64,000 nucleotides of DNA from Salmonirosea aquatica (GTDB lineage Bacteria > Bacteroidota > Bacteroidia > Cytophagales > Spirosomataceae), in the NCBI RefSeq assembly GCF_009296315.1, contig NZ_WHLY01000002.1:1364001-1428000 (forward strand). The letters run 5' to 3'. The notes under the pieces were generated by a model. The model was not told the origin of the DNA. It ran no database searches and worked only from the letters and a program-made list of their open reading frames with translations. The translations under genes and the position numbers were made by a program. This document shows positions 1 to 64,000 of this stretch, in pieces. The number at the start of each line of letters is the position of its first letter. The stretch's first letter is position 1.

Positions 1-1
1 A

Positions 2-1381
2 AACCCGGCGCTCAACGCCATCGTGCATCCGCTGTACGAAGAAGGTCGGAAAATTGCTTCCAATCTCCCCGAGCAGGGCGCGTTACGGGGGGTACCATTT
101 CTGGTGAAAGACCTGAGTGTGGAATGGGCGGGAACGCCGATGCGATCGGGTAGCAAGGGGTACCTTAAATACGTTTCGGGGCAGGACAGTTACTATCTGG
201 AACGCTGCCGGAAAGCAGGACTGGTACCCTTTGGAAAAACCAACACGCCCGAGTTCGGGCTCACTCCCTTTACTGAACCAACGCTCTTTGGCCCTGCCCG
301 CAATCCCTGGAACACGGCGCACTCATCGGGTGGGTCGAGTGGCGGATCGGCAGCAGCCGTAGCAGCAGGGATCGTACCAGCCGCTTCTGCCTCCGACGGC
401 GGCGGCTCCATCCGGATTCCGGCTTCCTGTTGTGGTCTATTCGGGTTGAAGCCTTCGCGGGGCCGGGTATCGCTGGGTCCCCTTTTCGGGCAATCCTGGG
501 GCGGAGCAGTGGTGGAAGGTTCCGTGACGCGAACCGTGCGCGACAGCGCCGCGATGCTGGATATTCTGCAAGGGTACGCTCCCGGTGACCCCTATCAGAT
601 CCAAAGTCCCGCACGCCCCTACGCGGAGGAGGTGGGGCGGGAGCCCGGAAAGCTCCGGGTGGCGCTGTGCAGCCATCATCCCTACCCTAGCCAATCGGTG
701 GATGTGGAATGCGTGCGGGCCGTCGAGAAAGCTGCCCGGTTGCTGCAATCGCTGGGCCACGAAGTGGTAGAGGTACCCCTACCCTACGGTCCCGAAGCGT
801 TCAAGGATTTGTTTTTCCCGATGGTGGCCAGCGAAACGGCCGCCACCCTGCGCAACCTAGGTACCTACCTGGGCCAGCCGGTGGGTACCGACGATGTGGA
901 GCTCAACACCTGGCTGTTGGCCAAACTGGGCGAAGTGTATACGGGAGCCGACTATGCTCATGCTCTGTTCCAGTGGAATCAGCTGGCGCGAAAAATGGCT
1001 GCCCTGCATCAACAATATGATGTGATGCTAACGCCGGTACTTTCGCGCCCGCCCATCAAAATAGGGGAGTTACAGAATACCACCCAGGAAAACATTTCCC
1101 TGAAACTTCTGCAAAAAACGGGCGGGTACCGTTTCCTGAAAGGCAGCAAAATCATCGATGAGCTTGTCGAACGTACCTTCAGCTATATTCCCTTCACCCC
1201 CATTGCCAATATGACGGGACAACCCTCCATGTCGGTACCCCTGCACTGGACCGAAACCAACCTGCCCGTGGGGGTTATGTTCACCGGGCGAATGGGCGAA
1301 GAAGATTTACTGTTCCGACTGGCGGCACAACTGGAATCCACCGAACCCTGGTTCGATAAACGGCCTGATTTGAACAAATGA
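2..1381 (+). CDS. Amidase (amidase-signature family), 5' end outside window
   Basis: Hydrolyses carboxamide bonds; the substrate cannot be told from sequence. The open frame runs from the left edge: codons before the first possible start (GTG at 23) encode N-P-A-L-N-A-I, as usual near the N-terminus of this family, so the gene begins upstream of the window. The amidase signature is present: catalytic lysine in FLVKDL, the glycine/serine stretch [10 protein letters not shown] with the cis-serine, and the nucleophile region [10 protein letters not shown]. The layout resembles cyclic-dimer or peptide amidases more than GatA, and no gatB/gatC lies nearby. Its stop overlaps the next start (ATGA at 1378), so the two genes are probably co-translated. 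Confidence 0.93.
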
Positions 1382-2271
1382 CCCTACCCGGAAACTTTAC
1401 CACTTTAAAAGCTATGACAACATGGGGGTACCTACTTGCCTTCGCTATCATTTTCGCCAGTGGATCAAGGGTACCTACTCAGGCTCAGGCCAGCCAGAAG
1501 AATTTTCGCGTTATCGCTTTCTACACGGCCAAAAATGATGCGGCGCACATTAGTTTTGTGCACGAGGCCAACCGCTGGTTTCCGAAAATGGGCACCCAAT
1601 ATGGCTTCACCTACGACTCGACGAGCAACTGGGACAATCTGAATACAAAGTATCTGAAGGACTATCAGGTGGTACTTTTTCTGGATACCCGGCCCGAAGG
1701 TCCCGCCCAACGGGTAGCTTTTCAGAAGTACATGGAAAGCGGCGGAGCCTGGCTGGGTTTTCACTTCGCGGCCTTTGCCCTCACGCCTTCCACCTACCCC
1801 CAGAATTGGGATTGGTACCATCAGCAGTTTTTGGGTTCGGGTTCCTACGGGAGCAATACCTGGCGACCAACGCCGGCCATTCTGCGCGTCGAAGATCCGA
1901 AGCAACCAGTCACGAAGGGCGTGCCCGTTACCTTCCGGTCGTCGGCCAACGAGTGGTACCGCTGGGAAAACGATTTGCGAAAAAATCCCGACATCGATAT
2001 TCTTCTGGCTATCGACTCGACCAGCTTTCCCCTGGGCACCGGCCCCAAACCGCACGAAATATGGCATAGCGGGTATTATCCCGTAGTCTGGACGAACCGT
2101 AAGTACCGGATGCTTTACCTGAATATGGGACACAATGACATCGACTACGAGGGTAAAACGAACGCTACGCTGTCATCTACCTTCGGGAGTGAAGAGCAAA
2201 ATAAACTTATTCTAAATGGCTTGCTTTGGCTGGGGCATGGCGGCACTCATCCTGATTCGCCAGCCCGATAA
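1378..2271 (+). CDS. Secreted ThuA-like domain protein
   Basis: ThuA-type proteins have a class-I glutamine-amidotransferase-like fold and are often linked to sugar use in Bacteroidota; the reaction is not established. The protein has an N-terminal hydrophobic signal segment ending near QAQA, then an FYTAKNDAAH start and repeated fold elements (VVLFLDTRP, GGAWLGFHFA, LYLNMGHND) typical of the family. The start at 1378 overlaps the amidase stop (ATGA). An ATG at 1414 (MTTWGYLL) would give a more compact signal peptide and is a fair alternative. About 297 residues, the usual length for single-domain members. Confidence 0.85.
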   Translation: MTLPGNFTTLKAMTTWGYLLAFAIIFASGSRVPTQAQASQKNFRVIAFYTAKNDAAHISFVHEANRWFPKMGTQYGFTYDSTSNWDNLNTKYLKDYQVVLFLDTRPEGPAQRVAFQKYMESGGAWLGFHFAAFALTPSTYPQNWDWYHQQFLGSGSYGSNTWRPTPAILRVEDPKQPVTKGVPVTFRSSANEWYRWENDLRKNPDIDILLAIDSTSFPLGTGPKPHEIWHSGYYPVVWTNRKYRMLYLNMGHNDIDYEGKTNATLSSTFGSEEQNKLILNGLLWLGHGGTHPDSPAR

Positions 2272-2324
2272 CCTAAGGAATCTGCCCTGACGTGCCTGGC
2301 AAGGTAGTTTTATCTTCTATTTTC

Positions 2325-2714
2325 ATGAAAGAACTAGCCGAACTCGTCACCAAGTACCTCAGTAGTTTTATCGAAATCCTGGCGGCTGTCGTGATCGGCA
2401 TCGCGCTGCTGCAATTTCTTTACAGCTATGCCCTCAACGTTTCGCGGCCCAATTCGGGGAAAACCATTCAGGATATTCGCATCCGGTTTGGCAGCTCGCT
2501 CACGGTGTCACTCGAACTTCTGTTAGGCGCCGACATCCTGGCTACGGCCATCGCTCCTACCTGGGATGAGATCGGCAAACTGGCGGCCATCGCCACGCTA
2601 CGGACCGCCCTGAATTATTTTCTGGAACGTGAATTGAAAAATTCCGAATTAGCCAAGCAAGGCATTCCCATAGAAGCTTCAGACATCGAAGGTACCTCTC
2701 CCCGTTCCGACTGA
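2325..2714 (+). CDS. DUF1622 family membrane protein
   Basis: Small inner-membrane protein of unknown function. It has a hydrophobic helix near residues 17-36 (IEILAAVVIGIALLQF), a basic stretch, and a second region LELLLGADILATA followed by the conserved IATLRTALNYFLERE, a combination I associate with DUF1622. ATG 2325 (MKELAELV) is chosen because the upstream GTG at 2292 adds 11 residues unlike the family. It ends one base before the convergent ion-channel gene. Confidence 0.8.
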   Translation: MKELAELVTKYLSSFIEILAAVVIGIALLQFLYSYALNVSRPNSGKTIQDIRIRFGSSLTVSLELLLGADILATAIAPTWDEIGKLAAIATLRTALNYFLERELKNSELAKQGIPIEASDIEGTSPRSD

Positions 2715-2715
2715 G

Positions 2716-3492
2716 TTAGTTACTATCTAGTTTTTCCTTCATTTCATTAATCGTTTTGGTAAGCCGGGAAATCTCTTTCCTTAGTTCCGCGACATCTTTT
2801 GCTCCAGCTACGGGGGCATCATTCTCCTCGGCATCGCGGCCAATGAAAAACGTGGCCAGGGTAGCGGTCACGTAGCCAAAAATGGCAAAACCAAACAACG
2901 TGATCAGAAAGGCCAGTCCGCGGCCTTCGGGCGTCTTAGGTGAGTACTCACTGCCCGCCGTGGTGACCCGCATGGCCGTCCACCACAAGGCCATGCCGTA
3001 GCTGTCGAAGCCGGGTGCCGGGCTTTCGATGGCATACATTCCCGCTGCTCCGGTGAAGGTAACGACCAGCGATAGCAGCACTACGTAGCCAAACGCGCGT
3101 CGCTGCATGGTAGCGGTCAGGCTCTTCATGCTGCGGTTGAGCGACGAAACAATACGCACCAGCCGCAACCCGCGCAAACTCCGCAGCACCCGCAGAAAGC
3201 GAAAAATACGGAAGACCCGCAAAGCCGGAATAATCAACGAAATAGCCGTAAGCCAGTTTTTTTTGATAAAAAGTAGTTTGACCGGAGCCAAAATAAATTT
3301 GACGACAAAGTCGATGATGAAGATTCCCCAAATCGTGAGGCTGATGTAATCCAGCGTTTTGGATAGCCCCCAAACCAGATCCACTACCAACAGGATGAGC
3401 CACACAAAGCCCAGGAATATCATCGGGCCTTCCAGCAACCGGTCGATGGAGGTCAGGAGTTTGTTGCGTTCGCGTTGAAGTTGTTGTTTCAT
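2716..3492 (-). CDS. Voltage-gated-type ion channel (Ion_trans family)
   Basis: Predicted inner-membrane cation channel of 258 residues with a six-helix layout. A clear S4-like helix carries regularly spaced arginines (RVFRIFRFLRVLRSLRGLR, about residues 92-111). The pore loop falls at about 165-190, and the last 30 residues (AELRKEISRLTKTINEMKEKL) look like a coiled coil for tetramer assembly. The filter position reads TTAGSEYSPKTPEG, not the GYG of potassium channels, so the selectivity is uncertain. ATG 3492 (MKQQLQRERN) is preferred over a farther upstream start that would read through a terminator hairpin. Confidence 0.85.
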   Translation of the reverse strand: MKQQLQRERNKLLTSIDRLLEGPMIFLGFVWLILLVVDLVWGLSKTLDYISLTIWGIFIIDFVVKFILAPVKLLFIKKNWLTAISLIIPALRVFRIFRFLRVLRSLRGLRLVRIVSSLNRSMKSLTATMQRRAFGYVVLLSLVVTFTGAAGMYAIESPAPGFDSYGMALWWTAMRVTTAGSEYSPKTPEGRGLAFLITLFGFAIFGYVTATLATFFIGRDAEENDAPVAGAKDVAELRKEISRLTKTINEMKEKLDSN

Positions 3493-3540
3493 GGGGCAGT
3501 CTTCATTTTTTACAAGATTAAATAAAAATGCCAATCCACG

Positions 3541-3581
3541 AAAAATCCCCCACAAACCGCTCAGTCTGTGGGGGATTTTAT
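3541..3581. terminator. Intrinsic terminator hairpin
   Basis: Near-perfect stem AAAATCCCCCACA / TGTGGGGGATTTT around a 10-base loop. It lies between the M42 peptidase (ending 3641, minus strand) and the ion channel (starting 3492, minus strand), so it probably ends the peptidase transcript. Confidence 0.8.
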
Positions 3582-3640
3582 AGTTCAGGTGATTGCCGTG
3601 ATGGCAGGTGGAAACACCTGCCACCATAGAGAAGGTACCC

Positions 3641-4726
3641 CTACTTGATGTACCGGAAATCTTCGTCGCCTTTCAGACTCAGCAGCGTTTCGTACATGAG
3701 CTTAATCACGTTCTGAACGTCGTCCTTGTGCACAGTTTCGATGGTAGTATGCATGTACTTCAACGGCAGGGAAATCAGCGCCGACGCTACTCCTTCCGCC
3801 GAATAGGCAAACGAATCGGTATCCGTACCCGTGGAGCGGCTCACGGCCTGCCGCTGGAAGGGAATTTCCTTTTCCTGTGCTACCTGGATGATATGATCGC
3901 GGACGTTGTTCTGCACGGCGGGACCGTAGCACAGCACCGGACCCGAACCGCATTTGAGATCGCCCTGCTTGGTCTTGGTGTACATCGGCGACTGCGTGTC
4001 GTGGGTCACATCCGTCACAATAGCCAGGTCGGGTTTCAGACGGCGCGAAATCATCTCGGCACCCCGTAAGCCAATTTCTTCCTGCACGGCATTGACGACA
4101 TACAGGGTAAAAGGCAGCTCCACCTTGTTTTCGTGCAGCATCCGGGCTACCTCGGCAATCATAAAACCGCCCACGCGATTGTCGAGGGCACGGCCTACGT
4201 AATATCGGCCGTTCATTTCGGTCAGTCCATCGGCGAACGTCACCACGGTACCTACATGAATGCCCATTTTTTCCACTTCATCCTTATTGGCTGCGCCCAC
4301 GTCGATGAACAGATCATGCACCTGAGGTACCTGATCTTTGGCCACGTCGCGCACGTGGATGGCGGGCCAGCCGAATACGCCCGGTACCGGACCATTGACC
4401 GTGTGCAGATTGACGCGCATAGAGGGCGCGATGGCCGCATCGGAACCGCCATTGCGCCGGACGTAGATGTACCCCTGGTCATTGATGTAGTTCACAAACC
4501 AGGCAATTTCATCGGAGTGCGCTTCGATGACTACCCTGTAGTCCTTGTTAGCGGCCTCCTTTCCGGCATTGATTACGCCCACGGCAGTGCCGTACACGTC
4601 GATGATTTGCTCGTCGATGTAGGGTTTCAAATAATCCAGCCATATCTGCTGGCCCGAGGCTTCGAAGCCCGTCGGGGAGGCATTGTTGAGGTACTTGTAC
4701 AGAAATTCGGTGCTCTTTTCAGTCAT
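3641..4726 (-). CDS. M42 family metallopeptidase (aminopeptidase)
   Basis: Cytoplasmic di-metal aminopeptidase of the M42 (FrvX/PepA-TET) family, about 361 residues, full length. Visible ligands are EAHSDE (His70, Asp72), GRALDNR (Asp182), VQEEIG (Glu216/217), VTDVTHD (Asp239) and KYMHTTIE near the C-terminus. ATG 4726 (MTEKSTEF) is chosen; a start 39 bases upstream adds residues foreign to the family. Transcribed away from the cupin-like gene and probably monocistronic, because a terminator follows it. Confidence 0.95.
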   Translation of the reverse strand: MTEKSTEFLYKYLNNASPTGFEASGQQIWLDYLKPYIDEQIIDVYGTAVGVINAGKEAANKDYRVVIEAHSDEIAWFVNYINDQGYIYVRRNGGSDAAIAPSMRVNLHTVNGPVPGVFGWPAIHVRDVAKDQVPQVHDLFIDVGAANKDEVEKMGIHVGTVVTFADGLTEMNGRYYVGRALDNRVGGFMIAEVARMLHENKVELPFTLYVVNAVQEEIGLRGAEMISRRLKPDLAIVTDVTHDTQSPMYTKTKQGDLKCGSGPVLCYGPAVQNNVRDHIIQVAQEKEIPFQRQAVSRSTGTDTDSFAYSAEGVASALISLPLKYMHTTIETVHKDDVQNVIKLMYETLLSLKGDEDFRYIK

Positions 4727-4857
4727 AATGTATATAAATTGTTCAGTATACCACTCAGGCCGCAAGGTACAACGGCCCCGTGTAGTTCGGGCAGATCAAA
4801 ACGTTTTTTTGCCTGCATAAGAAACCAACTTCGTACTGTAAATTGTTCGAGAAAGTA

Positions 4858-4865
4858 TAAATTTG
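4858..4865 (+). promoter_or_regulatory. Possible Bacteroidota -7 element (TAAATTTG)
   Basis: TAAATTTG fits TAnnTTTG and lies about 70 bases before the cupin-like gene at 4938. The nearest TTG (4843-4845) is only 12 bases upstream, too close for a standard -33 box, so this is weak. Confidence 0.35.
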
Positions 4866-4937
4866 CACCGGAAACGACAAGACAGACATCCCTCGAAACG
4901 GGACCTCCCCTAGTACTTGCGCAAACTTCTCGCCGCT

Positions 4938-5783
4938 ATGAAACTAACACCCATAGAAAAACGCTCGGGCCTGACCCGCGAAGAATTCATCGAAAACTAC
5001 CTCAAGCCCCGCCGTCCGGTGGTTTTCAAGGACCTGATCAAAGACTGGCCCGCTACCCAGAAATGGACGTTCGATTGGTTCCGGGAAAACCACGGCGACC
5101 TGGAGGTACCCCTGGTCGACAACCACATTCACGACCCGGACAAGTACTTTCAGAATGCGGCCACCATGCCGTTCGGAGAGTACCTGTCGCTGATTGAAAA
5201 AGGGCCGACGGACCTGCGGATTTTCCTGTTCGATATTTTCAAGAAAATCCCCGAACTGAACGCCGACGTGCAGTTCCCGACCATCATGGACGGCTTTGTC
5301 AAAAGCTACAAGTTCATGTTTTTTGGCGGACAGAATTCCGAAGTGAACCTGCACTACGACATGGATTGCTCGCACGTGTTCTTGTCGCAGTTCCAGACCC
5401 GCAAGAAAATCATCCTTTTCCCCCCCTCGGAAAGCGTAAAACTGTACCAGCATCCGTTTACGGTGATGAGTCACGTGCACCCGCTGCACCCCGACCTGAA
5501 GCGCTTCCCGGCTTTCGACAAAGCCCACGGCTACGAAACGATTCTGGAACACGGCGAAACGGTATTCATTCCCTCGCTGTGGTGGCACTACATCAAGTAC
5601 ATCGACGGGGGCTTCGGCCTGGCCCTACGCGCCAACGACTCGGTGTTCACGCTGCTCAAAGGCGGCATGAATCTGGCCCGTCATACCGTGGTAGACAAAG
5701 GCATGAACTCGCTGCTCGGCCCGAAATGGAAGGAGTGGAAGGAAAACAAAGCCATTGAACGCGCCGAAGCAAAATTGGCGTAG
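4938..5783 (+). CDS. Cupin-like (JmjC-type) Fe(II)/2-oxoglutarate oxygenase
   Basis: Probable hydroxylase with a JmjC/cupin_8 barrel, 281 residues. The iron facial triad can be read as NLHYDMD (His-x-Asp) with the distal histidine in IPSLWWHYIKY; LFPPSES and the basic residues before it fit the oxoglutarate pocket. Family members hydroxylate protein or small-molecule targets; the target here is unknown. ATG 4938 (MKLTPIEKR) is chosen over a TTG at 4917. A strong terminator follows. The C7 run at about 5420-5426 keeps the frame intact here. Confidence 0.85.
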   Translation: MKLTPIEKRSGLTREEFIENYLKPRRPVVFKDLIKDWPATQKWTFDWFRENHGDLEVPLVDNHIHDPDKYFQNAATMPFGEYLSLIEKGPTDLRIFLFDIFKKIPELNADVQFPTIMDGFVKSYKFMFFGGQNSEVNLHYDMDCSHVFLSQFQTRKKIILFPPSESVKLYQHPFTVMSHVHPLHPDLKRFPAFDKAHGYETILEHGETVFIPSLWWHYIKYIDGGFGLALRANDSVFTLLKGGMNLARHTVVDKGMNSLLGPKWKEWKENKAIERAEAKLA

Positions 5784-5803
5784 GTTTATATTTCTAAAAT
5801 ATT

Positions 5804-5850
5804 AAAAGGCAGGGGTAGCTGGCAAAAACCAGCTACCCCTGCCTTTTTCA
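5804..5850 (+). terminator. Strong intrinsic terminator
   Basis: A 19-bp perfect stem (AAAAGGCAGGGGTAGCTGG and its complement) around a 6-base A-rich loop, followed by T residues, directly after the cupin-like gene. Confidence 0.9.
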
Positions 5851-5934
5851 AATGGGTTATTCCGCAGTAAAATTGCTTTTAATTCCAACACTTTTAGCAA
5901 TGTTCGGGTCTGGCAAACATACACTTAGGAAATC

Positions 5935-7263
5935 ATGCAAAAGCCTAGACTCGATTATCTAAAATACGTTCTATTCATAGTCTCAGCCATCACTCCTATT
6001 CTGGGATACGGACAGCCTAAGTTAAAACAATATGTACAACAAGAGACTAAAGATATCCCCTCCCTGATCACTGATAATTCAGACGACCTACTTCCAATCC
6101 GGCAGGCAGTGGGAGATTCCAGAGTAGTAATGCTGGGAGAGCAGTCGCATGGGGATGGAACCACCTTTCTGGCCAAAACCAAACTAATAAAATATCTCCA
6201 CGAGCAAATGGGATTTAACGTTCTCGCTTTTGAAAGTGATTTCTTCGCTCTGACCGAAGGCTGGAAACACACAAGCCATGATTCAGCCACTGTTTCCCGG
6301 TTTTTTAAAGAGAATTTATACCCTGTCTGGTCATATAGTGAAGAATGCAGCCTTTTACTTTATAACTATATACCTGATTCCTACCGATCGACTCATCCTC
6401 TAATCATTGCGGGTTTCGACAATCAAATGCATGGTCGATTCACTACTGATTCGTTGAAAAAATCGCTCGACGAATTTTTATCAACAAACCATAGCGAATA
6501 CTATGAATCAGACGATTACAAATCACTTTTTCTTCCTTTTATTGATACACTGCTGCCATCAAATTATAAGACTACTCTTTATTTGGATAGCCTGGTGAAT
6601 ACCGATTTCATCAAACAACTTGAAAAATTTCAAACTGCGGTCGAGGGAATAGAGAAAGAACTACCAAACAGCCAAAAAAGAGAAGCCCCCTACCTGGCCC
6701 TGGAAAACCTGAAAGAGTTTGCCATTGAGATCTGCAACCAGGGAAAATCGGCTTCTCACAACACAAGGGAAGCCAGAATGGCAAAAAACCTAAAATGGCT
6801 GGTTGAGGAAAGGTACCCTAATGAAAAAATTATTGTGTGGGCGGCAAATCTTCATATTATGAAAAATGGGGAAACGTCCTTCAAAAATCCTCACCTTGGC
6901 ATTGCCTCGATGGGGCATTATTTCTCGACGGATAGTGCTCTACACCAACAAACCTACATGCTGGGATTCACCTCCAATTATGGCCAATCACAGACAGCCC
7001 CGAAAGCCTCCCTAAACCAGCCCTTATTTCTTATTAAAAAAAGCAGAAGAAACGATTTTGAAAACTGGATAGATCAAGAACTGGATTACGCCTTCATTGA
7101 TTTTCAGGCTTTCAAAAAGAAGTACCCTGACTATGCCGACTACTTCAAACTAAAAGCAAGAGGACACAGTGCGATTGAAGCCCGCTGGACCGAGGTCTTT
7201 GACGGGATATTTTATATCAAAGAAATGCAGCCAAGTCATTTTTTGAAGAGTAAGAGACCGTAA
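5935..7263 (+). CDS. Erythromycin esterase family protein
   Basis: Member of the erythromycin esterase/succinoglycan-biosynthesis-like hydrolase family, 442 residues. Conserved elements are LGEQSHGDGTTF, AFESDFFALTEG and WAANLHIMKNG, which carry the glutamate and histidine residues expected of the active site. An N-terminal hydrophobic segment ending in ILGYGQ suggests export. Whether it acts on macrolides cannot be judged; many family members do not. Its base composition is clearly more AT-rich than the flanking genes and it has only one GGTACC, which hints at later arrival. It sits alone between a terminator and an opposing gene. Confidence 0.88.
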   Translation: MQKPRLDYLKYVLFIVSAITPILGYGQPKLKQYVQQETKDIPSLITDNSDDLLPIRQAVGDSRVVMLGEQSHGDGTTFLAKTKLIKYLHEQMGFNVLAFESDFFALTEGWKHTSHDSATVSRFFKENLYPVWSYSEECSLLLYNYIPDSYRSTHPLIIAGFDNQMHGRFTTDSLKKSLDEFLSTNHSEYYESDDYKSLFLPFIDTLLPSNYKTTLYLDSLVNTDFIKQLEKFQTAVEGIEKELPNSQKREAPYLALENLKEFAIEICNQGKSASHNTREARMAKNLKWLVEERYPNEKIIVWAANLHIMKNGETSFKNPHLGIASMGHYFSTDSALHQQTYMLGFTSNYGQSQTAPKASLNQPLFLIKKSRRNDFENWIDQELDYAFIDFQAFKKKYPDYADYFKLKARGHSAIEARWTEVFDGIFYIKEMQPSHFLKSKRP

Positions 7264-7404
7264 ACTAGTGATCATGGGTACTTGAAATATTTTCAGGTGC
7301 AACTAATTAACCGATCCTATGCTGTGAACAAGATCTTTACAAGATAAGATTGAAGTGCTTTCTTTGCATGAATAGATAAGAAAGTACACATCAAGTCCAG
7401 TAGA

Positions 7405-8674
7405 TCAATACACCTTGTCCGTCATCTGCTGCGCCAGTTTTTCCAGATCAATTCCCAGCTGATTTTTGCATACTTCCCGCACAAGTTTGGATTGGGCTTG
7501 GGGTAGGCGATCGGCTCCCCAATAGGCGCCCAGGATCGCACCCGCCACGGCACCTACGGTATCGTTGTCGCGGCCGTAATTGATGATGAAAGCCATACTC
7601 TTTTCAAAATCAAACTGATGGCAGAGCAGGGCCGTCTGCGTAATCAATATGATTTCGGCCGCGTGGAAAGGCAGGTCCTCGTTCAGCTTGTCCAGTTGGG
7701 CGTAGGCCTGCGTGATGCGGTAATGCTCCAGCGGCGAAAGCGCGGTCCAGGCGGCAGGTACCAGGTACCCCCCGGCAAGTCCGACGGCTGGGTTTTCTGA
7801 AAATCGTAGGCGATGTTCTGGGCAACCTGCTAGAAAGCATAGGCACGCCGACCTACCAACCGGCTTTTGAAATACCCTTTGGGGTCCACCGTCCTGACCA
7901 CGTTCATCACGCTTTGGGGGTAGCGCGCGGCTCGAAAGCGGCGGAGGTCATGGCGGCCGCCAGAGCCGTGAGGTCACGGGCGTAACCGATATCGAAGAAA
8001 GAAAGCGCATAGCCCTGTTCGTAAGCCTGCAGCGGATTGCCGGGTACGGCCGCCCCCACTACCGGCGCGTACAGCAGGCCCGCGCACACCATTTCACCGC
8101 CGTAGAATTTACTGAGCGCATCGGCGTAGGCTTTAAGATCGTTGTTCCGGAAAGGCTCCGCTACTTTGGCCCATTCCTGCAGCCACGCCATCCGCATGAT
8201 CGCCTCCTCGTAAGGTTCGGGGTCAAATCCTTCGGTGTTTTTCAGGTTTTTGATGTCGTCTTTATAACGCCCGATCATGTGGTCAGCGAAAGCTTTGGAA
8301 TTGAGTTGGGGTAGCTTTTGCGTCAGTACGTAGTCAACCGTCAGTTTTTTCCAGCGGGTATCGTCGGTGGTACCGCCGGCGGGCAGATTGTACTTCCAGG
8401 TACCCTCGGGCGACGGGGCACGCACCATCGAGTCCAGCTTGTGAACCCGGCCGTATTCCACCTCGATATCCCGACGCTGCCACATTTCGGTCGGCGCGCC
8501 CATTGCATCGCCGATGGCCGAGCCAACCAGTAAGCCCAGTATTTTGTTGTAGTATTCCTGTTTGGACAATCGGGTCGAAACCTGCGCCAGCGCAGCCGAT
8601 GTACTCACCAACCAAGCCAGAACCAGTAGCTTTCCAAAACCGACAGTCCGGCTGTTCATGCAAAAAAATCTCAT
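7405..8674 (-). pseudogene. ADP-ribosylglycohydrolase family protein, frame broken three times
   Basis: Exported member of the DraG/ARH family. Magnesium-site motifs are visible at both ends: GSAIGDAMGAPTE and GGTTDDTRW in the N-terminal part, and NYGRDNDTVGAVAGA in the C-terminal part. The reading frame is lost at a C/G run of five at 7916-7920 (one base short), at an in-frame TAG (plus-strand cta 7830-7832), and at a run of six at 7768-7773 (one base short). Restoring these joins SVMNVVRTVDPKGYFK, VAQNIAYDFQKTQPSDLPGG and YLVPAAWTALSPLEHY into one protein of about 420 residues. Its start (ATG 8674) overlaps the kinase stop (ATGA), so the two form an operon. The two run lesions look like sequencing errors; the stop does not. 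Confidence 0.85.
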
Positions 8675-9774
8675 TCTTTCTTATCGATTGAAGGTACCGA
8701 ATCTTTTTCCGGCAAGCCAGTAAGGTAGGGATTGGTTTCGGGATTCAGTACCGACGCGGCCGCCCACAGCAGCAGATGCTCTTTCTCTTCCAGGGTCAGA
8801 TCCAGCGGCAGCTGGGCCAGGCCGATGATGCGCCGCAGAATCTCGGCCCCGCAGAACCCGGCAAACAGGGCATGGTCGAAGGTACGGGTCGTAAGGTCAT
8901 AGGCCTCCAAACCGGCACGGATGACCGCATCGTCGGTTTGGGCCATTCTGAGATGCGCCACCAGCACCCCCAGATCAAATTCCGCACAGCCCACGTAGGC
9001 GAATTCCGGATCGATGATCCGGGTACCCTTCGCCGTTCTCAGCCAGCTACCGGGATAATAATCGCCATGAAGTAGGGTACCCCCTTCGCCCAAATATACC
9101 TCACCCAATTTTTGGATCTTCTTTTTCAGTGTTTCATCTTTCTTATACGTGGTGGCCAGGGTTTGCAAGCCCGGTTGTACCGTATCGAGGTCGAAGCCAT
9201 TATCTTCCAGGTAGGGGTAGTTGAAAATATGCTCCGCGTTCAGGGTTTTCAAGGCCTGGTTGTCGGGGAAGGGGACTTGCAGCTGCCCGATCGATACCTG
9301 ATGCAACCCCGAAATAAATTGTATCAGGTCGGCCAGTTCGGCCGGAGTGATCTGCTCCGATTTCTTATAATTATTCGTAAAGTCCGAAGCTTCGCCCAAG
9401 TCCTCCACCGCCATCATGAAGTGCTGCGCCTTAAAGCCTTTCAGCGCCGGAATGTAAGATTGTAATCCTGCCACTTCCGACAAAGCATCATAAAACTGGG
9501 CCTCTACGATAATCCGCTCAATGGGCGCGTCGAGCTGGGGGTACTTTTCCACCCAGGGCCGCGACTGCTTCACGATGAAAGATTGGCGGTCGGTACCTAC
9601 CCGAAGTACGTAATTCATATTGCCCTCACCCGGTTTTTCGATACGCTGCACGGCTTCATCGGCAACAATCCAGCCGCACTGCCGCAGAAAATCAGCCAAT
9701 TGAGTGGGTTGTTCCGAAGTAAGAAAGAATACATCGGGATGTAATTCTTCAAAGCGCTGTTGTTTGTCAATCAT
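8671..9774 (-). CDS. Aminoglycoside/methylthioribose-kinase-like phosphotransferase
   Basis: Small-molecule kinase of the APH/choline-kinase fold, 367 residues. The catalytic loop is LLHGDYYPGSWL and the metal-binding motif is IIDPEFAYVG. The DPEFA form and overall length resemble 5-methylthioribose kinase, but no other methionine-salvage gene is nearby, so the substrate is left open. The first gene of a two-gene unit with the ADP-ribosylglycohydrolase (4-base overlap), which suggests a nucleoside- or ribose-linked job. Confidence 0.8.
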   Translation of the reverse strand: MIDKQQRFEELHPDVFFLTSEQPTQLADFLRQCGWIVADEAVQRIEKPGEGNMNYVLRVGTDRQSFIVKQSRPWVEKYPQLDAPIERIIVEAQFYDALSEVAGLQSYIPALKGFKAQHFMMAVEDLGEASDFTNNYKKSEQITPAELADLIQFISGLHQVSIGQLQVPFPDNQALKTLNAEHIFNYPYLEDNGFDLDTVQPGLQTLATTYKKDETLKKKIQKLGEVYLGEGGTLLHGDYYPGSWLRTAKGTRIIDPEFAYVGCAEFDLGVLVAHLRMAQTDDAVIRAGLEAYDLTTRTFDHALFAGFCGAEILRRIIGLAQLPLDLTLEEKEHLLLWAAASVLNPETNPYLTGLPEKDSVPSIDKKE

Positions 9775-9834
9775 TTTTTGATTCTTGATGGGAAGCTAAA
9801 ATCAGGTACAGGTACTTTGGAAGCTAAACTTTTC

Positions 9835-11393
9835 TCAGAGGGGAATGTTTCCGTGCTTCTTTTTGGGCAAAGTGTCTACTTTATTTTCCAGCATGGCGAA
9901 GGCCCGAATCAGCTTTTCGCGGGTTTGCTCGGGATAAATCACCTCATCCACGTAGCCCCGGTGGGCAGCGCGGTAGGGGTTGGCAAACTTGTGGGTGTAC
10001 TCCTGCACTTTTTCACGCAGTTTCTCCGCCGGATCGTCCGCCTCCGCAATCTCGCGCTTGAAAATAATCTCGGCCGCGCCGCTGGCCCCCATCACCGCGA
10101 TTTCGGCCGTTGGCCAGGCGTAGTTCATGTCGGCCCCAATGTGCTTGGAATTCATTACATCATAGGCCCCCCATAGGCTTTGCGGGTGATGACCGTGATG
10201 CGGGGTACCGTGGCCTCGCAAAAAGCATAGAGCAATTTAGCGCCGTTGGTAATGATGGCGTTCCATTCCTGATCGGTGCCGGGCAGGAAGCCGGGTACGT
10301 CTTCGAGCACCAGCAGCGGAATATTGAAGCTGTCGCAGAAACGAACGAAGCGGGCCGCCTTCTGACTGGCGTGGATATCAAGTACCCCGGCCAGCACGGC
10401 GGGCTGATTGGCCACGATGCCAATGCTCCGCCCGGCCAGGCGCGCGAAACCCACGACGATGTTTTCGGCAAAATGACAGTGTACCTCAAAAAAACTATCG
10501 GCGTCAGCCAGTTCATCAATCACTTCCCGGATGTCGTAGGGTTGGTTGGGGTTCGCCGGAATGATGTCTTTCAATTTGGGACGCTGCTCGTCGGTACCTT
10601 CGTAAGGCTGGCGCGGGGCTTCGTCCTCACAATTCTGGGGCATATAGCTCAACAGCTTTTTTAGGTATTCGATGCACTGCACTTCATTGGCGGCCACAAA
10701 GTGCGTTACGCCCGACTTGGTGGCGTGGGTCATGGCACCGCCGAGCTCTTCGGAAGTCACGTCTTCGTGGGTCACGGTCTTCACCACGTTAGGCCCCGTC
10801 ACGAACATATAGCTGGTATTTTCCACCATCAGGATAAAGTCCGTGATGGCTGGAGAGTACACCGCCCCGCCCGCACAGGGACCCATCACGGCCGATATCT
10901 GGGGAATGACGCCCGAGGCCAGGGTGTTTTTATAAAATATATCGGCATAGCCGGCGAGCGAAAGCACCCCCTCCTGAATACGCGCGCCGCCCGAATCGTT
11001 GAGGCCCACGATAGGGGCGCCATTTTTCATGGCCAGGTCCATAATCCGGATGATCTTCTCGGCGTGGGTTTCAGAAAGCGAGCCGCCAAACACCGTAAAA
11101 TCCTGGGCGAATACGTAGGTAAGCCGCCCCGCTACAGTACCATAACCCGTCACGACGCCATCGCCGAGGTAGTGTTCCTTGTCCAGCCCGAAATCTTTGC
11201 TGCGGTGCATGACAAATTTACCGATCTCTTCGAAGGTACCCTCGTCCATCAACAGCTCCACGCGCTCGCGGGCCGTCAGTTTTCCTTTTTTGTGCTGGGA
11301 GGCAATCCGCTTTTCACCGCCTCCCAACAGGGCCTCGGCGTTTTTTTTATCCAATATTTCGGTTCGACCCGTCGTTGAATCCGGCGTTTTCAT
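9835..11393 (-). pseudogene. Acyl-CoA (propionyl/methylmalonyl) carboxylase beta subunit, one frameshift
   Basis: Carboxyltransferase subunit that moves CO2 from biotin to an acyl-CoA. The N-terminal frame holds [39 protein letters not shown] and [12 protein letters not shown]; the C-terminal frame holds [12 protein letters not shown] and the conserved end KHGNIPL. They join at [16 protein letters not shown] if one G is added to a run of six (plus-strand C 10167-10172). Such a core enzyme is unlikely to be dead, so an under-called homopolymer is the likely cause. ATG 11393 is chosen ([10 protein letters not shown]); an ATG at 11450 is possible. No biotin carboxylase gene is in view. Confidence 0.9.
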
Positions 11394-11510
11394 GTTGTTT
11401 CGCTCGTTTGTTTGTGAGGGTGTTGGTTTGGGATAGGTTGGTTTTTTCATTGTACTTTTACTTTTCAACCAACCGGCAAATAACGGGCAATTTACGGAAT
11501 CAATACTTTT

Positions 11511-12565
11511 ATGCAACAACGTACCGGACGGGGGTACCTAGGGAGCCAACCTTTGTTCCTACTGCTTTTGCTCAGCATTGGATCAGGGCTGGCCGCCCAG
11601 CCCACAGGCGGGAGAGCGGGTCTTACTTTCCTACAGCTCCCCCCACTGCACGCCTCACGGCGCTGGGGGCGCGCCATGTTACGCTGTCGGGCGCCGATGC
11701 TACTTTATTCATGCAAAATCCGGCTCTGCTGGATACGGCCAAAGTTGACCAACTCTCGATGACATATATGCCCTACCTGGCTGACACCCGCTTTGTGAGC
11801 ATGGCCTTTGCCCACGAATTCGGGGAAATGCGGGGTGTATGGGCGGGTGGTATTCAGTATTTCAACTACGGTACGATGGTAGAAACGGATGATCTGGGCA
11901 ATCCGGTGGGCGAATTCCGGGCGGCCGACTACTCACTGTCGGTAGGCTATGGCAACACGATTCAGAACATTACCATCGGCGGCGCGCTAAAACTAGTGGG
12001 CTCCTCGCTGGCCAGTTACCAACTATGGGGGCTGGCGCTGGATTGGGGGGCCGTGTTCAGGCATCCTACCCGTGACCTGACTGCCGGTTTTGTAGTGAAA
12101 AACCTGGGGTTCCTGAAACAAAACTACGCCGGCGGCGAGGTACCTCCCCTGCCCTTCGACCTGCGGATAGGCGTTACTTTCAAGCCTGAGTATGCACCTC
12201 TGCGCCTTTCACTCACCGCCCACCACCTCAACTCCTTCGACATGGTATATAATGATCCGGCTCTATTTTATGATTTCGATGCGAATGGCAATCGTATTCC
12301 ACGCAAAACCAACCTACCCGAAAAATTCCTGCGGCACCTCACGCTGGGTACCGAAATCCTGATTCATCCTACCTTTCGGCTTATGCTGGGCTACGACCAC
12401 CTGCTCCGGCAGGAGTTGCGCCTACAGGATATGGGCGGTTTTTCGGGCTTTTCATTTGGTGCCTGGCTACGGATCAAACGGTTTGAACTCGCTTACGGAC
12501 GCGCCCAGTACCATGCAGGAATGGCTGCCAATACCTTCAGTTTTAATCTAAATCTGAAAAAATGA
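11511..12565 (+). pseudogene. porQ: Type IX secretion system protein PorQ, one frameshift
   Basis: Outer-membrane beta-barrel partner of the type IX secretion machinery. One frame gives a clean signal peptide ([10 protein letters not shown] to GLAAQ) and the family's mature start GRAGLTFLQLPP; the other continues TARLTALGARHVTLSGADATLFMQNPALLD to the natural C-terminus FSFNLNLKK. Adding one C to the run of six at 11639-11644 fuses them exactly as in intact PorQ proteins. The long plus-frame that could start at 11375 runs over the carboxylase start and is not a real N-terminus. Divergent from the carboxylase gene. Confidence 0.85.
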
Positions 12566-12673
12566 CCGTTTTTTCCAAACGGGAACGGTTGTTTGGGTGT
12601 TAATTTCTTTCAACCCGTCCTCACCTATCGTTCCGGCTCCCTTTATTTATTACCAAATTATAGTTTTTTTTCC

Positions 12674-12694
12674 GGCGGCCTGCCGCCCTTTTTT
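12674..12694 (+). terminator. Intrinsic terminator after porQ
   Basis: Perfect GGCGGC/GCCGCC stem with a 2-base loop (possibly opening to 4), followed by six T residues; located between porQ and hslU. Confidence 0.65.
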
Positions 12695-12753
12695 AATCTA
12701 TACAATATAAAGATGGCAATCGGCTACTGGCTGTCCGCCATCAGCTAACCTAT

Positions 12754-14169
12754 ATGACTGAACACTTAGATCGACTTACCCCCCGGCAAATTGTAGCCGA
12801 ATTGGACCAATATATTATCGGCCAGCACGATGCCAAGCGCCACGTGGCCATTGCCCTGCGCAACCGCTGGCGTCGCATGAATAGCCCCGAAGAAATCCAG
12901 GGCGAAATTATCCCTAACAATATTCTCATGATTGGCGCGACGGGCGTAGGGAAAACCGAAATCGCCCGCCGTCTGGCCAAAATTGCCGACGCTCCCTTTG
13001 TCAAAGTTGAAGCTTCCAAATTTACCGAAGTAGGCTACGTGGGTCGCGACGTGGAAAGCATGGTGCGCGACCTGGTGGAGCAGGCAGTGGGCATGGTGAA
13101 AGCTCAGAAAAAAGAAGAAGTGAAAATCAGGGCCGAGCAGATGGTCGAGGATGCGATCCTGGATATTCTTATTCCGCCCATGCACGCCTCTTCGACCGCC
13201 GGAGTCGGCTTTGGAAATGATAACGGTAATGGTAGCTCTACCTCCGAATCCATGCCCGACAGCGATCAGGAACTGAATCAGCGTACCCGGGAGCGTTTCC
13301 GGGAGAAAATCCGCAACGGTGAACTCGACAGCCGGAAAATTGAAATCGAAATCCAGCAGAGTTCTGGCCCCAACGTGGGCATGATTGGCGGTGCGATTGA
13401 CGATGTTTCGATGATGAACATTCAGGAAATGATCGGCAATATGATGCCCCGGCGTGGCAAAAAGCGGAAGGTTACCGTGGAAGAGGCCAAGAAATTATTG
13501 TTGGAAGAAGAGGCCTCCAAGCTCATCGATATGGACGAGGTGAAGTCCGAAGCCATTCAGAAAGCAGAAAACCTGGGCATTATCTTCATCGACGAAATTG
13601 ACAAGGTGGCCTCCAGCCGTTCGGGTGGTAGCGGCGGTCCTGATGTCAGCCGTGAAGGCGTGCAACGTGACCTGCTCCCTATTGTGGAAGGCAGTGCAGT
13701 CAACACCAAGCACGGTATTATCAATACCGACCACATTCTGTTCATTGCGGCTGGAGCCTTCCACGTGGCCAAACCCTCCGATTTGATTCCGGAATTGCAG
13801 GGACGCTTCCCAATCCGGGTGGAACTACAGAGCCTGACGCAGGATGATTTTTACCAGATCCTGAAAGAACCCAAAAATGCCCTGACCAAGCAGTACGAAG
13901 CGATGATGCAGTCGGAACAGGTAGAATTGCGGTTTCAGGAGGAAGCAATCCGGGAAATTGCCAAAATTGCTTTCGAAGTGAACAGTGAAGTAGAGAACAT
14001 CGGAGCCCGTCGTCTGCAAACGGTCATGAGTTCACTCCTCAACGATTTCATGTTCGATATCCCGGATGTGATCGGACCGAACGCCCACGTGGTAGTCACG
14101 AAGGAAATGGTGGATGAAAAGCTTTCCAAGCTAGTCCAGAACCGCGACCTCAGCCAGTTTATTTTATAA
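12754..14169 (+). CDS. hslU: ATP-dependent protease ATPase subunit HslU
   Basis: AAA+ unfoldase that feeds proteins into the HslV peptidase. Walker A is GATGVGKT (residues 61-68), the pore loop GYVGRD follows at about 94-99, an acidic insertion (I-domain) lies around 145-200, Walker B is IIFIDEID, and sensor II is GARRLQT. The C-terminus SQFIL matches the tail that docks into HslV. 471 residues, full length. hslV is not within the window next to it, unlike the usual hslVU pairing. No GGTACC occurs across this gene. Confidence 0.98.
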   Translation: MTEHLDRLTPRQIVAELDQYIIGQHDAKRHVAIALRNRWRRMNSPEEIQGEIIPNNILMIGATGVGKTEIARRLAKIADAPFVKVEASKFTEVGYVGRDVESMVRDLVEQAVGMVKAQKKEEVKIRAEQMVEDAILDILIPPMHASSTAGVGFGNDNGNGSSTSESMPDSDQELNQRTRERFREKIRNGELDSRKIEIEIQQSSGPNVGMIGGAIDDVSMMNIQEMIGNMMPRRGKKRKVTVEEAKKLLLEEEASKLIDMDEVKSEAIQKAENLGIIFIDEIDKVASSRSGGSGGPDVSREGVQRDLLPIVEGSAVNTKHGIINTDHILFIAAGAFHVAKPSDLIPELQGRFPIRVELQSLTQDDFYQILKEPKNALTKQYEAMMQSEQVELRFQEEAIREIAKIAFEVNSEVENIGARRLQTVMSSLLNDFMFDIPDVIGPNAHVVVTKEMVDEKLSKLVQNRDLSQFIL

Positions 14170-14171
14170 GT

Positions 14172-14215
14172 AAAAGCTACTGGCTATTGGTCAATATCAA
14201 TAGCCAGTAGCTTTT
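14172..14215. terminator. Bidirectional terminator between hslU and esterase
   Basis: 18-bp perfect stem AAAAGCTACTGGCTATTG with its complement around an 8-base loop, A-rich on one side and T-rich on the other, placed between two convergent genes. Its GGCTATTGG core recurs in other gaps of this window. Confidence 0.85.
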
Positions 14216-15318
14216 CAATAATATAGCCACTCCAACGCCTTAGGAAATTCTTCGCCCCAGCGGGCTTCATTGTGTTTGCCTTGTGGATCAACTTCCAGCT
14301 TGACTTTTACCCGATCATAGCCATAGCCTTGTTTCTCGATGGTTTCGTGCAGGCTTTTCAGGTTCTTGACCATATTGGCCCCTTCACGATTACCTCCGTA
14401 CAAATAAATTCGGGTTTCGAACGGCTCGAAGAAGTGGATGGCGTCGAAATGGATGCGGGGCGATATCCATAAAGAGGGCGAGAAAATCATCAACCGACCG
14501 AACACATCAGGATGCATCAGTCCGGCGTACGTAGCCAGCAGTCCTCCCAGCGAGCTACCTCCGATCCCCGTGTGCAGACGGTGCGGTTTGGTGCGGTATT
14601 TGGCATCGATAGCCGGTTTCAGCGTATTGATTATAAAACGCAGAAATTCCCGTCCTTTACCTTTTCCATTGCGGGGAGTATCATAGGGCGAAAATTCATT
14701 GATCCGCTCTTTGTCACCATGATCAATGGCCACAATAATCACATCGGCCCGGTCACGGGCAGCCAATACTGCCAATTTGCGATCGATGCCCCAGTTACCA
14801 TAGGCCGAGCCCGCCCCAAACAGATTCTGGGCGTCGGTCAGGTACAGCACCGGATAGCGCCGGTCGGGGTGCTCGTGGTAGTTGTGAGGTAGCAGTACCT
14901 GAATTTTACGTTTAACCTTGAGTTCAGGTACGTCGTATGCCTCGGCCAAAAGTTCGACGATAGGAAACAGCGCCGAGTCGAGCGAAACACCGTTGCGTCT
15001 CCAGTGAGGTACGAAATCCTTGATCCGCTTACGGTCCAGGGGTGCAAAACGGTTCAGGGGCGCATTTCCGTTACTATCGAGTTCCACCTGATCCCAGCCG
15101 CCGCGGGTATATTTATACTCGATTTCGTCGGGCAGTTCAAGGTCTTTCGGAAAGACAAATTGGTAATGTCCGGGTGCTAGGCACTCCATTTTCAGTTCAT
15201 CGAGATCGGGCGACCAGTTGCAGAAATTCCCAGAGACATAGACCGGACGGTCATCCAGTATGGGCGTGATGAGTTCTAGTTTTAGCGTGCGTGTTGGGGA
15301 TTGTACAGCTATTTCCAT
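14215..15318 (-). CDS. Esterase-D/enterochelin-esterase-type hydrolase with N-terminal glycogen-binding-like domain
   Basis: Serine hydrolase of 367 residues. The first ~110 residues (VYVSGNFCNWSPD, YEYKYTRGGW-type pattern) resemble a CBM48/AMPK-beta immunoglobulin-like domain. The rest is an alpha/beta-hydrolase: nucleophile elbow GGSSLGG, and a C-terminal KHNEARWGEEFPKALEWLY segment that supplies the histidine. There is no signal peptide, so it is likely cytoplasmic. It lies 60 bases after folA on the same strand and may be the last gene of an fmt-folA-esterase transcript ending at the shared hairpin. Confidence 0.82.
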   Translation of the reverse strand: MEIAVQSPTRTLKLELITPILDDRPVYVSGNFCNWSPDLDELKMECLAPGHYQFVFPKDLELPDEIEYKYTRGGWDQVELDSNGNAPLNRFAPLDRKRIKDFVPHWRRNGVSLDSALFPIVELLAEAYDVPELKVKRKIQVLLPHNYHEHPDRRYPVLYLTDAQNLFGAGSAYGNWGIDRKLAVLAARDRADVIIVAIDHGDKERINEFSPYDTPRNGKGKGREFLRFIINTLKPAIDAKYRTKPHRLHTGIGGSSLGGLLATYAGLMHPDVFGRLMIFSPSLWISPRIHFDAIHFFEPFETRIYLYGGNREGANMVKNLKSLHETIEKQGYGYDRVKVKLEVDPQGKHNEARWGEEFPKALEWLYY

Positions 15319-15378
15319 AGTTCGCTGTTTAGGTCAAAAAAAATTAAGAGTCGGGTTAACTTATCTTTGTGATAAAGA

Positions 15379-15885
15379 TTATATAACATCTCTTATACTA
15401 TAATTGTTGAAAGAAAAGGCTATTGGATGGCGTTCATCTACGTCATGAAATTCCTCACTGACCAGCTGCCATTTTGCCTCATCTAAAACCTCAAAAAAAG
15501 TATCTCCTTCAATATCAGCCAGTACTCTTGTGATGTAGAGGCGATCTGCTAATTTTTTTTCCTGAACCTGCCGATATATTTCACCTCCTCCGATGATAAA
15601 GGCTTCTTCGCTGTGGTGCTGCCGGGCTACGGTCAGGGCCTCCTCCAGGGAATTTACCACGTAGGTACCCTCTGCAATATAGCCGGGCGAACGGGTGATG
15701 ACGATGGACGTGCGACCGGGCAGCGGCTTACCGATGGACTCGAAGGTTTTACGGCCCATGATGATCGGGTGGCCCTGGGTCAATTGTTTGAATCGCTTCA
15801 GATCGTCAGGGAGCCGCCACAATAATTGGTTGTCACGGCCGATCACTCCGTTATTGGATACGGCAACAAGAATAGAAACAAGCAT
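15379..15885 (-). CDS. folA: Dihydrofolate reductase
   Basis: Reduces dihydrofolate with NADPH. Family marks are VAVSNNGVIGRDNQLLWRLPDDLKRFK, GHPIIMGRKTFESIG, LPGRTSIVITR and FIIGGGEIYRQ; the glutamate/aspartate of the active site falls in LPDDLK. About 168 residues, normal length. ATG 15885 (MLVSILVAVS) is chosen; an in-frame GTG at 15912 would add nine residues. It follows fmt by 39 bases, and both need folate cofactors, which supports one transcript. Confidence 0.96.
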   Translation of the reverse strand: MLVSILVAVSNNGVIGRDNQLLWRLPDDLKRFKQLTQGHPIIMGRKTFESIGKPLPGRTSIVITRSPGYIAEGTYVVNSLEEALTVARQHHSEEAFIIGGGEIYRQVQEKKLADRLYITRVLADIEGDTFFEVLDEAKWQLVSEEFHDVDERHPIAFSFNNYSIRDVI

Positions 15886-15924
15886 GTCGTTAGATTGATT
15901 TGTCGATAGCACCAGGCTATCCTT

Positions 15925-16851
15925 TCAGAATCGGAAACCCCGCAGGAGGTCCTCGGTTTTCATCCGTTTTTTTCCTTCCACCTGAATGTCATGAACGGCT
16001 ACCCAGGCATCGGCCGCCCGAAAGTATAGGAAAGTCTTTTGATCGGACCAGTAGTCACCGGGTTCGGCGTTTGGTTCTGGATCAGGTTTCACTACGCTCA
16101 CATGGTATAGTTTACAAAATTGACCGTTCAGGGTCGTCCAGGCGGCTGGGTAGGGCGATAATCCCCGTACAAAATTCCGAATCTCAGCTGCCGGGCGGTT
16201 CCAGTCGATTTCACACGTTTCCCGAAAAAGTTTAGGTGCCTCCTTGCCTTCCCGCCCGGCGGGCTGAGGAATCTGCGGATAGGTACCCGCTTCGATGGCC
16301 CGTACCGTGCGTAGCACCAATTGGGCACCCTGTTTCATCAGGCGCTCATAGAGGGTACCTGCCGTGTCGTCGGACGCAATAGCTTCTTTCTCCTGAAAAA
16401 TGATCTTGCCCGTATCAATTTCTTTTTCTATAAAAAAAGTGGTCACGCCGGTTTCCGTTTCCCCGTTCATGATGGCCCAGTTGATCGGCGCCGCTCCCCG
16501 GTAGTCGGGCAGCAGCGAGGCGTGTAAGTTGAAGGTACCTAGTCGTGGCATGGCCCACACTACTTCGGGCAGCATACGGAATGCCACGACGACCTGCAGA
16601 TCGGCCTCAAACGAGCGCAGTGTAGCCAGAAATTCGGGATTTTTAAGTTTTTCGGGTTGCAGCACCGGTATACCCCGGGCTACCGCACACTGCTTCACGG
16701 GCGATTCGGTCAGTTTTTGCCCACGGCCAGCCGGTCGGTCGGGGGCGGTGATAACCGCTACGACCTCACATTGGTTATCCAGGAGTAGTTGCAAGCTGGA
16801 AACGGCAAATTCGGGCGTTCCCATAAATATGATTTTCAACGGTTTTGACAT
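15925..16851 (-). CDS. fmt: Methionyl-tRNA formyltransferase
   Basis: Formylates initiator Met-tRNA with 10-formyltetrahydrofolate. IIFMGTPEFAVSSL opens the N-terminal domain, the catalytic region HASLLPDYRGAAPINW is intact, and EIDTGKII follows; the C-terminal OB-type tRNA-binding domain ends in KTEDLLRGFRF. 308 residues, full length. Head of a likely fmt-folA unit. Confidence 0.97.
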   Translation of the reverse strand: MSKPLKIIFMGTPEFAVSSLQLLLDNQCEVVAVITAPDRPAGRGQKLTESPVKQCAVARGIPVLQPEKLKNPEFLATLRSFEADLQVVVAFRMLPEVVWAMPRLGTFNLHASLLPDYRGAAPINWAIMNGETETGVTTFFIEKEIDTGKIIFQEKEAIASDDTAGTLYERLMKQGAQLVLRTVRAIEAGTYPQIPQPAGREGKEAPKLFRETCEIDWNRPAAEIRNFVRGLSPYPAAWTTLNGQFCKLYHVSVVKPDPEPNAEPGDYWSDQKTFLYFRAADAWVAVHDIQVEGKKRMKTEDLLRGFRF

Positions 16852-16968
16852 AGACGATCTTCCAGCTGTTTAAAAACTGCAATCCACTTATTCCAAGCAT
16901 TTTACAATTTTTTGAATTTATTTTTCAATTTTTTACAACGTTGCCTTGGTCCATTTTCAACCATTCTG

Positions 16969-16999
16969 TTGGCAAGGTTTGCAAATATTGTTAAATTTG
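16969..16999 (+). promoter_or_regulatory. Bacteroidota-type promoter (TTG-N20-TAAATTTG)
   Basis: TTG at 16969-16971, a 20-base spacer and TAAATTTG at 16992-16999, an exact match to the Bacteroidota sigma-factor pattern. Transcription would begin near 17005, about 12 bases before the short leader frame. Confidence 0.7.
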
Positions 17000-17016
17000 T
17001 CGTCCAAGATTGGACT

Positions 17017-17061
17017 ATGAAACAATATTTCCGATACGGCTTCCCAACCGAAGAGACCTGA
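17017..17061 (+). CDS. 14-codon leader peptide candidate (MKQYFRYGFPTEET)
   Basis: A very short frame just after the promoter, with four aromatic residues in fourteen. Its TGA stop shares its last base with the first base of a terminator stem. It may be a regulatory leader whose translation affects the terminator, or chance within a small RNA. No homologue is known to me. Confidence 0.4.
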   Translation: MKQYFRYGFPTEET

Positions 17062-17086
17062 AAATCACTCCTGCGAGTGATTTTTT
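17061..17086 (+). terminator. Terminator overlapping the leader stop codon
   Basis: 10-bp stem AAAATCACTC/GAGTGATTTT with a CTGC loop and six T residues. A ribosome stopped at the leader's TGA would cover this stem. With the promoter it delimits a transcript of roughly 80 bases. Confidence 0.8.
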
Positions 17087-17095
17087 ATTCTCCAT

Positions 17096-17121
17096 GAACG
17101 GTCGGCACGCCGTTCTTTTTT
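17096..17121 (+). terminator. Second terminator before greA
   Basis: GAACGG/CCGTTC stem with an 8-base loop, then six T residues, 10 bases after the first terminator. Two in series would make read-through into greA low unless regulated. Confidence 0.6.
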
Positions 17122-17180
17122 GTTATAAAGCCCCTAGTAAATAAACGATATTTTTAATTTTCAAACGACTGTCTGACCCC

Positions 17181-17657
17181 ATGGCAAAGATTTCATACTA
17201 CACCGAAGAAGGCCTCAACCGCCTGAAAAATGAATTAAATGACATGAAAACAAAGGGGCGCACCGAAATCGCCCGCCAGATTGCCGAAGCCCGCGACAAG
17301 GGGGACCTGAGTGAAAACGCCGAGTATGATGCCGCTAAGGATGCCCAGGGCCTGCATGAGATGAAAATCGCCAAGCTGGAGGAAATCCTCTCCAATGCCC
17401 GGGTCTTGGACGAATCGTCCATCGACACCTCCCTGGTGGCGGTGCTGTCTACGGTCAAGTTGAAAAACAAGAAAAACGGTGCTGTAATGAGCTACACCCT
17501 GGTTTCGGAAGAAGAAGCGGATCTGAAAACGGGCAAGATTTCGGTAGGATCGCCCATCGGGAAAGGGCTACTGGGCAAAAAAGTAGGCGAAGCGGCCGAG
17601 ATCAAGATCCCGGCCGGTACCGTCGAATTTGAAATACTGGAAATCAGCCGAGGCTGA
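17181..17657 (+). CDS. greA: Transcription elongation factor GreA
   Basis: Rescues backtracked RNA polymerase by stimulating transcript cleavage. The N-terminal coiled coil carries the signature IAEARDKGDLSENAEYDAAKD with the acidic tip residues; the C-terminal FKBP-like domain shows ISVGSPIGKGLLGKKVGE and ends with VEFEILEI. 158 residues, normal. The start is ATG 17181. Two terminators lie between it and the nearest clear promoter. Confidence 0.97.
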   Translation: MAKISYYTEEGLNRLKNELNDMKTKGRTEIARQIAEARDKGDLSENAEYDAAKDAQGLHEMKIAKLEEILSNARVLDESSIDTSLVAVLSTVKLKNKKNGAVMSYTLVSEEEADLKTGKISVGSPIGKGLLGKKVGEAAEIKIPAGTVEFEILEISRG

Positions 17658-17663
17658 GTGTGA

Positions 17664-17724
17664 TGAACAATGAATGGTGAAAAGTCGCCAATTTCGATTC
17701 CACTATTTCATGATTCATTGTTCA
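17664..17724. terminator. Inverted repeat between convergent genes
   Basis: TGAACAATGAAT (17664-17675) and its complement (17713-17724), extended by a GAAA/TTTC pair, with a loop of about 25-37 bases. Placed between greA and the opposing LolA-like gene; possibly a weak shared terminator. Confidence 0.4.
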
Positions 17725-17730
17725 TTTCCA

Positions 17731-18438
17731 CTATTTGATCTTGAACTGCTTATCGTCGATTCCCTTATTTAGTTTGATCGACTGCGTTTCCATAGTCATT
17801 TCGAATTGCCCCAGTTTCTGACTCCTCGTGAAAGGGAACTTGATACCGTTCACTTCTTTGTAGTTTCCAAACCGTATATCTGTCTCGACTTTACCCCGGG
17901 GTGATTCATTCGTAGCGGATCGCTTCACCTTCAGGCCGGTTTGTTTATCGAAGTAATCGTACCATTCTTTGCCATCGACTGTATACTGAATCTTGTAGGC
18001 ATCCTTGTCATCTACTTTCTCCACGCCCACCAGCTTTTTCTCCACCCCCAGTGTATCGTAGTATAGCTCGGGAAAAGGATGGCCCTGCAAAAATTCCATG
18101 AAAGCTTCCTTCCCATCCTTGGTGGTCTGCTGCCCCCGCATCGAGCGCGACAGGGTAGTACCGTCAAAGGTAGCGCCTCCAGCTTCGTTTCCCATCATAT
18201 AAGACACCTGTTTGTATTTATTGGGCATTTTCATTTTTGTTTCCATTTCCAGTGTGCGACCTTGGATATCGGCTGTCGCGCTGGCGGTCATATCCTGTAG
18301 TGAACGGAGTTTTTCGAGGCCGCCAATAGCCGTCAGGTATTTGCTAACTACCGCATCAGCCGTGGTCAGATCCTGGCCCTGAGCCGAGAAACCCAGCAGC
18401 CATGCCACCAGGAGTCCGGAGAACATTTTGATTTTCAT
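17731..18438 (-). CDS. LolA-like outer-membrane lipoprotein-sorting family protein
   Basis: Periplasmic protein of the LolA/LppX-like fold, 235 residues. The signal peptide is MKIKMFSGLL to FSAQGQ, then TTADAVVSKYLTAIGGLEKL, a start seen in many Bacteroidota members. Alternating strands follow (TYWYDYFDKQTGLKVKR-type pattern, FGNYKEVNGIKFPF). Whether it carries lipoproteins or another lipid is unknown. It ends close to greA, convergent. Confidence 0.8.
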   Translation of the reverse strand: MKIKMFSGLLVAWLLGFSAQGQDLTTADAVVSKYLTAIGGLEKLRSLQDMTASATADIQGRTLEMETKMKMPNKYKQVSYMMGNEAGGATFDGTTLSRSMRGQQTTKDGKEAFMEFLQGHPFPELYYDTLGVEKKLVGVEKVDDKDAYKIQYTVDGKEWYDYFDKQTGLKVKRSATNESPRGKVETDIRFGNYKEVNGIKFPFTRSQKLGQFEMTMETQSIKLNKGIDDKQFKIK

Positions 18439-19303
18439 AATAAGCGAAATTTTGATTTCAGGTAAATGTATAAAATCAGAAAATTATAGTTTGATACTTT
18501 CAGTTTGGAATTAGCTCACAAACTCCACTCAGTTAGCACAATTTACTGTTTTCAAGCGGCTTACGCACTAATTCCTGTCTTTTCTTTTCACTTCTTTTCA
18601 AGGAAGCACACCATTCAATTGGGATGGATACATACCTCCTATCTCTACCAATACAAAGAAAATACAAAAGATTTCGCTCAGCTATCCATACTTAGTTTGG
18701 GATTCGATAAAAATACTTTCACCCCCGCGCTACATCAGTTTGGCAGGCCCGACTTCCACATACAGTACTAAAAAAATCAAAAAAAGTGACAAAAAAGTAT
18801 TTTACAGGTAGGGGTGTTTACTGAAGGCAGACGTCAAGTCAAATGGACACCCCAGTTGACCTCCTCGTCTACTGAGAGGTACCCTACTTCATAATCAACT
18901 GAGTATAGTATTGTACATTTCTTATACCGATATTCATAAGTGTATAGTCTTTTAAGAAATAATTCAATTATTAATCATTTATCAGTTGCATGCATAGGTA
19001 AACAATCCCCTTTGTCTACTTACTCTTGATGATTTATTTCCATGTAGTTCAAAAACGGACCTTCTGAAAAAAAGTCCGCCTAATCCTGAAGACAGGTTTT
19101 ACCGCATCCCCTGTATGGTGGATAGCCATTCTAAAATGACTGGCATTCAGAAGCATATATAAAATAATACACAACGAACCTAAACCTTTATCCCATGCTA
19201 CGCAATACGAGTTGAGTTCTCTCAAGCCGGGTCCAGCCGTACCCCGCTTCGAGCGCAAACACGGTCAATCAAGACAACTTTGCAAAACATAACTCACTTG
19301 ATT
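18439..19303. other. 865-bp gap with no convincing gene
   Basis: AT-rich gap between a minus-strand gene and the first SusC gene. Short frames here start with TTG or lack any family look. A small CGGAC...GTCCG hairpin occurs near 19055-19080. The promoter of the Sus operon must lie here, but I see no exact TAnnTTTG with a fitting -33 box close to 19304. Confidence 0.5.
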
Positions 19304-22300
19304 ATGCCATTAAAACTACCCAATTACATCCCGGCTATTGCGCGGCAGATGGCTACCGGAGTCTTGCTTCAGTTTCTGTTTGTGGGGCTAGTGGCCGCTT
19401 CCGATGGAAGAAAACCGGAAGACCTCAAAGTAGGTAACGATTCACAAACCCTAGCTGCCGTGGCGGTTTCGGGGACGGTAAAAGGTGACGACGGAGCGAT
19501 AATCCCAGGCGTCAACGTCGTGGAGAAAGGTACCATGAACGGTATTTCCACCGATACGAAAGGCCAATACAAACTTGTAGTCGCCAGTGAGAAATCAATC
19601 CTGGTATTCAGCTACATTGGCTACAAATCTCAGGAAGTCCTGGTAGGAACACAAACCACTATCAATGTGACGCTGGTGTCAGAAAACCAGGCACTCGAGG
19701 AAGTGGTAGTGGTAGGATACGGTACGCAGCGCAAGGAAAGCGTAGTGGGGGCCATTACGCAGGTGGACAACAAGCAGCTCATGCGTTCGGGGACTTCCAA
19801 TATTACCAACGCCATCGCGGGCAAGCTGTCGGGAGTACTCACGATGCAAGACAGCGGTGAACCCGGCAACGACCACTCCGAAATTATCATCCGGGGTTTG
19901 TCGAGTTGGAACGGGTCGCAGCCCCTTATCATGGTGGATGGCGTCGAGCGCGATTTTAAGGATATGGATCCCAACGAAATCGCTACCATCTCGGTGTTGA
20001 AAGACGCGTCAGCTACGGCAGTTTTCGGAGCCAAAGGAGCTAATGGCGTGGTGTTGGTCACTACCAAAAGAGGCGCGTTCGGCAAGCCTAAACTTGATTT
20101 TACGGCCTCGTACGGTATGTCACGGGCCACCCGGATTCCGGCTCATATCAGCTCGTATCAGACGATGAGCATGTATAATGTAGCTTTAATGAACGGCCAG
20201 CAATTTACGGAATTGATTCCGCAGAATGTCCTGAACGAATACCAGAACCCTTCGACACCGCTGAATGCCTTGCGCTATCCGAACGTCAACTGGTTCGATA
20301 CGATGATCAAACCCTTTGCGGCCAATGCCAACGCCAACTTCAACGTGTCGGGGGGTACTGAATTTATCAAGTACTTCGCGTCGGTGGGCTACACCCACCA
20401 GGGAGATTTTTTCAAGGCATATCATAACGGCTACGACGATACCCGCTTCTGGTACGACCGCTTCAACTACCGCACCAACATCGATTTCAATCTTACCCAA
20501 AGTACCGTCCTCTCGCTAAATGTAGGCGGCGAAACGGGTGTTAAGAATCAGCCCAATGGTACCCCCTGGCGTAATTTGTACTCCACTGGTCCGTCGCGCT
20601 ACCCGGCGTATTTCCCCGAATGGGTGCTTGAGCAGGTTCCCGATCCCGACTACCCCGACGACCAGGGACGGCGGCTGGCCATGAACTTCGGTGAGTACAC
20701 GGGCAACCCCTACACATCCTTCAACCAGGGTTCTTTCAACCGTTATCTGGACTCCAAACTATTTTCGGATTTGATCCTAAACCAAAGTCTGGACTTCATT
20801 ACCAAGGGCCTTTCCGCCAAAGGCAAGGTATCCATGAGTACCTATTACCGCAACCGTACCTTAACGGCCTCCTATTCTTTCCCCGACTACCAGTTGAATT
20901 ACGACAAGATCGGCAGCGAAGAAAACCCCTGGTTCCGCAACGGGCAGGGCAACGAGATTTTCAAGCAGGGACCACTGGACATCAACGTAGGTAGTTTGGA
21001 AAACGACTATTACAAGGATATGTACTACGAGCTTTCCATGAGCTATAACCGTAGCTTCGGGAAGCACACCGTGTCCGGTCTGGCTCTGGCCAACCGTCAG
21101 CAAAAGAACAAAGACACTCAATTCCCCTACTACAACCAGGCGTTGGTCGGTCGGGCTACCTACGACTTCGCTAATAAGTATCTGGTAGAAGTTAACGTGG
21201 GACTTACGGGTTCAGAACGTTTCGCGCCCGGCAACCGCTACGGTTTTTTCCCGTCGGGAGCCGTGGGCTATATGCTTTCGGAGGAGCGATTCATCAAAGA
21301 CAACCTACCCTGGATCAGCAAATTAAAGGTTCGCTATTCCGACGGTATCGTGGGCAGCGACATCGCAGACAACCGCTGGCTGTATCTCAGCAATTATTTC
21401 AAGGATAGCCGGGGGTACATTCATGAAGATCTGGGAGCCAACTCAACCGCCCAGTGGGAAGAAGCGCGGAAGCGGGATATCGGCCTGGAACTGGGACTTT
21501 GGAACGATAGCTTTACGTTCAGCGTCGATGTGTTCGACGAGCAGCGTGACAAAATGCTGTTGGTACCCCGCACCGTCACGATGCTGGTGGGTAACTCGTT
21601 CAAGGAACTCAACCTGGGTAGTCTTAAGAAGCACGGGATAGAACTCGAAACCGAATACCGCAAGAACACGGCGTCGGGCATCAACTTTTTCGTCCGGGGA
21701 ATCTTTGGATTCAACGAAAACCGCATCCTCTACAAAGATGACCTTCCCTTTGCCGCCGACTACCAGAAGAATCAGGGTAAACCGCTGGGGGCACAACTCA
21801 GCGGCGTGGAACTTACCGGCACCGGGTACTACACTTCCGTCGATGACATTCACAACAACGTGTCGGCCATCGACGTGAGCCGGCTCAATGTGGGGGACTA
21901 CAAGTACCTGGATTTCAACGGCGACGGTAAAATTACAAGTCTTGACAAGTACCCCATTCGCGGCTCCGACTACGCGCCACTCACGTATTCGTTCTCTTCG
22001 GGATTCTCCTACAAAAAGTTCGATTTCAACTTCCTCTTCACGGGTAACATCGGCAAGTACGTTGAATTCAACCAACCCTACGAAGTAGAGTTTATCAAAG
22101 GCGACTGGCGGGTACACGCCTCGCAACTCGACTACTGGACGCCCACCAATGGTGCGACTAACCACGCCACGCTGCATTACTCAGCGGGTGGTAGTACCGA
22201 AAACCTTTTCTGGGGTGGAGGTGAAGCCGACCGGGGTTTTGACATCATGGTCGAGAACCGCTTCTGGCGCAATGCCGACTACCTGCGGTTGAAGGAGGTT

Positions 22301-22495
22301 TATGCGGCCTACACCTTCAATTCCAAAACCCTGAAAAGAGTGTTGGGAACCAATAACCTGCTCTTCTTCGTGACCGCCAACAACCTCTGGACCAAAACCA
22401 GGCTGATCGAAGGCGACCCTGAGCGCAAGGACTTCAACCAGGGCTTTTATCCCCAAATGACCGCAATCAAATTTGCCGTTCGGGCCTTATTCTAA
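19304..22495 (+). CDS. SusC/RagA family TonB-linked outer-membrane transporter (pair 1)
   Basis: TonB-dependent outer-membrane porter of 1063 residues that imports nutrients bound by its SusD partner. Order: hydrophobic export signal, carboxypeptidase-regulatory-like domain (VSGTVKGDDG to FSYIGYKSQEV), a TonB-box-like stretch EEVVVVGYGTQRKE, plug domain (IIIRGLSSWNGSQPLIMVDGV, ISVLKDASATAVFGAKGANGVVLV), then a long beta-barrel ending in KFAVRALF. ATG 19304 (MPLKLPNYI) is chosen over a TTG at 19280. Its stop is 2 bases before the SusD start. Confidence 0.95.
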   Translation: MPLKLPNYIPAIARQMATGVLLQFLFVGLVAASDGRKPEDLKVGNDSQTLAAVAVSGTVKGDDGAIIPGVNVVEKGTMNGISTDTKGQYKLVVASEKSILVFSYIGYKSQEVLVGTQTTINVTLVSENQALEEVVVVGYGTQRKESVVGAITQVDNKQLMRSGTSNITNAIAGKLSGVLTMQDSGEPGNDHSEIIIRGLSSWNGSQPLIMVDGVERDFKDMDPNEIATISVLKDASATAVFGAKGANGVVLVTTKRGAFGKPKLDFTASYGMSRATRIPAHISSYQTMSMYNVALMNGQQFTELIPQNVLNEYQNPSTPLNALRYPNVNWFDTMIKPFAANANANFNVSGGTEFIKYFASVGYTHQGDFFKAYHNGYDDTRFWYDRFNYRTNIDFNLTQSTVLSLNVGGETGVKNQPNGTPWRNLYSTGPSRYPAYFPEWVLEQVPDPDYPDDQGRRLAMNFGEYTGNPYTSFNQGSFNRYLDSKLFSDLILNQSLDFITKGLSAKGKVSMSTYYRNRTLTASYSFPDYQLNYDKIGSEENPWFRNGQGNEIFKQGPLDINVGSLENDYYKDMYYELSMSYNRSFGKHTVSGLALANRQQKNKDTQFPYYNQALVGRATYDFANKYLVEVNVGLTGSERFAPGNRYGFFPSGAVGYMLSEERFIKDNLPWISKLKVRYSDGIVGSDIADNRWLYLSNYFKDSRGYIHEDLGANSTAQWEEARKRDIGLELGLWNDSFTFSVDVFDEQRDKMLLVPRTVTMLVGNSFKELNLGSLKKHGIELETEYRKNTASGINFFVRGIFGFNENRILYKDDLPFAADYQKNQGKPLGAQLSGVELTGTGYYTSVDDIHNNVSAIDVSRLNVGDYKYLDFNGDGKITSLDKYPIRGSDYAPLTYSFSSGFSYKKFDFNFLFTGNIGKYVEFNQPYEVEFIKGDWRVHASQLDYWTPTNGATNHATLHYSAGGSTENLFWGGGEADRGFDIMVENRFWRNADYLRLKEVYAAYTFNSKTLKRVLGTNNLLFFVTANNLWTKTRLIEGDPERKDFNQGFYPQMTAIKFAVRALF

Positions 22496-22497
22496 AC

Positions 22498-24360
22498 ATG
22501 ACTCCTATGAAAATCAAAAAATTAAGTACGCTGTTACTGGCTTCAGCGCTGGTAACCGTACTCATGGCAGCCTGTAAAGAGGACTTTCTGGACAAATCGC
22601 CGGAATCGGGGCTGGATACCGAGGAAGTGTTCAGTAAGTACGACAACTTCAAGCGGTTTTTCGATACCATTTACGAAGGCACCAAACTGGATGGTACCAC
22701 TTGGCGGGACTACAATATCAAGACCGCTTTTTCGCTCTACTTCAATTTTTGGGATCAAAAATACACCCTGGAATCACTCACCGACATGAGTGATATGGGC
22801 CGGTCGATGGACGCGCAGGTCGTCAAAGCGGGTTCAGTTTCGGCGGTAATTAACAAGATGACCTACGATCAGGCCCGGCGACCCGTCCTGGGGTCAATGT
22901 TTCAGATTATCCGTATCTGTAATATGTCGTTGGCCAACATCGATAAGTTGACGGGTGTGAACGCCGAGGATATCAACGATTTCAAAGGGCAGTCACATTT
23001 TATCCGTGCCTTTGCCCATTTCACACTGTTCCGGCTTTGGGGCGCCATGCCGTACCTAACCACCGTAATTGGCCCTGACGACCAGTGGGATGTTGCCCGG
23101 CTGTCCAAGCGCGAGACCCTGCTGCGGATCGCGGCGGATATGGACTCAGCGGCCACTTTCTTCGCAAAGGCCGACCTGATGCGCCGCGACCCAGGTCCTG
23201 GCGTGGCGGGTCACCTGAATAGTCCCAATCAGTTCCGGCCCGGCGGCGTCGCGGCCAAAGCCATGAAAGGACGCGCGCTACTGTATGCCGCCAGTCCGCT
23301 TAACAACGAACAGGGGATTAAGGACTGGGAAGCAGCCGCCGCTGCCAACTGGGAGGCTATCAAAATCGCCGAGAGCTTCGGCTTCGATCTGCTGTCCCTG
23401 GCCGACTATAAGAAAAACTACATCGGTACCACCTATTCCAACGAACAGCTTTGGGCCTGGTACGCTGGTACCAAAACGTACAATACCGGTGATTTGGCAG
23501 GCTTAAATAACGGAATATTTGGCGCTTCGAAGACCAGTTTCTCCGGCGAATCACCCACGCAGAATACTGTGGACAAGTTCGAAACCAAGTGGGGGGAACC
23601 CCTCAATACGGCCGCTGACCGGCAGGCCGCTATTGCTGCAGGGCACTACAACGACCAAGACCCTTACGCAAACCGCGACCCCCGCTTCTATATCGATATC
23701 ATTTATAATACGGCACCGGTGCCGGGCTATGGCAAAGCCCAGATCTATTACGAAACCGTCAATGGGGCTGCCAACTATGGCCAGTTGCTGGATCAATCCT
23801 ACGCCGGAATCACCAAGACGGGCTACTACCTGCGTAAGACCTGGGGCGAGCAGAGTGTCAACAACAAGACTACGCCCCAGTACACCGATCCGATCATCCG
23901 ATTGGGCGAATTGTATCTCAACTACGCCGAAGCCGCCAACGAAGCCTACGGTCCCAACGGTATGGCACCCGGCGCGAGCATGACAGCCCTTCAGGCCCTC
24001 AACAAAATCAGGAAACGGGCGGAAATGCCTGACGTATTGGACGCTTATACAGGTTCAAAGGATGCACTCCGGGAGCGCATCAAGAACGAGCGGACGATCG
24101 AACTGTGCTTCGAAGGGTCACACTACTACCACGACATCCGTCGCTGGAAGGACGCCCCGGAAGTGATGACGAGTACGCTCATCGGGATGGACATCGAGAA
24201 AGTTCCGGTTAGCAAGACCTACCCTACCGGCTTCAAGTATATCCGGCAGCCTTTGCCAGCGACGCGTCAGGTGAAGTGGAAAGACGCCATGTACTACTTT
24301 CCGTTCAATACCGACGACACGTACAAAATGAAAAACTTTACTCCCAACGTCGTTTGGTAG
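22498..24360 (+). CDS. SusD/RagB family lipoprotein (pair 1)
   Basis: Surface nutrient-binding lipoprotein that caps the SusC barrel. Lipobox TVLMAAC with the cysteine at residue 26 (or 23 from the second ATG at 22507). The SusD fold shows in FKGQSHFIRAFAHFTLFRLWGAMPY, PNQFRPGGVAAKAMKGRALLY and the C-terminal ERIKNERTIELCFEGSHYYHDIRRW. 620 residues, within the family range. Starts 2 bases after its SusC. Confidence 0.95.
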   Translation: MTPMKIKKLSTLLLASALVTVLMAACKEDFLDKSPESGLDTEEVFSKYDNFKRFFDTIYEGTKLDGTTWRDYNIKTAFSLYFNFWDQKYTLESLTDMSDMGRSMDAQVVKAGSVSAVINKMTYDQARRPVLGSMFQIIRICNMSLANIDKLTGVNAEDINDFKGQSHFIRAFAHFTLFRLWGAMPYLTTVIGPDDQWDVARLSKRETLLRIAADMDSAATFFAKADLMRRDPGPGVAGHLNSPNQFRPGGVAAKAMKGRALLYAASPLNNEQGIKDWEAAAAANWEAIKIAESFGFDLLSLADYKKNYIGTTYSNEQLWAWYAGTKTYNTGDLAGLNNGIFGASKTSFSGESPTQNTVDKFETKWGEPLNTAADRQAAIAAGHYNDQDPYANRDPRFYIDIIYNTAPVPGYGKAQIYYETVNGAANYGQLLDQSYAGITKTGYYLRKTWGEQSVNNKTTPQYTDPIIRLGELYLNYAEAANEAYGPNGMAPGASMTALQALNKIRKRAEMPDVLDAYTGSKDALRERIKNERTIELCFEGSHYYHDIRRWKDAPEVMTSTLIGMDIEKVPVSKTYPTGFKYIRQPLPATRQVKWKDAMYYFPFNTDDTYKMKNFTPNVVW

Positions 24361-24384
24361 TCCCAACTCTCTAAACAGACCATC

Positions 24385-27300
24385 ATGAGATTAATTTTCC
24401 CGTACACTCTGCGTTGTGTGTTGGCACTGCTGGTACTTTGCCTCGGAGCGACTTCCGAACTCAGCGCCCAGAACAACGCAAAAAAAGCCAAGCCCGTTAC
24501 TATCAGTCTGAAAGTAACCGACGAACAGGGCAACCCCATTCCTAACGCTGCCGTTGTGGTAGGTGAAGGCAACATTCATGCTGAAACGGATGAAACAGGT
24601 ACCTTCTCCTTCCAGGCATTGCCTGAGAACTTCGTTACGGTCAGTTCCTATGGCTTCCACAAGTCAGTTTCATTGGTAGGTACCCTGGTAGCCAACAATG
24701 TGCTGGAGCTTAAAAGGTCCAAGCTGTTCAACACTTCGGAGGATGAGGTACCCCTACCCTTTATGGATTTCAAACGGCGCAAACTCTCGGGTGCCTATAG
24801 CGTACTGCGAACCTCCGATTTGGAAAAATATCCCACTAATGACCTGCGGAATGCTTTTACCGGACTGGTACCTGGCCTCGAAGTTATCGAGCGCGATGGT
24901 TCAACGGGACTGAATGCCGAGGAAGAACTGGGAAATTTTCGGGTAACTGAGAAAATCAGCCTCGCCACCCGGGGGCGCAGTCCGATTTTCATCATAGACG
25001 ACGTCCCAACCGACATCACCGAGATGCCCCTCGACCCGCAGGAAATTGAATCGGTCACGGTTATTAAAGATATTGTAGGTAAAGCCATGCTCGGTCCCCG
25101 GGGTGCGGACGGCATCATTTACATCAAGACCAAGCGCGGCAAGGCCAACGAGCGCGTCCTAACCGTCAACGCCGAGCAGGGCGTCAGCCGGGTAGACCGT
25201 TTTCCTGGCTGGGCCTCCGGGGCCGATTACGCCCGGCTGAACAACCAGGCCCGCACGAATAGCGGCCTGGCGCCTTTGTACGACGATACGGCCATTAGCG
25301 AATATGCCAAAAACGATCCGTACAGTTTCAAGTACCCCAGCGTGGATTTCCGGCAGTTGATGCTGAAAGATTCCAAATCGTTCCGCCGGGTCAACCTTTC
25401 CTCAACGGGCGGTAACGAAACCGTGCAGTATGGCGCGTACCTGGGCTACAACGGGGAGGGCGACATTTTCAACTTGGGCAAGATATCGGATTACAACCGT
25501 ATCAACGTCCGTTCGAACATCGACGTTAAAATAAATGATTTGATTAAAGTGAAAGTCGATTTCTTCGGAGGCCTGAACATCCGCCGTTCACCCAACTACG
25601 GCTATAATTCTAACTTCACCAGCGACGATGGCAATGTTAACACGGCCCTTGATCTGGTCGAATTCAACTCAGCCATCGGCGATATTACCGACACGCCGCC
25701 CATCGCTTTCCCGATCTACGCGGCCTTCGGCGACAACGCTCAGGCTCCCTGGTATGCGGTGAGTGCCAATACCGCTTACCGCGACAATCCCATCGGGAAT
25801 CTGGTCCACAATGGCTACTACAATGAAACCGGACGCACAGGGGCATCCAATCTGACGTTCGATTATGATTTGAAGGAAGTTATACCGGGTTTGAAATCCA
25901 AAACCTTCGTGGGCTTCAACATTTTCAACAGTGTACGTATCGGCAAGGCTGAAAACTACATCGCCTACATCGTCACACCGGGCGTAACCGCTTCGGGTGC
26001 CGATACGATCAGCCTTTCCAAGGTACACGACGGAACCGACCTGGCCGAGCAAGCCAAGCTCCACGATTACTACTCGCAACGTTTCGTGGTATACGAAAAT
26101 CTGAGCTACGAAAAGCAATGGGGCAATCATGATGTCCAGGTTGGGGCAACCTATTACTTGGGTAAGGTATCCAAAAACGGTATCGAGGAACCCCAGCGCC
26201 AGCAAAATGCCGTAATGACGGGCGTTTATTCATTGAAAGACAAGTACTTTGTGCAGGGTGTGCTCAACTACGCAGGTACCTATAGTTTTGCCAAGAGTAA
26301 GCGCTACGCCATGTTTCCGTCGGCGGGCTTGGGCTGGGTGATTTCGGAAGAAAGCTTTCTCTCGAATGTAAAAGCGATCAACTATCTAAAACTCCGCGCT
26401 GAGGCGGGTATCATAGGTTACGAAAGCTTCCTGACGCCTTTCCTCTACCTGGATCGCTGGGGCGTCAATTCTTCGGGTTCAGCCTTTGGCCCCTACTCTA
26501 CCAACCAGTGGTTTGGCACCAACACCGACAACGCCGTGTACCGTACCACCGCCAATCGCATTGGCAATCCCGACCTGACCTGGGAAAAGCGCAAGGAAGT
26601 CAGCATTGGCCTGGATGCTTTGCTCTTTAACCGTAAGATATCGGTTGAAGCCAATTACTACAACAATCTTCGCGATGGCATGGTGAGCCAATTGTTCAAC
26701 ACCGTTCCCTATACGGCAGGAATCTCTAACGCCCGGCCCTGGTTCAACTACAACAAAATCAGGTACTACGGGTTGGAAACGTCTCTCCAGTATACAGACA
26801 AAATCGGGGCCTTGCGGTTTTCGATCGGGGCCAATGCCACGGTGCAGAACAGCAAAATCCTGAAATTCGATCAGCCCAACTATCGCTTCGATTACCAGTC
26901 GCGCATCGGTCAGCCCGTCGACGCCTACTACGGTCAGACCTACCTGGGTAAATTTGCCAGTGATGCCGAAACCCAGGCCGTACCCCAGATTTATGACGAG
27001 ACGCTGCAACAAGGCGACCTCAAGTACCTGGATAAAAACGGCGATGGCGTCGTGGACGACAACGATCAAAGTCAGATCGGCCACACCACGCCCCGTCTCT
27101 TCTACGGGCTTAACCTGCGCCTCGGCTACCGGAATTTCGATCTGACGGTCATTGGTGCCGGACGGGCGGGTTACGATATTCCTATGACCAACAAGTACTT
27201 CTGGAACGGCTGGGGCGACAATAATTTCTCCAACTTCACCCGCGACAACATCGGCGGAGACTATCCCCGCCTGACCTACTACAAAGTGAATAACAACTTT

Positions 27301-27546
27301 GTGGCATCGGATTTCTGGTTGAAAAGCGGTGGTTTCTTCAAGGTTCAAAACGTGGAACTGGCCTACACCGTCCCCCTGAGCGCGGGCAATCTCATGGGTA
27401 TTCGCGGCCTGCGGGTATATGTGCGCGGGGCCAACCTGCTGACACTTTCCAAAATCAAAGATGTCGATCCCGAATCCATTAACTCGGGTGTGACGGTCAA
27501 TCCCTTGTTCAGGACTTTTTCCACGGGTCTTAAACTTACTTTTTAA
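24385..27546 (+). CDS. SusC/RagA family TonB-linked outer-membrane transporter (pair 2)
   Basis: Second SusC-like porter, 1053 residues, 24 bases after SusD 1. Signal peptide MRLIFPYTLR to SELSAQ, then a carboxypeptidase-regulatory-like domain (VTISLKVTDEQGNPIPNAAV). The usual VVVGYGTQ segment is missing; a TSEDEVPLPFMDFKRR stretch replaces it, and the plug reads RSPIFIIDDVPTDITEMP and VTVIKDIVGKAMLGPRGADGIIYI. The barrel ends in FSTGLKLTF. More diverged than pair 1, so probably a different ligand or a helper role. Confidence 0.94.
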   Translation: MRLIFPYTLRCVLALLVLCLGATSELSAQNNAKKAKPVTISLKVTDEQGNPIPNAAVVVGEGNIHAETDETGTFSFQALPENFVTVSSYGFHKSVSLVGTLVANNVLELKRSKLFNTSEDEVPLPFMDFKRRKLSGAYSVLRTSDLEKYPTNDLRNAFTGLVPGLEVIERDGSTGLNAEEELGNFRVTEKISLATRGRSPIFIIDDVPTDITEMPLDPQEIESVTVIKDIVGKAMLGPRGADGIIYIKTKRGKANERVLTVNAEQGVSRVDRFPGWASGADYARLNNQARTNSGLAPLYDDTAISEYAKNDPYSFKYPSVDFRQLMLKDSKSFRRVNLSSTGGNETVQYGAYLGYNGEGDIFNLGKISDYNRINVRSNIDVKINDLIKVKVDFFGGLNIRRSPNYGYNSNFTSDDGNVNTALDLVEFNSAIGDITDTPPIAFPIYAAFGDNAQAPWYAVSANTAYRDNPIGNLVHNGYYNETGRTGASNLTFDYDLKEVIPGLKSKTFVGFNIFNSVRIGKAENYIAYIVTPGVTASGADTISLSKVHDGTDLAEQAKLHDYYSQRFVVYENLSYEKQWGNHDVQVGATYYLGKVSKNGIEEPQRQQNAVMTGVYSLKDKYFVQGVLNYAGTYSFAKSKRYAMFPSAGLGWVISEESFLSNVKAINYLKLRAEAGIIGYESFLTPFLYLDRWGVNSSGSAFGPYSTNQWFGTNTDNAVYRTTANRIGNPDLTWEKRKEVSIGLDALLFNRKISVEANYYNNLRDGMVSQLFNTVPYTAGISNARPWFNYNKIRYYGLETSLQYTDKIGALRFSIGANATVQNSKILKFDQPNYRFDYQSRIGQPVDAYYGQTYLGKFASDAETQAVPQIYDETLQQGDLKYLDKNGDGVVDDNDQSQIGHTTPRLFYGLNLRLGYRNFDLTVIGAGRAGYDIPMTNKYFWNGWGDNNFSNFTRDNIGGDYPRLTYYKVNNNFVASDFWLKSGGFFKVQNVELAYTVPLSAGNLMGIRGLRVYVRGANLLTLSKIKDVDPESINSGVTVNPLFRTFSTGLKLTF

Positions 27547-27557
27547 CGTAACTCGCT

Positions 27558-29357
27558 ATGAAATCAATGTATAAGAGTGCACGAAGCACCGCTTTCCTTC
27601 TTCTGATTGGTACATTGCTGGCTTCCTGCGTCGATTATCTCGACCCCTACCCCAATGGCAATCGCGATTCGGAAGATCTCTGGCAGTATCAGGACATGGT
27701 GCAGGGCCTGGTGGGTCAATGCTACGACTTCATGCCCCGCAACTACAACGACAACGAAGGGGTGTACCTCGACGGTGCCTCCGACGATGTAGTCATCACC
27801 AGTACTACCAACAACATAACGCGCCTGGCGGTCGGTTCTTTACCTACCAGCCAGGACCCCTTCCGCACTTACTGGGACCGCGACTACCGGGCCATTTATT
27901 CGGTCAATCTGTTCCTGAAAGACCGCCGGGGCTACAACACCCGTTTCCTGGTCGATATCCATTTGGACAGCTTGGTCAAGAATCGCTTACAGGGCGAAGC
28001 CTTTGCGCTGCGGGCCTGGTTTCAGTGGGATTTGTTACAAAAATTTGGCGGCAAAGGCATGGACGGCCAGATGTTGGGGTACCCCATCGTGCTCGAACCG
28101 GTCGATATTGGAAAGGAAGTCAACTTTGCCCGCAGCCCCTACGACGAATGCGTGAAGCAGATTCTGGCCGATTGCGATTCTGCCTACAAGTACCTGCCTA
28201 TCGCCCACCGTGACTTCCTGGTACCCAACATCAACGACCGCGCCTACGCCGGCGCAAGGTACTGGGGCCGCTTCGACGGCATCACCACGCGGGCTATCAA
28301 GGCCCAGGTGTACCTGACCTGGGCAAGTCCCCGGTTCAATCCCGGCAATGACCTGACCCGCTGGGACATGGCCGCGAAGTATGCCAAGGAAGTGATGGAC
28401 TTCAAAATGAACACCGACGCTGTGAGCAAGGGCTTTACCAAAAACAAGGCCGTCAACTGGTTCGATCCCAATTTTCCGGGTATAATTTTCAGCTCACGTT
28501 ACCAGAACGCCAACGACGCCATGGAGAGGATGTTCTACCCGGGAGGCTTCCAGGGTACCGGCTCGGTGGGTGCCACGCAGGAACTGGTCGATGCGTTTCC
28601 GATGAAGAACGGCTACCCGATCACCGATCCCAAAAGCGGATACGATCCTACCAAGCCTTACGAAAACCGCGATCCACGTTTTTACAGCACCATCTTCTAC
28701 AATAATGCCAAAGCGGTGAAGATCAATACGTCCAACGTCATGTATACGTTCGAGAACTGGCTCAATGGCAAAGATGCCGCCGGTCCACCCGTAAACAGCC
28801 GCACCAATTACCATATCAAAAAGATGGTTTTCATGGGCCTCAACTTCTCTGACAACTCCATCAACCGGCAGCCGCACGCCAAGTTCTTCCTTCGCTGGTC
28901 GCACATGGTACTGGCCTTTGCTGAGGCAGCCAATCAGGTGGAAGGGCCCAACGGTAGCAAGTACGGCCTTTCGGCCAAGGAGGCCATGGGGTACCTTCGC
29001 TCCCGCGACACACCCGACGGAGGGAAAGGATTCACCACTGACCCCTACCTGACCGAAGTAGCCGATGCCGGGAAAGCGGCCTTTACGGAGTTCATCCATA
29101 ACGAACGTCGGCTCGAACTTTGTTTCGAGGGGCAGCGCTTTTATGACCTGCGCCGCTGGTCTACCAGCCTGGATGTCCTCAACAAACCGGTACACATGGC
29201 CCGAATCACTAAAAATGACGACAACACCTTCACGTACGATCTGACGGTACCCGTCGAAACGCGCTCGTTCAAATCGGCCTACCTACCCATTCCTTACGAT
29301 GAAGTGCTGCGGATGAGTAATCTGGTGCAAAACGAAGGCTGGGACGCCTGGAAATAA
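27558..29357 (+). CDS. SusD/RagB family lipoprotein (pair 2)
   Basis: Surface lipoprotein of 599 residues; lipobox TLLASC with cysteine 24. Family segments are LQGEAFALRAWFQWDLLQKFGG, YENRDPRFYSTIFYN and FIHNERRLELCFEGQRFYDLRRW. It follows SusC 2 by 11 bases and must partner with it. Ends with LVQNEGWDAWK. Confidence 0.95.
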   Translation: MKSMYKSARSTAFLLLIGTLLASCVDYLDPYPNGNRDSEDLWQYQDMVQGLVGQCYDFMPRNYNDNEGVYLDGASDDVVITSTTNNITRLAVGSLPTSQDPFRTYWDRDYRAIYSVNLFLKDRRGYNTRFLVDIHLDSLVKNRLQGEAFALRAWFQWDLLQKFGGKGMDGQMLGYPIVLEPVDIGKEVNFARSPYDECVKQILADCDSAYKYLPIAHRDFLVPNINDRAYAGARYWGRFDGITTRAIKAQVYLTWASPRFNPGNDLTRWDMAAKYAKEVMDFKMNTDAVSKGFTKNKAVNWFDPNFPGIIFSSRYQNANDAMERMFYPGGFQGTGSVGATQELVDAFPMKNGYPITDPKSGYDPTKPYENRDPRFYSTIFYNNAKAVKINTSNVMYTFENWLNGKDAAGPPVNSRTNYHIKKMVFMGLNFSDNSINRQPHAKFFLRWSHMVLAFAEAANQVEGPNGSKYGLSAKEAMGYLRSRDTPDGGKGFTTDPYLTEVADAGKAAFTEFIHNERRLELCFEGQRFYDLRRWSTSLDVLNKPVHMARITKNDDNTFTYDLTVPVETRSFKSAYLPIPYDEVLRMSNLVQNEGWDAWK

Positions 29358-29416
29358 TTGACTGATACAAAAAAATCAAGAATTCATTGGCGTATCCTTA
29401 AACCGCTCAATTCAAC

Positions 29417-30379
29417 ATGAAAAAGAAAATTATCCCGTTTTTGTTCCTTCTGGTAGCCCTCAGCTCATGCTACAAAGACTACATCGAGGATTTCGACTAC
29501 ACCGCCATCTATTTCCCGTACCAAACCGACGTCCGTACGTTTGTGGTGGGGGAAGGTATGACCATTGAGATAGGCGCGGCCCTGGCCGGAGTACGTGACA
29601 ATACCCGCGATCGGCTGGTCAATTTTACGATGGACAATAAGCTGATTACCAACGAAATCCTGGAAACGATGAAGGTAGGTACCGCTTATATCAAAAATGC
29701 GGTGGCCTCGGTAACCGCGTTGAAACCGCTTCCGGCCAACTATTTCACCATATCCAGCAACAACCAGCTGGTTATTCAGAAAGGCTCGTATTCGGGTTCG
29801 GTGGTCGTCAAGGCTGATTCGGCGGCTTTTCTGGCCGATCCGGCTACCCTTACTGCCACCTATGCGCTGCCGTTTTATATCAATTCAGCCGACGCCGATT
29901 CCGTGGCTATGGAGAAGCGTTATGCCGTAATTGGGTTGAAATACGAAAACATGCTGTTTGGCAACTACTGGCACGGAGGCGTGACCACCGTGAAAGATTC
30001 GACGGGAAAAGTGGTGAAAACAACAAACTACTACACGACTATTCCCTCTCCCGAAGTGAAGGTGATGAATCTGACGACCGTGGCCCCCAATGCCCTAGTG
30101 ACCAACCTGATTAGCGATCAGAAGGGCTCCTTCCAGATCACGCTGGACGGCAATAAAGTCATTGTCAGCCAGGCACCCGGTTCCAAAGTGAACGTGCTGC
30201 CCGATGGCGAAAGTACCTTCAACCGCCCCAAGCTGCTACAGGATCGGAAGCTGTTCCTGAAATACAAATATTCCAATGCCGACGGTACCACCTCCTACGC
30301 CACCGACACGCTCACGTTCCGCAACCGCATCCGCGACGGCGTCAACGAATGGCAGGACGAGAATCCCTCGCATTATTGA
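29417..30379 (+). CDS. DUF1735-type surface lipoprotein (SusE-like position)
   Basis: Lipoprotein of 320 residues; lipobox ALSSC with cysteine 18. After YKDYIEDFDYTAIYFPYQ it has the DUF1735-like domain (GEGMTIEIGAALAGVRDN, LPANYFTISSNNQLVIQKGSYSGSVVV) and a second beta-rich part to the end. Such proteins follow SusD in many loci and help bind glycans at the surface. Last gene of the operon; a terminator follows. Confidence 0.82.
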   Translation: MKKKIIPFLFLLVALSSCYKDYIEDFDYTAIYFPYQTDVRTFVVGEGMTIEIGAALAGVRDNTRDRLVNFTMDNKLITNEILETMKVGTAYIKNAVASVTALKPLPANYFTISSNNQLVIQKGSYSGSVVVKADSAAFLADPATLTATYALPFYINSADADSVAMEKRYAVIGLKYENMLFGNYWHGGVTTVKDSTGKVVKTTNYYTTIPSPEVKVMNLTTVAPNALVTNLISDQKGSFQITLDGNKVIVSQAPGSKVNVLPDGESTFNRPKLLQDRKLFLKYKYSNADGTTSYATDTLTFRNRIRDGVNEWQDENPSHY

Positions 30380-30407
30380 TGGGTTTGCAGCATTGCTGGA
30401 AAATTAT

Positions 30408-30450
30408 AAAAGCAGGGGCCGGCAAGTTTAATGCCGGCCCCTGCTTTTTT
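30408..30450 (+). terminator. Terminator of the tandem Sus operon
   Basis: 17-bp stem AAAAGCAGGGGCCGGCA with its complement around an A/T-rich loop and a T tail, just after the DUF1735 lipoprotein and before the opposing nhaD. Confidence 0.9.
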
Positions 30451-30490
30451 ATGATAAAGGAAGATATTCTGGATTCGTCTCCATCACGAT

Positions 30491-31779
30491 TCAAAACAGC
30501 AACAAATACACTCCCGCTCCCGCAAGGTATCCTAGCAGAGCCAGCAAAGTAATGCGCTTGAGGTACCAGATGAAGTCCAGTTTTTCGATACCCATCACAG
30601 CCACGCCCGCAGCTGAGCCGATCACCAGCATACTACCACCCGTTCCCGCACAGTAGGCCATGAACTCCCATAGCTTGTGGTCGGTCGGGTAGGTACCTAA
30701 ATCATACATACCCATCGCCGCCGCCACGATGGGTACATTGTCGACGATGGCCGAAACAACGCCGATGATGACTATGATCACATCCAGGTTTCCAACCAGA
30801 TCATCCAGTTGAGTGGCCAGGTCGCTCAGTACGTGGGTCGATTCCAGCACGCCCACGGCGGCCAGAATCCCTAGAAAGAACAAGATGCTGGGTACGTCGA
30901 TCTTGCTCAGCGCGTAAGCCGGGGTGTAGGGCAGGCGGTCTTCTTCGTCCTTATCCTTATGCAGGATTTCGGAAAGTACCCAGAGTGAACCCAACGACAG
31001 CAACATCCCCATGTAGGGGGTAGGTGCGTGACGGTTTTGAAAAAAGGAACGAACAAAAGTCCAATTACCCCCGCTACCAGCATCAGCCTTCCCTGATTAC
31101 GCGAAACACCATTCTCGGCGTCGAAACTAGGCGCGGCACTCTCACCCGATAAGACCGGAAGTGCTTTCAGACTACCTTTCATGGCAAAGGTCATGTACAG
31201 CAGCGGCGCGGCCAGCGATACCATGCTGGGCAGGATCAGATTAGTAATAAGAGCCGTAGTGGTCACCTGCCCGCCGATCCAGAGCATCGTCGTGGACACA
31301 TCCCCGATGGGCGACCACGCGCCCCCGGAGTTGGCCGCGATGATGATCATCCCCGCCATCAGCTTGCGCTGCTCCGATTCGGGCATGATTTTCCGCAAGA
31401 GCGATACCATCACGATCGAGGTAGTCAGGTTGTCGAGCAGGGCCGACAGGAAGAAGGTGAGGATACAGATGATCCAGAGCAGGTACACCGGATTCCGCGT
31501 TTTGATGCGCTCGGTAATAATGGCGAAGCCTTCGTGAGCATCGATCAACTCGACGATCGTCATGGCTCCGAGCAGGAAAAACAGGATTTCGGAGATGGAG
31601 CCCAGATGTTCCGACAGGGCATCCACGACGTGTTCGGTATCAGAACTATATAGTACGTAGGCCGTCCAGCAAAGTACCCCTGTGATGAGGGCGGAAGCGG
31701 TTTTATTTACGCGGAGGGGTTCTTCAAGGGCAATGGCAAGGTATCCGACAACAAAAATAATGACAATAGTAGTGAGCAT
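30491..31779 (-). pseudogene. nhaD: NhaD-type Na+/H+ antiporter, one frameshift
   Basis: Inner-membrane sodium/proton exchanger of the NhaD family. The first frame covers the N-terminal helices with SALLDNLTTSIVM and AANSGGAWSPIGDVSTTMLWIGG; the second covers ILFFLGILAAVGVLE, AIVDNVPIVAAAMGM and TGGSMLVIGSAAGVAVMG. They join at KTVTHLPP/YMGMLLSLGSLW when one C is added to a run of five (plus-strand G 31016-31020). Repaired length is about 430 residues, normal. The start is ATG 31779. Probably a sequencing slip. Confidence 0.88.
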
Positions 31780-31980
31780 AAAGGAATTAAAAGTTTTGAA
31801 TTTAGAGTTGTAAGTTATTGGAAGAAAAAAAGTTTATTGGTTACTAATCGAATTCAATCCGTTGGAGTTTACCAAGCTTAGTGGGTATATTCGAAGGCAG
31901 GAAGCAAGGAGCAGGCCGCTCTATCCGCTTGAAGTTTCAAACAAAGTCCAGAATCTATAATCTGGAATTCAGTCATCTTT

Positions 31981-32304
31981 ATGGCATTTAAAGGCTTTGT
32001 CGTACGGGTATCGTTTTTATGGGTAGAAGGCATGGCGCTCTTTCCGTTAGTACTCGTGAAAAGCGACCGCCCCGGTTGGATATTGCTCAATCACGAGCGC
32101 ATCCATTTGCGGCAGCAGCTTGAGATGGGTTTTATTCTGTTTTATGTCTGGTATCTGACCGAGTACCTTATTCATTTACTCCATTACCGGAATCACTACC
32201 GCGCCTACCGCGCCATTTCGTTTGAGCGTGAGGCTTTCCGGCATGAAACCTCCGCTGATTACTTGCGACTACGCCCCAATTGGGCATTTTTACAGTACAT
32301 CTAA
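31981..32304 (+). CDS. Small membrane protein with HExxH motif
   Basis: 107-residue protein of unknown function. It contains LLNHERIHLRQQLEMG (HExxH at residues 38-42), then a hydrophobic helix FILFYVWYLTEYLIHLL and a later FEREAFRHE that could give a third, glutamate ligand. This pattern is compatible with a tiny membrane zinc peptidase-like fold, but catalysis is only an inference. Its last 15 bases overlap the end of the opposing antiporter gene. Confidence 0.7.
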   Translation: MAFKGFVVRVSFLWVEGMALFPLVLVKSDRPGWILLNHERIHLRQQLEMGFILFYVWYLTEYLIHLLHYRNHYRAYRAISFEREAFRHETSADYLRLRPNWAFLQYI

Positions 32305-33495
32305 TTCCTCATGTTCTTCCTCCTCGACGGGTTTGCGGTAGCTCATTACGGCTACCATCATCGTCAGGGCGGTCATGATGACTGTGATCATCAGAATACC
32401 CTCCCGGAATCCCTTTACCATGTACTGGGGCGGGATGGTCAGGAAGAGCAAAACGGTAATCAGTCCTCGGGGGGCGATGTACAGCAGCGGGCTCAAATTC
32501 CCCTTGAAGGTAGTGGCGAGTGTCAGGTAACGGGTACCGAGAATGGCCAGCAAAATAAGGCCGCTCACGATCCAGGCGTCAAAATCGAGCAGTTCGTTGA
32601 TATTGGTGGCGTAGCCGAAAATCAGGAAAAAAAACGTACGGATGATAAAGGCGCTCTCGGCGGTCAGGTTCTTGAATTGTTCGAGTTCTTCTTCGAACAG
32701 ATCGTTTTTGAAGAAATTGTCAAGTTTTCCCCGCACAAAAAGTTCGGTATTGTTCAGAAACAGGCCAAAGACCAAAATGGCCAGCAATGACGAAAGGTGG
32801 TAGATTTTGCCGACGGCATAAATAATAAACAAGGCCGAAATGATGGGCAGGTACTTGACGTGGTGGCTGATGCGGCTGATCAGGTACAGAAGCACGAAAC
32901 AGCAGATGACCGATATGACGACAATCAGCAGGGTACTTTGAAAAAATTTTCCGGCCGACTCCCAGCCCGAACCACTCGGGATGACCAGGATATTAAATAG
33001 CATCAGCCCCAGAATATCCGACAGCGACGACTCGTACACCATGTATTCGCGCCGCCGGTTGTCAAGCCCCCGCACGCTGGGAATCGCCACGGCGCTACTG
33101 ATGATGGCAAAAGGCGTAGCGGTAACCATCGCATTGTAAAAGCTCTCGCCCAGCAGTAAATAGAAAATCCCCGCAATGACCAGCATGCTGAGCACCAGCC
33201 CCAGCAGGGCCGAAACAAAGGTACGGGCAATGAGCTTGTGCTTGCCGCCACTCAACTCCAGGTCGAGCCCCCCTTCCAGTACGATGAGGATCAGACCGAT
33301 GGTACCTAGCGTAGGCAACAGTACATCTACATACGGAATGGTAATGTTGAAGTATTGGGTGACCTGGCGGGCCACCATCCCCGTAGCCAGCAGCAGCACC
33401 ACCGAGGGGAGCTTTGTCCGGCTGCTGATCAGGTCGAACGCGTACGATAACAGTACCGAACAACTGAGGATAATAATTAATATGGAAATATCCAT
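32290..33495 (-). CDS. Cation:proton antiporter (CPA family)
   Basis: Inner-membrane exchanger of 401 residues with about 12 hydrophobic helices. GLILIVLEGGLDLEL, TATPFAIISSAVAIPSV and YESSLSDILGLMLFNIL match the CPA1/CPA2 core where ion-binding acidic residues sit. The C-terminus ends in an acidic tail (EEEEHEELDVL) without a TrkA-type nucleotide domain. With the nearby nhaD, two ion exchangers cluster here. Confidence 0.9.
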   Translation of the reverse strand: MDISILIIILSCSVLLSYAFDLISSRTKLPSVVLLLATGMVARQVTQYFNITIPYVDVLLPTLGTIGLILIVLEGGLDLELSGGKHKLIARTFVSALLGLVLSMLVIAGIFYLLLGESFYNAMVTATPFAIISSAVAIPSVRGLDNRRREYMVYESSLSDILGLMLFNILVIPSGSGWESAGKFFQSTLLIVVISVICCFVLLYLISRISHHVKYLPIISALFIIYAVGKIYHLSSLLAILVFGLFLNNTELFVRGKLDNFFKNDLFEEELEQFKNLTAESAFIIRTFFFLIFGYATNINELLDFDAWIVSGLILLAILGTRYLTLATTFKGNLSPLLYIAPRGLITVLLFLTIPPQYMVKGFREGILMITVIMTALTMMVAVMSYRKPVEEEEHEELDVL

Positions 33496-33583
33496 AAATA
33501 CGGACTGTGGTTTAGCGGGTAGAGTGCAATAATACGAAAATTGGCCCTAAAACGGGCGTTTGTATGGCACTCACCGATAAAAT

Positions 33584-34614
33584 CTACCAACCCATAGGAG
33601 GGCAATAAACAGCGGCTCGGTTGTTGAACCGGAAGCCTAGTAGGACTTCGTGGCTTCCGGTCGAAACCGAGCTAATGGATGATAGGGGATATTCGTAGGC
33701 GTAGCTGAGCGTGAGGTCGCTCGTGAGGGCCATACCCAGCACGCCGCCCAGGCTATCTTTGTGACGATACTGGAGGCCTCCCCACACGCGGTCGGCATAC
33801 TGTAGGCGTACCTGTGCATCCAGCGAAGGAGATGCGGGACCGGCTTTTTTGAACCATAGCTGCTGAAACATGACCCACTCCTCCGCCAGTTCGAGGCGGT
33901 AGGCGGCGGTGAGGTAGTAGTGGGGAACAAGTTTGCCGGCAGCCTTACCCCCGACGGGGTAGCATAGGATAAGGAAACGGCCGTGGGTGAAAGCACCGAG
34001 GCACCACCCCAGAAATTCCCTTTCCGGGCCAGCAAGCCCGCCGAAAAATAGGGTTTCAATTGTGATACACGACCCGCGGGCAAAATGGGATCGGAAGGAT
34101 TGGCCGTTTGAATACGGTCAAACCGCAGGACATACTGCAATACGCCCGCGCCGAGCCCCACCGAGAGTTGCCACTCCCCGGGCAGGCTAACGTGGGCCGC
34201 CCCCGTGAGTTGGCCGATGTTGCGCTCGGTGGGTCCGGTCCGGTCGGCCAGCAGCACCATTCCTGCCCCCCAGCGCCAGGTACCTACGGGCGGGGCAGGA
34301 AACCGGGTGGTTCCTCCGGCGTAGCGGGGAGTGCGCGCCGCACCCGTTATTTTATCACCAAAACCAACGGGGGTATGGGCAGTGATATACGCTGTGTTGG
34401 GAGCATCGTCCAGCCCCTGCCACTGGCGACGGTAGCTGAGCCGGACATCGGCAAAATCATAGGCTCCCGACAGGGCGGGATTTACCACATAAGGGTTCAT
34501 GGTGTATAAGGTACCCTGCGGCAACTGCTGAGCTTGCATCACTCCACCCATTAACCCACTACATCCCAGCACCAACCAGACCCTAACCCTAATTCCAACT
34601 CTATTTTTTCCCAT
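33584..34614 (-). pseudogene. PorP/SprF family type IX secretion membrane protein, one frameshift
   Basis: Outer-membrane protein related to PorP/SprF. Signal peptide ending GVMQAQ, then the family opening QGTLYTMNPYVVNPALSGAYDFADVRLSYRRQW is split from the C-terminal half GKAAGKLVPHYYLTAAYRL to FRFNNRAAVY by a one-base loss in a run of five (plus-strand C 33948-33952); adding one G joins SYATPSGG to KAAGKL. Repaired length about 343 residues. The usual C-terminal strands are present. SprF-like proteins often serve a neighbouring secreted gliding or adhesin protein, but none is seen here. Confidence 0.83.
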
Positions 34615-34743
34615 GCACTAAAATCAGCTACATGGAATGGAGAGCAAAAACCAAGCCGAGTCGGAATGACAAACGCACTTTTGTTAGAGTCGAAGCGTTT
34701 TCAGGAAAGTCTGTATTTCACCTCGCCTTTTTCTGTCCCGTTC

Positions 34744-35202
34744 ATGCGCTTTCCCCTGCTTTTGTCAACCTACCTCATTCTGTTAATTTCTCCCGAGCCC
34801 GCCTGCCGGCCAAAGTCAATGGACGATTCAGGTACTATAGAAAACATCCGCCTTACCGAATTCACCCGGGGTACCAACCGGAGTATCGAGGTGACGCCCA
34901 CCCAAACGACGGTGCGGATCAACGATGCCCAAGAAACTACCCCTACCCCATCTAAAAGCTGGCAAGACTTGACGCAGCAGCTACAAAATCTGCCTGTGTC
35001 CAGCCTGGCTGAAATTCCCATTCTGAGCAAGAAACACCAGGTCGATGCCGCCCTGCACGCAACGTTGACTGTCGTGACGAGCGACACGACGTATACCTCC
35101 GATACTTTCGACCATAATGCGCCCCCCGAATTACTGCGGTCCATTGTGGACAGTCTATATCGTCGTATTCCGGCAACTTTACAAGACCGGTTTCAGCATT
35201 AG
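34744..35202 (+). CDS. Small secreted protein of unknown function
   Basis: 152 residues from ATG 34744 (MRFPLLLSTYLILL), which gives a proper signal peptide; a start at 34666 would place the hydrophobic stretch too far inside. After the signal, a cysteine (PEPAC) could be lipidated, though the box is weak. The body repeats strand-like segments rich in threonine (IEVTPTQTTVRIND, LTVVTSDTTYTSDTFDH). No family recognised. It lies head to head with the PorP-like gene and 14 bases from the convergent propeller gene. Confidence 0.6.
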   Translation: MRFPLLLSTYLILLISPEPACRPKSMDDSGTIENIRLTEFTRGTNRSIEVTPTQTTVRINDAQETTPTPSKSWQDLTQQLQNLPVSSLAEIPILSKKHQVDAALHATLTVVTSDTTYTSDTFDHNAPPELLRSIVDSLYRRIPATLQDRFQH

Positions 35203-35216
35203 TCAGGGGGTACCTT

Positions 35217-37433
35217 CTACTTTACCGGCGCACTAATGACACCCAGGTAGCGGCCCATCCAGTAGGGTAGCAGCCAAATATCACCCGCGCTGTGCTCGGA
35301 GGTACCATTGCCACCCGTGCGGTCCAGCGTGAAGGTGTTGCCATTGTGCCGTTGAATAGGCCGTTCGTCGGGAGGCAGCACTTCGGTGGTGGTCTGGTTG
35401 CGGAAGTTGGGTTTCATAAGCTCAATATCTTTCCGGTGGCTGTTTTTTACAGCCCAATCGATCAGATCCAGCGGATATTCCTTCAGGTACCATACCGCTT
35501 CATTCAGGTCGAAATTCTGTACGCCGGTCAGGGCTGTAAAAATATTCCACGCACCCTCTTTTTCGGGGCGTTCGGCCTGCCAGTGGTCCAGGATCGCCTG
35601 CTTGTACTTGGCTTTCAGGGTATCGTTGAAGGCATAGCGGTACAGGCCCCAGTAGCCTACGAAGTACATTTCGTCGTCGGAGTGGTTCCAGCCTTCCGAT
35701 AGCATCTTGCTGTACGCATCGGCCCCTTCGGGCGCTTTCCCGATCTGTTCCATGGGGCGCATCAGGTTTTCGAGGTACCCATGCTGCTGCATCAGTTCAA
35801 ACGCCTTTTTCTTATATTTTTCTTTTTTGGTAAAATGATAGGCCGTTTGCAGCATGGCAATAATGTTGGACGAATTCAGCTTACGGTCACCTACGTCGGT
35901 CGGAAAATTATTTACATAGGCCGGATTCCACTTGCCCCATTGCGTGGGCTTGCCGTTATAATCGATCAGGTAGAGATCGTGGACCACGATATGGTCCATC
36001 AGGGTATCCATCAGGGCAATGGCGCGTTTTTTCAGATCGGGCGCATCCACCAGCTCGGCCATGGCACCGAAGGCGAACATGTGGCCGATCACCTCGTCGC
36101 TGCTCGTGGTAGCTTTCCAGTCCCACTCGGGATTGTCGGAGTGCTGCCAGCGATCGGGATCGGACAATTGATCGATGTAGCCGCGCCGCTCAAAGGAGCG
36201 CGAAGGAAAACCCGGGATTGGATTGACGGTGTAAAGCCGCTCCATCGCATCCAGCGCTTCGCGGCAATTTTGCAGGGCCTCGGCGGATTTGGTGACCTTG
36301 TAGCGGAAAATTTCACCCCCCAGGTACATGCTCGTCCACAGACCGTCGTTGTCGGAGTCCGAGAGGTACCCCGTGGCTAGGTTCCCTTTTTCCATGCGCG
36401 AGAGCGAGGCATTGAAGCCGTCGCGAATGTGGCGCGTACGCACCTGCTGGTCGTAGAATTTTGCTTTATCGGCCAGGGTCATGGATTTGAAAATCAATTC
36501 GCTCAACCCTGCCTTCGTCAGGATGAAGACGGAATTATCGGTACCCTTGGCAATGTCCACCACCTCATTGCCCGGCAGCCAGCGTTCGCCGTAGTAGTAA
36601 TCGATTTTCCCCTTGGCATCCACGGCAAAGGCACCCTGCGAGGTACCGAACCAGGTTTTGTCCCCAATCACCTCCACGGTCGTGATGTCGGTGGCGGGCA
36701 GTTTGGTCTTAACCGTCGATTTTTTGGTGGCCGGATTCCATTCCAGGTACCCCTCGGAGGTACCTATGACGATCCGGGAATCGCTAGCCACATCGAAGGC
36801 CGTGAAATTTTTTCCATCCAGTACTTTGGTGAGTTTCTGAGAAGTAGTCGAGAAGGTAAACAGGCCGGTTTTGCCCAGTATAAAAAACTGCTTCCCGGAT
36901 GGTTGGTACCTGATTTCCTGAACCTCATCCCTATCCAGTTTGCCTTCCCACACGTTCTTTTCTCTCGATACAAGCACCAGTTGGCTACCATCCGACACCA
37001 GAAACGTAAAATCCGCCCCAGCGGCCAGGTGGTCGGCTTTGGCCAGGTCGTGACTCTGGTACAACGAACCCGCCCAGGCATCGCTCAGCACGGCCTTGTC
37101 GCTCAGAAAAACAAACTGGTTTTCTGAGAGTGTCATATCCGTAAGTTTTTTATCCTTGATAAAACGGTACCTTCCGTCGGGTACCAATGTACCCGGATAC
37201 AAGAACTGGCCGCCATGCGGCATCATGAGTCCCTTGGACGAAAGTACCTTGACCACGCCATTGCGATCGACACCGACCGCTTTCAAATCCGCTTTGGGAG
37301 AATCTAGGTAGTATTTGACGCTGTACTCCTGCAGAAAGGGTTTGTCCTGATAGACGCGCTGGGCGCAGGAATTGGCGTGATTCAAGCACAACAAAGTGAA
37401 GGTAAGGCAAATCGTGAGAAGTGTCTTTTGCAT
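35217..37433 (-). CDS. Secreted protein with beta-propeller and alpha-helical barrel parts
   Basis: 738 residues with signal peptide MQKTLLTICL to NSCAQ. Residues ~30-330 read as repeated propeller blades (for instance KQFFILGKTGLFTFS, DSRIVIGTSEGYLEW, DKTWFGTSQGAFAVD), like the propeller of hybrid two-component sensors but with no kinase. The second half, from LSDSDNDGLWTSMYLGGEIF, is helical with aromatic-rich repeats, as in (alpha/alpha)6 polysaccharide enzymes. I do not know its activity; binding or processing of a glycan is an inference. Followed on the same strand, upstream, by the sialidase-like gene (55-base gap). Confidence 0.6.
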   Translation of the reverse strand: MQKTLLTICLTFTLLCLNHANSCAQRVYQDKPFLQEYSVKYYLDSPKADLKAVGVDRNGVVKVLSSKGLMMPHGGQFLYPGTLVPDGRYRFIKDKKLTDMTLSENQFVFLSDKAVLSDAWAGSLYQSHDLAKADHLAAGADFTFLVSDGSQLVLVSREKNVWEGKLDRDEVQEIRYQPSGKQFFILGKTGLFTFSTTSQKLTKVLDGKNFTAFDVASDSRIVIGTSEGYLEWNPATKKSTVKTKLPATDITTVEVIGDKTWFGTSQGAFAVDAKGKIDYYYGERWLPGNEVVDIAKGTDNSVFILTKAGLSELIFKSMTLADKAKFYDQQVRTRHIRDGFNASLSRMEKGNLATGYLSDSDNDGLWTSMYLGGEIFRYKVTKSAEALQNCREALDAMERLYTVNPIPGFPSRSFERRGYIDQLSDPDRWQHSDNPEWDWKATTSSDEVIGHMFAFGAMAELVDAPDLKKRAIALMDTLMDHIVVHDLYLIDYNGKPTQWGKWNPAYVNNFPTDVGDRKLNSSNIIAMLQTAYHFTKKEKYKKKAFELMQQHGYLENLMRPMEQIGKAPEGADAYSKMLSEGWNHSDDEMYFVGYWGLYRYAFNDTLKAKYKQAILDHWQAERPEKEGAWNIFTALTGVQNFDLNEAVWYLKEYPLDLIDWAVKNSHRKDIELMKPNFRNQTTTEVLPPDERPIQRHNGNTFTLDRTGGNGTSEHSAGDIWLLPYWMGRYLGVISAPVK

Positions 37434-37488
37434 GAGGATTGGGGAAGAGTGATGTAAAAGGAGGTTTTGAGATTTTATGAAATCAGGC

Positions 37489-38742
37489 TCAACGTGCTGT
37501 AATCGCCTTCGGATTCACTACGACATACTTGATGGATTTACGGTTCTTTTCGGCGTGCCAGGAATAGGTGATATGCAGCAGACCATCGTCCGACTGGATC
37601 AGACAGGGGTAGGAGTACCCTCCCTGATCTTTGGCTTTGTCCTCGAGGTAGGTCTTCCAACGCCACGATTTACCCTCATCGTCCGACATCCACAGCGCCA
37701 GCCGATAGCGGCCGTCGTGGATGTCATTTCCTACAAAGGCCCAGTTCCCGTCCTGCATGGCCAACAGCTCCACACTCGCCGTGTTTGGAATATCCGTCTT
37801 CGTAGCCGCCGACCAGGATTGACCATTGTCAGTCGACTCGCTCGTTTGCACCTGCGGCGGCCAGTCGCCACTATCGCGCAGGTAGGCCACCAGGGTACCG
37901 TTTTTCTTGCGCGCCAATGCGGGTTGAATCGGCCCACGCCCCACCAGGGGTAGGCTCGGCTGCCAGGTAGCGCCATCATCGTCCGAAATCGCCATCAGAG
38001 AAAGGTTAAACCCATCCGAGTAGAGCGGCAGGATAATACGCCTGTTTTCCAACAGCATCGGTTTGATGCGGGTCATCCAGCCGATGCTGCGCTTGGCCGG
38101 GTCCGCGGAAGCTTCCTTGATCATATTGTCGTATTTGGGCGCATAGCCAGCCCAGCCGATTCCGTGCTCAGGCAGGGCGTCGAGCCTGGCTTTCACTTCC
38201 CGGGCGAAGGCATCGTCGGGTTTGAGCAAAATATTGTTCTGCCAGTCCCAGGCCGGAGCAGCATCGCCGCCGTAGTTGGTGGCCGTGCGTACCCGCAGGA
38301 TGGACTGTTCCCACTGATTGGCCTGCACGGCAATCCACACCAGGAAAAGTTTCTTTTCATGATTGAGGAAAAGTACCGGGTTACAGTCGGGCAGGTGGGG
38401 CGTGTCGGCCATCAGGAAGGGACTGCTCCACTGCCGGGTACCTTTTTTGAGTCGCGCGCCCATGATGCGTACATCGTCGGCGGTGCGTTCGCCGCTCCCC
38501 TGAAACCAAGCCGCCAGCATGTCGCCGTTGGGTAGTTGCACCAGGCTACTGCCGTGGGTATGGTCGGGCTGTTCGGGAAAAATAAGCGTTTCGGATACTT
38601 TGGGGGTAGGTAGGCGGCCGGATTGGGCCATTACTCCCGAAACGCTGAGTAAAAGCAGAAACACTCCACGCAGTGGGTGCCTATAAGTACGGGTATTGAA
38701 TAGGGTTGGAAATAACACAGGGATTGAAATTGATGGTCTCAC
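37489..38742 (-). CDS. Sialidase-like (BNR repeat) exported enzyme
   Basis: Six-bladed propeller of the BNR_2/sialidase superfamily, 417 residues from a GTG start at 38742; no upstream ATG exists in frame. Signal peptide ends near SGVMAQ. Asp-box-type repeats SDDDGATWQ, STDNGQSWS and SDDEGKSWR are clear, as is the TRIKPMLLENRRIILPLYSDGF core. True sialidases have an arginine triad, which I cannot confirm; relatives in Bacteroidota act on other sugars. First gene of a pair with the propeller protein. Confidence 0.82.
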   Translation of the reverse strand: MRPSISIPVLFPTLFNTRTYRHPLRGVFLLLLSVSGVMAQSGRLPTPKVSETLIFPEQPDHTHGSSLVQLPNGDMLAAWFQGSGERTADDVRIMGARLKKGTRQWSSPFLMADTPHLPDCNPVLFLNHEKKLFLVWIAVQANQWEQSILRVRTATNYGGDAAPAWDWQNNILLKPDDAFAREVKARLDALPEHGIGWAGYAPKYDNMIKEASADPAKRSIGWMTRIKPMLLENRRIILPLYSDGFNLSLMAISDDDGATWQPSLPLVGRGPIQPALARKKNGTLVAYLRDSGDWPPQVQTSESTDNGQSWSAATKTDIPNTASVELLAMQDGNWAFVGNDIHDGRYRLALWMSDDEGKSWRWKTYLEDKAKDQGGYSYPCLIQSDDGLLHITYSWHAEKNRKSIKYVVVNPKAITAR

Positions 38743-39040
38743 TAGGCTAATTACTCATCCGCTTCTGATTTGGGCTATTGTGCGGCCTGATCGGAGTCGG
38801 CATACGACCATTTTATCCACCATTGTTACCCCATCGTAAAATTTGGTACCCTTGATTATTAACCTTTTATTGTTTTTTCAAACATTTACGCAAATTGAAG
38901 ATAGATTAACGCAAAATGCGACGAATCTGTTGAAAAAAGCTGGTAAGTTTATGATTGCAATGGTACTGGATTGTACTTTTCCATGACTGTTGTGTACCCT
39001 CTTTCGTTCCATAACCTATCGTTCCAAACCCTTTTCGACT

Positions 39041-39583
39041 ATGAATCAGCCCAGTGAACTTTTGCTCCGTAATGTGGTTGAGGGAGACCAGGAAGCTTTT
39101 GCCGAATTGTACAACTACTACCGGGTACCCGCCCTGAAATTTTGTTTCGCCTTGCTGAAAGACCAGGAAGAAGCGGAGAACGCCCTGCATGAGGTTTTCA
39201 TAAAAATATGGGAGAAACGGGCGCACATCAGGCCCGACCTGAACTTCAATTCTTACCTGTTCACGTGCCTGCGTAATTTCGTTTTCGATCATTTCAAGCG
39301 AATGGAAAAAGACCAGCGGCTACGGGAAGCCTACGTGAACCGCATGGAACACAGCACGGAATCCGATGAGGCAATACGACACGATGAGCGCGATCAGTTT
39401 GTACAGAACGTCATTGCCCGACTTTCGGAAAAACGTAAGAAAATAATCCTCCTCAATATCTATGAGGGCAAATCGTACCAGGAGATTGCGGAACTGATGA
39501 AAATATCGAAGAATACGGTCAAAAATCAGCTGGTGAAAGCCAAGCAAATTCTCAGAGACCAGCTTATCGTGGTCTATAATTAA
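39041..39583 (+). CDS. ECF RNA polymerase sigma factor
   Basis: Sigma-70 family ECF factor, 180 residues. Region 2 is visible as NVVEGDQEAFAELYNYY to FNSYLFTCLRNFVFDHFKR, and region 4 as SEKRKKIILLNIYEGKSYQEIAELMKISKNTVKNQ, a helix-turn-helix for the -35 element. ATG 39041 (MNQPSELLL) is chosen over one at 38990. Its position upstream of a FecR-like protein and SusC/SusD is the classical arrangement for substrate-sensing control of an uptake locus. Confidence 0.93.
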   Translation: MNQPSELLLRNVVEGDQEAFAELYNYYRVPALKFCFALLKDQEEAENALHEVFIKIWEKRAHIRPDLNFNSYLFTCLRNFVFDHFKRMEKDQRLREAYVNRMEHSTESDEAIRHDERDQFVQNVIARLSEKRKKIILLNIYEGKSYQEIAELMKISKNTVKNQLVKAKQILRDQLIVVYN

Positions 39584-39930
39584 ACAAATTCGCCCAAATA
39601 CCTAACCCAACTGACCTGGTTACGATCTACGTTCCACACGGACGCTAGGGCTTTTCCGGCCGGCCTCCTGAGATCTGTACGAAACTTCTTTTTAAGAAAA
39701 AGTCCGGCCCTCTCTTCACCCCTCCTCTTTAATCCAGTTAGCGCTGCACTATTCACCCGCCTTGTACCTTACAGGGCGGGCGGTGCAGTTTGACAGAACA
39801 GGCAAAAAACCGCCCGATAAGCTCCTAGGAATCATCCGATTAAAATTAACATAAATAAAATCGGAACGTGATAGTACGATGGCCCACTCAGTCAGTATCA
39901 TAGGTAAGTCAACCTATACCGTCCGAGGGA
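39584..39930 (+). other. Gap between sigma factor and FecR-like gene, with long hairpin
   Basis: No gene seen. It holds an inverted repeat: CTGCAC (39744-39749) with GTGCAG (39783-39788) and an inner CCCGCC/GGGCGG pair around a 12-13-base loop. No T tail follows, so it is more likely a processing or regulatory structure than a simple terminator. Confidence 0.5.
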
Positions 39931-40110
39931 ATGTCTAATTCGAGAGCTCACTATTTAATTGATCGGTTGATCAAAAATAGCTTATCGGAGGATGAATTGA
40001 GCGAACTGCTTGCGGCGATTGGCCGCGAACAAATGACCGAGGAGTACTCGGAATTGCTGGAAAATTATTTCAGCGAGTTGCTCCAAGACCGGAAATCCGT
40101 GCAAAACTGA
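39931..40110 (+). CDS. Short FecR-like anti-sigma N-terminal domain protein (59 aa)
   Basis: A 59-codon frame starting MSNSRAHYLIDRLIKN and continuing LSEDELSELLAAIG, EEYSELLENYFSELL, as in the cytoplasmic N-terminal anti-sigma helices of FecR proteins in Cytophagales. It stops at 40110; the usual transmembrane helix and periplasmic FecR domain are absent and no continuation is seen in any frame after the stop. It may be a freestanding soluble anti-sigma factor or a stump. It lies between the ECF sigma gene and SusC 3, where a full FecR would be expected. Confidence 0.65.
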   Translation: MSNSRAHYLIDRLIKNSLSEDELSELLAAIGREQMTEEYSELLENYFSELLQDRKSVQN

Positions 40111-40184
40111 GTGTATCACCTTTTGTAAGTCAAACCAAAAACCAATACGTATTCAACTAAAATTTCACCTTTATCCCAATCCTT

Positions 40185-43100
40185 ATGAATGCAATACGTT
40201 TACTTCGACGCCAGCTGAGTGCCGGGTTCCTGGCCCTTCTACTGGTCATGCTGGAGACCTCGGTGGCCGGAGCAAATCCGCTGCTTCCTACCGCGCGTAC
40301 AGTGACTGGCACCATTACCTCGCAGGCCGATGGCTCTTCATTGGCCGGGGTCAATATTGTGGTAAAGGGTACCCAAACCGGTACCTCAAGCGATGCCTCA
40401 GGTGCTTTCTCCGTGTCGGTTCCTGACAATCAGGCCGTGCTGGTTTTCTCCTTTATCGGGTATGTGTCCCAGGAGGTACCCGTCGGCAACAGGAGTGTGA
40501 TCAACATCGCCCTGGCCGAAAGCGCTGAGAATCTGAATGAGGTGGTCGTCACCGCGCTGGGCATCAAGCGTGAAGAGCGCTCACTGGGCTACTCGGTAGG
40601 CAAAGTAGACGGCAAGGACCTGAGCCGCGTGGCGCAGGAGAACGTGCTGAACGGCCTGGCGGGTAAGGTACCGGGCGTGACCATCAGCAGTACGGGCGGT
40701 GCGGGCTCTTCGGTGAGCATGGTGATCCGGGGGGCTACCTCGCTGAGCAACGACAACCAGCCTTTGTTTGTGATCGATGGGGTACCCATTACTAACACGC
40801 TCAACAACGTAAGCCAGATCGGCAGCGACAACCGGGTGGACTACGGAAACGCGATTTCGGATTTGAACCCCGACGATGTGGAAAGTGTGTCGATTCTGAA
40901 GGGTCCCAGCGCGGCGGCGCTTTACGGTTCCCGGGCGGGCAACGGCGTTGTACTGATCACGACCAAGAACGGCTCGAAGGCCAAGAAAATGACGGTCAAC
41001 ATTTCGTCAAATACGGTTTTTGAAAAACCCTACAAGTTCCTTGATTTCCATTCCAAGTTCGCGACCGGCGTACTACCCTTCACGCCCGACAACAACCCCT
41101 ATCCCGGTGGAGTGCTGATGATCGACGAAGGCTCGGCGGGTGGATCAGGTCCCGAACTGGACAGAGGCTACAAGGCCATTCAGTGGAATAGCCCGAAGGA
41201 TGCCAGCGGAAAACCCATCCCAACGGAACTGGTGTCGCATCCCAACAACGTACGCAACTTCGTGCAGACGGGCATTACGACGACCAACGGCGTGTCGATT
41301 TCCAATAGCAACGATGTGATCTCGTACCGCTTGTCCTACTCCAACCTGCAGAACAAGGGGATCATACCCAATTCGGACCTGTTCAAGAACTCGCTGGCGT
41401 TGAATTCTACGTTGAAGCTTAGCAACAAACTCCAGTTGAGCACGATGGTGGATGTCAGCCGCAACAACTCCAACAACCGTCCGGCGGGCAACCGGGGTAC
41501 CAACCCCATGCAGTGGGCCTACGCGGTATCGCCCCATATTGACATCCTGGAATTGAAAGATTACTGGATTCCCGGTCAAGAGGGCATACAGCAGAGATCT
41601 CAGGATATCAAAAACTACAACAACCCCTATTTCCTGGCTTACGAAGTCAACAATAGCTTTGTCCGCGACCGGGTATTTGGCAACATGAAGGCCGATTACC
41701 AGATTACCCCCGAGTTTAGCCTGATGGGGCGTATCTCACTGGATACCTACAACGAACAGCGCGAAACCAAAATCGGCAACAGCTACACGGGTGAGCCACG
41801 CGGTGCGTACGGAGTCATCGACCTGCAACGCTTCGAGCGCAACGCCGACTTCCTGGCTACCTACGCCAAACCGCTGGGTGATTTCCACATATCGGTATCC
41901 GCCGGGGGGAACAGCCGCTACCAGAAGACATCGGATGTCAACAACGCCAGCAAAACCAAGTCGGGCCTGGTAATTCCGGGACTGTTCACGTTGCAGAATA
42001 TTTCGCAGGCCAACATTCAATACAGCAGCTACAAAACCCAACGCGCCGTATATAGCGTGTATGGACTGGCTAACTTCGGTTATAAGGACATGGTGTACCT
42101 GGACGTAACTGCCCGCAACGACTGGTCGAGTACGCTGCCCAAGGAGAACCGCTCGTACTTCTATCCCTCGGCTTCGCTGAGTGTGCTGCTCAACGAGATG
42201 ATTCCGTTTTCCAACTCGATCAATCTTCTGAAAATTCGGGGCGGCGTAGCGCAGGTAGGTAACGACACCAGCCCCTACTCCCTGCTGAATACGCTCGGTA
42301 ACGCCGAAGCCTGGGGCGATATCACGCGGTTGTCGAAATCGGGCAATATCCTGCTGCCCGACCTGAAGCCCGAAATTGCCACCTCCTACGAAGCAGGCGT
42401 CGACCTGGCGATGTTCCGCAACCGACTGCGCGTATCGGGTACCTACTACATGGTCGAGAACCGCAACCAGATTATCCCCACGAAGCTACCTCCGTCTACC
42501 GGCTTTACGACCAAGAATATCAACGCCGGCTTGCTGGTCAGCAAGGGAGTTGAACTGGCCGTAGGGGGTACCCCCGTCGACAAAAACGGGTGGCGGCTCG
42601 ACATCAATACCAACATTTCGCGCAACACGACCACCATCAAGGAGCTCTCGGATGGCCTGAATTTCTACACCCTCTGGACCGACGCCAAGGGTGGTGCCTG
42701 GACCTACGTGGGTGAAAAAATCGGCGATATCTACGATTCAGAACTCGTGACGGTGACGGACAAAACTTCTCCCTACTATGGGTACCCCATCCTGGACGAA
42801 AACGGTTCGTGGCAGAGCATTAGCGCCAGTAACACGCGGAATAAGATTGGCAACTTCAACCCCAAATTCATCATGGGCGGTCAGGTAGCCTTGTCTTACA
42901 AAGCGTTCACACTGAACATGTCCTTCGACTGGCGCAACGGCGGCGACTTCGTTTCGCAAACCTACCGTTACGCCGAGTCGGATCTGAAGACGCAGCGTTT
43001 TCTCGACAACCTGATCAACCCCAATGGCCTGACCGGCGACGCGCTGGTGAGCTACCTGAAAGCCAATGCGGATGAGCTGATTAAGGTCAACGGCAACCAT

Positions 43101-43592
43101 TTCAACATTGTGGGCGGGCCTACGGAAGAGTACGGCGGGTACCCCTTCGAATACGGCGGCAACACCTACCCCTACGCGGTGTTCAATCCGGGCGTTATTG
43201 CCCAATACAACGCCGAAGGGCAGATCGTGGGCTACACCGAGAACCTCGGTGGTGCCGACACCAAGTATATCCCCTACGGCGACAACTACCCCTGGGACTT
43301 TACGCGGGCCGCTACTTTCGATGCCTCTTTTGTAAAGATGCGCGAGATTTCGCTGGCTTACAGCCTACCCAATTCGCTGACTAAAAAGCTCAAAATGCAG
43401 AATGCCAGCATTGCCGTGTACAGCCGTAACATCATTCTGTGGACGAAGGCCAAAATCGGGGTTGACCCCGAGATGGCTTTCCAGCAGGAATCCGGCGCGC
43501 AGGCAGGTACGCAGTTCAAGCAGGGGATCGAGCGTTACAATGTAATTCCCTGGGTGATTCCCGTAGGTGTGAAGCTGAATCTAACGTTTTGA
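40185..43592 (+). CDS. SusC/RagA family TonB-linked outer-membrane transporter (pair 3)
   Basis: 1135-residue TonB-dependent porter. Signal peptide MNAIRLLRRQ to SVAGAN, carboxypeptidase-regulatory-like domain (VTGTITSQADGSSLAGVNIVVKG), TonB-box region NEVVVTALGIKREERSLGY, plug (VIRGATSLSNDNQPLFVIDGVP, VSILKGPSAAALYGSRAGNGVVLI), barrel ending in VGVKLNLTF. The TALGIKREERSLGY form marks the subgroup that pairs with SusD-like_2 proteins, and such a partner follows. Probably controlled by the ECF factor upstream. Confidence 0.95.
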   Translation: MNAIRLLRRQLSAGFLALLLVMLETSVAGANPLLPTARTVTGTITSQADGSSLAGVNIVVKGTQTGTSSDASGAFSVSVPDNQAVLVFSFIGYVSQEVPVGNRSVINIALAESAENLNEVVVTALGIKREERSLGYSVGKVDGKDLSRVAQENVLNGLAGKVPGVTISSTGGAGSSVSMVIRGATSLSNDNQPLFVIDGVPITNTLNNVSQIGSDNRVDYGNAISDLNPDDVESVSILKGPSAAALYGSRAGNGVVLITTKNGSKAKKMTVNISSNTVFEKPYKFLDFHSKFATGVLPFTPDNNPYPGGVLMIDEGSAGGSGPELDRGYKAIQWNSPKDASGKPIPTELVSHPNNVRNFVQTGITTTNGVSISNSNDVISYRLSYSNLQNKGIIPNSDLFKNSLALNSTLKLSNKLQLSTMVDVSRNNSNNRPAGNRGTNPMQWAYAVSPHIDILELKDYWIPGQEGIQQRSQDIKNYNNPYFLAYEVNNSFVRDRVFGNMKADYQITPEFSLMGRISLDTYNEQRETKIGNSYTGEPRGAYGVIDLQRFERNADFLATYAKPLGDFHISVSAGGNSRYQKTSDVNNASKTKSGLVIPGLFTLQNISQANIQYSSYKTQRAVYSVYGLANFGYKDMVYLDVTARNDWSSTLPKENRSYFYPSASLSVLLNEMIPFSNSINLLKIRGGVAQVGNDTSPYSLLNTLGNAEAWGDITRLSKSGNILLPDLKPEIATSYEAGVDLAMFRNRLRVSGTYYMVENRNQIIPTKLPPSTGFTTKNINAGLLVSKGVELAVGGTPVDKNGWRLDINTNISRNTTTIKELSDGLNFYTLWTDAKGGAWTYVGEKIGDIYDSELVTVTDKTSPYYGYPILDENGSWQSISASNTRNKIGNFNPKFIMGGQVALSYKAFTLNMSFDWRNGGDFVSQTYRYAESDLKTQRFLDNLINPNGLTGDALVSYLKANADELIKVNGNHFNIVGGPTEEYGGYPFEYGGNTYPYAVFNPGVIAQYNAEGQIVGYTENLGGADTKYIPYGDNYPWDFTRAATFDASFVKMREISLAYSLPNSLTKKLKMQNASIAVYSRNIILWTKAKIGVDPEMAFQQESGAQAGTQFKQGIERYNVIPWVIPVGVKLNLTF

Positions 43593-43599
43593 GTAGCAG

Positions 43600-43715
43600 A
43601 TGGCTATTGGCTGATGGCCGGGCGGCGTTCCGCTGATAGCTCTCTCTGCTTCCCTAAGGAATCTTGACCACTATTTATCAAAAAGGCTACTAGCGATCAG
43701 CTAACAGCCATAAGC
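43600..43715. repeat. Intergenic repeat region with GGCTATTGG/AGCTGATGG units
   Basis: Several short related pieces (ATGGCTATTGGCTGATGG, CCGCTGATAGC, CGATCAGCTAACAGCCAT) that are mutually complementary. Similar pieces occur at 12711-12750 and in the hairpin at 14172-14215. Possibly a low-copy palindromic repeat family. Confidence 0.4.
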
Positions 43716-43724
43716 TCTAAAGAA

Positions 43725-45362
43725 ATGAAAACATCCAACAAAAAATACCTCGTTTTTCTGGTGTTGCTCACTTCGTTTTTTTCCTGTAAAGACCTTACGG
43801 AACTCAACGAAAACCCGAACGGCGTGGAATCCAGCCAGGTGAACCCCAACCTGATTATGCCCACGGTACTTACCGAAGCGGCAAAACTATACACCAACCT
43901 GGGCTACCAGGACATCGCGGGCGTGGTACAGCATACCCAAAAGGACGCCTGGTCGAGCGGACACAACGACTACGACTGGTCGAACCAGAGCTGGAGCGGC
44001 TATTATGACATCCTGCGCAACAACGACCTGCTGTACCAGCGGGCCGTGGAAACCAATTTTGAGTTTCACCAGGGCGTGGCACTGGTCATGCGGGCATTCA
44101 TGTTCGGCCTCATCACCGACCTGTGGGGCGACGCCCCCTATTCCAGTGCGCTGAATGGCGAATTGGGCGGAACCGAAAATATCCTACCCGCCTTCGACAG
44201 CCAGGAAGCGATTTATACCGGTATCCTGGCCGATCTGGAAAAAGCCAATGGTTTGCTCGCCAAGCCCAAGAGTGAGTATTCGGGAATCGTGGACAATGTG
44301 GACGTGTACTATGCCGGTAACCCGGCGGCCTGGCAAAAGTTCGCCAATTCGCTGGCCCTGCGCTATTTCATGCGCATCTCGGCCAAAAAGGCCGATGTAG
44401 CCAAAGCGGGCATTGAGAAAATTGTTTCTGATGCTGCCAAGTACCCCATCATTACCAAGAGCACCGAGGACGCCACCATGGCATTCCCCGGCACGAGCGA
44501 CGGTACGTCCTGGCCTGCCAACTCCGTATTTGACGCAAGCGGCAGCAACTACCGCCGCATCAAAATGGCGTCTACCTTAGTCGAGTCGCTGCAAGCCAAA
44601 AATGATCCCCGGTTGGGTGTTTGGGCAAATAAAGTAGAAGTACCCCTGGTGGTGGATGCTACCCTACCCGCCGGAACTGATAAGATCGTAAATGGCAAGC
44701 GGATGCTTTCGCCTGATAAAGTGGGCAATACGGTAATAGACACCGACCCTGAATACGTGGGGCTGCCACCAAGTTTTTCGGCGTTACCTTCGGCCTATAA
44801 CCTCAACCCAACGCCCGGTCAGACTTCCTTCAACCCGCATGTATCGTTCCTGAACGACATCTACAAGCAAGCCAAAGGTCCTTTGCTGAAAGCCCGGTTG
44901 ATTTCCGCCGCCGAGGTACATTTCATCCTGGCCGAAGCCGCTCTGAAAGGCTGGGCCGCTGGCGATGCCAAAGCCCACTACGAAGCCGGTATCCAGAACT
45001 CCCTCACGACCTGGGGTGTCGGAGGGAAATATGCCGAGTACATCGCCCAGCCCAACGTAGCCTACAAGGGTACCCTACAGCAAATCATGGAACAAAAGTG
45101 GATCGCCAGCTGGACGGCTGCCACCGAGGCGTGGTTCGATTTCCGGCGCACCGGCTTCCCGGCCCTGAAGGCAGGCCCCGCGGCCAAACGCTCCGTGCTA
45201 CCCGTTCGTTTCTACTACATGCAGGACGAATTGAACATCAATAAAGCCAATGCCACTGCCGCCCTGGACAAGCTGGAAGTGACAAACTATTCTCAGGCGG
45301 ATAACAAAAACAGTGCCTGGTCGAAGCCCTGGCTCATTCAAGGTACGGGCAAGCCCTGGTAA
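43725..45362 (+). CDS. SusD-like lipoprotein (SusD-like_2 type, pair 3)
   Basis: 545 residues; lipobox TSFFSC with cysteine 21, then KDLTELNENPNGV, a usual opening for this subgroup. Family parts are MRAFMFGLITDLWGDAPYS, NPAAWQKFANSLALRYFMRIS and IMEQKWIASWTAATEAWFDFRRTGFP. Separated from SusC 3 by 132 bases containing GGCTATTGG-type repeats, and followed by a terminator. Confidence 0.94.
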   Translation: MKTSNKKYLVFLVLLTSFFSCKDLTELNENPNGVESSQVNPNLIMPTVLTEAAKLYTNLGYQDIAGVVQHTQKDAWSSGHNDYDWSNQSWSGYYDILRNNDLLYQRAVETNFEFHQGVALVMRAFMFGLITDLWGDAPYSSALNGELGGTENILPAFDSQEAIYTGILADLEKANGLLAKPKSEYSGIVDNVDVYYAGNPAAWQKFANSLALRYFMRISAKKADVAKAGIEKIVSDAAKYPIITKSTEDATMAFPGTSDGTSWPANSVFDASGSNYRRIKMASTLVESLQAKNDPRLGVWANKVEVPLVVDATLPAGTDKIVNGKRMLSPDKVGNTVIDTDPEYVGLPPSFSALPSAYNLNPTPGQTSFNPHVSFLNDIYKQAKGPLLKARLISAAEVHFILAEAALKGWAAGDAKAHYEAGIQNSLTTWGVGGKYAEYIAQPNVAYKGTLQQIMEQKWIASWTAATEAWFDFRRTGFPALKAGPAAKRSVLPVRFYYMQDELNINKANATAALDKLEVTNYSQADNKNSAWSKPWLIQGTGKPW

Positions 45363-45380
45363 TTCGATAGGTTAGTGGTT

Positions 45381-45414
45381 AAATGGGTGGGAGAAATCTC
45401 CCGCCCATTTTTTT
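45381..45414 (+). terminator. Terminator after SusD 3
   Basis: Stem AAATGGGTGGGAGA / TCTCCCGCCCATTT with one G-T type pair, 2-base loop, then T residues. It separates SusC/SusD from the enzyme genes, so the latter may have their own promoter or depend on read-through. Confidence 0.75.
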
Positions 45415-45440
45415 GACTGCAAGGTACTTTCTTCCTAGCT

Positions 45441-46709
45441 ATGATGAGATCAATAAGGTTATTTCTTGCCGTACTTCTGTTCCTGCCTGTGGGTTTGGCC
45501 GCCCAGGGCCTGAGCGCCGGTGCCGCCAAACGCGTCATTACGCCCGATCCGCTCCTGCCCGTTTCGGGTGGCATCGGAACACCCAAAAAGTCCCTCGAAA
45601 AAAAGGGGGATTTGTTCGTGCGGGCCATGGTACTGGAGAAGGGCGATGTGCGGGTAGCTTTCGTGAGCATCGACAACCTCGGCTGGCCCTCCGTGTTGGG
45701 CGATAAATCGCGTGCGCTGGTGAAGGGCATCAAGCCCGAGAATATTCTCATTGCCGCCACCCATACCCACAGCGCGCCCGATGCCTACGGCTTTCCCAAT
45801 GAAAAGGGCGAATCGTTCGCCGATTTGAAGTACCTCGATTGGTGCGTGCAGCAAACCGCCGATGCCATCAATGAAGCCGTTCAGAAACTGGAGCCCGCCG
45901 CGTTGAAAGTCACGACGGGCGAAGCGAAGGGCAAAATCGCTTACAACTACTACGCTCCCGACCTGTATGATCCACGGTGTGGTGTCATTCAAGCCATCGC
46001 CAGCGGGGGTACCCGCAAGGGGCAAATCCTTGCTACCCTGGTCAACTACGCCGTGCATCCCGAAGTGCTGGGCTCGGGACAGGGTATTCTGAGTCCTGAT
46101 CTATGTGGTCCACTCTACGACCAGATCGAGGCGAAGGTAGGGGGTGTGGCGATGTTCATCAATGGTGCGCAGGGCGGCATGGTGACTGCCGATGTACGGC
46201 GCGACAATGGGCAGGAGGCCAACACCTGGGAAGAGTGCCACCGCATCGGCGAATTGCTGGCCGACGAAGCATTGCGTTTGGTAGCGGCCGCTCCGGTGCT
46301 TGACAACCCTGATTTATATTGTACCTCACGACGGTTGGAATTTCCCATCGACTCCGACATCATGAAATACATTTTGCAAAAATCGCCGCTGAACTATAAG
46401 ATGGCCAAGCCCAATACGGTGGCCACCCAGCTCAACCTCGTCAACGTAGGTCCTGCCCAAATCCTGACCATTCCGGGTGAAGCCCTGCCCAACATAGGGT
46501 ACTACGTGAAGCGTAACATGCCCACCGAGCATCCTTTTCTGTTCGGGCTTACCAATGATGCCTTCGGCTACATGCTCACGAAAGTGGACTTTACCAGTTT
46601 CAAGCGCTACGACTACGTGAGCCGTACCAGCCTGGGCGAGATGACCGGAGAAATTTATATGGAGAAAGCTTTACAATTGGTCAAGGAGAGCCCAAAACCC
46701 ACCCATTAA
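45441..46709 (+). CDS. Neutral/alkaline ceramidase-like exported hydrolase
   Basis: Exported zinc hydrolase resembling the N-terminal catalytic domain of neutral ceramidase, which splits ceramide into sphingoid base and fatty acid. Signal peptide MMRSIRLFLA to LAAQG; then SAGAAKRVITP, the conserved IAATHTHSAPDAYG (metal and active-site region), NYAVHPEVLG and NGAQGGMVTAD. At 422 residues it lacks the C-terminal immunoglobulin-like domain of classical ceramidases, so the substrate may differ. Between SusD 3 and a hydrolase gene. Confidence 0.85.
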   Translation: MMRSIRLFLAVLLFLPVGLAAQGLSAGAAKRVITPDPLLPVSGGIGTPKKSLEKKGDLFVRAMVLEKGDVRVAFVSIDNLGWPSVLGDKSRALVKGIKPENILIAATHTHSAPDAYGFPNEKGESFADLKYLDWCVQQTADAINEAVQKLEPAALKVTTGEAKGKIAYNYYAPDLYDPRCGVIQAIASGGTRKGQILATLVNYAVHPEVLGSGQGILSPDLCGPLYDQIEAKVGGVAMFINGAQGGMVTADVRRDNGQEANTWEECHRIGELLADEALRLVAAAPVLDNPDLYCTSRRLEFPIDSDIMKYILQKSPLNYKMAKPNTVATQLNLVNVGPAQILTIPGEALPNIGYYVKRNMPTEHPFLFGLTNDAFGYMLTKVDFTSFKRYDYVSRTSLGEMTGEIYMEKALQLVKESPKPTH

Positions 46710-46737
46710 TCATTTATAAACATCAATTATTTCATTC

Positions 46738-48084
46738 ATGAAGTACCTTTTTCTATTCGTAACTCTTGTTTGTCTTATGTGCACGCAAGGCCGGGCGCAG
46801 GAAACCGTTACACCCGAAACAGCTCTTGAAGCCTACCTGAAAAATGGCGATGATTCGTACCAGTGGTCGGTGCGGGATTCGTTTCAACTCGGCACGGTGA
46901 AAGCTTATAACCTGGCCCTTACCTCGCAAAAGTGGCGCAAGTACACCTGGCGGCATCAGCTGACCATCCTGGTTCCCGCCCAAATCGAACATGACGGCGC
47001 TCTGCTCTTCATCACGGGCGGCTCCAATACCAACGAACAACCCAATTGGAAGAGAAACAACGACGGGCTGGTGGCGAGTCTGGCTCAGACGGCTAACCAG
47101 AACAAGGCGATCGTAGCGGCCCTGAACCAAACGCCCAACCAGCCCCTTTATGGCGAGCTGAAAGAGGACGAGCTGATTTCCTACACGCTCCATCAATTCA
47201 AAAACGACCACGACTACTCCTGGCCGCTGCTGTTTCCGATGGTCAAGAGTGCCGTGCGGGGCATGGACGCCGTGCAGGAGTTTGCCAAAGGTACCCTGAA
47301 GCATCCCGTCAACCGCTTCGTAGTATCCGGTGCTTCCAAGCGCGGCTGGACCACCTGGCTCACCGGCTCGCAGGACAAGCGCGTGGCGGCCATCGGACCG
47401 ATGGTGATCGATGTACTGAACATGCCCGTGAGCCTGAACTATCAGATCGAGGTGTGGCACGATTACAGCGTGCAGATCGAGGATTATGTAAAGCTGGGTA
47501 TCCCGCAGGGTGCCGAAACCGAAGACGGAAAAGCGCTCAATCAAATGATCGACCCCTACTCCTATCGTAAAGCGCTCACCATGCCCAAGATGATTTTCAT
47601 CGGCACCAACGACGAATACTGGCCCGTGGATGCGATCAAGAACTACTACGACGATATTCCCGGTAAAAACCTGATTCACTATGTACCCAACGCCGGGCAC
47701 GACCTGGGCGATGGCAAGCAGGCCATTACCGCCCTGGGGGCGTTTTTCGGCACCACGCTACTCAACAAGCCCTACCCGGAGTGTAAATGGGAGTTTTCTA
47801 AAAAAGGCAATAGTATCACACTCAGTGTGAAAGCCAGTTCAGATCAGTTGCTGGACGCAATCCTGTGGTCGGCTGACTCGGTGGAGGATCGGGATTTCAG
47901 AAATGAAGTCTTTTCCAGTAAAAGTTTGGGCAAAAACCACGTAGGTACCATCACCGCCACCCAGCCCCTACCCGAAAAGGGGTACCGCGCTTTTTATATG
48001 GATTTGAAATACCAATCGCCCACCGGAGGTACCTACACCGTCAGTACCCGCATGTTTGTAGCCGATTCCACGGGTGTGTTGTGA
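46738..48084 (+). CDS. PhoPQ-activated pathogenicity-related (PqaA-type) hydrolase
   Basis: Exported alpha/beta-hydrolase, 448 residues, of the PhoPQ-regulated PqaA family. Signal peptide MKYLFLFVTL to QGRAQ. Nucleophile elbow VSGASKRGWTTW, a GTNDEYWPVDA acid region and PNAGHDLGDGK histidine form the triad. The family's substrate is not established. It is 28 bases after the ceramidase-like gene, so probably on one transcript. Confidence 0.88.
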   Translation: MKYLFLFVTLVCLMCTQGRAQETVTPETALEAYLKNGDDSYQWSVRDSFQLGTVKAYNLALTSQKWRKYTWRHQLTILVPAQIEHDGALLFITGGSNTNEQPNWKRNNDGLVASLAQTANQNKAIVAALNQTPNQPLYGELKEDELISYTLHQFKNDHDYSWPLLFPMVKSAVRGMDAVQEFAKGTLKHPVNRFVVSGASKRGWTTWLTGSQDKRVAAIGPMVIDVLNMPVSLNYQIEVWHDYSVQIEDYVKLGIPQGAETEDGKALNQMIDPYSYRKALTMPKMIFIGTNDEYWPVDAIKNYYDDIPGKNLIHYVPNAGHDLGDGKQAITALGAFFGTTLLNKPYPECKWEFSKKGNSITLSVKASSDQLLDAILWSADSVEDRDFRNEVFSSKSLGKNHVGTITATQPLPEKGYRAFYMDLKYQSPTGGTYTVSTRMFVADSTGVL

Positions 48085-48153
48085 TTTCCTTCAGATCTGA
48101 TTCGTGAGCTGACCGACCGGAAGGTACCCTTTACCAGACCCAAGATTACTCCT

Positions 48154-49506
48154 ATGCATGTTACCCAACGCTGTTTTCTCCTTCTGCTTACCCTTGTTCC
48201 ATCTATACACACATATGCCCAATCGCCGTCGCCCCGCGCGACGGCGTTGGCGCAACGATTGGCCCTGAACCCGAAAATAGACCAACGCCTCCTGTTCCCC
48301 ACGGCTGTTCCCGACCGTGTGATCCTGAACGTGACTGAAACCCCCGAGACGTCAGTGGCGGTCAATTGGCGTACCGATCCTGGCCAGGCGCAGGGCGAAG
48401 TGCAATGGGCCGTGAGCACGGCGGGACCGCAGTTTCTGAAAACATTTCATACGGTTTCGGCCCAAACTGAGTTCCTTTCCGTGCAGAATGGCGAGGCTAC
48501 CATCGAGGCCAATTACCACGCCGCCCGGATCGACTCCTTACAACCGGGGCAGACCTACGTGTACCGGGTAGGCTTCGGTGAACACTGGAGCGAATGGTAC
48601 CAGTTCAAGACGCCCGATTCGGGTAAAACCCTTTCGTTCCTGTACTTTGGCGACGCCCAGAATGATGTAAAATCCATGTGGTCGCGGGTAATCCGGGAAG
48701 CTTATAAACAAATGCCGCAGGTAGACTTCCTGCTCCACGCGGGCGATCTCATCAACCGTTCCAACGAGGACATCGAGTGGGGCGAATGGTTCCACGCGGG
48801 ATCGTTCATCCACGCCACCGTACCCGGCCTCATGACGCCCGGCAACCACGAGTACGCCAAAGGCGTCATTCTGACCCCGCAGTGGAAAAAGCAGTTCAAC
48901 CTACCCACCAACGGCCCCACAGGATTGGACGAAACCTGTTACCAGATTAACTACGGAAACTTGAAAGTGGTGTCGCTCGACGCCGAGCAGATTGACGAAT
49001 CGGAGCGGTACGCCACACAGCAAGCCGCCTGGCTGGATTCCATCCTCACGCATGATCCCCGCCCCTGGACGGTCGTTACGCTGCACTACCCGTTTTTCTC
49101 CACCAGCCCGAAGCGTGACAATGCCAAGCTCCGGGAACGCTTCAAACCTATCATTGACAAACACCGGGTGGATCTGGTGCTACAGGGCCATGACCACGCC
49201 TACGGGCGCGGCAGCGTGACCAACGCTCCGGCCACGGCCGACACCCGAAAAAAAGCCTCCGAAACCGTCTATGTCGTTTCCGTTTCCGGTCCCAAAATGT
49301 ACGAGGTTTCTGATGACCCGTGGATGGATCGCCGCGCGCAGAACACACAGCTTTTTCAGCTCATCACGCTGGAAGGAAAGCAGTTGCGCTACCGTGCGTT
49401 TACTGCCGCCGGTGAATTATACGATTCGTTTGTTCTGGAAAAAGGCAAGAATGGTCTAAATAAGCTAACGAACGCCATTCCTGCCACCGCCGAGAGACTG
49501 GACTGA
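48154..49506 (+). CDS. Purple-acid-phosphatase-like metallophosphoesterase
   Basis: Exported phosphatase of 450 residues. Signal peptide ends near HTYAQ; a fibronectin-like N-terminal domain (DRVILNVTETPETSVAVNW) precedes the calcineurin-type catalytic domain. Metal motifs: YFGDAQ, LLHAGDLIN, TPGNHEYA, LHYPFF and LQGHDHAYGRG, all present. It would free phosphate from an organic ester in the periplasm or at the surface. 70 bases after the PqaA-type gene on the same strand. Confidence 0.92.
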   Translation: MHVTQRCFLLLLTLVPSIHTYAQSPSPRATALAQRLALNPKIDQRLLFPTAVPDRVILNVTETPETSVAVNWRTDPGQAQGEVQWAVSTAGPQFLKTFHTVSAQTEFLSVQNGEATIEANYHAARIDSLQPGQTYVYRVGFGEHWSEWYQFKTPDSGKTLSFLYFGDAQNDVKSMWSRVIREAYKQMPQVDFLLHAGDLINRSNEDIEWGEWFHAGSFIHATVPGLMTPGNHEYAKGVILTPQWKKQFNLPTNGPTGLDETCYQINYGNLKVVSLDAEQIDESERYATQQAAWLDSILTHDPRPWTVVTLHYPFFSTSPKRDNAKLRERFKPIIDKHRVDLVLQGHDHAYGRGSVTNAPATADTRKKASETVYVVSVSGPKMYEVSDDPWMDRRAQNTQLFQLITLEGKQLRYRAFTAAGELYDSFVLEKGKNGLNKLTNAIPATAERLD

Positions 49507-49540
49507 TCGACCTATCTATCACGCTCAACCCTTCATTCCC

Positions 49541-50419
49541 ATGCAATCCAACGTACTGACCGAGGTTTTCTTACCGCTGGCTTTGGCCATCATTATGCTG
49601 GGGATGGGTCTGTCGCTGGTGGTAGATGACTTCAAACGAATTCTGCTGTATCCCAAAGCCATCACCGTCGGCATCGTCAATCAGATTGTATTGCTACCCC
49701 TCATCGCTTTCGCCATAATCATGGTACTGGAGTTAAAAACCGAACTCGCCGTGGGGCTGGTGATTCTGGCGGCTTGTCCGGGCGGACCTACCTCCAATCT
49801 GATCTCTCATTTGTCGCGGGGCGATGTGGCGCTTTCCATTTCGCTTACCGTGGTTTCCAGCCTGATTACGGTGTTCACCATTCCCTTTCTGGTCAATTTC
49901 GCCATCGTCGAGTTTATGCCCAATGGTCAGGAACAGGCACTGCCCATTTTCAAAACCATTATTTCGGTCCTCGTCATCACACTCATTCCGGTCGCGATTG
50001 GCATGGTGATCCGCCGCATGAAACCTACCCTGGCTACGCGGCTCGACCGCCCGGTCAAGCTGCTTTCCGGCATTTTCCTGTTCATCATCATTGCGGGCGC
50101 TTTGTTTAAAGAAAAGGAAAACCTGGTTGGTTTTTTTGTATTGATCGGCCCCGCCGCCCTCCTTCTCAACCTGCTCACGATGGGCGTCGGCTACGGTACC
50201 TCCCGCTGGACGGGCCACAGCCTCAAACAAAGCATCACCATTGCCATTGAAGCGGGAATCCAGAATGGTACCCTGGGCATCGCCATTGCGGCCACCCTGC
50301 TGCAAAATGCTGCCATGTCTATTCCCTCGGCCATTTACGGCCTGCTGATGTTCGTAACTTCTGTTGGGATTATCTGGTGGGGGAATCGGACGATTCCGCA
50401 GGTGAAGGGAGAGGTATAG
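49541..50419 (+). CDS. Bile acid:sodium symporter family (BASS) transporter
   Basis: Inner-membrane symporter of 292 residues with about nine or ten helices. VILAACPGGPTSNLISHLSRG and EAGIQNGTLGIAIAATLL carry the crossing-region motifs of the family. Members import bile acids, pantoate or other organic anions with sodium. Placed 34 bases after the phosphatase, it could carry the product of the upstream enzymes into the cell. Confidence 0.92.
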   Translation: MQSNVLTEVFLPLALAIIMLGMGLSLVVDDFKRILLYPKAITVGIVNQIVLLPLIAFAIIMVLELKTELAVGLVILAACPGGPTSNLISHLSRGDVALSISLTVVSSLITVFTIPFLVNFAIVEFMPNGQEQALPIFKTIISVLVITLIPVAIGMVIRRMKPTLATRLDRPVKLLSGIFLFIIIAGALFKEKENLVGFFVLIGPAALLLNLLTMGVGYGTSRWTGHSLKQSITIAIEAGIQNGTLGIAIAATLLQNAAMSIPSAIYGLLMFVTSVGIIWWGNRTIPQVKGEV

Positions 50420-50472
50420 GGAAGGGGGGTTCTGTTTCGTGGACAGTGGATTAGAATCGGCATAGCATGGCC

Positions 50473-50594
50473 GCTAACGGATTAGATTTTTCGATGGTGC
50501 GGATTTGAAACATTAAACTGTCTACCCGCACAAAGTTCATTAAATGCACTACTGTTCATATTCGCACGTCCACCTCCATAACGCAAAACTGCTA
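50473..50594. other. Structured non-coding flank of AT-rich cassette
   Basis: Contains GTGCGGATTTGAA (50498-50510), nearly complementary to TTCATATTCGCAC (50556-50568), then CCATAACGCAAAACTGCTATTAGC running into the stop of the next gene. Its first 34 bases resemble the bases at 53282-53315 on the other side of the gene. I recall similar sequences beside cargo genes in other Bacteroidota, but cannot verify it here. Confidence 0.45.
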
Positions 50595-53249
50595 TTAGCT
50601 GCTGATTATTTTTACATTTTTCGCACAAATCCCTTTATTATTATGTCCTTCTTCAAATGAAACAAGCTGTCCATTTTTAACTTTTTTTAATTCGTTTGTG
50701 TTTTTAATTTCAGAAAAATCTGTGCAATGAGCAAAATATCTTTCGTTTTCCGAATCAATGAATACAAATGAGTCATTCGAGCCTTTCATTATATTTCCAA
50801 TTTTAGTACCCTCTTCAATTTGGCTATCCAGTAAGTAGTTTAGAGAATCATCATCAAATTTTTCGGAAAATTTTAAAACAACTTTTCTATTAAGGTATAT
50901 TAAGCTTATTTGATTTTTATTTTTTTCAATTATTGTTTTTATATATAAATGGTTCTTTTCAATTTCTGTTGAAGGTAACATTTGCATAAATATATAAAGG
51001 GCTTCACAGAAATTCTTTATCATTTTAATGTCTACAATTTCCTTCTTTACACAAATGTGAAAAACATCAAAAGCTTTTTTAAAATGGCCTACTCCATTAT
51101 CAATATCATTTTCTATTTTCAAATAGCTTTGCCCACTATGATTGTATAAACTAAGAAGCTCTGTATATGCAACTCTTAGATTTAAAGGATCTAATTCTTT
51201 ATCGGAAATTAAGTTTTTTATGATTTGTATTGCCTTATTAAATTCTTTCATCACATTGTAACAACGTGCAAATAGAAATGAAGAATTTGGATGGTCTGGT
51301 TTTAATTTAAAAACTTTTTCAGCACATTCTAAAGCTTTTTCTGTGTCCTCAAGATGGAAAAGTAAAAATTGTGCATAAAAGTATAGTAATCTTGGATTTT
51401 CGGGAGCGATTTCTAAACCTAAGATATAATCATCTTCTGCACTTAGCGTATCGCCATTAGTTGCTTTCATAAAAGCACTTACCCTATATACTTCATAATA
51501 ATTAGGGTCTACATTTTTAGCTTCGGTAACTTTTTGAAAGGCTTTAGTATAATTATTAGCTTTCGAAAAACTTAAAGCTTCTGATAGTAATTTTGCTGCA
51601 ATTCTTTGATTGGGGGTCTCGCAAGCCAAAGCATTTATTGAGAACTCATTATAGTTATTTATCTTTTTAATTTCTTGAATGCCCGAAGTTAACTCACGTG
51701 ATTTTGATGTTATTCTTTTTACATATGCTTGGTCAACAGGGTGTTTTTGTGATAAATATTCTTTGGCAAAATCTGGAATATAGTAGTAGACTTCTTCAAT
51801 ATTCGTCGCATCTACTATCTCTCTGCTAATTAAAGTAGTTTTAAATAATTCAATTAAATATTTTCGTGCATCTAATGTTTCATAATCTGAAAGATACAGT
51901 ATCTCCGCACTACTAAGTTTTCTTCTAGATGCTCTTATTGAATTTAGAACAGAAATTGCGCCCTCACTTAATTTTTCATAAACATTAGTCAAACAAAAAT
52001 TCAATAAATTATCCTTGTTGTTCAATACTTCTTGTGGTGAGATTCCTGTTTCAACTGTACTTACGAACCATTTTAAAGCCAAGGGATTGTAATATAATTT
52101 AGAAGCTATGTCAATTAATGTGCTTTGTGGTAGTTTCATTAAAATATCACTATTCCTTATTCGTGCTATTTCTCTAATTAGTTTCGCACATTCATTTTCT
52201 GTTAAACCGCTTAAAGTTCTTGGGTATTCCAATTCACCTAAACCTATCCTTGACGTAATAACTATGTTGCATTTTGTTTGAGCATTTCGAATAAAATTTC
52301 GCACTTCTTCACTTTGTATAGTTTCTAAATTATCAATGATTATTAAAGTTTTAAATAATTCTAAGTATTCAATAACTGCATCAAATTTATTGATTGTTAT
52401 AGATTTGTCTAATGAATCTGATATTACAGAAATTAGTCCGGTATAGTCAGTTATTGCTGTATAAATATCTTCAATACCTTTTGATGTCAGCATAGTTGTT
52501 TTAGCAGAAGTCCAAATGATAAGTTCAAATGGACACTTATCTCCCATATCAACTAAGTCATAAGCCACTTTTACTGCTAACGCTGTTTTTCCAATACCTC
52601 CATCTCCTAAAATACTAACTACTTTATTTGAAAATATTAATTTTTTAATCTCATCTACATCTTTTGTGCGACCAATAAAACCCGTATCGTCAAAATCTGG
52701 AGCCGGCAAATTATGCGTTACTTTACTAGGTGTCCCGTAAGTTACAATGGTAGGAAGGCGCAGAGTAAGCAAATATGTTGGATCTTTATCGATTAATTCT
52801 CTGGTTTCAATTGCATACTTCCAATCGATTGGCAAATTACTTTTTAGCTTTTGCACAAAGTCATATACTGTTGAAAAGTCTCCACCTAACAATGGTCTTG
52901 TATGCATTACTCGATTTCTAATTGGAGTTAAATCGCTAAGTTCTCCAAATATTTGTGACAAATATTCAGATGTTTTTTTTGGCAAAAAAACATCGTTTTT
53001 CTTTAGAATATTAAACGAATCAAAAAAATCAACAAAATCTAAAACATCATCAATGTTATTTTTATAGTCAACGCCTGGGTTATCCTTTTTAAATCGGTCG
53101 ATTATTTTTGATTCAAGTTCGGAGTCTTTAAAAAATCCTACGTCCTCTTGAAAGGGTGTTACATATCTTTTAAGAACGTTTTTTATGTCTATTTCTATTC
53201 CATAAAGGAATGCTGCGAGTGTTAATCTTATTTCAGTTATTCTTGCCAT
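50595..53249 (-). CDS. HEPN-STAND(NB-ARC)-TPR-cold-shock-domain protein, probable anti-phage defence
   Basis: 884-residue signalling NTPase. Residues 1-150 are helical with an RNRVMH motif (111-116), the Rx4H form of HEPN ribonucleases. The STAND core has Walker A GDGGIGKT (215-222), Walker B LIIIDNLE (302-309), a sensor ITSRIG and a winged-helix-like part. TPR-type helices (KAFQKVTEAKNVDPNYYEVY, KALECAEKVFKLKPDHPNS) fill about 550-720. The last ~70 residues (IGNIMKG, FVFID, RYFAHC, G-LVSFEEG, KGICAKNV) fit a cold-shock nucleic-acid-binding domain. The gene is far more AT-rich than its neighbours and has no GGTACC, so it is foreign. Defence is inferred from architecture; the trigger is unknown. 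Confidence 0.85.
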   Translation of the reverse strand: MARITEIRLTLAAFLYGIEIDIKNVLKRYVTPFQEDVGFFKDSELESKIIDRFKKDNPGVDYKNNIDDVLDFVDFFDSFNILKKNDVFLPKKTSEYLSQIFGELSDLTPIRNRVMHTRPLLGGDFSTVYDFVQKLKSNLPIDWKYAIETRELIDKDPTYLLTLRLPTIVTYGTPSKVTHNLPAPDFDDTGFIGRTKDVDEIKKLIFSNKVVSILGDGGIGKTALAVKVAYDLVDMGDKCPFELIIWTSAKTTMLTSKGIEDIYTAITDYTGLISVISDSLDKSITINKFDAVIEYLELFKTLIIIDNLETIQSEEVRNFIRNAQTKCNIVITSRIGLGELEYPRTLSGLTENECAKLIREIARIRNSDILMKLPQSTLIDIASKLYYNPLALKWFVSTVETGISPQEVLNNKDNLLNFCLTNVYEKLSEGAISVLNSIRASRRKLSSAEILYLSDYETLDARKYLIELFKTTLISREIVDATNIEEVYYYIPDFAKEYLSQKHPVDQAYVKRITSKSRELTSGIQEIKKINNYNEFSINALACETPNQRIAAKLLSEALSFSKANNYTKAFQKVTEAKNVDPNYYEVYRVSAFMKATNGDTLSAEDDYILGLEIAPENPRLLYFYAQFLLFHLEDTEKALECAEKVFKLKPDHPNSSFLFARCYNVMKEFNKAIQIIKNLISDKELDPLNLRVAYTELLSLYNHSGQSYLKIENDIDNGVGHFKKAFDVFHICVKKEIVDIKMIKNFCEALYIFMQMLPSTEIEKNHLYIKTIIEKNKNQISLIYLNRKVVLKFSEKFDDDSLNYLLDSQIEEGTKIGNIMKGSNDSFVFIDSENERYFAHCTDFSEIKNTNELKKVKNGQLVSFEEGHNNKGICAKNVKIISS

Positions 53250-53333
53250 TTTTCTATTGTTGATTTTTCCTGTAATTTGCAGCTAAGGGTCGAGTATTTG
53301 CGAAGGCAGGGAATTCTTTTCACCATGCTCTGT

Positions 53334-53370
53334 GTCCCCACAGACCTTAGCCCAGCGCTGCTAAATATAT
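53334..53370 (+). repeat. 37-bp imperfect inverted repeat, copy A
   Basis: Begins GTCCCCACAG and contains CTGCTAAA. Its counterpart in reverse orientation lies at 53781-53817. The two share the outer 10 bases and the CTGCTAAA block, and bracket the transposase remnant. Confidence 0.6.
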
Positions 53371-53469
53371 TCAAACCTGTCCATATAATGGGTCAGAATG
53401 CCAAACTCATCAACGCCCGTTTCGTAAAGACGCGCCGAAGCCCAACAGTAGTTCTTAGGCCGGGCTGCG

Positions 53470-53648
53470 TTCCGATCTCTTTACCGTTCGGCTCTTTCAT
53501 TTCCCTAACTACGTGCAGGTGGTTCGGCATAATTACCAACCCTTACCCCATCATTATTTTCCTTTCAGTCAACTCTTGCGAGGAAGAAATGATGACCTCC
53601 TTGTACTTATCCGGTTTTAGTAATCGCTTCCAATCCTTGATCGTCCCC
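53470..53648 (-). pseudogene. Decayed IS200/REP-associated (Y1) transposase
   Basis: On the minus strand one frame reads TIKDWKRLLKPDKYKEVII, then a TAA, then GLVIMPNHLHVVREMKEPNG. The NHLH block (HUH motif, bases 53513-53521) and flanking residues are diagnostic of Y1 transposases of the REP-associated kind common in Cytophagales. The N-terminus is replaced by tandem repeats and the part after the HUH motif soon loses likeness, so no active protein is possible. Confidence 0.75.
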
Positions 53649-53722
53649 GACTAGGCGTCCCCGACTAGGCGTCCCCGACTAGGCGTCCCCGACTAGGCGC
53701 CCCCGACTAGGCGCCCCCGACC
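53643..53722. repeat. 14-bp tandem repeat, five copies and a part
   Basis: Unit GTCCCCGACTAGGC: four copies start at 53643, 53657, 53671 and 53685; a fifth, GCCCCCGACTAGGC, starts at 53699; a partial sixth, GCCCCCGACC, ends at 53722. No spacers, so not a CRISPR array. It abuts the 5' end of the transposase remnant, whose own sequence begins with the same TCGGGGACG. Confidence 0.95.
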
Positions 53723-53780
53723 AATAATCAACATGGTCGAACTCCATTCTAGAATTTCGGTATCTGCTTTCCTGGTATTC

Positions 53781-53817
53781 CATATTTTAGCAGGGTACCC
53801 AAAAGGGCTGTGGGGAC
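53781..53817 (-). repeat. 37-bp imperfect inverted repeat, copy B
   Basis: Reverse-complement partner of 53334-53370: reads GTCCCCACAG and CTGCTAAA on the minus strand with equal spacing. Marks the other side of the decayed element. Confidence 0.6.
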
Positions 53818-54014
53818 GCAACCCACAGTAAAGGTGGGCAGCTGGGCTTTTTAGCAAAAGTAACCGTCTAAGCAAGCTATGCAAGGTTTCTACCCAATTT
53901 CCCTCCCAGCTTTCAAGAAAGTTATCTAACGGTAAAAAGCACTTCTCCCAGCCCACCGGTTAAAAGCAGCCCGACCGCTGCTTTTAGTGTTGAATAACCA
54001 ACCGACAAGCCCGC

Positions 54015-56015
54015 ATGCCTGCTTCTTCCAACAGCTTTTCCCAGAAAATCGTACTAGCGGTTCTGATATTCATGCAGGCTGCCCTGAGTATCCGGGCAGG
54101 TGTGCCGAAGCAGCCTTTTTTTGACTATTCAGAAAAAGGGAGTGACTCCCCTACTACCCTTCTCCTCTCACGGCTGAACCTGAACGCCCCTGGCCTTGAG
54201 AAAGTCAAAGCCTCGGCAGAAAGTAATCCCGCCCAGGCCGTGGCTCATCTACTCACCTACTATCGCAACCGTACTTCCGTAAAACACCCGGCCGACGCTT
54301 CGGGCTCAGGTTATGACGAGCAGGCTACCCCAAAAGACATGCAGGTAGCCAACGACGCCCTGAAGCATGTGTTCGTGGGGCAGCCCGCCTATCCGTCGCA
54401 TTTTTGTGGGGAAGACATCCATTGGGCCAACAACCCCTACCCCGACAAGGAATGGGTGTGGCAGTTGAACCGCATGAGTTTCTGGGACGCCATGGGGAAA
54501 GTCTACCGGCAGACGGGCGACGAAAAGTACGCCAGGGAATGGTGCGCCCAGTTCGTGGACTGGACCAGAAAAAATCCGCGCGACGACCAGCACGCCTACG
54601 CCTGGCGTTCCATCGAAGCGGGTATCCGGGGCTACCGCTGGACGGGACTGTTCCATTCTTTTCTCGACTCACCTGCTTTTGCGCCTGAGGTATTGGTTGC
54701 GTTTCTCAATAGCTGTTATGACCACTCGGCTTTTCTGATGACCCAATACCGGAAAGGCAGCAACTGGGCCCTGATGGAAGCCGAGGGCATGGCCTTCATC
54801 GCGCTAACATTTCCGGAATTTCAGGATTCAGAAAAATGGAGCGATGAGGCCATTGGGCGGTTGAACAAAGAAATCACCAACCAGGTGTACCCCGACGGCC
54901 ACCAGCGCGAACTCGCCTTCGGCTACCACATGGGCTGCATCGGCTGGTTTATGCGGACCTACGAGCTGGCGCAGCTGAATGGCCGTCAGGATGCTTTTCC
55001 GGCCTCCTACATCCGACGGATTGAGAAAATGTGCGAGGTACCCCTGAAACTGGCCTTCCCCGACGGCTCCACACCGCAGTTTGGCGACTCGTGGTCGGGT
55101 CAGCCCGGTCAGCACTACCATCAACTAAAAGAATGGGCGAAGCTGTTCGACCGCCCCGATTTCCTGTACGCCGCCACCGAAGGGCAGCAGGGTACCCCAC
55201 CTGACTCCACGGCCTACGCCTTGCCGTACAGCGGGCTGTATTCCCTGCGGAGTAGCTGGGACCCGGCGGCCATCAGCCTGGTCCTGAAATGCGGGCCTGA
55301 TGGCGGCGGCCACTGCCAGCCCGACAATGGTACCTTTGAGCTTTACGCGGGTGGACGCCACCTGATGCCCGACGCGGGCAGCTTCATTTACAGCGGTGAT
55401 CCAGAAGGCCGGGCGTGGTTCCGGCAAACCAAAGTCCACCAAACCCTCACGCTAAACGGCGCCAACTCGGCCTATGCCCCCAAGCTGCTCCTCTGGCAAC
55501 CGGGGCAGAATCTGGATGTACTGGTGGTGGAAAATCAAAGCTACCCTACCCTGGCGCACCGGCGGGCGGTGTTGTTTGTCGATAAGAAGTATTTTGTGAT
55601 CGTCGACGAAGCGATTGGCGAAGGTACCGGCGACGTGGATCTTCATTTTCAGCTCGCGCCGGGAAAGGCCCTTTTTACGCCCGATCAACAACAGGTACGT
55701 ACCGATTTGGGCGAAGGCTGGAACGTGCTGGTGCAAACCATGCCGCAGCCGGGCCTCACGCTGCAAGAAGAGGAAGGACAGGTCTCGTTTGTCTATACCA
55801 AAAAGGAACCCCGCCCTGCCTTCCGGTACCGGCTACCTAAAACCGCCCAAGAATCAGGTACCCGTTTCGTAACGGTCGTGGCTCCTTTCAATGCCGCGCC
55901 GCCAGTGGTCAGTGCCCGCATTCTGGGACAACCCGCCGTGGGTACCTCGCGGATGGAGCTGGAGGTAATTGTGGGCGGGATAGCGAAGCGGCTTTCGTAC
56001 CAGCTACCTCATTAA
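54015..56015 (+). CDS. Heparinase II/III family polysaccharide lyase
   Basis: Exported lyase of 666 residues. A signal peptide (MPASSNSFSQ to LSIRAG) precedes an (alpha/alpha) toroid domain (EWVWQLNRMSFWDAMGKVY, AYAWRSIEAGIRGYRW, NWALMEAEGMAFIAL), then the heparinase II/III beta-sandwich (GLYSLRSSWDPAAISL, GGGHCQPDNGTFELY, DAGSFIYSGDPEGRAWFRQT). It would cleave uronic-acid-containing glycans by beta-elimination; heparin itself is not assured. Isolated from any SusC/SusD pair in this window. Starts just right of the mobile-element remnant. Confidence 0.93.
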   Translation: MPASSNSFSQKIVLAVLIFMQAALSIRAGVPKQPFFDYSEKGSDSPTTLLLSRLNLNAPGLEKVKASAESNPAQAVAHLLTYYRNRTSVKHPADASGSGYDEQATPKDMQVANDALKHVFVGQPAYPSHFCGEDIHWANNPYPDKEWVWQLNRMSFWDAMGKVYRQTGDEKYAREWCAQFVDWTRKNPRDDQHAYAWRSIEAGIRGYRWTGLFHSFLDSPAFAPEVLVAFLNSCYDHSAFLMTQYRKGSNWALMEAEGMAFIALTFPEFQDSEKWSDEAIGRLNKEITNQVYPDGHQRELAFGYHMGCIGWFMRTYELAQLNGRQDAFPASYIRRIEKMCEVPLKLAFPDGSTPQFGDSWSGQPGQHYHQLKEWAKLFDRPDFLYAATEGQQGTPPDSTAYALPYSGLYSLRSSWDPAAISLVLKCGPDGGGHCQPDNGTFELYAGGRHLMPDAGSFIYSGDPEGRAWFRQTKVHQTLTLNGANSAYAPKLLLWQPGQNLDVLVVENQSYPTLAHRRAVLFVDKKYFVIVDEAIGEGTGDVDLHFQLAPGKALFTPDQQQVRTDLGEGWNVLVQTMPQPGLTLQEEEGQVSFVYTKKEPRPAFRYRLPKTAQESGTRFVTVVAPFNAAPPVVSARILGQPAVGTSRMELEVIVGGIAKRLSYQLPH

Positions 56016-56027
56016 TTGATATATCCA

Positions 56028-56636
56028 TTATCGGGCCGTCAGGCTCCCCAAAAACTCCCGCATTTTCCTGGTATTGTAGTTGGCCATGCCCTCCTGCCGC
56101 GCCACCAGGGTACCTTCGGGCGATAGAATAAACGTGGTAGGAATCGCGCTGGACTGAAACGCCGGGGGAATTCCAGTCAGCGGCGTGTACACCGGAAAGG
56201 TGTACCCCTTCCGATCGATAAATTTCTTGACTTTCTCCCGTCCTGCTTCATCGACCGACAGCATGACGAAAGCGATCCGGCTGGTATCCACGGAATCATA
56301 CAATTTCTGGATGCCGGGCATCTCGGCGAGGCAGGGCGGGCACCAGGTAGCCCATACATTCATAAAGACGACCTTGCCCCGCAGACTTCCAAAAGGTACC
56401 CTTTTACCATCCAAACCGGCTAATTCAAAGCTTGCGCCCAGCGGGCCCGATGTCGCCTCACTTCCGCGCGATTCGGAATCAGGTACGTCCGCATTTTTAA
56501 TGCCTGTAACCAGTATGAGCCGTTGTACCTGCCCGATGGCCTCCGTATGCAATCCGGTGGCGTAGAGTACCCCGAAGATCACCAGCATCACCACCCAACC
56601 AGGTATATCTTTATAGGAAAACCGTCGCTTCGTCAT
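56028..56636 (-). CDS. TlpA-type thioredoxin-fold disulfide reductase
   Basis: Membrane-anchored periplasmic redox protein, 202 residues. One N-terminal helix (GWVVMLVIFGVLYATG) anchors a thioredoxin fold with active site WCPPC, preceded by KVVFMNVWAT, and the cis-proline in AIPTTFILSP. Its start overlaps the stop of the MBL-rhodanese gene (ATGA), so the two are coupled. Confidence 0.94.
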   Translation of the reverse strand: MTKRRFSYKDIPGWVVMLVIFGVLYATGLHTEAIGQVQRLILVTGIKNADVPDSESRGSEATSGPLGASFELAGLDGKRVPFGSLRGKVVFMNVWATWCPPCLAEMPGIQKLYDSVDTSRIAFVMLSVDEAGREKVKKFIDRKGYTFPVYTPLTGIPPAFQSSAIPTTFILSPEGTLVARQEGMANYNTRKMREFLGSLTAR

Positions 56637-57982
56637 GCGGTTTGGGGCATAAAGTCCTTGACGGCCTCACCCAGATCAATCACTGGTGTGCCGGGCAGCG
56701 CCGCTTCCAGCAAACTGCTGCCGATCGCCGAGCGGTAGCCGCTGGCGCAATGTACCACTACGGGTTTTTCGCGGGGTACCTCGGCGGCCCGCTCGCGGAG
56801 TTCGGGTAAGGGAATGTTGATCGCGTGTTCAAAGTAGGCCTGCTTTTCCACCTCCGAAGCATTGCGCACGTCCACGATGGTGTAGTGTTCGGGATTTGCT
56901 TCAAAGTCTTTCCGATCTAGCTTGGGTGAAGTAACTTTCTCCGCTTCGGTCAGCACAAAGGTACCTTTGATAAATAGCTCATAGCCAATTTTAGCGGCTT
57001 TGGCAATCAGATTTTCCAATGATTCCTCCTGATCGGCCACCAGGTAGTACGGTTCTTCCGGTGCCACAATACTACCCAGCCAGGTTTCAAACTTCGCCCC
57101 CTCCTGAATATTCAAGGCTCCCCGGTAATGGCCTTTTTTGAAGATATTCTCCTTGCGCCCGTCGATGACCAGGGCATTATCAGTGGGATGGTGATTCAGG
57201 GGCAGCCTTTTTACGGCCTCCACCGAAGTCCGGTAATTCGGCGCGCCTTTTTCGTTCAGGGCCACATCGTAGCCAAAGTACCGGGGTACGAAAGGCTGGT
57301 CTTCTACGATCATGTTCACAAATTCTTCCTCGCTCATGGGTTGCAGCGCGCTGTTCGTGGCGATTTCTTCTCCGATGGTGCTGCTGCTGGCATCGCCCAG
57401 GTTTTTGCCGCATAGGGTACCTGCGCCATGAGCCGGGTACACGACCACCGAACTGTCCAGTTTCATGAGTTTGTCGCGGGTGCTATGGTACATCTGGCGG
57501 GCCAGTTCCTCCCGTTTGGGTTGGCTGTTGCCCGCATTCTCGCGCAGGTCGGGACGGCCGACATCACCTACAAAAAGCGTATCGCCCGTGAAAACGGCTT
57601 TGTCGCGGCCGTCGTGTTCGAGTACCACGCTGATGCTGTCGGGCGAGTGGCCCGGCGTATGCAGTGCTTTCAGTTTTATTTTACCTACCGTCAATTCAGC
57701 TCCTTCGTCGAAAGCTTTGTGGGGGTAGCCGGCCTGGGTCAAACTGTGGGCGTAAATGGTCGCGCCGGTATGCTCATGAATTTCCAGGTGCGAGCTGACG
57801 AAGTCGGCATGGGGATGCGTTTCGATCACGCCCACAATTTTCGCGTTATTTTCCTCGGCGTAGTCGTAGTACGGCTTCGGATCGCGCGCCGGATCGATCA
57901 GGATAATTTTCTGCTCACACTCACTCAGGATGGCGTAGGCATAATGAGCCAGGTCTTTATCTTCAAATTGTTTGATTTTCAT
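56633..57982 (-). CDS. MBL-fold hydrolase with two rhodanese domains (persulfide-dioxygenase type)
   Basis: About 449 residues. The metallo-beta-lactamase domain (ETHPHADFVSSH, HTPGHSPDSISV, FTGDTLFVGDVGRPDL) resembles ETHE1-type persulfide dioxygenases. Two rhodanese domains follow: the first (around 255-350) lacks a catalytic cysteine in the expected loop, the second has VVHCASGYRSAIG with the active cysteine. Likely role: removal of sulfide-derived persulfide. ATG 57982 (MKIKQFEDKD) is chosen. Operon head before the TlpA gene, with a probable CRP-type site upstream. Confidence 0.92.
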   Translation of the reverse strand: MKIKQFEDKDLAHYAYAILSECEQKIILIDPARDPKPYYDYAEENNAKIVGVIETHPHADFVSSHLEIHEHTGATIYAHSLTQAGYPHKAFDEGAELTVGKIKLKALHTPGHSPDSISVVLEHDGRDKAVFTGDTLFVGDVGRPDLRENAGNSQPKREELARQMYHSTRDKLMKLDSSVVVYPAHGAGTLCGKNLGDASSSTIGEEIATNSALQPMSEEEFVNMIVEDQPFVPRYFGYDVALNEKGAPNYRTSVEAVKRLPLNHHPTDNALVIDGRKENIFKKGHYRGALNIQEGAKFETWLGSIVAPEEPYYLVADQEESLENLIAKAAKIGYELFIKGTFVLTEAEKVTSPKLDRKDFEANPEHYTIVDVRNASEVEKQAYFEHAINIPLPELRERAAEVPREKPVVVHCASGYRSAIGSSLLEAALPGTPVIDLGEAVKDFMPQTA

Positions 57983-58025
57983 AGCATTTTTCTTTTTTAG
58001 TACGTAACGATCGGACACCTTTTAC

Positions 58026-58055
58026 CAATCGGTGGATGTAGTATTTAACCGATTG
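58026..58055. promoter_or_regulatory. Inverted repeat in the leader of the MBL-rhodanese operon
   Basis: CAATCGGT (58026-58033) and ACCGATTG (58048-58055), 14 bases apart, within the predicted 5' untranslated region. Could be an operator or an RNA stem. Confidence 0.35.
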
Positions 58056-58067
58056 CTTTCATTGCTA

Positions 58068-58111
58068 CAAAGGTAATGCCCAGGGCAGGGTACCACAGTG
58101 ACGTTAGTCAC
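58068..58111 (-). promoter_or_regulatory. Promoter -7 element with CRP-type site for the MBL-rhodanese operon
   Basis: On the minus strand TACCTTTG (58075 to 58068) fits TAnnTTTG. Upstream, GTGA-N6-TCAC (58098-58111) matches the core of CRP/FNR-family sites. Its centre would be about 41-42 bases before a start near 58063, the position of class II activators. No clear -33 TTG is present, as expected for an activator-dependent promoter. Confidence 0.5.
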
Positions 58112-58132
58112 ACAGGCCGTAAGCTACAACAA

Positions 58133-58163
58133 AAAGGGTGCAGAACCCGCGTTCCGCACCCTT
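58133..58163 (-). terminator. Terminator after the DUF2846 gene
   Basis: AAGGGTGCAGAAC / GTTCCGCACCCTT stem with one mismatch and a 4-base loop. On the minus strand it is followed by T residues. It isolates the DUF2846 gene from the MBL-rhodanese promoter. Confidence 0.75.
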
Positions 58164-58185
58164 GATAATAAGAAAATCGGCTGGC

Positions 58186-58641
58186 TTACTGCGCTTTACT
58201 CATGCAATTATCTGCTTCCAGCCCTTCCATTTTTTTCTTGGCCGTAGATTCGGTCACTTCCGTCATTTCCATGCGGGTGGTCACCAGTCCGGACTTGACA
58301 TCACATTGTACGTAGTAGCTTTTTCCGGCTTCCAGTTCCAGTTCGAGCATTTCCTTCTTGGGAATCGCCAGGCCGCCCTCCACCGCACTAAAAGCCACCT
58401 TACCCGGCTGACCCTTGTAAATCACGTAGCGCTTGACGCTCAGACGGCAAATTTCCTTGCCATCGGCTTTGAGCACAAAATTCTGTAGAGCCGAGCCAAA
58501 CTGCTTGCCCCGGTAAAAATACACCGTGGCGGGATCGGCAGCTGGGGTAGGTACCTTGTTCGAAAGGGTGTCAGCTTCTGGCTGAATCGCAAAAAGTAGG
58601 GCGACGATGGGTAGTAGGGTAATAGAAAATAGCTTGTTCAT
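58186..58641 (-). CDS. DUF2846-type exported protein
   Basis: 151 residues from ATG 58641 (MNKLFSITLL), which yields a clean signal peptide; a start 75 bases upstream is less likely. TVYFYRGKQFGSALQNFVLKADGKEI and LELEAGKSYYVQCDV resemble DUF2846 proteins, periplasmic or surface proteins of unknown role. Single gene with its own terminator. Confidence 0.72.
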   Translation of the reverse strand: MNKLFSITLLPIVALLFAIQPEADTLSNKVPTPAADPATVYFYRGKQFGSALQNFVLKADGKEICRLSVKRYVIYKGQPGKVAFSAVEGGLAIPKKEMLELELEAGKSYYVQCDVKSGLVTTRMEMTEVTESTAKKKMEGLEADNCMSKAQ

Positions 58642-58750
58642 CCTGATCGATATAGATTGATATTGATCACCATTAATCAACAAGACAAAATTAGCGGCTG
58701 GAACCCCAGCTGGCAATACGTCATTTGTATGATTTTTTGAAAACCTACCT

Positions 58751-60034
58751 TCATTCCGGTTTGGCCAGAATGGGGGTAGGTTGAATCGGAGAACGGATAG
58801 GCTTCAAAGCCACCAGCGTAATGACCGCCGAGAGCAACAACGACCCCGCCATAAAAAGATAAGAAGCCCCGAAGCCGCCCGTGGTACCATTGAGGTACCC
58901 CACAATGTACGACCCCACGAACGAGCCCAACGCCCCGAAACTATTGATCAGCGCCATAGCCCCACCCGCCACGTTTTTGGGGAGTACCTCGGGGATAATG
59001 GCAAAAAATGGCCCGTAGGGCGCATACATGGCACCGCCCGCCACAACCAACAGCGTAAACGACAGCCAGAAATGATTGGTACCCAGCAGGTAGGAACCAT
59101 AAAATGCCACGGCCCCGATCAAAAGAAAGGGCCAAACAAAAATTTTACGATTCAGGGTTTTATCCGAAAAATACGAAGCGGCCAGCATTCCGATGATCGC
59201 TAGCAGGTAGGGTACCGCCGACAGCCAGCCGGTCTTGACGATGTCCATGTCGGGCGCGGCGTTGAGCATGGAGGGTAGCCACATCACGAAGCCATAGACC
59301 CCGATGCTCCACAGCGCATATTGCAAACTGAGCAGAATGACGATGCGGGAACGGAAGGCCGCAAGGTAGTTTTTTACGGGCTTGATGCCTTGCTGCTCGC
59401 GTTGCAGTTCCGCTTCCAGGTTACGCTTTTCGGTCGCGTCGAGCCAGTTGGCTTCCTGGGGTTTGTCCTGTACCAGTTTCCACCAGAAAAAGGCCCAGAT
59501 GATCGCCGGCACGCCTTCCCAGATGAACATCCACCGCCAGCCCACGGCATTGACCAGGTAGCCCGACAGCACCGACATCCACAGAATTGTGACGGGATTG
59601 CCCAGAATCAGGAAGGTATTGGCCCGCGAGCGCTCGGATTTGGTAAACCATCGGCTCAGGAAAAGTAGCATGGCGGGCATGACGGCACTTTCTACTACCC
59701 CCAGCATGAAACGAATGACGATCAGTCCGTTGATATTGCTGATAATGCCGGTAGCCATCGCCAGCCCGCCCCACAGGATCAGCGACCAGAAAATGAGTTT
59801 TTTGGCACTCCGCTTTTCGGCGTAAATAGCCCCAGGTACCTGAAAGAAAAAGTACCCCAGGAAAAACAACGACCCCAGCAACGAGGACATCGCCGGTGTG
59901 ATGCCCAAGTCAGTAGCCATGCCTCCGGCAGCACCGAAACCAAAATTGGCGCGGTCGAGGTAGGCGAGGCTGTACGTAATGAAGGCAATGGGGATCAGGC
60001 GATACCAGCGCGCCGGAGCAAGGGCTTTTTGCAT
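58751..60034 (-). CDS. MFS transporter, anion:cation symporter (sugar-acid) type
   Basis: Twelve-helix permease of 427 residues. LAYLDRANFGFG, GYFFFQVPGAIYAEK and RFMLGVVESAVMPAMLLFLSRWF are typical of the anion:cation symporter group, which includes glucarate and galactonate carriers. The exact substrate is open; uronic-acid breakdown products of the nearby lyase are a possible link but not shown. Confidence 0.9.
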   Translation of the reverse strand: MQKALAPARWYRLIPIAFITYSLAYLDRANFGFGAAGGMATDLGITPAMSSLLGSLFFLGYFFFQVPGAIYAEKRSAKKLIFWSLILWGGLAMATGIISNINGLIVIRFMLGVVESAVMPAMLLFLSRWFTKSERSRANTFLILGNPVTILWMSVLSGYLVNAVGWRWMFIWEGVPAIIWAFFWWKLVQDKPQEANWLDATEKRNLEAELQREQQGIKPVKNYLAAFRSRIVILLSLQYALWSIGVYGFVMWLPSMLNAAPDMDIVKTGWLSAVPYLLAIIGMLAASYFSDKTLNRKIFVWPFLLIGAVAFYGSYLLGTNHFWLSFTLLVVAGGAMYAPYGPFFAIIPEVLPKNVAGGAMALINSFGALGSFVGSYIVGYLNGTTGGFGASYLFMAGSLLLSAVITLVALKPIRSPIQPTPILAKPE

Positions 60035-60281
60035 GAATGGTTTGGGTGAGTGGATGGCGGTACTGCTAAAAAACGGAAGGCCGGCATTTTTACTACCTCC
60101 AATATGGAAAAGTGCTGCATTCTACTTCCTCAGCGATCTATTCCCAAAAGCTGTTAGCCCGAAATCACTTGCATTCCTGCAAGGCTTTGTGCATATTTAG
60201 ACTTTTGAGAATATTCCTAAACCATGGAAACAACAGGCCTTTTTGTTTAAGCTAGTTGTTCCCGCCTAAAAATCCGCTACG

Positions 60282-60962
60282 ATGAAAAAAGATGCTTATA
60301 GTCCCATCCTGCGCCACCAGAAAATGAACGTCGGCACCACGGAACGAATCATTTCGGCCTTTGGCGGCGGTTTCTTGCTATTAGATGCCCTGGCCCGCCG
60401 GAAAGCCAGTCCGATCGAAGCGCTGGTGGGCGGGTACATGCTCTTCCGTTCGGCTACGGGTTACTGTCCGCTGCATACCGCCCTTGAGGCAAATACCGCC
60501 CAGGAACATAGTGACAATATCAACATCCGGGTAGATCTGAAAGTGAACCGGGTACGGCAGGAAGTATACGATTTCTGGCGGAAACTGGAGAACCTGTCGC
60601 TCTTCATGCGCCATATCCAATCCGTGACCGAACTGGACGCCACTACCTCGGTCTGGAAGGCGGCCGGACCGGGCGGTATAGGTACCCTGAAATGGAAAGC
60701 CGAGATCGTCAAAGATGAGCCCGGACGCCTGCTGGGTTGGCGGTCGCTGCCGGGTGCGCCCATTGTGAACGCCGGAAAGGTGGAATTTTCGGATCTGGGT
60801 GAGAATTGTACCCTCCTGCACGTGGTCATCAGCTACAAGGCTCCGATGGGGGTACCTGGCAAGGAAATTTCCCGTCTGCTCAATCCCATGTTTAAGGATA
60901 TGGTGATGCAGGATATCCTGAACTTCAAGAATTACGTGGAGCGCGGCGAGGTGGTTTGGTAG
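60282..60962 (+). CDS. SRPBCC-domain protein with N-terminal DUF2892-like helices
   Basis: 226 residues. The first 75 (NVGTTERIISAFGGGFLLLDAL, GYMLFRSATGYCPLH) form a two-helix membrane-type DUF2892 segment. The rest is a START/polyketide-cyclase fold (LKVNRVRQEVYDFWRKLENL, GRLLGWRSLPGAPIVNAGKVEF). The ligand is unknown. Its 3' end overlaps the convergent Rossmann gene by 31 bases. Confidence 0.85.
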   Translation: MKKDAYSPILRHQKMNVGTTERIISAFGGGFLLLDALARRKASPIEALVGGYMLFRSATGYCPLHTALEANTAQEHSDNINIRVDLKVNRVRQEVYDFWRKLENLSLFMRHIQSVTELDATTSVWKAAGPGGIGTLKWKAEIVKDEPGRLLGWRSLPGAPIVNAGKVEFSDLGENCTLLHVVISYKAPMGVPGKEISRLLNPMFKDMVMQDILNFKNYVERGEVVW

Positions 60963-61630
60963 GCTGAGGGTTCTTCCTTCGCCGCCAGTGCGATGATGTC
61001 ACGGCCTTCGATTACATCCTGAGCCACGATATTTTTGGCTGTATAGATCATCGCCAGTCCGATTTCTTGATTTGTACAGAATCCGTTGGGAAAAAGCTTC
61101 CGCCCGACCGGAAAAAGCCAGTTGATGTACTTATAGTATTGATTGACGTGCTTCATCCCTTCGAGGGGCTTGATGAAGCCGGGGCGAAAAGCATACGCTT
61201 TTTTGAAGGGCAGCTTCCGCAAATCGTTCTCGGTTTTGCCCTTCACCCGCGCCCACATGCTGCGGCCTTGCTCGCTGCCATCGGTACCCGCACCCGACAC
61301 GTACGCGAAGGTCATGTTTGTATTCAGGTGGCTCAGCGTTTCGGCCACGTGCATTGTCAGCGTGTAGGTGAGGCGGTAGTATTCGGGTGCTTTCATGCCT
61401 ACCGACGACACGCCGAGGCAGAAAAAACAGGCATCGTAGCCTACCAGCTGGCTTTCGATGGCCGATAAATCAAAGAAATCCTGGTGGATGATTTCGGTAA
61501 GTTTCGGATGCTTCACCCCGTCGGGGCGGCGGTTGATAACCAGTACCTTTTCAACATCAGGGTGATTCAGGCAGACGTGCATCACGCCTTCACCCACCAT
61601 GCCCGTGGCACCCGTTACGATTACTTTCAT
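60932..61630 (-). CDS. NAD(P)-binding Rossmann-fold protein (atypical SDR/HTATIP2-like)
   Basis: 232 residues. MKVIVTGATGMVGEGV is the dinucleotide-binding loop; FAYVSGAGTDGSEQG and VKGKTENDL occupy the active-site side, with a YVSGAG in place of a full YxxxK. Such proteins act as oxidoreductases or redox-sensing regulators; no substrate can be named. Confidence 0.88.
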   Translation of the reverse strand: MKVIVTGATGMVGEGVMHVCLNHPDVEKVLVINRRPDGVKHPKLTEIIHQDFFDLSAIESQLVGYDACFFCLGVSSVGMKAPEYYRLTYTLTMHVAETLSHLNTNMTFAYVSGAGTDGSEQGRSMWARVKGKTENDLRKLPFKKAYAFRPGFIKPLEGMKHVNQYYKYINWLFPVGRKLFPNGFCTNQEIGLAMIYTAKNIVAQDVIEGRDIIALAAKEEPSAYQTTSPRST

Positions 61631-61684
61631 GAGGTCGGTTTTTGAGTTTCTTGGGAGGTCAAAGGAATGTAAAGCCTAAAATTT

Positions 61685-61692
61685 TATCTTTG
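61685..61692 (+). promoter_or_regulatory. -7 element (TATCTTTG) before the DUF433 gene
   Basis: Exact TAnnTTTG match 15 bases before ATG 61707. The nearest TTG (61651-61653) is 31 bases upstream, so only half of the promoter is convincing. Confidence 0.45.
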
Positions 61693-61706
61693 TAAAAAAC
61701 AAATAT

Positions 61707-61955
61707 ATGAACTGGCAAGAATACATTCATTCTGACCCTAAGATAGTAGGTGGAAAGCCCGTTATCAAAGGAACGCGTCTTTCCGTCGAATTTATTCTGG
61801 AACGCCTAGCCGATGGCTGGACCGAACAGATGCTTCTGGAAAGTTACCCCCGTCTTACTTCAGAATCACTTCGAGCGGTGTATGCCTATCTATTAGAAAT
61901 GGCCAAAGATGGCCTTCTCTACCATTCACCCGCTTCGTTTAGGCAAGCTTCATGA
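61707..61955 (+). CDS. DUF433 (VapB45-type) antitoxin-like protein
   Basis: 82 residues, full family length: HSDPKIVGGKPVIKGTRLSVEFILERLADGW, then LLESYPRLTSESLRAVYAYLLEMA. DUF433 proteins bind DNA and neutralise PIN-like DUF5615 toxins. Its stop overlaps an ATG that begins a toxin-like stump, the normal antitoxin-toxin overlap. Confidence 0.9.
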   Translation: MNWQEYIHSDPKIVGGKPVIKGTRLSVEFILERLADGWTEQMLLESYPRLTSESLRAVYAYLLEMAKDGLLYHSPASFRQAS

Positions 61956-62098
61956 AATGGCTGGCCTACGAAAATTTTCGAAATCCGGTTATTCTTTGCT
62001 CCAGGCTACTCCTTCCGATTGATAATAAAACTACTTTCCTGCTTCGTGAAGCCTACTTTGGGATAATAGTCCAGAGCCGTTGGTACGGAGAGCAGTAA
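61952..62098 (+). pseudogene. Truncated DUF5615 (PIN-like) toxin stump
   Basis: Starts within the antitoxin stop (ATGA). The 48-codon frame begins MKWLAYENFRNPVI, matching the opening LADEN-type motif of DUF5615 toxins, but the catalytic aspartate is tyrosine. After about 14 residues likeness ends, and from 62006 it runs over the opposite GNAT gene. Not a working nuclease. Confidence 0.65.
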
Positions 62099-62404
62099 TA
62101 CCATCGACTGGTCGCCGACCTTTTCTTTGGTGAGTTCGATCAGTTTTTTACCAATTCCCGCTTTTTGGTAATCGCTTCGGATGGCCAGGTCGGCCAGGTA
62201 GCAACTCCACGCCCAATCGGTGATGCAACGGGCTACCCCGACAAGCGTTTCCCCATCCCAGGCCGTAACGATCAGGTTGGAATGCTCGTACATTTTGGCA
62301 ATCCGCTCCGGGTCGTGGGTCGGACGCGGTAGCCCGGCATTGTTGTACAGTTCGATGACTTGCTCGGGCGTTGGGGTTTTATCGTGCCGGTAGGTAATTT
62401 CCAT
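62006..62404 (-). CDS. GNAT family N-acetyltransferase
   Basis: 132 residues. LVGVARCITDWAWSCYLADLAIRSDYQKAGIGKKLIELT holds the acetyl-CoA-binding Q/RxxGxG/A loop (QKAGIG), followed by LDYYPKVGFTKQE. Substrate unknown. Three bases after the OsmC gene, so co-transcribed. Confidence 0.92.
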   Translation of the reverse strand: MEITYRHDKTPTPEQVIELYNNAGLPRPTHDPERIAKMYEHSNLIVTAWDGETLVGVARCITDWAWSCYLADLAIRSDYQKAGIGKKLIELTKEKVGDQSMVLLLSVPTALDYYPKVGFTKQESSFIINRKE

Positions 62405-62407
62405 TGT

Positions 62408-62821
62408 TTAGGTAGGATCACTTGTGTTGGTCAATGTGATGGCGAGTCCTTTCCGCAAGGTGTTTTGAATCTCAGCTACCTGGTCTGTGTGACGGATCAA
62501 GTCTTCGATTTCAGCCGGAGAAGCGTCGGATGCGACAGAAGCCTGGTAACTAAAATTCGTACCCGGTTCGCCCTCGGCTCCGAATTCACCGCTCACGCTG
62601 ACCTCCACGCCCGTTACCACCATCCTGCGTTTAGCGGCTTCGCGGTAAATATCATTACAAAAGCAGGTCGCCAGCGCCAACATCAAGAGTTCGCCGCCAT
62701 TCACCGACGAGCCGTAGCCCGTGGATTTCGCCGGGATTTGCAGTTCTTTGGCCGAGTCGTTGGTTTGGACGGTAGCCTCATGCTGGTGGAGGCTGCTGGT
62801 AATATGAGCGGAAATTTTCAT
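62408..62821 (-). CDS. OsmC family peroxiredoxin-like protein
   Basis: 137 residues. GYGSSVNGGELLMLALATCFCNDIYREAAKR carries the first cysteine pair region of OsmC/Ohr proteins; the second, resolving cysteine is not evident in the C-terminal half, so thiol peroxidase action is uncertain. Within the VOC-DoxX-OsmC-GNAT string. Confidence 0.88.
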   Translation of the reverse strand: MKISAHITSSLHQHEATVQTNDSAKELQIPAKSTGYGSSVNGGELLMLALATCFCNDIYREAAKRRMVVTGVEVSVSGEFGAEGEPGTNFSYQASVASDASPAEIEDLIRHTDQVAEIQNTLRKGLAITLTNTSDPT

Positions 62822-62855
62822 GGGAGTTTAGGAATATCAGGTACCTATCAGAAAT

Positions 62856-63314
62856 TTATTCCCAAATTTTAATAGAACTGAAATAAGTCCAGCCAATGAA
62901 GAGTAGCTGCAAAGGCACCCTGAACCACAAGTAGGAAACGCCCTTGCCGGCATAGGTACCTTTCTCGTGATCAACGTGTTTGATCGCAGCGTTAATATTG
63001 GCAGGTAGCAACAGTACGAAAAAGGCGATCAATGCCCAGGCAGCATATACCGTGAAATCCGGAATTAAAAGTCCAATTCCCAACAAAATTTCCAGTACGG
63101 CCGTCAGGTAAACCAGTTCTTTCTTAAAGGGAATCACGGAAGGCATCATCAGGATCATACCTTTTGTAAAGGCAAAATGGCCAACCGCCGTAAAAAACAA
63201 CATAGCGCACATCGCGATCCGGGCTGCTAGGGACAGATCGAATTGTTGCGTAATCAGTTGAACCGCAACGACTGCAAGGACGAAAACGACCAGCAAAACA
63301 ACCAAGGGTTTCAT
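62856..63314 (-). CDS. DoxX-like membrane protein
   Basis: 152 residues with four hydrophobic helices (PLVVLLVVFVLAVVAVQ, ARIAMCAMLFFTAVGHFAF, LVYLTAVLEILLGIGLLI, YAAWALIAFFVLLLPANI). The helix 3 motif and the overall plan fit the DoxX/DoxD-like family. Function unclear; such proteins often join redox-stress genes, as here. Confidence 0.82.
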   Translation of the reverse strand: MKPLVVLLVVFVLAVVAVQLITQQFDLSLAARIAMCAMLFFTAVGHFAFTKGMILMMPSVIPFKKELVYLTAVLEILLGIGLLIPDFTVYAAWALIAFFVLLLPANINAAIKHVDHEKGTYAGKGVSYLWFRVPLQLLFIGWTYFSSIKIWE

Positions 63315-63350
63315 TTCTTTGCTAGCTTACTTATTGTACGCTTTTCGAAT

Positions 63351-63764
63351 TTACGAATTGTCAGAAATCGGCGTCAGTATTTCCATGCCGTGCCCCGAAG
63401 GGTCGATGAAGTACAGACCTTTATTGCCGTTTTCCACGTAGTATTCCGCAGGACGCTGCATACGCGGATCGGCCCAATAATCTATTTTCCAATCTTTCAG
63501 TCGATGGATAACGCGCTCAAATTCATCGGGGGGTACCTTGAACGCATAGTGGCCCGTACTATGTTCTTTAGCCTCCGCAATCAGCAGCATGACGTCGTTT
63601 TTTAGCTGAATGCAAAGAAAGAAACCGGGTACCGGGCCATCCGCCGGAATTGCCTTCGGCAAATCCAATAGCCTGGTCAATAGATCCGCGGTTTTCTGCT
63701 TTTCTTTGGCCAGGATGATTAAGTGGTTTAGTTCTACCGAGGGTAGTTCTTTTTGGGCTTTCAT
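63351..63764 (-). CDS. VOC family (glyoxalase/dioxygenase fold) protein
   Basis: 137 residues. VELNHLIILAKEKQKTADLLTRLLDLP opens the first beta-alpha-beta-beta module; FKVPPDEFERVIHRL and YYVENGNKGLYFIDPSGHGMEIL close the second, with histidine and glutamate for a metal. Head of the four-gene minus-strand string. Confidence 0.9.
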   Translation of the reverse strand: MKAQKELPSVELNHLIILAKEKQKTADLLTRLLDLPKAIPADGPVPGFFLCIQLKNDVMLLIAEAKEHSTGHYAFKVPPDEFERVIHRLKDWKIDYWADPRMQRPAEYYVENGNKGLYFIDPSGHGMEILTPISDNS

Positions 63765-63832
63765 TTTTTCTTGAGATTGACTTTTAGTTTTTTTATGGGG
63801 TACCTTCTATTATTTGGGCTGTGGGATACAGC

Positions 63833-64000
63833 CTACTGATTGCCAGTTGGTCCTGGATGAGGCATAGTCGATTTAATTTTCTTAAAATCACTGAGTTTAA
63901 GTCCATCAATAAACTCGTTTGAATAGATTAACTTTAAAAGGGTAGAGTATTTGTTATTAAAATCAATTGTGTCGTTTTTTAAATAATATAATTTATCAGA
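63833..64000 (-). CDS. 3' end of an unknown gene cut by the right edge
   Basis: An open frame enters from the right edge and runs 55 codons to a TAG at 63833-63835, ending HPGPTGNQ. It is AT-rich and lysine/asparagine-rich (LLKLIYSNEFIDGLKLSDFKK). No family can be named. The composition differs from its neighbours, perhaps another accessory gene. Confidence 0.5.
   Translation of the reverse strand, partial: SDKLYYLKNDTIDFNNKYSTLLKLIYSNEFIDGLKLSDFKKIKSTMPHPGPTGNQ

Follow-up and report, generated by a model that had tools for sequence, protein, structure and literature searches.

We found that the window, by which we mean the whole stretch of 64,000 nucleotides of Salmonirosea aquatica DNA analysed here, encodes what we believe, with a probability of roughly 0.65, to be a single-protein, NLR-like anti-phage (abortive-infection) factor with a HEPN RNase as its output. 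The gene is real and intact: an 884-residue open reading frame runs from ATG to stop on the minus strand, from 53249 to 50595, and the plus strand across the same interval is full of stops. Its product carries, in this order, a HEPN-like N-terminus, an NB-ARC/STAND ATPase, TPRs and a C-terminal cold-shock barrel (Table 1). An earlier note on this DNA had proposed that these four parts are joined in one polypeptide, which is confirmed by the reading frame, Pfam, the family alignment and structural models; the gene also stands alone in the window as described there. Taken as a whole, the interpretation in that note is partly supported. The note did not state the strand. With the whole-protein model (pLDDT 88.9, pTM 0.69), the best Foldseek match was the STAND-TPR protein 6mfv, followed by SAMD9 chains.

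Table 1. Features of the gene and its surroundings, in positions of the window.
Feature	Position	Strand	Basis
Whole gene P0001, 884 aa	50595..53249	-	ATG start and stop
HEPN-like helical domain, Swt1/Abi2 type, residues 1-162	52764..53249	-	AlphaFold, VIA-align, HEPN_Swt1 in relatives
R-N-x3-H, predicted RNase motif, residues 111-116	52902..52919	-	Kept in 69/69 rows
Conserved HNLP linker and NB-ARC nucleotide-binding core, residues 178-345	52215..52718	-	Pfam, identity 0.43
Walker A GDGGIGKT, residues 215-222	52584..52607	-	K221 in 70/70 rows
Walker B region LIIIDNLE, residues 302-309	52323..52346	-	D306, N307, L308 and E309 each in 70/70 rows
ARC/winged-helix part of the STAND module, residues 346-520	51690..52214	-	VIA-align
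TPR superhelix, residues 546-798	50856..51614	-	Pfam ANAPC3 and TPR_19 above cut-off; helical pairs in model
Cold-shock-type OB barrel, residues 813-884	50598..50813	-	Five strands; Pfam CSD tail; aromatics
Remnant resembling a REP-associated (Y1-type) transposase frame, with stops	53290..53620	-	MPNHLHVV motif
Segment absent from the matching G016 site, taken as acquired	50484..53917	.	Aligned flanks break off at 50483 and start again at 53918; no GGTACC in the gene

Relatives of the protein are numerous and diverse. Full-length relatives from Rhizobium and Planococcus turned up in a search of plasmids, and a four-sequence profile recovered at least 67 loci among 84,980 species genomes (from 83 pattern matches; a lower bound for this collection, as two peptide patterns only were used) and three loci in viral contigs (from 63 pattern matches). 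Proteins of at least 700 residues were obtained from 65 of the 70 loci, the five shorter ones (L042, L067, L077, L079, L082) being dropped before alignment, and with four proteins from plasmids and the window protein itself added, the family alignment has 70 rows. It includes L017, a distant member, and three members from plasmids, all four of which were left out of the structure alignments and the tree; nine rows were dropped for per-domain identities and aromatic counts, leaving 61. Across these 61 rows the NB-ARC core is the best-conserved part (mean pairwise identity 0.43), followed by the HEPN domain (0.29), the TPRs (0.24) and the cold-shock domain, or CSD (0.24). Overall identity between members is often below 30%, with the HEPN and Walker motifs still kept. 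In the tree of 66 rows, 62 of them labelled with 11 phyla, the window protein groups with full support with an Algoriphagus protein, to which it is 80% identical, and a Flavobacterium protein; these two genera belong to different families. Members of one phylum tend strongly to group together (11 label changes, where shuffled labels average 36.4), which indicates spread mainly within phyla. Each of the 30 carrier genomes examined holds one copy.

The ATPase and the TPRs proposed in the earlier note are both borne out. Pfam NB-ARC covers residues 195-401 above cut-off (E 4.2e-9), and K221 of Walker A and D306 of Walker B are kept in every one of the 70 aligned rows. The best structural neighbours of about residues 173-520 in VIA-align are plant NLR resistosomes, CED-4 and Apaf-1 (Z 20-24), and this region has all the elements of a STAND/NB-ARC module: both Walker motifs, an NB-ARC core and an ARC/winged-helix part. 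A Pfam TPR match, also above cut-off, lies at residues 616-684.

We assign residues 1-162 as HEPN-like from the family and the model, and not from the protein's own Pfam score, as the window protein has no Pfam HEPN match at E≤1. Among 65 family N-termini, 44 match HEPN_Swt1 (PF18731) at E≤1, the best at 1.2e-4, and 13 match Abi_2. The RN-x3-H motif, which has the Rx4-6H form of the HEPN superfamily with a polar residue after the arginine, is invariant: R111, N112 and H116 are kept in all 69 rows that have the region (of the 70 aligned, L036 as called is without it). The nine best VIA-align rows for the N-terminal AlphaFold model (pLDDT 89.6) are HEPN chains at Z 4.7-8.3, values that are modest for helical bundles and not decisive, and the next row, an unrelated one, has Z 4.3. 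These HEPN chains include PbAbiF (Z 8.3 over 154 residues), Csm6' (6.7) and HepT-type HEPN toxins (4.7-5.6); we take 5yep and the aligned part of Csm6' to be HEPN. Foldseek gave no match for this model at E≤0.001, and a search of solved structures with an N-terminal profile returned weak, unrelated matches only. The model, the VIA-align neighbours and HEPN_Swt1 in relatives, each modest alone, all point to a HEPN helical bundle, and with the motif they argue for the Rx4H HEPN-like N-terminus first read from the sequence.

Could this domain be an inactive HEPN-like adaptor, the protein signalling by oligomerisation to something else? The closest Pfam model would allow it, given that the HEPN domain of eukaryotic Swt1 is thought to be inactive according to Anantharaman et al. 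(2013; PMC3710099). Yet the motif lost in eukaryotic Swt1 is the one kept in 69 of 69 rows here, and a table in the same paper rates the STAND-TPR-S1 group as mostly active, so that we consider an adaptor very improbable.

The cold-shock tail is likewise clearer in the family than in the window protein, whose model ends in five strands (residues 815-881) and whose Pfam CSD match at residues 827-880 (E 2.8e-4) has 21.1 bits against a cut-off of 27; the tail alone reaches E 2.3e-5, again below cut-off. Pfam CSD is matched at E≤0.01 by 43 of 63 family tails (best 3.8e-26), and a tail profile matches Csp-type PDB chains at 1e-12 to 1e-15. The positions of F828, F830 and F839 are aromatic in 60, 61 and 61 of the 61 CSD-bearing rows, respectively. 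The equivalent aromatics of Csp proteins stack on bases. A five-stranded OB barrel with the RNP1/RNP2 aromatics is thus present, and the C-terminal cold-shock-like fold of the earlier note stands. A profile of Bacteroidota tails finds a CSD in 33 of the 70 members, and a profile of all CSD-bearing tails finds one in 63 of 70, a count that is circular.

This tail varies within the family. By Pfam, one of the 63 tails (L073) has S1 in place of the CSD; eight members have two CSDs according to a profile built from the family itself; and six of the 70 aligned members (L029, L031, L033, L034, L047, L085), found at three places on the tree, end after the TPRs. None of these six has a CSD within 3 kb downstream, with only 0.8 and 1.7 kb left for L034 and L085. 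A relative in E. coli also has no CSD. Because it is missing from these proteins, the CSD appears to be an optional module and is unlikely to be the sole sensor, which weakens the proposal of the earlier note that it forms the sensing end. With an optional tail, the TPRs would carry part of the sensing and the CSD would add RNA binding for trigger or substrate. The most likely ligand of the CSD is RNA or single-stranded nucleic acid, which it may bind as part of the trigger or to supply the HEPN sites with substrate.

It is also quite possible, if at somewhat less than even odds, that the same anti-phage RNase switch senses its trigger through the TPRs alone, and that the CSD is a substrate-docking module or a ribosome/RNA anchor that only raises efficiency. 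The repeated absence of the CSD, its replacement by S1 and its doubling all suit a dispensable accessory, and TPRs are found in all members, where they diverge as fast as the CSD. On the other hand, the aromatic binding surface conserved across the 61 rows also fits a sensor, and the members without a CSD may sense another trigger.

For the anti-phage factor that we favour, what is established about STAND proteins and HEPN RNases makes a sequence of trigger, oligomerisation, HEPN pairing and RNA cleavage the likeliest, although the order of the steps is conjectural. The NB-ARC/STAND module would hold the protein inactive at rest until an infection trigger binds the C-terminal half, that is the TPRs and, in most members, the cold-shock domain as well. 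Nucleotide exchange would then let the STAND modules oligomerise, whereupon the N-terminal HEPN domains would pair up and active RNase sites could form from their RN-x3-H motifs. Cleavage of tRNA, rRNA or mRNA would stop translation and the phage would fail. In this scheme, any nucleic acid that the cold-shock domain binds may belong to the trigger or be substrate for the HEPN sites. If this reading is right, these proteins would be a widespread class of NLR-like proteins in bacteria, with RNA cleavage as the output and an RNA-binding module as the tail, and they would link HEPN abortive infection with STAND sensing. Natural variants with a CSD, with S1 or without a tail lend themselves to a comparison of what the tail does.

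The architecture itself is not new, and the view of the earlier note that it would be unusual is not supported. Swt1-like HEPN domains fused to a STAND ATPase, TPRs and S1 were already listed in 2013 as mostly active, with Npun_F6454, MED222_16016 and Desac_1927 as examples, and bacterial HEPN-STAND proteins with cold-shock-like OB tails in some cases, such as B. cereus gi 229028907, are mentioned in the same work (Anantharaman et al., 2013; PMC3710099). We rejected a novel architecture, as the layout is described there as a prediction. By that description, the listed proteins share with ours a Swt1/Abi2-type HEPN, a STAND module, TPRs and a C-terminal OB-type domain, and are predicted to be active RNases with a role in conflict; they differ in that the CSD is the common tail in the present collection and S1 the exception (1 of 63). 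Compared by description in this way, the window protein likely belongs to the same family. The window protein is another, probably defensive, member of a class known as a prediction since 2013. A search limited to open-access papers turned up no experimental work on this class.

Of special interest is the likeness to SAMD9, a human antiviral factor. Mekhedov et al. (2017; PMC5445408) describe the core of SAMD9/SAMD9L as a STAND P-loop module, TPRs and a C-terminal OB fold whose closest likeness is to cold-shock proteins; the N-terminal RNase effector is, in SAMD9, a tRNase (PMC12331169). In these descriptions, the order from NTPase through TPRs to a C-terminal cold-shock-like OB fold is the one found in the window protein, and both carry an RNase effector, predicted in ours, at the N-terminus. 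SAMD9 chains take Foldseek ranks 2-7 for the whole model (E 4e-11 to 6e-10, TM-scores of 0.13-0.16), and SAMD9 is absent among the best 50 VIA-align rows for it. Two features led us to reject membership of the SAMD9 family: SAMD9 is described with AlbA_2 and SIR2-like parts before the NTPase, whereas the window protein has HEPN and Pfam shows neither of the two, and SAMD9 has a glycine in Walker A where our family has K221 in all 70 rows. We therefore regard with some doubt the further idea of a bacterial SAMD9 counterpart, in which the OB tail would read phage or damaged RNA and license cleavage, and would be gained, doubled, exchanged for S1 and lost as triggers change. If it did hold, RNA sensing and RNA destruction would be united in one polypeptide, in a common immune layout. 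If the anti-phage reading is right, this family would let the STAND-TPR-OB layout of SAMD9 be studied in a simple bacterial setting.

Other defence systems resemble the protein in parts. Avs, bNACHT and TIR-STAND-TPR proteins of P4-type hotspots are described as single genes with an N-terminal effector, a STAND ATPase and C-terminal repeats, carried by phage satellites and prophages (PMC9122126); the window protein is unlike them in its HEPN effector and in the cold-shock domain after the TPRs. The search of the PADLOC defence catalogue found no model for the window protein at E≤1, on which ground Avs or another catalogued system was rejected. CoCoNuT type IV restriction is a predicted RNA-directed defence in which HEPN nucleases occur alongside cold-shock-like OB folds, but its systems are described as multi-gene and built on McrBC-type GTPases, in place of one STAND protein (PMC11090510). 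AbiF/AbiD proteins are HEPN abortive-infection RNases and supply our best N-terminal match; we know of no STAND or TPR part in them. AbiF also differs in working with non-coding RNA, according to the title of the PbAbiF entry (8vz6).

The genomic context of the family suggests that a defence role is likely. Its distribution is patchy, and members are found on prophages, on plasmids and near integrases. Ten proteins were scanned around the loci L085-L087: on a phage-type contig, L087 has portal genes on one side and tail genes on the other; L085 is beside integrase and primase genes and L086 is near a repressor. A first viral scan with the window protein alone found nothing, and three members had no match in 50,697 phage records. 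Neighbours of relatives match PADLOC models for Avs2 (L030), Dsr2 (L032), DpdF (L025) and an RtcR-type protein (L047), and a type I restriction operon adjoins L014. Recombinase linkage was seen in 9 of 49 test loci and 0 of 26 controls; the query recombinases came from six of these nine loci, which leaves L022, L050 and L062 as the independent cases. At the level of the family, then, the mobility, patchiness and defence links of an anti-phage gene are present, whereas the window gene is itself outside any defence island, with metabolic neighbours (bile-acid-symporter-type transporter, heparinase and phosphatase proteins). Homologues inherited mostly vertically and away from defence islands, which the earlier note had named as speaking against its reading, are not the general picture, the relatives being patchy and mobile; spread is mainly within phyla, however, and the window gene itself has ordinary metabolic surroundings.

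In numbers, defence-type matches differ little between test and control neighbours: at E≤1e-10, 100 PADLOC models were matched from 111 test neighbours and 74 from 113 control neighbours, both sets trimmed by protein length and total residues (111 of 150, from 20 of 26 loci, and 113 of 156, from 19 of 26 loci). Among the models listed by name (25 of 100 for test, 25 of 74 for control), those of control neighbours are mainly methyltransferase and housekeeping-type matches, and in our judgement the two sets differ, qualitatively, in which models are matched and not in how many. Scanned singly, ten of the 111 test neighbours gave six matches at E≤1e-10, two of them weak (PbeA, mad8), and four without a PADLOC match. 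The 367 neighbours within three genes yield seven clusters, and the only one spanning more than two loci consists of seven tyrosine recombinases, for which reason we rejected a conserved operon partner.

This context also bears on whether the protein is a nucleic-acid-sensing stress regulator or an addiction-type toxin, not mainly anti-phage, whose RNase slows growth under other stress. HEPN RNases are also toxins of toxin-antitoxin pairs, and HepT is among the structural neighbours; STAND ATPases include transcription regulators such as MalT, and one distant relative is beside RelE/HTH genes on a small plasmid. We consider this explanation unlikely, as the family has no antitoxin-like partner, a close same-strand neighbour being found at only 5 of 65 loci, and as it is linked to prophages, integrases and defence-type neighbours.

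By its composition, the gene was apparently acquired recently. It is AT-rich and without the host's GGTACC signature, as first noted: its G+C content is 29.9%, whereas the remainder of the window has 52.5%, and it has no GGTACC site, in a window where this hexamer is about nine-fold over-represented (128 sites against 13.7 expected). The longest gap between such sites, 50266-53793, spans the gene, and about 6.9 sites would be expected there. The same holds for the family, whose genes are lower in G+C than their flanks at 59 of 62 loci; of 26 control open reading frames, 10 are lower than theirs (Mann-Whitney p 3e-11; L085-L087 left out). No second full-length copy was found in 58 further genomes from the host's family or order, nor another in 394 other genomes of the phylum, with two candidates scored per genome.

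The matching site in G016, a genome of another genus in the host's family, holds a different AT-rich cassette, encoding ferritin-like, LodA-like and FAD proteins, in place of the gene. The cassette proteins have no PADLOC matches, which argues for an acquisition site and not a defence island, and a defence hotspot at this place was rejected. In two further genomes (G023, G033) both flanking genes have relatives, but these are widely separated or lie on separate contigs. Upstream of the gene is the transposase-like remnant of Table 1, whose MPNHLHVV motif we take to be typical of the REP-associated (Y1-type) family.

The E. coli relative (P0002, 775 residues) is 33% identical over 684 residues, with intact HEPN and Walker motifs, and would make the class testable in ordinary laboratory strains. 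It is present in 13 of 5,426 E. coli genomes, and in the three of these 13 carriers that we viewed it lies between intE and icd, presumably the place of an e14-type prophage.

Two C-terminal cold-shock-like domains were called, with a profile built from the family itself, in the relatives of the window protein at loci L035, L036, L038, L040, L041, L048, L081 and L084. In a Planctomycetales member the cold-shock domain is replaced by S1, and the E. coli member lacks a cold-shock domain. The latter is flanked by intE and icd in the three carrier genomes viewed, and identical copies are present in 13 of 5,426 E. coli genomes. A distant relative is encoded by an Acinetobacter plasmid of 8 kb, where toxin genes of the RelE/ParE type and HTH genes lie nearby. 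The L042 fragment comes from a bin named Heimdallarchaeota, and may reflect bin contamination.

Directly upstream of the window gene lies a decayed frame containing MPNHLHVV, which we take to resemble a REP-associated transposase; a tandem 14-base direct repeat falls within the same interval. At the matching site in G016, a genome from another genus of the host's family, there is an AT-rich cassette encoding ferritin-like, LodA-like (lysine-oxidase type) and FAD-binding proteins. GGTACC occurs 128 times in window 1-64000, against 13.7 expected from shuffles, and this palindrome is a strong signature of the Salmonirosea aquatica genome and may be a marker of native DNA.

Coordinates of family members and neighbouring features
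Feature	Coordinates	Detail
E. coli member	L148:13488-15815	775 aa
Planctomycetales member	L073:9974-12991	
Distant relative	L017:4521-7190	890 aa, RN-x3-H
Member fragment	L042:3547-4983	479 residues, runs to contig end
Decayed frame and tandem 14-base repeat	window 53290-53735	
G016 cassette	L144:4795-9536
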